64,000 nucleotides of DNA, taken from NCBI RefSeq assembly GCF_964204645.1, contig NC_134027.1:5072485-5136484 (forward strand). Reading direction: 5' to 3'. Made by a program: the position numbers and the translations under genes. Below, one piece after another: positions 1 through 64,000 of this stretch. Under the pieces are notes generated by a model. It made no database searches and had not been told where the DNA came from. It saw nothing but the letters and a program-made list of their open reading frames with translations. The stretch comes from Tubulanus polymorphus. Lineage: Eukaryota > Nemertea > Palaeonemertea > Tubulaniformes > Tubulanidae. The number at the start of each line of letters is the position of its first letter. The stretch's first letter is position 1.

Positions 1-3000
1 TCATTTTATCGTTTCATTCACTTCTCTTTTCCTTGTGTATTTTTTGTCGTCTTTATCTTCTTTCAAAATCAGTTTTTGATGAGGTCATTGTTTGTGACAT
101 CGAGTCGTCATTCACAAATCCCTAAACTTCATAAATAATAGATAAACGACGCGCGCGATAATAAAACTTATGTCGATGTGTGTAAATCTTTTCCTACTTA
201 TTCGAGGACGATGCGTGGATTTTTTTTCCAACTCGTGAATAATTGTTACCAATTCAACAACGACGACGAGTCTCGAAAGCTGAGAAAATGACACATTCAA
301 CACTCCTCGAGCCCCGGAGAATATGATCGGGACAGCAGTGATTTACATTAGATAGAAGCCGCTTTGCTTCATTCGTCGTCGGTGTGCTGACTTTTGACTG
401 AGATAATTCACGTCTGCGGCACATGTTCGGTAGTTGACGACAACGTTCCACTTTTGACACATTTACCACGCGTGCATCCGTCAGGGCTGCGTATGCTCCG
501 ACAATCCGCCTGTCTTACTGGAACGCGGGGAACATCACCCCCTTGATTGTGTTTTGAGAGTTCACATTTCATCTCCCGGGCCACTTCGTACGTCATCCGA
601 ACTCTTCAACGCTTTTTCAGGATAAACTCTGCTCGTGACATTATTTACAGTAATGGCTTTTTTAATGAACGATTTTGTCTGATTGTTCTTTCCCTTCGCA
701 TCACCGTTCATCTCACTGATTCGATTATTAATGTTTGTTACGTTCGTGATCGAGATATTTAACTGAATTCATTTGCAATTTCATATCACTGTTTGAATAC
801 GGATGATTCCCCTGTTCTACGATATGATGTTGATGTTTGAAATGAATGAAACTGTTTCGAAATAAATCAAACACAGTCTCCTTTAAAGATACTTGGCAAC
901 TGCAAACAGTGAAATATAAAAAATTCAAAAGACCTAACGGAGACCTAGTGTCGGTATTATTCCCAACGAAAATTTACCGCCTTATCTTTTCCGCCTAAGT
1001 GCACTCGAAGACCAACTGGTAGATTTCTCAGAAGTCATACATCCTTTGTTAGCGGCGCTGTGCTGGTACTAGCTACTGGAGGTCTTTTGTTTTCACCAGT
1101 GCCGGCTAGTCGTGCCACTTGTCTCCGCAACTATTCCGATGAAGAGTCCAGCTCAGAGATGATATAGCCCTTGAAACTTGCCACTTGATGTGCTTCAATC
1201 TGAAAAGAAATTCATTATTGCTCTGGGAAGTGTTTTCATTTCAAGGCAAAGTTTTCATTGTGTGAGGGCACATCAAGAGATTTTTAAGTACAGTCAATGA
1301 TATAGATATTTTTGGTGCATTGTTAATGCATAGTCATTATTTTAAGCTATTTGTAATCATCAAACTTGTAATATTTCTTTTATTATTCAAATGTTTTCTC
1401 ATTTATATTTTGTAGATTTAACTTCATTTACAATTAAGCATTGGACCTAATGGTGATTGCAAGAATAGACACAGCATCATTTAGTGAAACTTTGAAAGCA
1501 TGTGTCGTCGACCTTTTCGGAAAAGAACAAAATAATAGTGATGATTATGTTAGTTTGGATTAAAAATGCATTTGTCTCGAATTTTTCATGAATGTCGTAA
1601 AATAAACATTAACTTTGTACTTGTAAAAATGATTGTGTTAGACTTGTAAATTTACCATGTATTCTTTGAACAACAACACTCTTGAGTTTGTTCAGGAGTT
1701 TACTTCTGAAGTTTATCATGATCTCTCATGAATTAGAGATTTTTTTAATTTGTATCTATTGATGAGATGATATATTGTTCCTTCAAGTTTTGTTCAACTG
1801 AAGTGTGTCAAGACCAGATGCCAGTACCATGTTGTGAATTGGCGTAATCGAAAATGAACTATTTTGATTTGAGTTAAATTTGATTATGTGGCAGCTGTAG
1901 GACAGATCCTAATTTAAATCCAGAAATTAGTCATTTTCGGTATCAAAGATTATCACAAATTGTACATTAAGACTTTTAAGTCTGTATCCTGGAATAAGCC
2001 CCAGAAGTGTTAGATATTTTTTTCCAACAGTTTTATATGGTTTAAGCTGAAAGAAGATGGAAATTTTCCTTCTTTCCGTAATTTATTTTGTACAGAATTT
2101 CAAGGGGATAAAGGGATATACATTTTTATCACTCGTATTTTATAAGCATTTAAAGGATTTTATATTCTGGAGAAATTTGTAATAAAAGTAAGCATTTTAC
2201 CTACATAACGATGAGTAAATATACTTCTTTCCACTTTGTTTTCTGGATTGTTTTAACCGATTAACAGTGAACCATCAGTAGAATTGTAAAAGGCGTCATA
2301 TACGGAAAGTTCACTGTATTCGGAAATTGAGACCAATACATAAAATCTTGAAGAATGACTTTACCGAAGAAATGACTCATTTACCTGATGAAGCCAAGCT
2401 CGTTCTTAAAAGAAATTTAGTAAACTTTCAAAGTACTATTTGTCTAAACATTTTACTGATTCGACCCCATATTAAGACAGCTCCCCAACCAACTCTGAAG
2501 ATATGAAGACATCAACCGCATTGTTGTGTCCGTTATTGTAAAAAAAAGAAACAAGAGAATCTGGGACTATTGTCGTAATTCATCGATTACTTTTAGTTGA
2601 TTGCGTCACAATCGCGCCAAATTACCAGTTAGTTGAGTGTTAGGACGTACACCTGTTAGCTACTAGCCTCCCACTATCGTTTCGTCCTAGAATTTCGCGC
2701 GACTGCCAGTTGCCCTAATTACAACTCCGTTAATGGAAAACCTACGGACGACGACCCGATGTTAAAAGCGGTGTCGTATGCTCCATTGTTGAACGAGAAT
2801 TCGGGATTTTCGACACCCTTTCTATAATTACAGGGAATCGTTAATTCACCAATGAACGCATCGCGTGGGGCGTCTTTCACATTTCTTACCCGAGTCACGT
2901 CGTTTGAAAGAAAACCCGTAAGCACTTGAGCATCGTGCAGTAGTGATGGTGGGTTGTTGAATGAAAAAAATAATTGGTCTTTTGTCGTCGTATTTTCGAC

Positions 3001-6000
3001 TAGGATTTCGTTGATCTGGGGACGGGTCGGCTCAAACTGGTGCGTTATTAAACGCAACCTGTCAAACCATTTAGCGCAACCTGTTGAGTTATTCCAACTG
3101 ATACTGGAATCAGATTTTTAACATGTTCATTTGAAGTAGATCAACATGAAACGTAGATGTGCCAAGCGTGTATATGCATCGTCACCCCAGGGCCAGCGGA
3201 ACTGATTGGTCATTGACCCGGCCCATCACCCAGCGCCGTTACAGTTACACGAAATTTCTTAATAGGATGCATTCCGATGGCTCATGCATGGTTCTAAGTT
3301 AGGGTTCGCACATCACCCATACAAGTAACTATCAACAAACCTAATCGATGAGGATTTCACCGAAATTTCAACCGAATTCCATCCCATATTCGGTTTAGCT
3401 TTAATAAAGTGATATACACTCAACCGTGGTGAATTGAATTATGTTTTTAAGAATGACTCAGCAAAATTGAGGGTCAGACGTATTGCACCGCTGCGAAAAC
3501 TCATTTACACATCTAACGTCAAAAAATGAACAGAACATCGAATGGCGACAATCGCCTGAAAATATTTGCCACTTTTTGTCCTCTTGCCTGATCTGGTTTT
3601 GTTGCTCATCAGTGCAGTGTGTAAAGATGATTAACGCTACAATTACCGGAATCTTTCCTGCCGAAATTAGTTGTTGAGTTGAAAGCATGCAATTTCAAAG
3701 AAATCAATCGGCATTGGCGTGCGAATACGCAGAAAAACAGTTGTCACCGATAAGAAAATACAGCAGCAAAACAAATTCCGTGAGTCATTTGAGGTGTCTG
3801 CAACACTGCATGTCGCGTTTGTATTTCTCCCCAAAGCATTAACGAATTATCGCTGTGGATTTCAATATCGAATTATGATGGGGAATATTGAATTCATTTA
3901 CACTTGGAAAATTTTAAAATTAAATATCGATGACTAATGATAGATCAAGGCGAGCAACGGCACACGTATTCTCGAATAACTGAAAAAAGTATAGTTTCTA
4001 TAGAGATGTCCAAAAGATGAAAAATCATATTTCCTTTACATTCATTAAACAAAAATATTGTTGCTAATGCACCTGCTTTTTGTGCGATCAACTAATGGAG
4101 TGTGGTCTACGTCTGCCATTCTGCGTGTCACATCATCCACCGGAAATTGATGTCTATCTACGTCACCGCACAGTAAAACCATCGTATGGACACTTGCGCC
4201 CTTTCAAGTAACAATTTCTTTTTAAATAGTCGATAGGTTTTTTTTCTCCATGAAATCAAGAAAAGCTATTCGTGTTTCTGGTGTACATGTTATAAGAGAT
4301 TCTGAGATACTACGTAGATTTAGATGTACAAAGAAACAAACTGTGGGGCGTCAATGGTTTCAATAGGCTAGCGATAAGATCTTCGATGAAGTTGGCTATC
4401 CATTAAGTTTACGTCAACCTGTTGCAGAATTATAACTTTTCGATAGCTGAAGAGTTGCGTGGGAACTCTGCTTGTTCAAAATCCAGTTTCCTGTTGCCTC
4501 GAACCGTTGGGGGTATTCGCTTTGAAAAACGAAAACCTGTTTTTTTCGACGCGCGTCCGTTTGTGAAGGCACGTGTTGAACATTTGTAGCTTGCCCTCTA
4601 GTCAAATAATAACAACGGTGACATCGCACATCACGAGTAAAAAAGTTTCTTTGTACTTAAAAACAACTTAGATAAAAACTCTGGGTGCACTTAGTGATAT
4701 TATCATCTGTATGGCATCATACACAAAAACATCGTTGACACATTAGAAATAATAGACGGTTTTCGCCACGTGGTATGTGATATTTTTGATTTTAAGTATC
4801 GCCCTACGACTTGTTTACGATATCGTGGACAAAAAGCCAAAGCTTCATTCTCACGCTCGTCGGCACCGACGACGGCAGTTCGAATAGGACACAGGGAGAT
4901 CACGGTGATGAAAATTTGACTTCAAAAATCAGTGAGAAAGATTTTGAAATAAACTTTTGGATATGAAAACAACAACCTGATCTATAGGGGCCTATGTGTG
5001 ATCTGTGTTGATGATGATAATACTATCTTAGTGCGATAGAGTTATTTCTTGAGAATAAACACAAAATTTCATCTATCCTCAAACGCAGCTCTGGGAAACA
5101 TAGAGCGAATTTTCAATTGTGAACAGGTGGACAGTCATTCAGCGACTCTTCGTAAATAATTCACTGGATGCATTCGTCAAACATATCCAACTGGTGGATA
5201 AATTATTAATGTAATTAGGTCAATAAACACGGACGACTACCTGTTCTTTGTATTTTGTTGTTTCTTATGGTGGTCAGGGACCGGGGTCAGGAATGAAATT
5301 GCCATAGATCACAAAAGCTTCAGCCACCGGGTTTTCGCGGATATGTGGCTATAACTGGGGTTCTAACTGTGATGATTATTTTTTGTTTGTTAAAATAATA
5401 TAACATGTAAACTGAACATCATTTTTTCTGCGAATGATCGTCAAATGATAATATTGCAAACTTTCCCTTTGTAGAAGAAGAACATATACAGACTCTCGTC
5501 ACTAGCAATCATTACGGATTAATAAGCGTCAGTGGCCTCAAATAATCGCATATGGCACAGTCGTGTCGGCTGCCGATGTGTGTTGCATCATGTTTGATTG
5601 GAAACCAATTATTGTGGATGGAAAATGACAACAATAGCTCAATGAATATTTCAGTAATTCGCGTTAAGCCCGATGACTGCAGCCAATTGTTTCGCGCGAA
5701 AACGCAGATGGGTACCGACCGACTGTATGGTAGATGATGTGTGTACATTTTCTGTGTTTGCCACCTGTTGTGTCGTGATCTCACGAAAACCCGACAACTC
5801 GCAAGACTCACGTTTTAGTTTAACATCGAGTTTCGCGAGCCTTTTCTTCTCTGGTAATGGCAATGTGAGTAAATATTTCCCCAATAGATGACTTCGACAA
5901 TAGTTCCACATGTTTTCCACCCGTCAGATTCTGCTGGTACCATCTGACTGTTCCCTAGCGTTTTCTGCAATTTCCACGTAGCCTTTTCGTTTATGGGCCC

Positions 6001-7290
6001 TCGATTTCACAGCGCTGTACCGGTTATCAAAACTTCTCAACCATTCACCGTTTGCTATCAGAACTTGTTCAATTATAAAATATTAACTTATATGGAAATA
6101 CAAATGGAAAGCGCAGGTGACGGGTTGGAATTCTCCTCCGATTCGATCAGAATCCCATCGTAAAACTCGAGTTAAATACTGTACGCCTACACTGCGCATA
6201 CATTCACCGGGTACAATAAAACCTCATTCACTGTCAATGCAGATGATACTTTTTATGAATTCGAATTAACAACCATCACTTGCACTGAAACGATTGTTTG
6301 AATTTATGATCTACGAAATCAAGTGCGGGACTTTTTTATCACGTGACTTCAGAACTATACGCTGTAGTTTATTGTTCTGCGGCGAGGGACATTTTTTTGT
6401 AAGTGATTTAACATCTTTTATCTCTTATATGGCCAATTGAATTTAACACTCGTGTTTGAGGATGTGTCCGCTCTTTGGTTGAGGAGAGACAATTGAATCC
6501 CACGGATTTGACGATCAAGCCTCTGAAGAGCGGAGGGGCCATTATGTACCGGGACAAAGTTCAGCTGCCGGTGGGTCAAAAACTGTAAAAATAAATTCAA
6601 GTCCTTGTAATAAAGAATTGGTGATCAATCAGCCTCGGTCGATAGGTACATTTTTTGTATCATACCCCCCCCCCAAAAAAAAAATAAGGATGATTTGAAG
6701 CATGGGATTATTGTTAACATACGTTCCAACTTTCCGATAACATCATGTCGATACAACACGTTTTGTGAATTCGATTCTAGCGTACAAAAGTGAATGTGTT
6801 AAAAGATAACTTATAAATCGCCATAAGAGATTGGTCTATATTTGCTACAGCTCATTTCCTACGAGTTTAAGATTCACAATTGATGTTGTGTCAAAAACGG
6901 CTCCACTTCACTTATCATTGAAGAAAATGATATGATTTGATCTGGTGAACACCGTGTCCTGCGCAGCAACTATTGTACGCGAGCGCCAGTGGATGAAAAA
7001 TCACTGCATACTTACTCTAACAATAAACGCCAAGTGTCTTTATGATATTTTTTATTATCTGGCCCACTCTCTAAGTTAATTAATTTAAAAGTCGCTCGCA
7101 AATTTGGACCATCGTTCTCTAGACGACACGTGCGCGCGTAGCCATTAAAAGCAATACTAAAACAGGTTGTTTTTAGACTATTACAATAAACATGTTAAAC
7201 GAGCCAGGAATTAATTTCCCGACTTGTGTCGATCGTGTGTTCTTCTTTTTGAACGCACTAGCCATTGGTTTGGTAATTACAATGGTAAAA

Positions 7291-7370
7291 CTCGTTTGGC
7301 CAGTAGTGACCCGTGATGGGCGTAAGGTTCGGGCGAGGTATCTCAGGTTTGAACCCAGAAACGGGCCGAG
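7291..7370 (+). repeat. Possible tRNA-derived SINE head
   Basis: A B-box-like GGTTTGAACCC is at 7346-7356. About 48 bases upstream is TGGCCAGTAGTGA (from about 7298), which resembles an A box. The spacing is close to that of tRNA promoters, but no clean cloverleaf acceptor stem could be folded. A decayed tRNA-derived repeat fits better than a functional tRNA. Confidence 0.3.
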
Positions 7371-8010
7371 TCACGTGTTCGTACAAAAGCAATGCAAATA
7401 CATCGTATTTAGTTTTAGTTGAAGAGTTCGCCTAATGTCAAAACGTCATAACAATAGACACCGGAGAGCTATTGCAGCTAGGATTCGGATTTAGCCAGCA
7501 AATACCCATTCTTTTGTAGGAAGCTGACTTCCGTCGCCGATCACTTCCGCCACAGTAAAATTAGCATAGAAGGCTGAATCGAGTGAATTCAATACGAACT
7601 TGAGCCCGGGAGCACCGTACACGATGGGCACACGCGACGTGTGACAAAGACATGAAGCTTGATCGAGTAACATTTAACCGGACCACTGACCGGACTTACG
7701 TAATGCACACTTCGGAAATAAAACGATTAAAATCTGAGATGTCGTGCAAAGATTTGATTTAGATTTAAATGACGTAATAGTGCCCACTGCACATGTTCGT
7801 TTTGAGTCAGTTTCTCTATTGTCGCTTCTGCAGGTGGCTTTGATAGTTCAGTGATGGAGATGTTCTATAACTATCGATGAATCATTAAAATTTGAAAAAA
7901 AAGAATCAAAGATCGAATATTCAATTCATCTATACAATTCGTTAAGTGATGCAAGTGACGCTCTAAATCGCAATTAATATTTTTCGTCTTGGCTGAAATA
8001 TTCAAAGTTT

Positions 8011-8052
8011 GAATCTGATCAACTTTGAGCTAGTTTAAAGTTGATCAGATTC
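8011..8052. repeat. Perfect 16-bp hairpin
   Basis: GAATCTGATCAACTTT at 8011-8026 is followed by its exact reverse complement at 8037-8052, with a 10-base loop. There is no associated coding frame. It may be the core of a small fold-back element. Confidence 0.75.
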
Positions 8053-9426
8053 GACCAGATGTCAATCTTTTAGAGTAAATGGATGGAGTTAATGAAATGG
8101 ATTTTAATCCGTGTGGCTACTAATTTACGGGTATCTATAGTTGAACGCCATGTGGTGTATGTTCATTAGTTTGAACCCAATCTGTTGCTTGTTTGATACT
8201 TCTGAAGTCTGTGGTTATTGTTGCTCGAATGGGCGTCAGCAAAAAACGCCAATCTTTTGTCTACTCGTATGTGTCCAGTGGTGACCGAAACAAAGCTTCT
8301 GCCGTTAAGAAAATGTGCTGAGTGGTTTGATTTTTTTTTCATAAAAATGGAGACAAGATTAGGCCGAACAATTGCCCGATTATAAGCACGGACCATTTGG
8401 CTAAAGAGCCTCTCGACATCGAAAACTTTTTTTCACAAAGAGGTGAAGCCTGATCGAGCTTGAAATTAGGCAGAAGTTTAGAATGGCTAATTCTTAACAA
8501 CGAGACAAGAATTTACAGATGATTGCTTCTTCAACATCAAACATTTCAACTAGCACTTCAGTTTGCGCTTAAAACTCGGAGCTTTAATTGTAGAAATTGG
8601 ATTTGGAAATGGAATTGAAAGGGCAGTCATTTTGAAATAACATCTTTCGAATATTCGAAACTAAACTTCTGCCTAAATATAGTAAATTTTTTCCATTAAA
8701 CAAAAAACCCATGACAAATGAAAAAATTGTATCACAGTTTTTTCTGGTGCGCATGGCAACTATTCAACAAGGGTAGCGCTTTTGACTCTAGAGAACCACT
8801 TCAACCACCGCGGGCGACTGAACGAGATAGAGGAGATTGAATCTGGAACGTGATGCATGCGCGTTCCTGGAGCACGTGGCGGCACCAGTTGACAGGACAC
8901 GCGTGCGCATGCGCCTCGTATGAACCAATTACCGCCTGATTTTATTTGGCTCTCTGAGAGGATAATGAGTGATAAAAGGAGTCCGTCGTGACAATGTTTA
9001 TTTATGATACCGTTCAGCCTCCGATGGTGCGCTCCTTTGTTTTGGACGGCATTCCGTGACGCATGTGCCGACGAGCGTCGGTGATTGGTTATTCTAGCGA
9101 CTCGCACCGATTGATCAGAAGAACATGATGATATGAAGCCGCATTTCATCACACACTTTAGTTTATCATAACACACCGAAAGCAAACGACGGCGAACGCG
9201 AGGAAAACGATAACATAACTGACTCACGACGAACCCATCTGTAACAAACAGGCACAAGAAATTAAGCGCTGTCACCAAATATCTCATGGGAATATCGATG
9301 GATGATTTGAACACATACACCTGATTCTTCCGATGTTTTAACCGAGGAATATCTAGAGACACGCGACACAGTTGTGACTCACTTTACTGTTAGCCGAGTG
9401 ACAAGCAATAACATCACATCGGCGAA

Positions 9427-12400
9427 ATGCCACGCTCGTTTTTAGTGAAGAAAATCAGGTCGTATCATCATCACTATCGAGATGATAGAATATATATCAA
9501 GGAAGTACCCGATACACCGCCGAGTCCGGACGCACCGTTATCGGAATGTCAACCACCGAGTCCGACGACCCCACCGAGTCCAACCCCGGACAACTCGCCG
9601 TTGGCTTTACCGATGTCGATGTCGCCGTTCACTCCAGCTTTACTCCAACCGCTCACAGTTCGCATAAGCAATGGTAAGTTCTCATTCAGTACATATCGTA
9701 AAATTGTCAAAACATGTGCGCATAGCTTTCTGTTTTAATAAATGTAAGGATCTCGAAAGAAATAATCAAACAATTATTTCTGTAATGAATATCGTAAACT
9801 AAGGAGATGATTATCAAATTCATAGAGAAAATAGTTTAATTGTGAAATATTAAAAAAGAACATCTTACATGTGGATCTAGACTTCGAGGGAAATTCTAAA
9901 ACACGTGTCAATTTATACGATCCAAGATGATTGTTTTGCCACTCGGCGCCGACGATGGGTTTCATTTATTGCCGCAACTGTGTAAATGAAGTGCCCAAAA
10001 ACTAGGCTATCTTTTTATACTTTCGTTCTTCAACTCGCTTTCAATTTTGAAAGGCAAATATGAATATTCGTAGGTGTTATTCAGATTACGATTACAAATC
10101 CAGCTTTTGCCAAGTAGTTGGTAAACATGCGTTTGCTGTTAGATAAGTGGATGCATTAAAGGTATTATTGTGTTTAACGATAAAAAAGGATTTTGGCCGA
10201 AATTGTGGCAGGTGCACGTCTGTATTTCGAAAGCGCCGTAAAATCAGAGAACCTCAACTTGAAGACGGAAATAGGGAATCGTGGCATGTGCGAACTACGT
10301 GTGATCTGTTCGTCGTTGGTCTATTGTGATTTATAATAATAAGATGCACCCTTCGACTGCAACAGTTTCTTCATTTTGTCCACTTGAATCTTCTGACCAA
10401 CTGTCGATGTATCGACGTCCATCTGTCGAATCTACGGTCGGCCTATTGTCACCGGCTGCGCTCAACTGTTGCTATTCTCGCTTCATTCTTACCCCGAAGT
10501 CGGAATCATTTATTCGAACACGAGACGTCCGAAGATGAGCAGTGGCCGTAAACGAGTCATAAATCCCGCGCGTATTGTCAAAACTATCCCAGACGCGTGT
10601 CCATTCAGATTGTCTCGTTGCAAAAGGAAGCGACTGGCGCGTGTGTATGCTAATGAGATACGACCTAATTGCTGAAAAACGCCTTATTAGAAAGCTAGCC
10701 TTCGTGAGCAATTACGAATTATTTTTTCACTCGAAGTTCTCGTTTGTAGTAAAATATACATGTTTATGTCGTACCCTGGTAAGTAAAATATCAGAAATAT
10801 TGTGCACTAAGTTCGTTTGACCGTGATTAAATGTTATGACATAGCGAAGATTACACTCTCGACAGAAAATTAACTAGGTTTCATTTGAAATTAGAGAACT
10901 CGCGTAACTGCGTTCGTCAACTGTCAGTTTCAGTAGATCGTGGCGTTTGTCCGTGGGTTATGACGCATACACGGGTAAATTGGTTAATCAGTACTGCAAC
11001 GTACAGGTACAGAGTAGAAGTACCAGGCATGCATGCATGAGTCAGCTTATTACACGGCGACGTCTGACACACCGCGAGCAGACAAACATTGTTGCCCCGT
11101 AACGTGAGTTGCATCGGCAAAGACGGAAGGTAGTCCCCTAGTGACATCAGATCATGAATAATTAAACCGAGCTGATCGATGGATCGTTTGGTGCCGCAGG
11201 TCACCTGCATATTGATGCAGCAGCGACCGGTGTCAAATTAAACACGCATAATTTCTTTTTAAGCTAGATTTTCAAAATTGTCTTTCTCAAAAAACATCAT
11301 GCACTTTTAATAATAGAATAGAAAACTGTTAATTCGCCTTGTTCGCCTTATTCCAGACAATGCATATCATGTAATATTCGAAAAAAATTTAGGGAATATC
11401 TGTTTATGTGAGTCAGTAATTCGAGGTCTGAGCGCTTGTCCGGGAACCTTGTTGTGAAGGATATTAGCCGTGAACGCATCGTCCCTGTGGACAGACGGAT
11501 TAGTCTTTCTGTTCGTATCTTCCCTTGTCTTTTGTCCCCGACGTCTTTGTAATCGAGAATGACTCAGCATCTCCTCCTTGCGAGTGCTGCGAGTTACACA
11601 TGTATAGCTCATGTACAGACGGGAACTAATCATGCCATTTAATAATCCGCCGAAGGTAGCGTCTGGAGCCGTATTCTACCAATACTCTACCTACAACAAG
11701 TTGCCTTGCTTGGACTTCGGTCAAAGTCTCTCCGTAACAAAAAAAAAAAATAATCACGTTGATGCTATAAAATTGAGCTACTGTTGGATGCATTTGCACT
11801 TCCGGTGTTGTCAAAACTGCAGACTGACTGACTCGTAATTATTGAAGTAGTTCTTTTATTCCGCACAATTACATTGTTTCGCCAGCAACAGTTCATTAAA
11901 TCTAAAATGGATGAAAAACCGCCGACGTGCCTTTGTGACGGGCGACAAATCAATGAATCGTCGACAATAGAAATTTCATTGACAAGCAGAAATCATAGAT
12001 GACGACGTCACAGATTTAAATTAGGGACTCTAAAATCATTTTAGTGTCCCCGTTTAAATACAATCCATCTTGATAATCTTTATGACTTAAATGATTAATT
12101 CAATATGCACCTGATGGTGTGCTGCTCTACAATACATGTCGCAGTGATGCGATGCTAATTCATCAAAATCAATTGTCTTATATAAACTCCTATAAAACAC
12201 GGTATTGAAGATGGATTGGAGATATCACGCATATTTTATGAGTGGCTCGTGGCTTCTCAATGCAGGGAATCTCGACTATCGACTCGATAGTTTTTCTATA
12301 CATTCACACCACTTAACTAAGTATACCGCATGAAAAGTACTAAAGCTTGCGAATCGATGATTACATACGGGGACCCCGTGGAGGTGCTTCATGGTTCTTA

Positions 12401-13385
12401 TGTTACGCCCGAGTGTCGTCAGTGTTTGTTCGATGTTTCCAAAATATTCGGAAGCTTTGTTCGCTAAAAGCAGGTTATCGTTTACAACTATGATTTTTAT
12501 CCTTGCGATTACAATGGCAGGAGTTCAAAGAAATGAAATAGATCATATTTGAAAAGAACTAAACTCATTTTTAAATGATTACTCATTTCAGGTTATATCC
12601 ATGACGTACTTCATTCGACTGATCAGCATATTCGTCGCGATTCTACAGAGGTAAACAGCAGTCATGAGTCCGGAAGTGAAAGCGACCTTCCGAGTTCGTG
12701 CGGAAGCTCAGTTGGCGGAAGTGACATCAGCCACGATGACGTCACCAGACCCCATCACAAATCAAACAAATTCCAAGATGGTATCACGGTCGGTTATACG
12801 TACGATGCGTTTTTTATAACCGACGGTCGCTCGAGAGCTCGACGCGCATCACCAGAGAAACCGCGGCAAAGATACACGTGCAACGAGTGCGGCAAAACAT
12901 ACGCCACGTCTTCCAATCTGAGTCGACACAAACAAACTCATCGTAGCCTCGACAGCCAACTTGCCAAAAAGTGCCCGCATTGCGACAAGGTTTACGTCAG
13001 TATGCCTGCCTTATCCATGCACATTCTCACGCACAGCCTCAAACACGAGTGCCCGAAATGCGGCAAATCATTCAGCAGACCTTGGTTACTGCAAGGTCAT
13101 TTGCGCTCTCATACGGGAGAAAAGCCGTTTGGTTGTGCTCACTGCGGTAAAGCCTTCGCAGACCGATCGAATCTACGCGCCCATATGCAGACCCATTCCG
13201 CCTTCAAGCATTACACGTGCAAAAGATGCAACAAATCGTTCGCCTTGAAATCTTATTTGAACAAACATTACGAATCGGCTTGCTTCAAAGATGATGGCCA
13301 AGTGACAGAAAAAGAAATGGATTCAGGTGACAACAAGCTTGATCTCAGTGACGAACGGCCGGACCGTGGTGAAATGAGTGACTGA
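9427..13385 (+). CDS. scrt: Scratch-type C2H2 zinc-finger transcription factor
   Basis: There are two coding exons, 9427-9673 and 12592-13385, joined in phase 1 across a 2.9-kb intron with GTAAGT and TTTCAG sites. They encode about 346 aa. The start is the N-terminal SNAG repressor motif (MPRSFLVKK) of the Snail/Scratch superfamily. A proline/serine-rich linker follows, then the Scratch-specific motif YTYDAFFITDGRSR just before the fingers. Five zinc fingers follow: four C2H2 and a last one ending in Cys (H-x3-AC). The Scratch motif separates it from Snail proteins. Family knowledge: nuclear, E-box-binding repressor in neural precursors and neurons. The following 3.7 kb are AT-rich, with an AATAAA at 17144, so a long 3' UTR is possible but unproven. 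Confidence 0.95.
9674..12591 (+). other. scratch intron 1
   Basis: This 2.9-kb intron has a GTAAGT donor and a TTTCAG acceptor. No further exon, RNA gene or intact repeat was recognised inside it. A weak hairpin sits around 12015-12060. Confidence 0.7.
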
Positions 13386-16300
13386 CTGATAAGTAAGCGA
13401 CAGTCTGTTTGAGAACGCTCAGATGTTACTCGGGAACAAGGATTAAATCCAGTCCAGTAATAATAACTCTTCCTCGGTGAACTGAATTATATTTTTCGCT
13501 ACAATTAAAACTATATTTGGCATAATGGATACGGATTATATTTTCATACGATGTATGTATGTGTATTTCGCTCTCAGTTTATTTTCTATTCGGACACATT
13601 CCGAGCCTGATGAAGCAGGGCTCAGTGACAAATATGCAAGTGAATTCCCCGCCGATAACACAGTCACATCGACCGTCATTTCCCGCTTTCGGTGTTCATT
13701 TTGACTCGCAGCTTCGATTCAAATGTTCATTTCGTGTCGGATTTCGAGAGTATAACCATGATGAGATAATTTTGTGCGTGAAAAAAAAATCCCACCGATA
13801 CCGGGCGAGAGGATAAACTCAGCTGTAAGACTGAATTAGAATGATGTAAGAAAACGATTGCGTACAGAAAGTGAAAAAGTGTCGAATGGCGTGGATCGAT
13901 CCACGGAAGATATTGCTCAGGTGGTGCGACGTGCGCATCTAACCGGATATGACGTTGTCAGCTCAGACGGTCATGCGACCGTCATTGTTTGGTGCTTCCC
14001 CCTCGCCCGTGCATTTTCTAGAAATGCGAACTGTATTTTGACATTTTTATATTCGTGTATAGTGATGGTTTTAGACGTCGTCAGTCATAATGTATGTCTT
14101 GTACATTCTATTTATTTGATTTATTTCTCAAAGTTTTGTATGTGTGAGTACCATTATAATGTATAGTGCGTGAGATATATTTAGTACCGTATAATACTCG
14201 TAATTTCAACGATTCAAAATCGTTATCCGAAGATGATGTGTGAGTAATTCTAGTCAGAATTGTATAGTTTTTTATTAATTGAAATATTTCGTATAACATA
14301 AATGAAAGCCATGTACAGTTTTTTCTACAAATATTCCTATTTATTGTAGGTGCGAACAAAAAATGTTGGAGAACGAAAAATCGTATTTTGTATTACCAAA
14401 TTTGTTAATGGCGGGTGATCGATACATAAAATGCTCATTATTTGATTTTTGTACAGAGCTGTAGCTTGTTTGTAGTATGCGTATCCATTTACCGGCTTAA
14501 ATGAACGCAACAGTAGACTGCCGCTGTTTACCCATTGTTTGCTAGCATCGCATGAATAGACCGACTTTCAGCCATGACGCATGGCCCTTCTGTTGCGCGT
14601 GGATATTAATTTTTCATCTCTGGCTAAAAATATTGCTGTTTCGTGTATTTTTATGTCGATGAATAGATCCCTTATTGATATAGCCCAGGATTTGTTGTTA
14701 TAGCTAATGCACTTGCAGGGCTAGACGTCCTGCGTTCTGTTACAGTAATTTACCGACGTTGCCGAGAAGCAAGCGTATCAATCTAAAAAATACTCCTTTT
14801 ACATCATATCAAAAAACTAGATTTCAACCAGTCACGCTATACGATCATTGGCATCTTTAGGAGCAAATTTTGTAGGTCTCAAAAATCGATTTAGGTTCAA
14901 TTTGAAATTTTCAATTCAATTTCGATGATGAATATTCACGATAGAAAAAATATCGATGTCTGGTTAATCTTATTTCGCGATCTTTAAAATCTTTATATCA
15001 CCTGATTGAAACATTTCCACGCGATTAATCGTATCAATCTACACGCAACGACGCGAATAAAAACTTCCTGTTCCGCTTTTTAACGCAAACGAAATTAAAC
15101 AACTAGTCTACGGGTTTTTCTAAGTCCAATAATAATTTGTTGGTCTGAAATAACAAAATCAGGATACCAAGTTTTTATTTTTGGTAGAAATGCGAACAAA
15201 ATACAAAACGATCAATGGATTCAGTGCAATTAATTATATTACTCGTCGTATATTCATAGGATGTTTTCATACTTATTTATTCATTTATTATACCATAACT
15301 TATTTATTAGTTACGTTGACACGTTGAATACCTCTTTACTTGCGGTCAAATCTACTTAAATTGTAAAAATATTGGTTTATATTCAACTATTACTATTATT
15401 TATGATATTTTCATTTTGAATATCACTTATTGTATAATTTTATTTCCCTTTTAATAATCGAATATAGATTACTAATGGATAGTTGTAAATATAACGATGC
15501 TTGCATTTATATATACACGTGACTCGTACACGTGATACACGCCGTACCGAACGAACCCCACCGATTTTAACCTGTATCATAAAAGATATTTTGATAATTC
15601 AAAAAAAAACTGTAAATAAGTGTAAATAATATAGGTAACTGGGTATGGCAGGTGAAAATACGATTTGTCAAATGTTTCCGTTTTGAAAAATTGTGCTTTG
15701 ACTTTTCACGTGTCGTAGCCCGACCTTGACAACCTTGCGAGCAATTCGAACAAAATGTGTATTACTAGTCGCACCGCTAGCATAGGCTCGGTCGTGTGCG
15801 GCTAGCAACGCGGTCAATGCCCGGTTTCTTCGACCCACCCGACTGTCGTCATAGCAAGAATCACTTGACAGATGGCGATTAATGCGTTCAACAGGCAATT
15901 TATAACCGACATCGCCTACAAATTATCGTAGATAAACCATCGTTGATCCCGAGATCCGCTTATTACATACTGAAAATTAATGAATTCAGACGCTGTGTCG
16001 ACTGTAATAACAAAATACGGCACATGGGTGGCCATATGTTCAAAAATACGACGGTTCATGTCGAACGTTTTTGGTTGGGAATATTGGATTTGATATGAAA
16101 TATGACAGAATTAATGTGTACGAATATGCTATAACCGACAAAGGTTTCATCAGGAGTATTCATTGATTTTGTGATGATACAATGCGGTTTTTAATTATTC
16201 ATTCTTTGCACCATTCTGTCGACAATTGAGAAGAGTCGCACCCCACTTCGACAGCCAACTAACAAATTATTGATGTATTTTATATATTTACGAACTACGT

Positions 16301-19300
16301 ATGAAGATGATTAAAATCTAAACCCATACATATATTGTAGGGCATTGATAACTTTTACGGCGCGGTCGCCATGATATTGAATGGAAATATATAAATACCA
16401 TATATATGTATAATGCGTATACCATACCATACCATATCATACATTAATATTTTGCACCATTTTAAAACATGTTTATTAATTGTTGATCATATTCGTACGA
16501 TAATATACTCACTAGCAATTTTAGACGGATTTACATAATGTTATATTCTATACAGTAAGCCCCCTCATACATAACAGCATAGCCTTAACCTTTTAAACAC
16601 GCGGAGTTTGGCGATTGAAATAAATCATAGTGCAATGTATATCAAAATCTATCGGTTCACAACTAAATGCGAAAAGCAAAACTTTTATGTAGCAGTGCAA
16701 TTTAAAAAAAACATGTGCTAGTTCTTTTTATACGTATAACTACATTGAACTTCTGTGTGCAATATTTAAGTGCCTCTAATAATAAGTCAAATATATATAG
16801 TTGCAATAGAATTCAGTATTGGCACTGTTTGTATTTTCTACGACATTCCATATTTACAGAATTCATAATATATTAGAGAAATGATGTTATGCAGTATTAG
16901 ATTTTAATGTGATATCACGATGTGTCACTGCATGCTTTTACACATAGATCTCTTCAACCTTTTTATACTCACTATTATATGATAATAATGATAATGATAA
17001 TATATTAAGAATTATGTAGTCGCCACTTGTAGAATATTTGTAAATTTGTACGTCCGCTTTCATAGATTCACCTTTATCTTCCGAATTCACTGACCAGATT
17101 TACAATGAAAAGTGTTATTTCAAAAAACTAAATTTTCATCAAGAATAAAGGTGTATTTAGATATAGATATGCTTGTAGTGTTAACAAAAACTGAATATCG
17201 AAAATGTATGTAGCAATTTCACAAATGATCAATGTTTTGATGAGAATGTATCGATCGCCTGCCAAATTCTGCTGTATAAGAGATTCCAACACGATAGTTT
17301 TATGCATTTTTCTATAGCAAAAATATGAAGAAAAGGCAATAAATCACTGAATTTGTAGAATATGTGTCTCGATGTGTATTTAATGTCGTCTTGTTCTCCT
17401 TCAATTATGATGGATGTGCAGGTTTTATCTATTTTTCTCGGACGGAACATTGCCAAGTCTTTTTGTATGTGGCGCCAAGAAGAAAAACGACTCTCATACG
17501 ACAGTGTGCCACGGAACGCGCCATTGCATTCATCAATTTTTGACTCTAGATTCTTGACTAGAATATAGTGTCGTATGACGTGATTTAAGCAATCAACTAG
17601 CAACGCATTCATTTATTTGGAAGAAATATTTACCTTGTCTTAACCAGTAACCTGTTTCATGACATTGACGATTTTGCTCATTCGTAACGCTTCCGGATGC
17701 TTGACATTCAAAATCGAAAATATGGCATCATTGACTAACGCCCGTTGATTTGAGAAACGACGTGGGAACGAATAAAGGCGTGTAGATTTGATTGTATCAC
17801 GTTGACAAGTGGGAGTAAAAAGGGGAGATAGTTTCGACTCGGGGGTGTAGTTGAACCCCCGCACCTCTCATTTTCATTAATTCTCACATTATGGTGTTGA
17901 AAGTTTAATTTGGTCGTAAATTCTTGGAGCTGAATTTTGCCTGTCGTCGCAGATGGGCAAGCTCGGCGGCCCGACTAATCAACTTAAGTGCTAACTGCTC
18001 GTGCTATTTAGAAGAGAAAACATCCATCGTTGATATCATTTCTTGGTCGAGATAGAATAACCAGATAGCTCAAAAGTGTTGGGATGAATTGAGGTGTGCA
18101 CACGATGAAGGAAGTATAGTATAGATCACGATATCGAACCCATGGTCCAAATTCAATCTAATCTCTGCTGATTCGAAAATCTCGACGACAGTTTGCGTGT
18201 TATGGCTGATTAAATTCGGGCCTAGAACCCATTTAAGATTGATGGATTCGAAGTTGGGGCAATTAGCGGCAGACTCGCTGCTACTCGGAACGGAACGGTT
18301 TGATTTTCTGTCGTTGTGTGATTTATGAAGCGCAGTACGACGAGAAACGACGAAACATATGAAATCAATAGATATTTTATATGTGATCGATGGGTTAGCA
18401 GTAACAAGGCACGTAAATCTCATTGATGTTTATCGAGTTGTGTTCGAAGCATTTCTTGTCGCTTAAATCTTATCAACAGGTATACATCAGTGACAGGTAA
18501 ACTCCCCCTTTGCGCCAGGCAAGTCCAATTATTTTAAAAGCATTCGTTTCGATGAATGCATAAAAACCGCTGATAATCAGCAACTGGAAGTGGTTCCCTA
18601 GCAGGCTACTTCGAGAGGAGGGAACTGAATCAAGATAATCAAGGAGCGTTTCTAAAATTTATCTTACACAATCTAAATATACGTCAATATACACGTACAT
18701 ACATATAGTGCAGTAAGGTAGAGCGCACGCTGAATCAAATTGGAAACGTATCGAATCTCGGAATCGGATTCTACGCGTGGGTATCTTTACGTTAGTTCAA
18801 CCAGGGTCACCTGCGCTCGTTTCCTTTCTTCTAGCTACTAATTAATTATACATCCGATTATGGCGCATTGACTAGTGGTAGGGTGTCTTGTTGCTTGCTT
18901 TGTAATCCATCAACAGGTATCGCATCTCTCAAACGATAATTATCTCTGCAACAATCACAATCGACCGGCAAAGACGTAACGCACAATAACCACGTTGCCC
19001 CCCTCCGTGTCTTTCATAATATTCTCATTTTGGCACTACGCTGACGTGTGTTGGTTTCTTATCATATAGCCGATGAAATAAATAGGATACCTTCAACTTT
19101 CATGGATTTTAATGGTGTCGCTAATCGGCACAATGGACTATAAAAGGAGATTACTAGAATCTTTTGTGCCAAGATGAATCCAGTTCCGCGATATCCTTAC
19201 AACCTTTGTTGATTAGAAATCAACGTATTGGGAAAGTGAGAAAGTATGTTTTGGAACCAGCGGTATTTCATCTAGTATCAAAGTTATTATACATTTTTTT

Positions 19301-20814
19301 AGAGTATACACTCTATAGAAATGTATTACTTTGACTCTGATTTATAACTAATTGATAATTTCTGCGAAATGTTAGTCTACTTTTCCCTTTTTTGATTAAG
19401 CATCAAATGCTGAAAAGTGCGTCATAACTAGATTGATGTTAATGTTTACTACACGCAAAAATGATTTTATTGCCGTCGCGACCAAATGACTGACAAACAA
19501 AGGAGACCGCCATTAGTTGCTAGAATTGATTGACCAAAGTCAATTAAACCGGAAGTTACACAAGTCACGTGGTGGTGTACTTCCCTAGCAACAGGCGCAA
19601 CAGGAAAACCTAGCATGAGAGTGCACGATATAAACCGAAGAATAAAAACTGTGTGAACGTATATCACACGCTAATTTTTTTCCGAATGAATGGAACAACG
19701 ACATTCGGAAATTTCAAAAGCATGTTCTTGAGAGGTCGTTGCGCGTTAGTGATTCATCGGGCGACTGAATCACTGAATAGATAAGTTTCGTTGCGTATAT
19801 CATATGTTTTGAGTTTTCAAAAAGAAGTTGTAATCACTAATATGTATTCCGTTTTTCATGATGGCCAGAAAGGTGTTTAATGAGTAGGCCAACCTCCCCT
19901 AACAACATACTTCATAGTGTCCTTTATTTGCTTAGCTTGAATGTGAAGCCTGGTCGGAGTCAAATGTGATGATTGTGTAGTTACCACGTCCAACAGCTGA
20001 TTTTATTCATTATGCCCGCGCCGATGACCAACCGCGTTATGACCGCTCTAATTACGAGAGGGTATCAATGACGTTTAAACACGCGATCCATCCATTTTTA
20101 CAAAACGCGTGTCCACTGTGGGACCTCTAATGACACGTGTCAATTGGCTGCCCGTCCATTGTATATAATATTGAATGCGATAGCAACCGTAGACGCTGCA
20201 AATATCCTACAAGTTGTCGATGAATATAAATATATATATTTGAGTCGATATATAGTATGTGAAACTGACAGACGCTGCCAACCAGCCACTTATAAGTATA
20301 AGTACGTATTTAATGACGCAACCACTTTTCGTTGCTACGGACTGAAAATATGATACCGAGATATGTTGGTTTCTCTACAAAAAAATATCACTTCCGTATG
20401 GTTAACGCTATTTGGGAGACGAGAAAAAAATAAAATCGTTATTTATTTACAAACGAAATTTCTGACGAAGAATTCAGTGATATGCATTCTCTCGATCGCG
20501 TCGTATATTGACATCTCCGAAATGACGATAGAACGGTAGTCGCATGCCATGGATAGAATCGCCTCTGCTAAGAGGAAAAAACGACTGTATAACACACGAA
20601 TCGCCATCTCATAAACCACAGCCGGCTTCATCAATATTAAATCAAAAGTGCTACTACTGATTGGAATCAATAAACTACCGTACTCAACAAGGCGCCATCT
20701 ATTTCAAACATTAAGTCAACTCGTTCAATAGTTGTACGACTTTTTCTATCTGACTTAATACAAGACCTTTAAACTAGATGTTCCATTGTTCGTGCGGTGA
20801 CGAGGCCAGACAAC
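13386..20814. other. AT-rich gene-free interval between scratch and the P450 cluster
   Basis: No exon with homology was found in 7.4 kb. The proximal part could be scratch 3' UTR. A pair of CACGTG E-boxes is at 15516-15521 and 15529-15534. Short TATA-rich and ACCAT-rich tracts lie near 16380-16440. A possible decayed tRNA-derived head is near 18860-18940. The longest open frame (minus strand, 17229-17612, 127 codons) has no recognisable motif and is probably chance. Confidence 0.5.
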
Positions 20815-23762
20815 ATGGATCTTCTAACGTTGGTACTCGGTACCATATTATTAGGAACATTTGTTTATATTTTCTTCAATCGTCGTAAGCGGTATCATCT
20901 TCCACCAGGACCGAGAGGATATCCGCTAATCGGGAACTCAATCGGTAGGTTTTATAAGCGACCCGAAGTCGCTCGTTTTCGAAAGAAATTGTAACCGTAA
21001 AAAGATAGTTGAATAAGAATTCTTGTATCAATTTAGCCTCGAGTCTTTTATGAATAATGAATTTGTTTTCGTATTTAGAGATGTTTGGAAGTAATTCTGG
21101 GAAGCCTCTATATCAGTATCTGGCTGATTTGTCTAAAACCTATGGTGACATATTTACTTTCTCAGCAGGTAAAGTATACGTGGTGTCGTGTCTTAAAATG
21201 GAAATGTTTGATCATACTATCGCATCGAACCGTTGTATATATGTATATGTGTGTATCTATTTGACTAGGATTCGGTAAGCCAGTTAAGATGATAATACTA
21301 AACAGTGCAGATGTTATGAACCAGGCATTAGTTAACCAGTCTGGTCATTTCGATGGTCGACCAAGTTTGTGGTCGTGTGAGTTGAATACTTCGATTTATC
21401 AGTTTTGACAATATTTCTTCCAATATGTGGGATTTTCTTTTCTATTTCTATTTAAGTATCTTACATATCGAAAGATAAAGATATCTTCATGGGTAACCCA
21501 TCGGATCCTGCGTGGAAGCTTAGTCGGAAACTTGCCACGAGTGGATTCAGGTATTTGTTCTGTGGTTATCCGTCAGCACTTTAGATTTGTTTTGATCAGT
21601 AAAGATTTTCCATGATATTTCAGAAATTTTTTGAGTGGCTCTCGATTGGATGGCAAAGTACATAGTTCTGTCGAGAAAGGCATCGCGATGTTATTAGAGA
21701 ATAATGGTAAACCAATTGACATGAAACCTGTGTTTAATCTTTTGGTCTACAATGTTATTTGTGACATGCTGTTCAGTGTTCAGTACGTTTCACTTTATTC
21801 ATAAAATTATCACTTATTCGTCTAGGAGAAATAAGTTCAAGTTAGATATTCCTTAGGTTTTCATTTTCTTTGAAAATGCATGAAAATTTACTGTAACAAA
21901 ACAAAAGTAATGAAATATGTCTAATTACAAAATGAACGCCAAAATTTACATTTGCATTTCTTAGGTTTTACTGATTACGTTTGAATTATTTAGATTTGAT
22001 CTTGGTGACAAAGATTTCAGAAAACTGTGCGAATCAATTGACAGAATCGATGAACAATTCAGTGACGGGTTATTGGAAGATTGGGTACCATTGTGGCAGT
22101 ACTCACCTATAAAAACCCAATTTACTAAAGAATTCATGGAAATCGTTAATTTTTTCGTCCAATACTGCACCGTTAGAGTCACAGAACACAAAAACAAATA
22201 CAACCCCGGTAAGCATTTATATGGTGTCTGATAAGGGCCACATGCATTATCTTTTAAAATGAACTCGATCATGGAAAACGCAAAATAAGAAACTAAAAGA
22301 AACATAAGAAACTTATAGACCAAGGACGAAAATTTCGTTACACCCTATAGCAAAAACGAAAATTATGGCACAAAAAAGAAAAATCAGAGCAAAATCGAAT
22401 TACTTCGTTTTTGTGCGGTAGTAGAAGTTTTCGTTTTTGCACTATAAGTTTCTACATGTATAAGATCGATCGTTTGTTCTTCTCATGATCGATGTTATGA
22501 TAAGAATAATGTATGTGGCCTCTGTCAGGCACTAATATGTTTTTTTTGTATAATTGAACTTTGATTGATTATTTTTCCACGTGACCTTCTTTTGCCCTCT
22601 TTATTTCAGACAATGTTTGCGATCTAATCGACTTTCTGATTAAAGCTAAAGAGAAAGTTCAACAAGACGACCCCAAACTAGCTGACCTATTTACAGATGA
22701 ACACATCGTTCAAATAGTTTCCGATACATTCATTGGTAAAGTGCAGCAAATATCTAAGTAAATCATTTACAGCATCTTAACGTCAACTACCCAATGTTAT
22801 TCTCTATCTTTAGCTGGAGTCAACACGGCGTCGCATACACTATATTGGGCAATGTACTTCATGGCAAAATATCCACATATTCAAGAAAAAGTTCACGAAG
22901 AAATTGACGAAGCGATTGGTAAAGGCATCTGTTGAATAAATATATTCGACAGTAGTTCTATACAACTGCAAAATAGTCGCAAATTACCACATTTTTCACC
23001 AAAATTGCATTATCATAAATATTCGATCTTGTAGGAAGTTTATTACCGAAGATATCAGACAAACAGAAAATGGTGTATTGTGAAGCAGTTATGTACGAGA
23101 CGATTCGGTTTGCTCCGGTTATACCGCTCGGATTGAATCACGCGCCAAGCCTTGAAAATGCCAAATTCAGTAAGTCTAGTCAGCTTTCACCTCACTAATG
23201 GAAACTCACCAAACGTTGATCATGAAACTAATCATATACAATTGTACCAGACATGAAGCCAGTTCCAATAAAATACAAATTTAAAAGTTACAGAGTTTCA
23301 AATAGTCAAAAATACAACACAATACCACGATTAAAAAGAATGTTTCTGCAGGATTAATAGTTTACGAAATTGGTATTGGTATTCTATTTATGTCACTACA
23401 CTATTTCAGATGAGTTTGATATACCCGCTGATGCACAGATAATCACTAATATTTGGGCTTGTCATCACGATCCACGAGAATGGGAAAATCCTGAACTATT
23501 CATACCCGAACGTTTCATACACGAAGATGAATCACTAATCGCCAAACCTAAAAGTTGGTTGCCCTTTTCGGCAGGACGTCGAGCATGCATCGGTGAAAAC
23601 GTGGCGAAACACGAGCTTTTCATTTTCTTCACGAGCATTCTCCAAAAGTTTAACATTCGATTTGAGGATGATAGCGTTAGTTCTCAACCGATTCAGTTCG
23701 GAAATAATGCGTTTGTCTGTTCACCAAAACCATACAAAGTAATCGTAACTCCACGTGGATAA
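20815..23762 (+). CDS. Cytochrome P450, CYP2 clan (CYP1/CYP17-like), copy A
   Basis: Ten exons: 20815-20944, 21079-21168, 21269-21376, 21457-21550, 21624-21782, 21994-22208, 22610-22735, 22814-22918, 23035-23169, 23410-23762. All junctions keep frame, giving 504 aa, the usual microsomal P450 length. It starts with a hydrophobic anchor (about residues 3-22) and the hinge HLPPGPRGYPLIGN. The K-helix ETIR and haem loop FSAGRRACIG, with the cysteine thiolate ligand, are present. The I-helix reads AGVNTAS instead of the AGVDTTS of its neighbours, so the acid and second threonine of the oxygen-activation motif are both changed. Expected location is the ER membrane, as a monooxygenase with reductase; the substrate is unknown. 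A possible poly(A) signal AATAAA is at 23956. Confidence 0.92.
22308..22453. repeat. Small inverted-repeat (MITE-like) element in CYP copy A intron 6
   Basis: The 12-mer AGAAACTTATAG at 22308-22319 is matched by its reverse complement at 22442-22453. The interior also folds back: GCAAAAACGAAAA at about 22352 pairs with TTTTCGTTTTTGC near 22428-22440. The corresponding introns of copies B and C lack it, so it probably inserted after duplication. No target duplication was identified. Confidence 0.55.
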
Positions 23763-24335
23763 ATACAACTGACTTTGATGAGATTTACCTGACACGGCCG
23801 TTCAAAGCAGGGGCAGTTGCTCCCCTCCCCGATGTCGACGTCAATTTGGTATATACGTGGGCCCAAGAAAAAGTTTCTGGGGGGGGATTCTTATAGATGT
23901 AGAGTATTTCACTGCAGTAGGTAGGCACAGTTCGCTATGTATGTATCGGTGTAAAAATAAACGATATTTCAAAATATATGACTTATTCTTCGACAAAATA
24001 GTCACAAAATAAACCCTGTAATTATTTCATATATGATATTTGAATAAAGCAGCAAAATGGAGTACTATAGCATATCTGTATTCAGTTTATAAAGTGAACG
24101 TTTCACCACTAAATATCCCTGTTTTATATGATAATTACGGCCTACGTTGTTGAGTTTGAATCACAGAACTGTTTTTATTACTGAAAGGAATCAATAAATT
24201 ATTCAACAGGGTGCCATCATATCAAACATTATGTCAACTCGTACAACATTGTTAGACTTTTTGATTTTTATCTGTATCAAACAAGACCTTTAAACGAGTG
24301 GTTCCATTGTATAGACGGTATCGAGGGCAGACAAC
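23763..24335. other. Spacer between CYP copies A and B
   Basis: The first part (about 23763-24175) resembles the sequence downstream of copy C (about 30424-31080). Both contain the stretch CTGCAGTAGGTAGGCACAGT and a later shared segment around AATAAACCCTGTAATTATTT. The last part (about 24190-24335) resembles the sequence just upstream of copy A. This spacer is therefore the junction of a tandem duplication. A G/C-rich patch near 23810-23890 looks like transposon debris. Confidence 0.65.
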
Positions 24336-26971
24336 ATGGATTTTCTAACGTTGGTACTCGGTACCATATTATTAGGAACGTTTGTTTATATTTTCTTTAA
24401 TCATCGTAACCGGTATCATCTTCCACCAGGACCGAGAGGATATCCGCTAATCGGGAACTCAATCGGTAGGTTTTTATAAGCGATCCGAAGTCGCTCGTTT
24501 TCAAAATAAATTGTACCCGTAAAAGAATAGTAGAATAAAGATTCTAGTTTCAATTTAGCTTCGAGTCTTTTATGAATAATGAATTTGTTTTCGTATTTAG
24601 AGATGTTTGGAAGTCATTCTGAGAAACCTCTATATCAGTATCTGGCTGATTTGTCTAAAACCTATGGTGACATATTTACTTTCTCAGCAGGTAAAGTGTA
24701 GGTGGAAAAAGGAAATGTTTGATCATACTATCGAATCGTATTGTTGTATACATGTATATGTGTATCTATTTAACTAGGATTTGGTAAGCCAGTTAAGATG
24801 ATAATACTAAACAGTGCAGATGCTATAAACCAGGCTTTAGTAAACCAGTCTGGTCATTTCGATAGTCGCCCAAGTGTGTGGTCATGTGAGTTGAATAATC
24901 CATTTTTATCAGTCAGAAAATAAATTTTTCTCCATAAATTGCATTTTTATTGAGTTTCGAAAAAAATCTATTTCAGTATCTTACGTATCGAAAAATAAAG
25001 ACATCTTCATGGGAAACCCATCGGATCCTGTGTGGAAGCTTAGTCGGAGACTTGTCACGAGTGGATTCAGGTATTTTTTGTGGTTATCTTGACTACTCTT
25101 GATTTGTTCGATGATGTCGGTAATGATTTTCCATGATATTTTAGAACATTTTTGAGCGGCTCTCGATTGGATGGCAAAGTGCATTGTTCTGTCGAGAAAG
25201 GTATCGCGATGTTATTAGAGAATAATGGTAAACCAATTGACATGAAACCCGTGTTTAATCTATTGGTCTACAATGTTATTTGTGACATGCTGTTCAGTGT
25301 TCAGTAAGACTTATCCTCATTATTTACACAATTATGTTTTTCGTCCAGGAGAAATAAGTTAAGTTGAATATTTCTTAGGTTTTTTTCTTATATAAAGGCA
25401 TGAAAATTTATTGGATACAAATGAATAATGAAGCTAATTACAAAATGATCATCAAAAATTCACGATTGTATTTCTTGGGTTTTACTGACTAAGTTTGAAA
25501 TATTTAGATTTGATCTTGGTGACAAAGATTTCAAAATGATACGATTGACAGAATCGATCAACAATTCAGTGACGGGTTATTAGAGGACTGGTTACCATTG
25601 TGGCAGTACTCACCTATAAAAACACCTCTTACTAAGGAATTCATGAAACTCGTCAAGTTTCTCTTGCGATACTGCGCCGATAGAGTCACAGAACACAAAA
25701 AGAAATACAACCCAGGTTTGTATTTTCTTCAATAGTTGAACTTTATATTTTCTTTCGTGAACTACTTTCACCGTCTTTATTTTCAGACAATGTTTGCGAT
25801 CTAATCGACTTTCTGATTAAAGCTAAAGAGAAAGTTCAACAAGACGACCCCAAACTAGCTGAAAAATTTACAGACGAACACATTGTTCAAATAGTTTCTG
25901 ATACATTTTTTGGTAAAGTTCAGGCAAAATTCCAAATACTCCTTATAAGTATCACGACATTTTTTTACTTCAACTGCCCAATCTAATTCTATATGTTTAA
26001 GCTGGAGTCGACACGACGTCACATACACTATATTGGGCAATGTACTTCATGGCAAAATATCCACATATTCAAGAAAAAGTTCACGAAGAAATCGACGAAG
26101 CGATTGGTAAGAATATCTGTTGACGAATACATACAACAGCAGTTCTATACAACTGCAAAATAGTCGTAAATCTACCGCGTTCCCTGAACAATTACATTAT
26201 CATAAATATTCGATTCTTGTAGGAAGTTTATTACCGAAGATATCAGACAAACAGAAAATGGTGTATTGTGAAGCAGTTATGTACGAGACGATTCGGTTTG
26301 CTCCGGTTGCACCACTTGGTTTAACTCACGCAACGACTCTTGAGAAAGCCAAATTTAGTAAGTCTAATCAGCTTAGTAACCAACTGGAGACCCACCTGAC
26401 GTTGATCGTGAAACTAATCGTATACAATTGGTCCATGCACGAAGCCTGTTCCAATAAAATACAAATTTAAAGATTACAAAGTTTTAAACAGTCCCTTCCC
26501 TTTTAATTCATACGTACTTCTAACTCGCATTTCTTATCTTTATCTGTAAAATGGATCGATATTGAAACACTATATTATTTGAATAAATTGTGATATTCTT
26601 TTTACGTCATTATTTCAGATGAGTTTGATATACCCGCTGATGCACAGATAATTACTAATATTTGGGCTTGTCATCACGATCCACGAGAATGGGAAAATCC
26701 TGACCAATTTATACCCGAACGTTTTATACACGAAGATAAATTATTAATCGCCAAACCTAAAAGCTGGTTGCCCTTTTCGGCAGGACGTCGAGCATGCATC
26801 GGTGAAAACGTGGCGAAACACGAGATTTTCATTTTCTTCACGAGCATTCTTCAAAAGTTTAACATCCGATTTGAGGATGATAGCGTTAGTTCTCAACCGA
26901 TACAGTTCGAAAATAATGCTTTTCTCTGTACACCGCAACCATACAAAGCAGTCGTTACTCCACGTGGATAG
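24336..26971 (+). pseudogene. Cytochrome P450, CYP2 clan, copy B, frameshifted
   Basis: The ten-exon structure of copies A and C is preserved: 24336-24465, 24601-24690, 24778-24885, 24977-25070, 25145-25303, 25508-25721 (approximate end), 25787-25912, 26002-26106, 26223-26357, 26619-26971. In exon 6 the segment between GATTTC and ATTGACAGAATCGAT is 11 nt, against 18 nt in copy A. This 7-nt deletion leads to TAG at 25581-25583 and a product of about 218 aa, lacking the I-helix, K-helix and haem cysteine. No alternative acceptor that restores frame was found. Downstream exons remain open in the original frame and retain AGVDTTS, ETIR and FSAGRRACIG, so the lesion is recent, allelic or an assembly error. 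A possible AATAAA is at 27117. Confidence 0.8.
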
Positions 26972-27806
26972 CTCTACAATGCAACATTCCAAAATAATGT
27001 TGACAAATCGTCATCTTTAACTTGCTCAATGCAATACTAAACCATAATTGTTACCATAATTTACGAAAACAACTGTAAAACGATCCACGATGTTTGGTTA
27101 GATAAGAATTGAAATGAATAAAGGTAAACAAACGTAAAAAGAAATTTAGCTCTGCTTGTTTTCTGGGTTTTAAAATCTCAGTTGTTTATCAGAAACAGAC
27201 GGTAATAATGTGTCCTAAGGTATATTCACCAACTAGCAGTTGGGTATCTTTGGCTTTGAATAGAATTTCGACCATGTCTTACATTCTGTGGTATCGTGGT
27301 TTCATCATTAAACGATGACATATTCGGAAATTCAATTTTCGAAAATAAATGAGGATTTGTATTGAAAAGAATTAATAAATACAAAATCTCTTGTGATTAG
27401 TAATTTGTAGCAAGATACTGACCCAAAGGAAATCATTTTCATGAATTATTGAAATATCTTCCCTGCTGGATGCTATGACAGTACTATATCTGAACAGGTT
27501 TATTAGGTCAGTAGCACAACCAACGTGCAATAACTGGCCTGACTGACTGTCGTAGGGAGGCAAAGAAGATTTTATTCGAACTAATGTTCCTATGGCACGA
27601 AATGCATTCCAACGGGCCGCATGATTATAAGTATATTTATAATACGTGTACAATCAAGCGCAGCATACATATGTCATATCTCGTATGCTATATCGTAGGT
27701 TGGTTTGCTACGCTATAAACTAGTACTTGCAAACTAGTCTTTGTCTATTGTACGTAGATCTAGGTGCCATTTTTGTTATATTTACGTGGACTCGACACTA
27801 AACAAA
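26972..27806. other. Spacer between CYP copies B and C
   Basis: These 835 bases contain the short 3' flank of copy B, with a possible poly(A) signal at 27117-27122, and the promoter of copy C. A TATA-like CTATAAAC is near 27713, about 95 bases before the ATG. The 3' flank of B does not resemble those of A and C. No other gene was seen. Confidence 0.55.
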
Positions 27807-30423
27807 ATGGATTTTCTAACGTTGGTGCTTGGTACAGTTATACTAGCAGTTTTCGTTTATATTTTGTTCAACCATCATAAACGATATCATCTACCCCCGG
27901 GCCCGAAAGGATATCCGTTCATTGGAAACTCAATTGGTAGGTTTTTTTGTGACGTAGCCTAACTTCTTACTTTTTTCCATCACTTTTCAGTCTCGATGGA
28001 AGGTCTAAACATGATTATTTCATTTTTGTTTTTAGAAATGTTCTCATGCGATTCGGCGAAGCCTCTGTACAAGTATCTGACAGAATTGTCTAAAACCTAT
28101 GGCAATATATTTACTTTCTCCGCGGGTAAGGCAAACGTCGTACTTGTTAGAGCGTTTTTGGAATATAAATGTTCGATTTGATATAGATTTTCATATGATG
28201 TTTATGTGTTGATTTAGGATTCGGTAAGCCAATTAAGATGATAATACTAAACAGTGCAGATGTTATAAACCAGGCATTAGTTAACCAGTCTGGTCATTTC
28301 GATGGTCGACCAAGTGTGTGGTCACGTGAGTGTGTGTTCCTTTCAGTACACGGTTTTAGTTCATCAAATTCTTTACAAGTGTTCTTTTTATTATTTCTTG
28401 TTTACAGTGTCTTGCTTTTCTAAAAACCAAGATATATTACTAAGTAACCCGTCCCCTGCGTGGAAGTTAAGTCGGAGACTCGCCACGAGTGGGTTCAGGT
28501 AGACTGCTGTTGCTTCATTATTATATTAACAAACACAATAATGCATATAGGCCCTATTGGTTAATAATGAAGTCCCACACTGAAAAAACGAATTCAAATG
28601 AGTCGTTTATCTAATCATTTCGTGTCGGCTACGTGCTAGTTGTTGAATAAGGTTTTCCATAAAATTTTAGAAATTTTTTGAGTGGCTCAAGATTGGATGG
28701 TAAGGTGCATTGTTCTTTCGAGAAAGGTATCGCGTTGCTAACGGAGAGTAATGGTAAACCGATTGATATGAAATCAGTCTTGGATCTGTTGGTCTACAAT
28801 GTTATTTGTGACATGCTGTTCGGTATCCAGTAAGATTCATTCTCCTTTTGAAAATCATGTATCTTCGCATTCGAGTTGATAATTTACACTTTCCTACCGA
28901 CGACGTTTCAATTACTCAGATTTGATCTTGATGACGAAGATTTCAAAAAAATACAAGAAACGATTAAAAAATCGGATCAGCAGGTCAGCGATGGTCTACT
29001 GGAAGACTGGTTGCCGTTTTGGCAATATTCACCTATCAAAACATCATTTACCAAAGATTTCATGAAAATCGTCGATTATTTCTTGGGATATATCACTCGA
29101 ATTGTCGAAGAACATCACAACAAGTACAATCCAGGTACACAAATCATTCTCTTCTGAATATTGATTTTCCCACGTGAGTTTCTTATTAAACCGAATCTGT
29201 TTAACACTTTCTTTATTTCAGACAATATTTCTGATCTAATCGACTATCTGATTCAAGCTAAAGAGAAAATTCGACAAGAAGATGCCAAACTGGCGGATCA
29301 ATTTACTCAAGAACGCATTGTTCATATTGTTTCTGATGCTTTCTTTGGTAAAAACACAACAAATCCTTTATATACTCACAAGCGTTCTATATGGCTTTTT
29401 CTTTATTTTTGCTTTAATTTCATATTCTCGAAGAATCCATTAAAATGATGATGTTTGCTGCTTTATCGTTTAGCTGGAGTCGACACAACGTCGCATACAC
29501 TTTATTGGACCATGTACTTCATGGCAAAATATCCACATATTCAAGAAAAAGTTCACATGGAAATTGACGAAGCGATTGGTAAGGCGCATCTACTGTGATG
29601 ATTATAAGTACACGCGTATCCGATGATTCGATTGGAAAATGCACAAATTTCAATGCAAAATAATTGTAATCCATATACCAAGAATCTACCATGTGTCAAG
29701 ATCTGTTATGACGTTCCATCTTGCAGGAAGTTTATTACCGAAGATATCAGACAAACAGAAAATGGTGTATTGTGAAGCAGTTATGTACGAGACGATTCGG
29801 TTTGCTCCGGTTGCACCACTTGGTTTATTCCACGCAACAACCACTGAAAACGCCAAAATTAGTAAGTCTAACCATGTAAATAACATTTCATTCCTAGAAT
29901 TCAGCGAAATCCTCGTGATATTGGGAAGGACAGGTTTCTCTGAAGAATGATTGAAGTGCAAGTACCAGTATAGATTACTGTGTTAACCCTTTGAATAGTT
30001 ATCAAACTGAAGCTTCCAATTCTTAGCGTTTTTCATGTGTAGGTTTAAAGCATCAACTTCATTATTTCAGATGAGTTTGATATACCCGCTGATGCACAGA
30101 TAATCACTAATATTTGGGCTTGTCATCACGATCCACGAGAATGGAAAAATCCTGAAGAATTTATACCCGAACGTTTCATACACGAAGATAAATCATTAAT
30201 CGCCAAACCTAAAAGCTGGTTGCCCTTTTCGGCAGGACGTCGAGCATGCATTGGTGAAAACGTGGCGAAACAGGAGATTTTCATTTTCTTCACGAGCATT
30301 CTCCAAAAGTTTAACATCCGATTTGAGGATGATAGCGTTAGTTCTCAACCGATACAGTTCGAAAATAATGCTTTTCTTTGTACACCACAACCGTACAAAG
30401 TAATCGTTACTCCACGTGGATAA
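27807..30423 (+). CDS. Cytochrome P450, CYP2 clan (CYP1/CYP17-like), copy C
   Basis: Ten exons in the same phases as copy A: 27807-27936, 28036-28125, 28218-28325, 28408-28498, 28671-28829, 28920-29134, 29222-29347, 29474-29578, 29727-29861, 30071-30423. They encode 503 aa; exon 4 is one codon shorter than in A. It has the N-terminal anchor, the hinge HLPPGPKGYPFIGN, a canonical I-helix AGVDTTS, K-helix ETIR and haem loop FSAGRRACIG, so it should be catalytically competent. Exons 1-6 differ clearly from A and B, whereas much of exons 9-10 is nearly identical. The likely role is an ER monooxygenase of a lipophilic substrate. Substrate and subfamily cannot be assigned from sequence. Confidence 0.93.
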
Positions 30424-31548
30424 GTACAGCTGACTTTAATGTGATTTACCTGATCGAATCTAACAACACCAAGAGTAGCATGAAGCGTTGCAAATGTAAT
30501 GGCTTCGATCCGGATATGGTCCAAAAATTTCAAGACTAGTTGGTTCGAACTTGGTAAAGAAATCCTTCTCACTTACAAAAATAATGGAATGTTAGGTCAA
30601 TTTATCATATATACGGCCAAAGAATAGATTTTCTTTTTGAGGGGGGGGGGCGGCTTTTACTTTCATACCAGCATTGATGGGAAATTTGTCAATCATAATT
30701 CGTCGTCTTAAGATCCACTTGTTTCGAATTCGTCCTTAAGAATTCGGTCAATTCATTGAAAGATATATTCCATACTGACGGTGCAAATTTCATTTTCCAA
30801 TAGATGTAGATAAAGTATTTGACTGCAGTAGGTAGGCACAGTTCACTATGTATCTGTATATAAATGACCGATGTTTCAGAGAATGTGATTTATTGACAGA
30901 TCGATGTATATTGCGACAAAATATATTCCAAAAATAAACCCTGTAATTATTTCAATAATGAAAAAAGCAGCAAAATGGAGTACATCTGTATTCAGTTTAT
31001 AAAGTGGAAGTTTTACAACTGAATATCTGTGTGTTTTATATGATGATTGCGTAGCTGAGTTTAAATCATGGAACTGTGGGGTTTTTGTGTTTTGTTTCAT
31101 TAATATTTCAGTGATCGTATCTATGACTGAAATTTAATTAGAAAACTCTAAAACTCTCTATTTATCGATGACAATCGAGTTCGCTATTCTCCATTCATCC
31201 GCATCCTCTTAAACAACTCTCGTATTTGTAATTGTCCGAATACATACGAATACATTTTTCATTGCGAAATATAAACGATTGTTATCGTAAGTCGGGGAGT
31301 GATCCGATGAATGACGCGTTTTATGTTTATTTTTTTGCCGTTGGGTAGCATTATTGGAAAACATTCTTTCGCACAGTTTGTCGTTCAGAACTACTTCCTG
31401 AGAAAATCCACTCGAACCAGAATCATTTATTTCGTTCGTAATGAGCTAATTTTCATCGCGCATTATTAAAACTTATTCGACGCTATCAACTGCGATCGGA
31501 ACTCTGAGGCGGTGTTCCAGAATATTCACACCAGAAGTCGGTTTAAGA
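30424..31548. other. 3' flank of CYP copy C and upstream region of the PAN-like gene
   Basis: About 30424-31080 is paralogous to the sequence downstream of CYP copy A, marking the extent of the duplicated unit. A G-run lies at about 30641-30652. The remainder is unique AT-rich sequence leading to the next gene. No other gene was recognised. Confidence 0.6.
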
Positions 31549-32655
31549 ATGGTCTCCTCGTACGGATTTAGATGGTTTATCCCATTAATCTGGCTTTTTG
31601 TTCTGAACGTGACTGAAGGTAAGTGAATGTATCAAGTGCTATATTCTGTGGTTTGTAAGCATTCTATTGCAAAAAAACGAGGTTTTATTATGGAATCTCA
31701 GCGTAATGCATATTAGCCTAAAGCGAGTTTACTTTCGCTTCAGAAAGCTCTTTCCAGGTTACGATAGGCGTAAACGATCAATGGAACTGGGTGGAATTCG
31801 AGCTCCCAAAAGTAGAATTTTTCGGTACGAGAGGTTTACTGACGCCTTGTGCCGTTGACTTGTTAGTAACCGACAAGTACGTAACGAATTCAATCATCTC
31901 GATAGATTGTAGAAAAGAAATGATCAAATTCATAGACGATGAACTTCGAAATTAAGTAACTTTGAAATCGCGACTAAATTAATTTCAGGGATAAGGTTTA
32001 TTCGAATATCAGAAAGGATTGTGATATCGGACGATTGAAAAGGGCTTTGGTCAAATTTGAATCAACAGGAAGTACCGGCTCTGTCGGTGCGGTTACGCAG
32101 GTATACTGAAGAAAAGGTTCCGTAAATTGTAATGGTGAGCTCAAGAAAATTAGACATTTTCTATTTATCTATTTATATAAGCTTGCAATATCGGATGGAA
32201 CTGCAACATTTAAAATCGCTTGTCGGCCGCCAAATTACTGCCCCGTTACCTTACCAAACACCGCATGGCACGTAGGTGCAACATCCATCAATTCGCCTGG
32301 TGAGTATATTCCAGTCAGAAAATTGGAAAGTTCATTAATGTTGGAATTTATTGACTGAGTTTAGCTCCGTTTACTGAATTCGTCTCCTTTTTGTTTTTTA
32401 GATCTTACGAATCAAAAATTCAAGTATTCAAAGGTCACAGGGCAGCGGGGTACCGCGGAGACATTGATTAGGTATCCTCTGGCAGCAGGTTGCACTAAAA
32501 TGCGATGCGGTATCTACTGTCAGGAAATGCGCGAATGCGAAGGTTTTCGAATCTTTAATAGTTCTTGTGAGCTCCTCAAAATAACAGCTAACTTAAACGG
32601 CGAAAATCTCGTACCATATTTCAGCTTGACAAAGTATGAGCGGAACTTCCTCTAA
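31549..32655 (+). CDS. Secreted PAN/apple-like cysteine protein
   Basis: Five exons, 31549-31618, 31744-31876, 31989-32100, 32182-32299 and 32402-32655, join in frame to 228 aa. Residues 1 to about 22 form a signal peptide with a hydrophobic core, so the protein should be secreted. The C-terminal 75 residues carry a PAN/apple-like cysteine pattern (C-x3-C-x3-C-x5-C-x9-C, with a CEGFRIF element). The middle region has few cysteines and no recognised domain. PAN modules bind proteins or carbohydrates; no specific function can be given. For exon 2, the acceptor at 31742-31743 was chosen because it leaves a long open, conserved-looking frame, unlike the AG a few bases further on. It lies tail-to-tail with CA8, 309 bases away. 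Confidence 0.75.
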
Positions 32656-32964
32656 AGATTTAATCGTTATATTACTTGTTGAACTATGAAGTAACTTCGT
32701 GTACTTGGCACAGATTCAGAATCGTGTGAATATATCAGACAGTCGTTTTGTCGATTGAGCGCTTACTGATGTTAACCGCACCAGGGAAGCATCATTCAAA
32801 ATAAGATTCAATGGAAATTCCTTGTTAAACTTTGAATTTGTTTTCTACAAAAATCTATTCATAATCACATAAATGCAAAAATCATACAAACGGCAGAAGC
32901 ATGGGTCGGTTTTGGTGGCGCATTAAAGCAGTTGGTCCCACTACACATCTAGTTTCATCTATGT

Positions 32965-34707
32965 TTACTGAAACGACGCGCGTACGATTCGATCGTTCAA
33001 CGGTTGTGTTGGGCGGAAATTGTCGACCAAGGCTCCATCCTCGCCCACTGCCGGAGTTTCACCTTTGTGAAATGTTCTTAATCGGCGAAATTCCTCCATC
33101 TGAAAATGTGCATATGAAATAGTTACATTATCAGAATGTATACATATATACTTTGGTTCTATAACTGACTTGTCTTGACTTTTTACGATGCCAAAATCTT
33201 ACTAAAAGAGCTTACCTGAGTATGAGATAGCATAAGTGGATATCTAAGCATTATCCATGTGACGTTTTCACTGCATGGAGGGATTGTCAATGAGCCGGTA
33301 TATGTCCAGAAGTCTCGCAACATCGGATCTGAAAAATATGAAAATAACATTTCCGTGAAATAACATTTTCATTTCAGTTTCTTATCTTCATCTATCATTT
33401 CATTCGATTGATATATCGACTTACCCGGTAACAGACAATTTGGATTGAAGGCTGTGCTGATTGTTTTCTGTCGCCCCTAAAACGTACGATCGTGCATCTT
33501 TAAGGATTTTTTTTTCAAAAAGTATGAACAAAATAAAACCCTATATATAGTGTTAGGAATTGCTTGGATCAAATGAAGTCAAGATTTTGATATGAATGTA
33601 AGTATTACAGGCTAGTGTATGAATATTTCAGTGGATAAGTAGTGAATGCTATGAAGGATGCCAGGTGAAATTGATTTATCGGTTGACTAGCAGCTGTCGT
33701 CAGAATGAGCTACAATATATGTTTGTCTTCATCAGTTTATCGCTCGCGGAGCAAAATCCTTGTCGTTATTGGCTACTAGTTTGTTTTCTCTTTTTACCTT
33801 ATGTTGAATATCTTCTAGGTTTTCTGTAATGACCTTTAAGCCTTCGTGTTCACGACCCACCTTAATTGTATCAAAATATGTCATATATTTGTGATGCAGA
33901 TGTACTAACTTCAATAAACGTGTTTTAAACGTATTGAAACATAACGTGTGTTTGATTTACCTGAATAAATATGGCAACTATGGTGACCCCATCTGGTTTC
34001 CCAAGGGCATCTTCAAGGGAGTGATACAATGTTGTGTTGTAATGAATGAGATGCAACTAAAATCATACAGAATTTCATATCAATGACCGTCTTCAAAAGT
34101 CTAAGTTAATGGATTTTTCAGCAATAAGGATATTTGATTGACATCACCTCCATAGGAAACGCTTTACAATTCACGGTATGTTCCGATCCTCTGTTATTTT
34201 CACGGCCCCAATGAAACCGAAATTCAGCCAATTCATATTCGTGATTCGGTGACAAAGGTCCACCAGACAATACTGCAAAATACATCAATCTGAATGTTGG
34301 AAATCATTTCTTTTTACATTACTTATCCATTCAATCACATTGCACTCACTAGACTTGGGAACGAGATCGGCTCTGTAACCGGAGTCGCCTGAAATAGAAA
34401 ACACAATTTTGATTACATGTTTACTGTATGCGGCGGATTCATATTCTGCCACAAGACCACGCCTTATCTTTCAATTTCTTCTGGATTATTAATAGATGCC
34501 TTTCAAACTCACCTGGCTTGTAACGCAAGTATACGACCAATGTATGGCCGTTATTACACATATCCGTTTCTCTACACAGGACGTAGGTAAAGACGAGGGG
34601 ACTCTCGGTAAGATTCGGGTCATATTCAGCAGTTCGAGAATTCAAATTTATTGGTGATTGATAATCACCATTCGCTTCAGGAAATGTTATTCCCCATTCC
34701 ATTGCAC
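32965..34707 (-). CDS. CA8: Carbonic-anhydrase-related protein 8 (CARP VIII), 5' end uncertain
   Basis: Eight minus-strand coding exons, in order: 34707-34513, 34388-34350, 34272-34148, 34056-33961, 33860-33798, 33476-33425, 33328-33216, 33099-32965. They join in frame to about 271 aa and match vertebrate CA8 throughout, including [22 protein letters not shown] and the C-terminal [10 protein letters not shown]. The first zinc-ligand histidine of active alpha-CAs is arginine here (RFHWG instead of HFHWG), as in other CA8 proteins, so it should lack CO2 hydration activity. In vertebrates CA8 binds the IP3 receptor in the cytosol. The acidic N-terminal exon of vertebrates was not found. Translation could start at the ATG at 34703-34701 (MEWG), fed by a 5' UTR exon upstream. 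Confidence 0.93.
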
Positions 34708-34833
34708 CTGAATTAAAAAATGTAGATTCCAAGGATTTGATCTTCCCTAATTTGTGATTACACAGAGTTTTTAGTAGTCGAATAAAACACTCTAATCAGT
34801 GTAAACAGTAGATGAATTAAGAAGTATCATAAA

Positions 34834-34965
34834 AGAATTCTATATGATGGATTCTATTAAACCACAACGTTTCGCATCAGGTGGAACCATCAGGTGGAAC
34901 GATGATGGCCCTTAGTCACAAAACGTTGTGGTTTCGTTTTAATGAATTTAATCATATAAAATTCT
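34834..34965. repeat. Inverted-repeat (MITE-like) element
   Basis: AAACCACAACGTTT at about 34858-34872 pairs exactly with AAACGTTGTGGTTT at about 34921-34934. An imperfect outer arm extends the pairing to GAATTCTATATGAT (34835) and ATCATATAAAATTC (34951). The loop contains a direct repeat of CATCAGGTGGAAC. This is consistent with a short non-autonomous element; no target duplication was assigned. Confidence 0.6.
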
Positions 34966-36722
34966 ATTGTGGGACTTCTTCATTCACATACAGAGTTACA
35001 ATATGCTCAAGAAGCTGTTGGGTGTTTTACCAGCCTTGGGAACTGCGTTTGTCAACTTTAGGTTAATGATATTGAGTACGGTAATTTGAAGTAGTTTACA
35101 CACAGTCTATAAAACATTTCGCGTTCCTGGATTCATCGACAACACGTCTCTTATCTTTATCAACACTGAGAATCATGTGAAACGTTCAGAAATGTAATAC
35201 GCGATGTTGCATAAGAACCGATTGGTATTCTAGCCTTAATTTTCAGAGGCTAGATCCGCCGATTCCTTATCAATTTTGTGTAATCTGTCGCCAGGCCTTC
35301 GCAGAGCCAATAAACCGTATATCATAGGTCGTGCCATTGCCATTATTTGCTGCGGTTAGTATAACGCCACGGTAGTTTAGATACGACTCATTTGTGTGAT
35401 TGACTCACGGAAATTGTAAACGTATAATTGTCTTCGTCGCCTTATTTGTTGCTTCCGTTACTGGCTCGGTGACAACACGGGTGAAAACGCTTTTTTTATG
35501 TACAGTAGTATTGTAGCATATTTTCGATTCCCCTGTAACGAACGACTACTTGATTAAGATATTGCAATGTCTACTCGAAATGCGCCAACTGCGACTCCCT
35601 CAACAGACATCGAATCATCCTTCGTTAATAAAATAATGAGACAGATCAAATATATCCACAGCTGACGCATTGGACCCAGATGTAAAAAGCCATTTGATTA
35701 GATCAATGACTGAACGATTTGAAAAATAGAGAACGACGTGTATATTGTTTTTGAATGTCCGAGAACAGACTGCATAGGCAACTAACTCTTAAATCATGAT
35801 ATATTGTGATAAATTGATACTCGACGTTTATCGATACTATATCGTCTGATAAGAATTCTAAGAATGTCCCCCAACATATCAAATGATATCCAAACTAATG
35901 CATCAAACTATATTGACCTTGTGCTTCTGGGATTAGCAATCAAAACGCGCTGGTTTAAGGCCATAGAGGTAACTGATCATACTTATCATAAAATCATTTG
36001 ACTGTACCTTTGAATCCATCCCCAAAATTAAAGAACCGTTTTACACGAAACCCGTAGAACTAAATAGGTCAAAGATTGTTTAATTCGTTAATGTCGAAAT
36101 CGTGAGATAATGATTAATGATAGACTCGGTGTGATGTGTTTATATTTTAACGTGTATAATTCACATCGTTGTTCAGTAGCAGGGTTGAAAATGACTAACA
36201 ATGGAATTTGAGATAGATGATGACTTTTCGTATCAAACCATTCAAACGATGCATAAAAAAGTTTGGCGAATTTTCAAAATAAGGCCCTGACATGTATGTT
36301 TCAACATTCACTGTTCTAGTCATTATTAGCACTTCAGATTTTTACGTGTGTAAAGGTGAAGTACTTTTTGAGATCGGTGTCGTGCCGTACATGAAAGATA
36401 GTAGCAATACTATTGTTATACCACGCACATTTAGATAATGTGAAATTGTTTAGCACGTAAACGGTATAACTATGTTTTTGAATAGCGAAGCTTTTTATTT
36501 TACCGGTATTTGTTTTTCAGACAAGCGTTTTAACGAGCTACACGCGGCTGATACAATACGTTTGCAATTACGAGTGCAATTAGGGTTCGATTATATTCCC
36601 GAGGAATACGTACAAATTTTGTAATATTTTTCGGATGGATCGATCAGTTTTCAAATGAATGTACACTTTTTATATAATTTTCATATTACCGTCAACGTCG
36701 TGATAATTCCATTGTTCATTGA

Positions 36723-37046
36723 TATCGTCGTCCCATAAGCGAAATTCACAAACGTCGAAAGATGCGTCACATTCGACAGCCCGATACCGGCTTCGTTTTA
36801 CCCCAGCGTCCATGGCTGGGCCCACTGGGAAAAAAGATACGTTTCGACACTAAATCCCGAGATCGCAGCAACGCCTATAGACTCGAGGCGTGTTCTTTTA
36901 ACGGCCACGTACTGGTGTTAATACCGCGACATTCGCGGCTCGTCGAATGCAACACCTCCGGTAGTTGTATGTCAAACGCAACCATATGGCTCGACAACCT
37001 CGAGATGGATTGTCACGACGCAACATTCAACCCCTCTGTAACCTGA
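36723..37046 (+). CDS. Hypothetical open frame, possible single exon
   Basis: The frame is open from 36723 to a stop at 37044-37046. The first ATG is at 36762, giving 94 aa. Base composition is richer in GC than the flanks. The C-terminal half contains several cysteines (CSFNGHVL..., CNTSGSC...). There is no signal peptide, known domain or homology that I recognise. It could be an exon of an unrecognised gene, a transposon remnant or chance. Confidence 0.25.
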   Translation, partial: YRRPISEIHKRRKMRHIRQPDTGFVLPQRPWLGPLGKKIRFDTKSRDRSNAYRLEACSFNGHVLVLIPRHSRLVECNTSGSCMSNATIWLDNLEMDCHDATFNPSVT

Positions 37047-37101
37047 AGTCACTTAAATTCACGGGATCGAATAATATCTTCTTCAAATTATAGATGATGC
37101 A

Positions 37102-37374
<273 letters not shown>

Positions 37375-37499
37375 AAAGGAGTGCTGAATGCTATTGGCGA
37401 TGGCCAAAGTTCGTACATCCACGATGTAGGCACATGCGGATAAACGACTGGTGAACATTTTCTCAAATAATTCATATTTCGTTGTGAAATTCTAATTTA

Positions 37500-38300
37500 C
37501 ATAGACATCAGGTGGGGATCCAGGGGGTGCTTTTGGAAGATTTCTGTCGTATCATTTGTTTCCAGTTTTTCAACGCTGCATTTCAAAGTGCTACTATACG
37601 AGATGATCAAGCGCAGTACCTAAAGACGCTCAAAATGCACGAAAATCAGCAGGGGCGTCACTTGGATCTTTTTTAGAGGGGTAGTTATTAATAAAGGCGG
37701 AATTATGCCATACTTCGCGCCGTATCTGCCTTGCACCGAAGGCAAACGAGCATTTCTGAATTCTTGAAATTGCTTCTTAGGTTCTTTATTAAATTCGAAG
37801 CTTGAGAGGGCCGTTTTCTGGATCTGATGATGCAAAATGCTTATGAAATTTCCGGAATATGAAAAAACAAAATTCGGAACTAAACAAATGCGGGTTTAAA
37901 GATGGAGGTCATCCGCATCCCGACAACCCTCTGGACGCCCATGATAAGGATAATTTCTCAAAATTCTCTGGGAATGACCAGTAGAGCAAAGGCACTTTTT
38001 AAAAATCCTGGATCCACCGCTGCAGATATATATACTTACATTTATAAAGGGATCCAGATCCTGATATGATGTCCTTGATGTGGTAAGTTCGTATGGTAGA
38101 ATTCATTCCGCTGGCGATACTTTTTCGTCTAGTCAGATCATTCAGACCCCTCTTCTGCGGAGCTGGGTTTGCGGCTGCAGAAACAAGAACGCACATGGTT
38201 GGGATTTTCAATGATTTGGCTATAAACGGATAGCTATCGTGAACTTCGGCACCAGATTCTCGGCGTTCGTGAACATCTCGTGACCAAAACATGACGGACG
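37500..38300. mobile_element. Transposon debris, hAT-like termini
   Basis: CAGGTGGGGATCCAGG at 37509-37524 and the inverted CCTGGATCCACCGCTG at about 38007-38022 resemble the CAGGGGYGGATCCAGG-type ends of non-autonomous hAT-like repeats in invertebrate genomes. A second start-like CAGGGGCGTCACTTGGAT lies near 37650. A minus-strand open frame (37999-38292) overlaps the right end and has no recognised domain. No matching 8-bp target duplication was seen, so boundaries are approximate and this may be nested fragments. Confidence 0.4.
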
Positions 38301-38538
38301 ACTCCGACTACGATATCAAATAGTAGCTAAATACGCCTGTTCGTTTGGACATGTGGTCTTCCAACGTTTGACCAAATTTCACGCATAGATGATTTTCGAT
38401 TGTGTCAATAGTATTAAGCAACACCAAAACACGCCATACTGAAATGCATTTTATCATAGCACCTTCAAAGCCCACGTAAATATTGTTGTTTAAGTGTAGT
38501 GTATTCTCCTTAATTATGATCGAATAGCCGTGTGAGTG

Positions 38539-38679
<141 letters not shown>

Positions 38680-39710
38680 CGATGATGGATGATCATCTCC
38701 TATAAAAACCTTTCTACTATCTAATTCAATTTCGAATTATGTTATTTCGATCAATTCAGCCTGGCTCGCCGTATGATTCGTTCCTATCAAAAACACGATA
38801 CCAAACGGTCACTTATTGCAAGTGAAATCAACATTAAACCACGTTTACGTACCTGCCATTATGCACAAACGACGAGTTCCCAGGAATTGAAAATCTTTCT
38901 TATTTACTTTTTGACGTATGTATTTGTTTCAAAGGTAACTACTGCTCTCTTATTGAAAAGTTCCATAAGTCGGTGAACGGCAGAAGGAATATAACGACGA
39001 CAAGTCACGTTTCAAACAGAAATATTGTACGATTTGAGTAAATTGCGCTGTCTGAGCTAGCTGGTCAGAATCTCGAGTCAGTTTCTATTTCCGTTCACCA
39101 CATTAGACCCGGTTATTAATTAATGTTTTATGTCAATCCGTATAAACGCATCCCTATCGCCGACTACATCATTTCAGTGAATGTGGATGCAGACTTTTTG
39201 CCGCACCTGAAATCGACAACGGTGTGACGGGTAGAAGCTGGGGATTATTGAACGTTTCAGTCGGCTGATTGTGATGTATTGGCTGGCATTATAACGTCGA
39301 TTTACTGTTATTAGTGCCTGAAGATGGCTTTTGTTTTTCTACTGCAACAGACCTCAACATGAATATGAATCTATTCGCGATAATACTTTTCCCTTAGCGA
39401 TTAGGCTTACAACATACGTTCATATTTTGATATCATCATAACTGATATGACTGGTTATATGAGATGATAACCATTAAGTCCGTCCTATTTGACATGTTGA
39501 AAATTTTTCTAATAGAAAACAAATCATCATTCGGTTTCAGTCTGCAGAGCAAGTCGAGCACTATAATGCGACGAGGCGAATTTTCTATGATTAATCGACA
39601 TTTAAGACGGCCACGGATAGATAAGTGCCACACCCTTAATACCGATCAGACAACATTCAATAAATAATGGGGAAAAATAACGTTTAACGACAACTGCGCG
39701 TTAGCCTTAC

Positions 39711-39860
39711 CTCGTCGGTGGAAATGACGACGATACGGCTGTCGGGACCGTCTGCGTATTTCGGGATGATGATGATGGTTACACGGAGAGAAAAGAGAGA
39801 TATTTCCGGATCAATATGATATTTATCGCGTTGTTGATTGAAACCGATATATTACACTCG
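39711..39860 (-). promoter_or_regulatory. Candidate CA8 5' UTR exon and promoter
   Basis: On the minus strand a CpG-rich patch ends in a strong donor, ACGAG|GTAAGG, at 39711. A TATA-like ATTATATACC lies about 30-50 bases upstream of the region start, near 39886-39895. The patch contains no ATG, so it could be an untranslated first exon for CA8, whose first recognised coding exon lacks an upstream partner. This is inference from signals only; the upper bound is a guess. Confidence 0.25.
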
Positions 39861-42440
39861 CAAGAATGAATAGATTGATCGGTATATAATGGAAATGATG
39901 CAGCCTGCCTACTCGACGATATCGACTAACGCCCTATATTGGAAACTTACCAAAGGCTCCCGGAGATATTTTAAGACCGACATTGCTCGCTAAAAATAAT
40001 AAAATCGCTGCTTCCTTAAATATCCTCGACGTATTTAAAGTCGTTAAATGTATATGAGGAACAAGATAAACTAAGATTTATAGATCATTTACAATTTAAT
40101 CTTTTTGACACCATGGACACTGACGTTTTATACATGTTTATAAGTACATGTACTTTACAAACATTTTCTTTCTGGTTTTTCAACGAAAATTAAAACAATG
40201 AACGTATAGAGAAAAAATGTGTGTACATCATGTTCGATTATTGTGTGTGAATGTTTATCGCTCTTGACGTCGGTAGCCAAATGATTTATACATCAAATAC
40301 ATATCCAAGATTAAAGATATAATAAATAACCATTAACAACAAAAATCCACGAGTTTCCAAAAGAGCATGGCAACTATTCATACAAAAACAACGCAATTTT
40401 ATAATATTGCTGGCAATTTAGGCAGACTTAAGTCGGCTAGCGGTGCTACTAACGACAACAGCGACGTAGTTCGTGAAATCATCTAGACGTATTTTGAAAT
40501 TTAAAAAAAAGATAACGCAAGTTACGAGCAAGTAATAAATACTTGTAAATTTGGTCGTTATTTGAGTTTGATGGATCCGTATCGTTTTTTTTTTCAAAAA
40601 GAATATTTTCTGAAACTGATTTTACTGGATTGAAACTTTCCTTCAATCCTAATCCAGAACCTAAACAAAATCTCCATAAGTGTGGGCATTTGATAACATA
40701 ATTTTCATAACCGATATTATGATGGTAATAACAATAATAATTAATGATTGATAATAATAATTCATATTATATTCACATGATACAATGTTCAAGAATGTTC
40801 TTATCATTTTATGCTTTTTACAACACAATTTCCTTTAAAATATCAAGAATAATTTACAGCATCATATTTTACAAGTGACTTTTTTTTTCGTTTACGTCAC
40901 AGAAAGGACTAAAAATGTACATGCATTAAATAATATGGCATCCAGATCTACAGATGGCACACCACACTCACCACAACATTATATACACAAACGGTTTGTC
41001 ATCTTTTTTAAAATACGTTTGATTCACTACAGTTCATATTCATTATTCCAGTTACCGGGTATATACGGATTTTCTTGGAATTCATCCCATCGCTAAAGTA
41101 TCTACACCATGAAATTGGATAATACAAAACTTTGACAAATTAATTCTAGTAGTTAAGAAAATCGCACGGGTGATATCGTAAACTAACTTGATGACATGAT
41201 ATTTCCATCATCAATTCTCTGTAACAAAATACAAAGATATTCGGGTAAATACACAAAGATTGGGATTTAATGATTCATGAAACAGTACAAAAAGAAATAT
41301 ATTTATACATACTTTTTATACATATCTTATTCAACTCATAGTTTATTCAAAGTAGAACATGGTCTAACAACTTAAAGTGTACTTGTAAATTTTGCAATTC
41401 GGATATCGCATTTTCGAAAAAAACAACAATAATCCTAGAGGACTTAGGTATGGATTATTTGATCAAGAAAAAGCAAAACAAACAGACAAAAGAATATAAC
41501 AAATGTATACAATGAAAATAAGATGAAAAACTTAATCTAATTTTGTTGAGTACAGTAGCACCAACTCCTTACGTGAATGAAAAAATTGCTGATAAAATAA
41601 GCAACAAGAAACAACAAATTCTTCAACGGGTGGATGAGTCATGAGCAATATTAAAAGCTTTCATAATTTCTAATTAATTGGGCAAATTGTCAATTGTACA
41701 TACGTAACTCTCATCGACAATACATTCGCCTGCCCATTCAATAATAAAACTACCACAAATCCGAAGATTGATCTCCTTTTAAGTACACAATAGAGAAAAA
41801 ATATGATCACACGGATTAGTTCAGTCACTTGTGACAAGTGTAATCAATATTAACAAAAATATGTATTGTATGATACCAATGCATTCCACCACAACTCCAT
41901 TCAGCAACTGTAAAGTTTGAATGCCTTCGTGAACAAGACAAATTTTTCTAAGTGCTGCACCGAGTAATGCATTTCATGTTATGTATTACATATCCATATC
42001 GTAAGAAGATGTCCAGTCAGGAATACAGCTCTCGACTTTTAGACAAATAACTTTCAATTATTCCATGATTTGTAATCATCGTTCCAAGCGCCATGTCCAA
42101 AGAGTGTTAGGATTGACGAATCCGTAACGTAAGATCTATCTATAATAGAGCTATAATGTCTCAGTTTAAAGTTAGCACATTTTCAGTTTACACACAACAA
42201 GATGCGACTGATGATAAATCTCATGTTAGTCAGTCGGGTTAGCTTTCCTCAGAACTTTTTTTTGAAAGACTGCGCACAAATTAAAAACACGCATGACGCA
42301 CACAGATAAATTAGTCTTTAATCTCACACACATATATACACACACGAACGCAAACGATCAAGTTTATGTTATTTCCTATGTAGTGCAAACTCGGACTGTG
42401 TTCATAGCGTTAAATCATTCTGCTTGTAGTAATAATCACT

Positions 42441-45400
42441 TCACTGATAATGTGAGCCGCTCGAAAAAAACGGAAAGGCACCAAACTGACTGTTAATCGG
42501 TGTCTTCGGCGATGCGCATATATAGTTCAAATCAAAGTCATCAGATTGCGGATGAGTGCGATTTAATGTCGGTTCCGACGCACTGCGATGGATTTTCGGT
42601 AACGAACGCAACAAATTCTCAAGTGAAGCCAAAATCTGAAAACCACATGAAGCGAGTATTAGAAAATGCATCAATTGAAAGATTTATATGAGCTTGATCT
42701 TGATGCTCAATAGACAAAAAAGCAAAGAAACTCACTTGTTGAAATAATGGCCGTTCATCGCGTAGGAATTTAATACAATCTTGCATCAAACGTTTGAACG
42801 CTTTCGGTGAGTCAGATCGACATAGCTGTACATCAGGCCTCAAAAATCCTTTACCAACCATGAATAATATCTGGTGAATAAAACATTGAATCCAAATATC
42901 TTTCAGTCTCTCTAGAACGTAACGCAAATCCATGATTGTTCAAAATACTTACCTGGTCTTTGTTGTTTATGTGTGAGTAAGGTAATTGTCCAGTCATAAG
43001 TTCATACATTACAATTCCAAAAGCGTAAACATCTGATTGGAATGTGTATGGATTCTCTTCTTTCATACGGATCACTTCGGGAGCCTGAAATTCATACCAA
43101 TTTTCATCCAGTATCCAATTTGAAACTAATTAAATTGTCTAACTCTGGATGAAATATCTGACAATTGACATATCCGAGTTCATCAACCCTTTCAGTAAGT
43201 CTACACTTTTTTTCAATTTTCAAAATATCACCAGCACTTCTGTATATCAACTAGTCAGCAATGGAAGGGTTGACATGGTTCCATTGTAAGATGCCCTAAA
43301 GCCCAGAACTTCTTCCAGACAATTGCTTACCATCCATAATATCGATCCAGTAGTTTGCTGAAACTGATGAGACCCACTCCATCGAGTTTTCACAGTTGCC
43401 AGTCCAAAATCACCAATCTTCACAGTCAGATCATCATGCAAAAAGATATCTATTAACACAAGTTAAGGTTAAATTCACGAAATAAATAATCACTTGATTA
43501 TAAAAATAATAAAACAAAGGATACTGTTAGATTTCATGTCTCTGTGTATGATGTTTTTCGCATGAAGATAACTACAAACAGTCAAAGAGAAAGCATTCAA
43601 TTAATCAATTCAGGCATAATATTGAGATGCTAGCGTGTGGGATATTCTTGAAAAAAGCAAAATAACACGTGCACTTACTCCATGCCCTGCGCTGTCTGTC
43701 TTCCTATATCTATTAACTGGATCATTTCAAATTTAGTCTCTTGAACGTGAAGGTGTTTGTATAAACTGGAACCTTCGCACCACTGAGTAACGATTGCCAG
43801 TGCTGGCTGCGATGTCCAGCCCATAAATAATAGAATATTTACATGTCGTGTTTTTCTGAAAAGATATGAAGGCGATGCATCATATACTGATAATACTTTC
43901 GCTGTTCTGCTGAACGTTTAGTCAAAGGTTATTCATAAAAGGTTCCTGCACTAAATAACCTTCCAAATTCCATTACTTTCCATGTCCTTTCTTCTAATCC
44001 CAATTATTCTTGCTATTTCCTGATATTAACTCTCAAATACCATGACTTCCCACAATTCTAAGGAATTCTAGACAATTCGAACTCTTCATTGACTTGAGCA
44101 CTCAAAGGCTGAAATTCCCTGACCTTCTAACACCTCAGAAAACGCTTTTTAAATTACGTGGCTTCCCGGGTTTTCACTGATTGCAGGAACCACGTTATAG
44201 GAAATTTACCGTAAAACTGCTACTTCATTCTTAAACGCCTGCATCTGCGCTTCAGTCGGTTCAACTACATTCAATCGTTTCACAGCAACTTGACCATGCC
44301 AGTGACCTCTGTATACAGTTCCAAACGATCCTGATCCTATTCGGTGGCCGATCTGGATTTCAGTTGTCGGTATTTCCCAATCTTCATTCGAATCTCGACG
44401 TGGAAGCTGTGGAAAACAAATCGAAGAAATTGCATCCGAAGTTATCCAGTCCAATATCTCCGTAAATTCAGAATAATCATCGAATCGTACCTTTTTCCTG
44501 TGTTCGGATTCTGCAGATCTAGACCTAGTCCGTATTGTAGGCTGAGCTAACTTTGTAGGACTAGCACCACTTCCTGTGATTAATGACGTCGCTATATTTT
44601 GACCTGGAAAACAGAAAAGATATGTTAGCTCATTGTTAAAATCTTAAGAGAATTTACTACCGCAATGAACACGTAAAGATTTGAAAAATCAAAACCACAG
44701 GACCCAGTTCCACAACTGCAGTCAATGTTGAATGCAATGTCATTGAAAATAGAGTTAAGATGACACACAATATAGGAACCGAATCCTGAATTTCAATGGA
44801 CTATGGAATATAATAAGTCAGGCTATAAACACTTTAAAAGAGTGGATATTTTCACGCATTGCCATCAATTTACTGTTATTTCATGCTGAAACTAACGGAG
44901 ATAAAGCGTTTAGTGGAATTTGAATATCAAACAGATGGAAATCATACATCATTACAAATAACCATGTACAAGTAGTAAGAAGACATGCTGTTGTGTGCCT
45001 GTGCATATTAGATTTGTCGAGGGGTATTAGCAGAAAGCATCATAAATAAAACAGTGGTACCATAGCCCTTCTTCAGGGATATATTTCTTCTTTCATTTGA
45101 GTACACTACAGTATTCATTCGACTTTAATGTTTATGAGATTATTACATTTTTTCGCTGTGCGACAAGTTGACGGATCCAGTGAAATATAACCACAGATTG
45201 ATCATCATATACTAAAGCCCATTCTATATAGCGGTAGATAGCGGCCGAGGGTTTGTTTGAAAGCATTAAAAATCATGGTCTACATTTACTAGCAGGGGAA
45301 GAGTGTAAGATAGAGAAAGACACAAAGGTATAATAGCTGTTAATCAAATTGTTAGCTGCAGAAATACTAATAATAATCATACAAATAATATCTAAATAAT

Positions 45401-48400
45401 GATAACAGTCAGAATAATAATGATAGATTTAGTAATTGATACTAGTAATAGTAGTAATAGTAGTAGTAAGTAGTAGTAGTAGTAGTAGTTGTAGTAGTAG
45501 TAGTAGTAGTTAGCGATTCGCTCATTGAAGCTACCTTTATGAATAGTGGCATAATAGTGTTTTTGAGTCAGTTTAGGGCTTTCACAGCGCTTTATATCGG
45601 CTGTAGTCCGGTGGTTGAACATCAGGTCTGTAATTCAATAACAAACAACAACGACAGTCAGACAGAGATGAAAGTGCGATCACAAATAAATGCACACCAG
45701 TTAACAGCAGTAGGGAAACATCCGGATACAACGACCATAACTTACTAAGTACTAAGGATGGGAGCAAACATTTAAAATGTTAATCCCGATAGTGATGACC
45801 AAGGGTAAAACCAAAAATTTTACTCATAATATCATTACATGTAATGACACACAAACTAAGTCCTTGGTCAGCGTTTTGAATTATAACTACAATTTTCAGA
45901 AGCCAGGAGCCAGTAATGAATAAACATTGTTCAGTAAAATGGAGCAAAGTATCTTGTGAGCTCCTTCGTCAGATGAATCTTATACATACACGCATGTGCA
46001 TATATGCATTTATGTACAATATGAAATCAAAAGATTCTGACCTTCGGAGAAGAACGCCAATGTGGTAAACCGTAAATAACAAACACCACTTTTACCGATG
46101 CCATATAGGAGAAAACTAGTAGACATAATACACATAGAACTCACCTGCACTACTGGCACTGGTCGACGGGAACTTCCGTGTGACTTCCTGTAAAATAAAA
46201 TTTCACAAGGGTAGCTGGCATTTATAGTCTAACTGTATGAAAACATCTAATATAAATTTCAAATTATGATTATGTTAATGTTATCGAAACTCATGCACAT
46301 AACTGATTGAGATCAGGTAAATATATTCAAAATATATATAAGTATTGATAATACAAGTAAAATATATACGTATAAAAAGTACTGATGATGATTGGTAAAA
46401 TTAGGTACTTACCCAGGGAAAGAGAGAAAATTATAGCAAAACCTTAAGATAAGACGTGCTAAGAATAAAATGTGTCAAGAATAAAATGAGAAAGTACCCG
46501 TGAAAAAGCTGAATAAGGAATGTAGTAATGAAGATGACAATGAAAGAATACGGTCATTCAAAACCGAAGACAATTCCATTGTGAATTGAGTAGAGGATCA
46601 CGTCCATCAGGAAGGCAGAGTGCTACCATCACATTCTGAACTAGCGGAGACAGGTGATCGGTTAACGTGTTTTGAGGAATGATGTTGAACGAAATGCAGG
46701 GAATAGATAGAAACCAGCAGAAGTAAACTGCGGATACATGTAAGAGAACCGTACATGTAACGAAACACTCAGCCAGGTACTGTACATGTACATCACACAA
46801 ACTTCACTACTATAATTCACACAGTCACAGCGAATCTGAACTTACAAAATATGATAAGTCGCAATCATTATCACAAACGTAACAATACCTAACCATTGCG
46901 TATGTACCTGTATGGCGAGTCTTTTTCTGATTTCCTTAAGGTTATAAATGGATAAATGGCATCGAGAAAATATGATGAAAATCCATCACCTCGTTCTATA
47001 TGTTGAAATGAATGATGTGATAAACACCGAAACCGGGGCCTTGACCTTCAAGATATGCAACCGAAATACTGAATACCAGTAATTGATAACAAGTCATGAT
47101 TGAAGCTATTGTCTAACCTTGCCCTGGTCAAGGTAGATCGTCAAACCGGGAGCCTGCGGAAGAGACACAGGCGGTGTCACTGGTGCCACAAAGGGATGAT
47201 GACGATCCTGAAATGATGTCTCGTAAAAATAACTTTGAAAAGGGGGAAAATCCTGTCAAACTGTCAATAGCAGATACAACAAATCAGTTAATTCCGTAGA
47301 CATGTTGAATGTTGAAAATCCGTAATGTCCATTCACTTAGAAACATATGAACAACATTTAAGTTCACTTGGTGAAAATCAAACATGTTTTCTATATCAAT
47401 TGATTACATAAATAGAAAAAAATATATGCTGAACCCATTCCCAATAAGCAAAACAGACAACGATCAAGGCGGGTACTGGAATATAAGAATATCAATGAGA
47501 AAAATACTTCCCAAAATAGCGACTACCGTATTTATACTGAAATTCCTTATCAAATATCCAGAGAGGGTAAAATCAATAGCATAAAAGAAATTGTTCTTCC
47601 AGAGTTGGTTACACGTTTAGGATGAAGAAATAATCAAGAGGCGACAGCACAGTAACAACTAGGTCACCACATGTTCTAGAATTAGACATGAGAATTTTCG
47701 AAAACAGACTTCGACGTGACCAAAAGCAGGTAAAGTATACCTAATCCTGTTTCCGATTTAAGAAAAAAATTCCCCACGAACCAAAGGAAACTCAAAAATA
47801 ACGCTATAATCTATGATGGAAAGAAAACCACAGGAGCCTCTATCCCTGACATAAACACTGGCGTAGAAAATGGCAACTACCGGAATGTAGTATTTAAAAG
47901 TAGCCGGCGAATATGTGAGGGATACACCGTGACAAGGATATACACAAGACCGGCCCTACATTACCTCCTGTTGTTCATAGGACTCGGTGAATGATGAAGA
48001 GTCATGGTTAGGAAGCAAATTTCGCACATTGGGTGCAGAGGTCGATCGCTCGGGTTTGCGCCCGGCATCGGGATCGAGACTACTGTAAAATAACACATAC
48101 GTAAAAAAACTACCATTCAAAGCGCAGTTACACACACGAAGGTGGCGGCGCATTTCTCCACTCAGATATAGATAATAGAGATAATGACACGTGCTGCAAT
48201 AGGAAAACATATAAATAATAATGATAAATATAAAACAACGTAACATAGTTGTCGCCCTTGCTTTGACGCAGATGATTAGCACATGAGAAAGGCAACTTGC
48301 GGTGTGAGTTGGTTTTGTACGCTTCTTATCTATGATTTAGAAAATTCAAAACATTCTCTCAGTAAATGATGCGCATTATTATCATTAGATTTAATTGATT

Positions 48401-51400
48401 TGAATACGAAATGAAGGGCTACTCAAAATGCAGGCTGCTTTTTTACATGTGACAGACGTATGCGCGCGTGCAGGGCGAACAGTATATAATGACATACCTC
48501 CACCATACTACCATCGCCTGCATTGACTAGATTCAGGCAAACATTAGGAGCTGAAGTGGATCGCTCTCTATGGGCAAGAGGAGGCGCACGTGATCGTGAA
48601 ACCGTTTGAGGCCTATTGTAGAACATCGATAGGGTATTAGGATGACCACTGCCCGCTGCTAACCAGCTATATTAAAGTAAAAGAAACGATAGAAGAAAAA
48701 TGAAAAACAAGTAAAAACATACACCACCGACACGGGTCGTAATTCGAACAAAAAAGTTTTGAGCGGAGACGGTAAAATGTAATCATAAAATCAACTGTTC
48801 AGCCACCTTGGATTACTGTGCGTATCGGAAATGCCGACTTATTTCTCGCAATTTCTAGCAGAGAAGAAAAACAAACGACTACACAATTCAACTGCAATGA
48901 AAACATTATTATATTCAGCATAAACTATCATAGATGTCCGTCGCGTGAATGAAGCAATCTTCGAATAATTATTGAATCGAAAGATATTGACATTTCAGTC
49001 CCAAATATTTCTAAAACTTTCAAAAATCTTCACTCTAAAGCAGAAAATCATCGATGATAGTGTAAATAAAGATTACAAAGCAGTCGTCATCGTGATTTAT
49101 ACCAAAAAACCTCTAAAATCGAAATATGTCTTTGCCAATTTCAGAAAATGTCCTCCAAAAAACATCATAATAATGACTACGGCAAGATTCATAACCATAT
49201 TCACAATCAATATAACAACTGCTCTGTTTCAGTGGAAATTAGTCAGCATTACCAAACACACACGTAATTCATATAAAATACAACCTAAAAATAATCCTAT
49301 ATATAAATATATATATATATACATATATAAATTACATATATACATATATATATATATATATATAAATATAAATAATACAAGAGCGTTTGACGAATACACA
49401 AGGTTTGGACAGATTTCGGGGGGATAACTTTGAATGTTAAAACGCATAACATTACCAGGTGTTGACACATATTTCATCCTCTCTGCTACTTATAGTGCTA
49501 TCGCTTTCTCTGGAGATTTTGAAGTAAAAGTCACCTCTGTTTGATATAGAGAAAAAAGAAAGGCAGCGTGAAGATGTTTTATCACAGAAAGTTTAAGACG
49601 GGAAGATGAAGGATTGAAATGAGATTTTTAATGATGTACCGGTATCCAATATGTATCTTGCACATTTTCTAAGTATGTTATTAGCCTCTCTAAATAGTCT
49701 TTCAAGGTGCTATTTAGCTTTTTAGAAATGTTGGAAAAAGGTCTTAAGTTAGGAGAAGCAAATATTGTGTAGTTTCCCCCAAAGATTTACAGTGAAATTT
49801 TTTCCAGTACTTGTGGCAAGAATAGTTTGAAATGATATCAAAAAGCATTCTGAAATTCAGGAGATGACAAGTTGTACAATTTCTATGTGGTTTTTCATAT
49901 TCCTTTTACTGTTTGATTAAAATTTTGAATGTAATTGCAGTGAAAATTTATTGGTTTTATTAGGTTTTTGTTCTAAATCAAGGATGAAGAAATAAAACAT
50001 TATACAATCAGGTCAAAACATACTTTGCGCACAGTTAGCATATTATATTCACAAGTTTTTACGATTGCCTTCCATCATGTCACGAAGATCAACATCGTGA
50101 CCTTTCACTTTCCTTGATTACTAACAGATTCTATTCGTACAACATGTTACATGTTACGAGACTAGGGTCAAATTGCATTTGATAAAATAAAGGTGACTGA
50201 AACCATTTATGTAAATATACATGTAGTATGTATCCAGACATGCTTCAAATTGACATGGATGGACATATTGATGATACAACTTATACAAATGATCAGGCCA
50301 GCACCAATCACAGGGTACCATTGATCAAACATATGCACAGGGACGGATATAGGGCCTGATTCAAGAAGGGGTGCACCCCAAAATAGGGCATAAAAACCCA
50401 TTGGAAAACATTATCTGGATCCACCCCTATTGCAGGCAGCCTAATAGGTGCATATCAGATTGGTACTGGCCTGAGTATGAAAACAGGGTGTTACACAACA
50501 GCTGAGTTCATCAGGTTTGGATTCTGATGGCAAAAATAAGAGATTATCTATAAAAGGAATAGAACATTGCGCATTATTTCAAGAGCTGAAAATAATTTCA
50601 AAGGTTAAAAGCATATATATCCTTAGGAATAACTTCAAACAATTTTCATGGAGCAAATTCGAAACTATTGTCACTTCATAGTGGTTTTTGGATGTTCAAC
50701 ATTTTCAAAGTTATTTCCAAGGATGACATTTTGTACTAAATAAGAAATGAAGAGGACAGATTTTGTCTACCTAGGGCTAACAGCAGTAACCACAGATTTG
50801 GTTCGCTAGCTACAGAATTTCCACATACACAGCCCAAAAGGAAATCAATCCAATTTCTACAAGGACTGAATGAAATCAACTTGAACAAATGGTATCGAAA
50901 ACTATCTTTGCATTGAATTATACATGAAATGTACTGTGTGTATGGTTTTTGTCGAAACAAAAGAAAAATTATATAAATGATAATAAAAACAATCATGGAT
51001 TGATGTCTGGAATAGAAATGGACGTAATCAGGCTGAAACAGAAAAGATATTCCACATCATGCTGGATATCCAACAAAAAACTGAGATCAAACTAAAAATA
51101 TTTTCATCGCAATCTTCTTTCGATAAAAAGAAATATATATTACCCTGAAAAAGATATAACAGCAGTATATCGAACTTTCGAATCAGATGGAATATTTTTT
51201 GATTAAATGAACTTAGCTAAGACGTTAAATATACCTCTTAGTCTTAAGAATAAGATTTTAAGCTGCATCTGGCACGAGATCTTTTTCTTTAAAAGGAAAC
51301 TTAATACAATTAATGCACATATTATGGTCCTAACGAGGAACATTTGAATGCAAATTGCAGCATAACCACGCACACACACACACGCACACACATAGTAAAG

Positions 51401-54345
51401 GATCAGGATGGCCCTTTTGAAACTAGAATGTAGCAATAACATGTAGACTTATTTTCTAAATATCAGTTGTAAGTTTGGGGATCAAACTTCAATCATGGAG
51501 GTTAAAACTAGTCGCGTATATCCAAATCTGAGTAAAAATAAGTTGAACATGAGCTGTTAATATTCAGCGGCTATACACTCTAGTTTCTAAAATGATAAAT
51601 CATCACATCACTCACATTTGCCATTTTGAGCTGTGTGAAAATTAGAAAACAAATACTGAGAATTCAAATTGCGCATCGAACAAATGCGTAAAACCCTCAA
51701 AAACTCTAACTAGCCACTTATAATAAAAATAGAATCTTTTTGGAAACCAAAATATGCTGCATTAAGATCGGGCCTCGTGTTTTATTGCTACCAATTTCTA
51801 AGAATACTCATACAAAGAGAAAAACTTTGAATCAATTCAGGTATTTCGATGTAAATGAATACCCGCAATCATTGACATTAATCAAATAGACATGCAATAT
51901 ATGAGACAAAAAGATGATAGAAATCAAAGCGAAAATTTAAGAAAGCATCGACCATCACTGAAACCACAGCAGTCTAAACAAGTATATCATTCTTCCCCTC
52001 AGTTCATTTCAAAATTTTGTCTTAAGTTGAGGAAACGCCATTGATTAAAACATGCTCATTGCTTGATTCTGAGTTATAGATACAAGCGGAAAAGAAAGTA
52101 TAAGAGAGGTGAATAGAATACGTACTGTTTAGCCGTTTCCCGAACATCGTGGTCGTAATACAACATGTCATCATCTTCTGCGGATTGCTGACACAATGTT
52201 GGCACGTCATCGGTACAACGTTGATGAAATCGGTAGCCACAAGTCTGACACCGAAATCCTTGGAACAATAGTTTCCTACAACTGTCACAGAATGCAAGAG
52301 TAAAGAATGTCTTCCGCACCTGAAATCGAAAGTAGAAAATAAGAAATAAACAAGCTACGCCTAATCAACGGTTAGACTGTCAAACCTCAAAATCAATGTC
52401 TTGCTGCCTGAATAGTTTCAATACAACATTTACCTATCGAGCATAACTTACAAAATTATGAGATATACTCGTAGGGGGTGGTAGGTTGCCCTTTAATTCC
52501 ACCATCAATTCTTCACCGGCAAGCGCAGACGTGTCAATGTCCCAAGGTATAATTGTTCTACAATGAAATATATACAGACATGAACGGAAATGATTTCCCT
52601 TATTCCGTATTTCATTTCGTTGAGCGTACCTCGTAGAACTGCGGATCACGATACACATTTCAATCGATAACTCTCGAATTCTCAAAGGTTTTTGTAACGC
52701 ATCGGCTAAAGTAGTGCCAGGCTTCACAGGTACCTGCATTTTAAAAGATGACAACGTTTCAAAAGCAATCGCAGATAAAAACCGTACAAGTTGAATACGC
52801 TATTTTGCGTCAACACATATAGGCCTACCGTTGTTTTCTGTTGATTTGGTAGGAATGCTTTTATAGTAGCTTTCATCGGCGAGCGGTGCTGCATTTGAGG
52901 ACTGTTCATTACGTTATCTCTCATAACCATATTTGTCAGATTACTTGAACTGTTATTCTCAGTTAACACACCACCACCTGTATCGGGATTGTCTTTTCCG
53001 TACACGGCTTCAGAATTACGTAGATCTATATGTCCAGTTGCTCTGTAATTGTCCTCACTGTAATCGTAGTCATCCGAGTCAGAACTCATAGAATCAACAT
53101 TGATTAGATCTAAAAGTTTTTGTTCTTTCTCTTGTAACTCGTGAATTTTGTTTGTAAGTCCTTCATATTCCTGGAATACAGAAATAGATTTCGATGAATT
53201 ATGAAATGTCGCGTTGTCAGAGCTATCACAAGGTATAAAGAAACGACACCCTTATTAAGATAATATTTCAAGATGTAGTGAAGGCTCCCAAAAAACATGA
53301 AACAAAGCAAAATGATGATATACACGTAAGTATAAATCATTCAGTCAAATTAAGGATCATTCACCCATAATCTCACAAGCCTTCTTGCCCTTAAGGTGAA
53401 TGTGGAAGAATACACTTACAAGCGTAAGAAAGTTGTATAAAATTTACAAAATTACCTATAACCAAAATTGAACGAGCCTCATCCCCTTAGAACTACACGT
53501 AGGCTAGGTGAATAGTCTGATTCAGACAGGTATTAAGTAATCATTTATACTTACTGAACAGAAACAAACACAATTTTACTGTCGTGTTATTACTAACAAC
53601 ACAAAAAAGATTTTTAACAGTAAAAAATCGAAAATCCTAGCATCAAATTGAATCACAAAAGCCCATTTCAACGTATTCTATCAAGCGTCGTAAAGAAGAT
53701 GATTCTATCAAAAAACATAAATCTTTGTAACTGTTCGATGTATTGAGGATTCTAAATGAATTCAAATCAATACAAACCTGTATGTACATAGACGGAGGAT
53801 GCTGATGGTTGCCAAATCTAGCGATGAGTGCTTCAAGATTTTCTTTCGTCAATTTGATTACATTTCGTAAATTTTTCAACTGAAAATAAGAAATTTTATT
53901 TAGATTAGATTATGAAATTGTTATATTGACAGTTTGAGAAAATTGAGTTTTACATCAAATTCAAAACGCATAGGCCCTAGGTCTTAAAATTTTAACTTTT
54001 AAGGCTTCCTTTTGAGACGGACTATCACCCTGAATTAGAAATCTTCATTCTTTTTACGATGTATATCTAAACATAATACGATGGAAAGTAGCAAATGTCA
54101 GATGGCAATGTCAAACTGTCTGTCAACTCAGTGGATTGCTCCCAAAAAAGAGGATTCTTGCAAAATGAGCTGCAGTTAATTACAAAATGCACTATCTTGT
54201 CACTATCAATGAGCCTGCAAATGAATTCGAGTAGTTGCTCTAATACCTCGTCTTCGATTGCACCGTTGTCACACGTATCTGGGCCGTTTTCCTGAGCACC
54301 TATAGTGAATTTTGGAATACCGTTCATCGTCACTTGAGCCGCCAT
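42441..54345 (-). CDS. RAF: RAF serine/threonine kinase, B-Raf type
   Basis: Minus-strand exons: 54345-54247, 53879-53778, 53170-52829, 52733-52630, 52557-52452, 52319-52126, then 48666-48498 or 48082-47965, then 47207-47118, 46187-46145, 44603-44491, 44406-44210, 43855-43679, 43571-43525, 43449-43331, 43084-42953, 42870-42736, 42635-42441. The product is 787 or 770 aa. Order: B-Raf-specific region ([17 protein letters not shown]), Ras-binding domain ([10 protein letters not shown]), C1 zinc finger (C-x2-C-x13-C-x2-C-x4-H), CR2 14-3-3 motif RSTSAP, then kinase: GSGSFGTVY loop, catalytic [18 protein letters not shown] segment, APE and a C-terminal 14-3-3 site RSASEP. The N-region reads SNEDWEIP, acidic as in B-Raf rather than SSYY. 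It is expected to act below Ras, phosphorylating MEK. CR2 is encoded by two alternative exons. Confidence 0.96.
45442..45511. repeat. (TAG)n microsatellite in Raf intron
   Basis: This is an imperfect (TAG)n tract inside the Raf intron between exons 46187-46145 and 44603-44491. It makes minus-strand poly-Tyr and poly-Leu open frames that are not coding. Confidence 0.9.
47965..48082 (-). other. Raf alternative CR2 exon, distal version
   Basis: This 118-base exon is bounded by TTTTACAG and GAG|GTAATG. Its first base completes a codon (phase 2 entry) and it ends in phase 0, exactly like the exon at 48498-48666. It encodes 39 full codons, including [18 protein letters not shown], which carries the 14-3-3-binding RSTSAP. 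Read in phase 0, as it would be after the upstream version, its first codon is TAG. Confidence 0.85.
48498..48666 (-). other. Raf alternative CR2 exon, proximal version
   Basis: This 169-base exon is bounded by TTTAATATAG and GAG|GTATGT. It enters in phase 2 and ends in phase 0. It encodes 56 full codons: a Ser/Arg/Pro-rich lead of about 34 residues not present in the distal version, then [17 protein letters not shown]. The codons for the shared RSTSAPNV differ at many third positions from those of the distal exon, so the two copies are old and their protein sequence has been kept. Confidence 0.85.
49300..49370. repeat. TA-rich low-complexity tract in Raf intron
   Basis: This is an interrupted (TA)n and ATATAAA tract in the 3.5-kb intron between the C1-domain exon and the first CR2 exon. 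It contributes to a spurious plus-strand open frame. Confidence 0.85.
50338..50432. repeat. Short MITE-like element in Raf intron
   Basis: The segment begins CAGGGACGGATATAGGG and ends with TCTGGATCCACCCCTATTG, whose reverse complement has the same GGGGTGGATCCAGA character. It resembles the termini seen at 37.5-38.0 kb, suggesting one family of short non-autonomous elements. No target duplication was confirmed. Confidence 0.4.
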
Positions 54346-55103
54346 ATTCAGTTCCTATGTAATACAGTTCAATGGTTTATTCTAGATAAAAGTGGGATCT
54401 AGGACTCGGACAATACGCGCACTGAATGGGAACCGGACCATCGCTGTGCAGCGGCACCGCCGTCGAAGATTTGTACTACGGCATTGGTCAGTCAAAGCAT
54501 ACAGGCTACAGAGCATATTTTGATTTCCACCTGCAAGGGTGACTGTCTTTATGGAAAATAAAACCTGTTTGTCATCCATGCTGCCGGCAGTCTAATCGAG
54601 GTTCGAGGAACAAGCCCGAAGCGGACAAGATAGTCCGAGTCGCGCCCGGCGTATCATTAAAGAACATTCGTCATCCCTATAGCGTAGGGATGACGAGAAT
54701 TTTCTTTAATCATTCAACCTGTTTCCTTAGCCGGACTAATGTTTGGATGGCGTGGAGTGATTGTTACCGTTGTGTCGTCTTAGCACAATGCATTATAGTC
54801 TTCTGGCCTAATGAAATATTCATCACTCATGTAAAAGTCTTCCTACTTTGTTGATCTAATAAACACGATACCTCACAATATGCGGAATTTACACCTGAAG
54901 TAACGATGCCATTTGTATACTGGGACCCGACACAGATGCGAGTCATTGATTGTGGTTCCGATTTCTGTAGGGTCAGTGGAACACCAAGCTTATTTAATAA
55001 GTGAACCAAAGTGTACCAAAGGAAATCACATGGAACTCAAAATTAATCAAATCCTTTTTTGGAATGTAAGCGAAAATCCTGCGGTTTAAAGTGAAAGCGT
55101 GCG
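54346..55103. promoter_or_regulatory. Divergent intergenic region between Raf and a PAN-like gene
   Basis: This 758-bp interval lies between the divergent start codons of Raf (-) and a PAN-like gene (+). It is the richest non-coding GC/CpG region in this part of the window, as expected for a housekeeping Raf promoter. It includes a strong hairpin at 54656-54710. No TATA box could be assigned to either gene. Confidence 0.5.
54656..54710. repeat. Strong hairpin with inverted CGTCA/TGACG half-sites
   Basis: TCGTCATCCCTA (54668-54679) and TAGGGATGACGA (54685-54696) form a perfect 12-bp stem with a 5-base loop. An outer pair, ATTAAAGAA (54656-54664) and TTCTTTAAT (54702-54710), is also exact. The stem contains two inverted CGTCA/TGACG motifs, which are half-sites for CREB/ATF factors. 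Confidence 0.8.
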
Positions 55104-55900
55104 ATGTTAAGCGTGATTATATTAACTGTTATTGGGGTATATGTCCCTCTAATTGAATCATTGGATGGTGAGTATACACCAGCGACTGAGATTATTTGTA
55201 GCTTTCATTAAAATCTTCCTATTCCAATAAAATTTCCTATTCTATTAGTTCCAAAATATCTGGTATATCTATTTAGCGCGTCATTGTTCGGGTACGATGG
55301 TGTGGTCGATAATCCCTGCCCGAGGTCTTGACGACAACAACGATCGAGTAAAATGGTTTGCTTCCTTCGACGATTGCAAAAGGTTTTGCGAACATGAAAC
55401 TGATTTCACGTGTAGATCTTTTGAATACGAGGTTAAAAAGGTGAAAAGATGTCTCCTGAGCCGACATAGTCGCTGGACCAAACCTGAACAATATACTTTA
55501 GAAGAAGCGTCTTGGGTTTACGCTGATTGGCAATGCTCCGAAGGTAACATCATACCAATTTTATCCACCTGTCCGAATCTACTGATATGCAATGTTTCGT
55601 AATTTTCTTTTTGTAGATAAACGTTCCATTGGTCGGAAATACAAGAAATTCAAACACGCATCCACACCGTCAAATGAGAAAGCGTACATCTCGACGAAAA
55701 TGGTTGTGTCAGGGAAAGGATGCGCTTTTATCTGCGCACAGACTGCCGACTGTTTACTCTTCGCTATCGAATCATTTGCCGGAATCCACCAGTATCGGTG
55801 CACTACATTTAACTCCCACACCCTCTGTAAAAACTGCGGACAACCACGAATACGCGCGAATACAGATGTCTACATCGTCAACCAAACGCCTTCTGCGTAA
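55104..55900 (+). CDS. Secreted protein with PAN/apple-like domains
   Basis: Three exons, 55104-55167, 55277-55543 and 55617-55900, join in phase 1 to 204 aa. Residues 1 to about 19 form a hydrophobic signal peptide. Exon 2 encodes one cysteine-rich PAN-like module (FDDCKRFCEHETDFTCRSF, then a later KRCLLS). Exon 3 encodes a second, more divergent one (GKGCAFICAQTADCLLFAI). Each module sits in one exon with symmetric phase 1 introns, the usual arrangement for shuffled extracellular domains. It is probably secreted; the ligand is unknown. It resembles the 31.5-kb gene only in general cysteine pattern. Confidence 0.8.
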
Positions 55901-56167
55901 ACGAAATTTCTTAATCTTGCAAATAATTCAAGAGGCGTTATTAATAAGTACAGCGTCTCCTGTACGTGTGGGTAATTCAACAATTCAATGATACTTGAAA
56001 ATTAACTTGGGTCTGGGTAAACGGCTCTTTTTGATTAGATATTTAGTACCAGTAGGTTTAAAACATTGTTATCAATCATATCAGGTCGTCGATATTTTTA
56101 GATTTAGTTTATATCAAGGTAGTAGATTTATATACAATATCGGTAGAAAGACTGGATGAACATCAGT

Positions 56168-56683
56168 ATGGAAAGGCGACTTGTTGACGAAGGACAATGC
56201 ACACCAGACCAGGTTAACGGGGGAGAGGGTAAATATTCAACTCAGTGTCCACGGCGCTATAAAGCCGATTAGTTAAATCTTTGCTTGGTCCTTATCTGTT
56301 AATTTGGCTGCTTTCTTTCACTAAAATCTACAGAACAACAACCGGCAACAGCGTTCCAAAATCATGCGTACTACGAGCAAACCAGTGATCAAGCCATCGT
56401 TTTTACAATTTCAACTAGTGGACAGCACCCGGCGACAAAGTTTTCCGATCCGACTATCGAACCACACGTTGATATGGCCGTTTTAGCTTGTCTGTGTTGC
56501 TGTTTCCCTGGAATCATTGCGTTGATATGTGCTATACTCACAAAATCTGCAATTCGAAATAGTGATGTCAATGCAGCATCTTTGTCAAAAGCAGTTCTCA
56601 TGCTTAGCAGGTTCTGTATAATAACGGGGTTCGTTCTTAACATTACTTGGATCGGATACATGATATACAAATACACTACCTAA
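56168..56683 (+). CDS. CD225/dispanin-family membrane protein (SYNDIG/PRRT-like)
   Basis: Two exons, 56168-56228 and 56334-56683, join in phase 1 to 136 aa. An N-terminal soluble half of about 67 residues precedes the CD225 region. The first hydrophobic segment, AVLACLCCCFPGIIALICAI, contains the characteristic cysteines. It is followed by the short loop KSAIRNSDVNAASLSKAVL and a second segment, FCIITGFVLNITWIGYMIY. This two-segment layout is typical of dispanins, which include SYNDIG, PRRT and IFITM proteins and sit in plasma or endosomal membranes. Which subfamily it belongs to cannot be decided here. A possible poly(A) signal AATAAA is at 56804. Confidence 0.85.
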
Positions 56684-57092
56684 TATGGTGTTCGTAATGA
56701 CAAAATGATTACTTGGAATTTGCCATCAGAACTAAAAACAATTTTAAAGGTTTTGTTGATTGTTACACTATACGTGTGTTGGAGTTTCCATTTCTGTTAC
56801 TCGAATAAATGATCATAAAATCAATCTCTGTCTGCATTAGATTATTTTTTATACAAACGGTAGGCCCCTAATTGACTGATATGAACCCAGAATATCTAGC
56901 ACCAGATATAAAAAGCATGATCTTTGTATATAGTCTATCTATATAGTACACGTAGATGGTTTGTAACTCCCCGTCGTAAGTCGCCAAACTCTCGACCGCG
57001 CAATACGAGCAAATGACCGGGCCTTAGTCCGGTCCGTTGCACTGATTTTGGGACTCGAACTCAACCAATCGGCCTCGTACAAAAAATTGCAA
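56684..57092. other. Spacer between the dispanin gene and PRPF4B
   Basis: These 409 bases contain the dispanin 3' UTR, with AATAAA at 56804-56809, and the presumed promoter and 5' UTR of PRPF4B. CpG content rises from about 56960. No other gene was seen. Confidence 0.6.
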
Positions 57093-63689
<6,597 letters not shown>

Positions 63690-64000
63690 TAAACTTGTTT
63701 ATTGTATGTAGTAAGATATAACAGGACTTTGATTGAATATTAATCAAAACACATTCATGCACGGGGCATTTTATGATACGGTGTATTCATAATTTGGGTA
63801 GTTTTCTCCTAGATAGTGATCCTGTGGGAAATAAGTAAGGCAGCATTTTTCAAAATCCTTGTTCACTTATTTTATTTTGAGGACTGACTGGCCTGTTGGG
63901 ATTGTAGAAATGCAATTATGTGTGAATAAATTATATATAGATATAGACAATAATTGTGCTTACGAAATGTTAAAACAATAGTCATACTCGACTGTTCTGA
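63690..64000. other. PRPF4B 3' flank
   Basis: This is the presumed 3' UTR. It contains AATAAA at 63925-63930, which overlaps the end of a copy of the intron-8 repeat. The poly(A) signal may therefore derive from repeat sequence. No other gene was seen before the window ends. Confidence 0.55.

Follow-up and report, generated by a model that had tools for sequence, protein, structure and literature searches.

The only Raf gene detected in the genome of the nemertean Tubulanus polymorphus probably makes two full-length kinases, depending on which of its tandem-duplicated CR2 exons, A or B, is used. The gene lies within the 64,000-nucleotide stretch of contig NC_134027.1 that was analyzed (the window), and all positions below are those of the window. 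Each transcript is predicted to contain either A or B, and never both, through exclusive splicing, which nonsense-mediated decay would back up, and the swap would change the surroundings of the inhibitory 14-3-3 site while keeping its core. With less confidence, the brake of form B is proposed to be weaker or differently controlled.

The gene is a complete B-type Raf on the minus strand, in which A and B lie between the C1-domain exon and the hinge exon (Table 1). Its B-type identity, put forward in an earlier note on this DNA, is borne out by comparison with known proteins. Human BRAF is the best PDB match of both predicted products (E 1.7e-233 for isoform A and 2.7e-233 for isoform B); searched alone, the A–D region returned three weak, unrelated PDB matches and the B–D region none. 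In Pfam, isoform A exceeds the cut-off for PF02196, PF00130, and PF07714, i.e., the Ras-binding (RBD), C1, and kinase domains. Residues 23–91 align with BRAF chain positions 63–131 and represent the N-terminal region specific to B-Raf. Judged by sequence, the gene encodes both 14-3-3-type sites, RSTSAP of CR2 in A and in B and the C-terminal HRSASEP in K7. A six-frame scan of 42000–55500 for R[SFYLTQA]x[ST]xP gave seven matches: A, B, HRSASEP, and four with stop codons.

A genome search with 157 kinase-domain residues recovered the exons of this gene at 91–96% identity each. Since the other matches reached only 23–59%, a second Raf gene was not detected among the 65 matches listed, for which 150 of 155 candidates were scored. 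RBD-like exons occur on two other contigs, and no kinase was seen by eye within these 3.1-kb loci. The genome comprises 268 Mb in 77 contigs; TTAGGG arrays are present, and no exact copy of the canonical SL1 leader was found.

Table 1. Exons of the Raf gene and the possible extension of exon B (window positions)
Feature	Position	Strand	Remarks
E1–E5	54345-54247, 53879-53778, 53170-52829, 52733-52630, 52557-52452	(-)	Start, B-Raf-specific region, Ras-binding domain
E6, upstream constitutive exon, C1 domain	52126..52319	(-)	Ends CA, phase 2
Exon A, CR2	48498..48666	(-)	169 nt; 57-residue peptide, first H common with C1 exon; keeps RxRxxS and RxxSxP
Exon B, alternative CR2	47965..48082	(-)	118 nt; 40-residue peptide; keeps RxxSxP, Pro not Arg at -5
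Possible exon B extension	48083..48193	(-)	Alternative 3' splice site ttttcctattgcag/CACGTG, phase as for B; not coding by score
Exon D, downstream constitutive exon, hinge	47123..47207	(-)	TPPVSLP resembles BRAF TPPASLP by eye
K0–K7	42441..44603	(-)	Kinase domain, C-terminal site HRSASEP

The layout described in the earlier note was confirmed: the two exons have AG/GT borders and each encodes ERSTSAPNV, the C1 exon ends in CA at 52126, and the next constitutive exon starts at 47207. This exon D is left via a GC donor, provided that no unseen exon comes next. Both A and B enter in phase 2 and leave in phase 0, each having a length of one modulo three, so that either alone stays in frame, as had been claimed. 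When A and/or B were spliced to the 15 other exons of the gene model, the frame stayed open for 771 aa with A alone and for 754 aa with B alone, ending at one natural stop, whereas inclusion of both led to a stop directly after A (372 aa) and omission of both to a stop at 325 aa. The pair thus consists of adjacent homologous exons with matching entry and exit phases, the homology covering about 9–10 codons. A “built-in stop” against double inclusion had also been proposed. The stop itself is real, but the idea of a special design did not hold, because any duplicated exon that runs from phase 2 to phase 0, with a length that is not a multiple of three, shifts the frame on double inclusion or double skipping. 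The immediate TAG at B's first codon is a by-product of the phases and no separate device.

It appears highly improbable that A and B are alternative without being strictly exclusive, and that joint inclusion or skipping purposely gives a Raf reduced to RBD and C1, dominant-negative like mammalian DA-Raf, which lacks the kinase domain. The off-frame products do stop after the RBD and C1, and DA-Raf, an A-Raf splice form described in part of PMC12540644, competes for Ras with Raf by means of its RBD and CRD, thereby blocking the ERK pathway (PMC12540644). However, any frameshift arising from exon duplication gives such products. By an established rule, a stop far upstream of the last exon junction leads to RNA decay, and decay is expected here because both stops lie far upstream of that junction; unlike DA-Raf, the off-frame products would be by-products and are probably degraded.

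The shared core is part of the evidence for the preferred reading of an exclusive pair. In ERSTSAPNV, six of the nine codons differ between A and B, all synonymously and with 0 amino-acid changes, in agreement with the earlier observation that synonymous sites differ while the motif is unchanged. Of 400,000 trials with six random substitutions in this core, 58 gave synonymous changes only. Six synonymous changes without a replacement point to an old duplication that selection would have kept; together with the nine identical residues and the equal phases, they rule out a chance origin of exon B. An assembly duplicate was rejected because no direct repeat of at least 14 bases was reported in 47208–49100, an 801-base region is unique in the genome, and the exon B peptide has only itself as a genome match. 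A retrocopy of the E6–A junction, which would have demonstrated splicing, was also sought in the genome, with 0 exact matches.

Composition and codon usage were compared with the surrounding introns. The GC content of A is 51%, against a maximum of 47% in 1296 same-length overlapping windows from four introns (E6–A, A–B, B–D, and D–K0); that of B is 53%, against a maximum of 48% in 1338 such windows. A codon-usage score was trained on 714 codons from the other Raf exons and compared with stop-free overlapping intron windows. The score of A was reached by none of 256 windows and that of B by 7 of 768; with the shared core left out, the corresponding counts were 0 of 465 and 103 of 1349. On account of these results, A is firmly a coding exon and the core of B is firmly constrained, while B outside the core is only moderately coding-like. 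The 14-3-3 core RSTSAP is preserved in both copies, with strong constraint on its coding sequence, and the remainder has diverged.

Splice sites in 52120–47150 were ranked with matrices derived from 12 donors and 13 acceptors of the Raf gene. With these small matrices, exon A has the first-ranked donor among 302 GT sites and an acceptor ranked 22 among 210 AG sites, and exon B has an acceptor ranked 8 of 210 and a donor ranked 35 of 302. All four sites score within the span of constitutive sites in this gene, although this span is wide (leave-one-out scores from -8.6 to 13.9 for acceptors and from -0.9 to 11.0 for donors); the spread shows that the matrices are unstable and the ranks rough. 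On the same grounds, the suggestion of one clearly weak splice site per exon was dropped. The modest donor of B, the moderate coding score of B outside its core, and the short A/B homology weigh against an exclusive pair.

That donor rank, the many intron windows that match B's score without the core, and the ancestral-like character of A discussed below would also suit a different account, in which only A functions as the CR2 exon and B is a pseudo-exon, a duplicate that was silenced recently or is used very rarely. This account is unlikely, given that B has kept nine of nine core residues through six synonymous changes, that its phases are intact, its frame open, and its acceptor fair, and that its donor score of 3.2 is close to the 3.3 obtained for E2 and for K6, both of which are constitutive. 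Nor does B readily fit as part of a transcript with its own promoter, or of a longer exon from 48193, in place of one member of a classical exclusive pair. Such an origin is very unlikely: the frame of B is open from 48336, and a fair acceptor of the same phase (rank 9 of 210) occurs at 48193, but the extension is intron-like (-0.38 per codon versus -0.02 for B), and B's own acceptor is slightly better (7.13 versus 6.77).

If A and B are exclusive, as is favored here, simple steric exclusion is an improbable basis. Such exclusion of neighboring exons needs an intron below a length threshold, and the A–B intron, at 415 nt, exceeds it, which argues against this mechanism. By eye, neither of the sites flanking the intron is of the U12 type. 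Routes that would include both exons in frame lead through three phase-0 acceptors (48324, 48321, and 48048) or, via A, three phase-2 donors (48625, 48481, and 48454), all of them poor by eye; the acceptor at 48048 lies inside B and would let A and B together keep the frame.

A clear splicing-control motif was not found for 10 patterns in six regions of the Raf locus (60 tests, 300 shuffles each). YGCY occurs 11 times in the B–D intron versus 5.1 (1/300 shuffles), and TGTTTG/TGTGTG 13 times over 52125–47208 versus 6.3 (0/300) and eight times in the D–K0 intron versus 3.0 (5/300). Over 52125–47208, GTGTG occurs 11 times versus 4.6 (3/300), with 7 of the 11 in one run at 51391–51375, and TGTGT 17 times versus 9.8 (8/300). 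These excesses are nominal and were given no weight, because they come from 60 tests and a single genome. Among six pairs of intron segments, one had a low value for RNA pairing (the segment upstream of A paired with the 3' portion of the B–D intron; z -3.15, 0/60 shuffles); clear RNA pairing was not found in these introns, and no inverted repeat of at least 14 bases was reported.

The functional proposal relies on the residues around the CR2 serine. Arg stands at both -5 and -3 of the serine in A, BRAF, and RAF1; BRAF (RDRSSSAPNV) and RAF1 (RQRSTSTPNV) thus agree with A, not with B, at -5. Exon B keeps Arg at -3 and has Pro at -5, with basic residues at -6 and -7. By eye, the flank NVCLNLV of A is nearer to NVHINTI of BRAF than is NVRNLLP of B. 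On the strength of the two Arg residues shared with human BRAF and RAF1 and of the BRAF-like flank, A appears to be the ancestral-like copy. The earlier note had ascribed a “short acidic lead” to B; this did not hold, since the 11-residue lead, with two acidic and two basic residues, is charge-neutral, and the acidic part is B's tail.

The form RxRxxS is preferred by AKT and SGK. Form A may therefore represent an ancestral-like brake open to phosphorylation by AKT/SGK-type kinases, like that of human BRAF and RAF1. In sequence, both exons keep the 14-3-3 site form RXXpSXP, which BRAF S365 represents (PMC5042004). Because B is without Arg at -5 and has a different flank, it may be phosphorylated poorly by AKT/SGK-type kinases, and it is likely a brake site read by other kinases, or less often; the autoinhibition of Raf-B might in turn be weaker or otherwise controlled. 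A more tentative and rather doubtful extension is that the splice switch picks the brake-setting kinase, with A held by AKT/SGK-type phosphorylation and B, owing to Pro at -5, uncoupled from it yet 14-3-3-capable, so that one gene would do part of the work of the vertebrate paralogues.

Tuning of Raf inhibition by an exon swap is made plausible by the parallel with mouse B-raf, in which differences in S365 phosphorylation between splice forms show that such tuning exists. According to the sections of PMC3008692 on these isoforms, S365 is more strongly phosphorylated under basal conditions in the isoform with exon 8b than in that with 9b, and 8b and 9b shift autoinhibition in opposite directions (PMC3008692). 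According to the same source, conservation of 8b/9b does not extend to the fly and worm raf genes (PMC3008692). As described there, the hinge beside the CR2 serine is spliced alternatively in mammalian B-raf as in the nemertean gene; however, 8b and 9b are added exons adjoining CR2, whereas here the CR2 exon itself is doubled. The nemertean arrangement thus differs from one in which an exon may be added next to a constant CR2 exon: the choice concerns the CR2 exon itself, one copy of which the frame requires.

A second parallel is provided by FYN, in which, in the portion of PMC9741552 that treats it, an exclusive exon pair spans the SH2–kinase linker together with a portion of the kinase domain, and the resulting isoforms differ in partner binding and tissue (PMC9741552). 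The title of a work cited there states that Fyn autoinhibition is modulated by splicing (PMC9741552). As predicted for the nemertean Raf, duplicated homologous exons swap a region outside the core of the kinase, here a linker beside the kinase domain; FYN, as portrayed there, differs in being a tyrosine kinase in which the SH2–kinase linker and the ATP site are concerned, without a 14-3-3 site. More generally, tandem duplicated or mutually exclusive exons are presented in two surveys as adjacent homologous exons used one per transcript, as predicted for A and B; neither main text contains the word “raf” (PMC9741552; PMC7954323). In part of another paper, lin-45 is listed among C. elegans genes of the Ras pathway in a table that marks alternative exons for some of them (PMC3771449). 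There are precedents for exclusive tandem exons and, separately, for Raf autoinhibition tuned by splicing; a Raf with duplicated CR2 exons, of which the earlier note knew no description, was not reported among the matches listed in a literature search of open-licence papers.

In RAS–ERK signaling, the CR2 serine acts as a central switch for Raf inhibition; mutations of the surrounding motif occur in some tumours and, for RAF1, in Noonan syndrome (PMC5042004). If both versions of the exon are under selection, the nemertean gene would provide a natural test of which flanking residues set the strength of the brake and the kinase that controls it.

In the spliced gene model, the products predicted when both CR2 exons (A and B) of the Raf gene are included, or both skipped, retain the Ras-binding and C1 domains and lack the kinase, a domain layout resembling that of DA-Raf. 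Two loci on contigs other than that of the Raf gene (L002 and L003) also carry RBD-like exons; these are perhaps RGS12/14-type genes.

Features of the Raf gene and another open reading frame (window positions)
Feature	Position	Strand	Source
Region of A/B double-inclusion and double-skip products	47208-52126	-	Spliced gene model
Intron interrupting kinase catalytic-loop codons	43450-43524	-	Raf gene sequence
Exon D, containing TPPVSLP	47123-47207	-	Raf gene sequence
ORF, five C2H2 zinc fingers	12579-13385	+	ORF translation

By eye, the TPPVSLP of hinge exon D resembles TPPASLP in the T401 region of BRAF; the phmmer alignment to BRAF left the two motifs unpaired. The LIN-45 counterpart of this region belongs to a phospho-degron (PMC5042004). 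An in-frame junction from exon D to the next known exon requires a GC donor in the spliced model, unless a small exon was overlooked.

Elsewhere in the window, a long Lys/Arg/Ser-rich ORF (57521-58609, +) probably encodes a nuclear splicing-type protein, and ORFs at 34121-34795 (-) look like alpha carbonic anhydrase, both judged by eye. The zinc-finger ORF is Scratch/Snail-like.

The kinase-domain intron has the U12-type donor gtatccttt and a branch-like ccttaac close to its end. On the strength of these two motifs, Tubulanus polymorphus seems to have kept minor-class introns.
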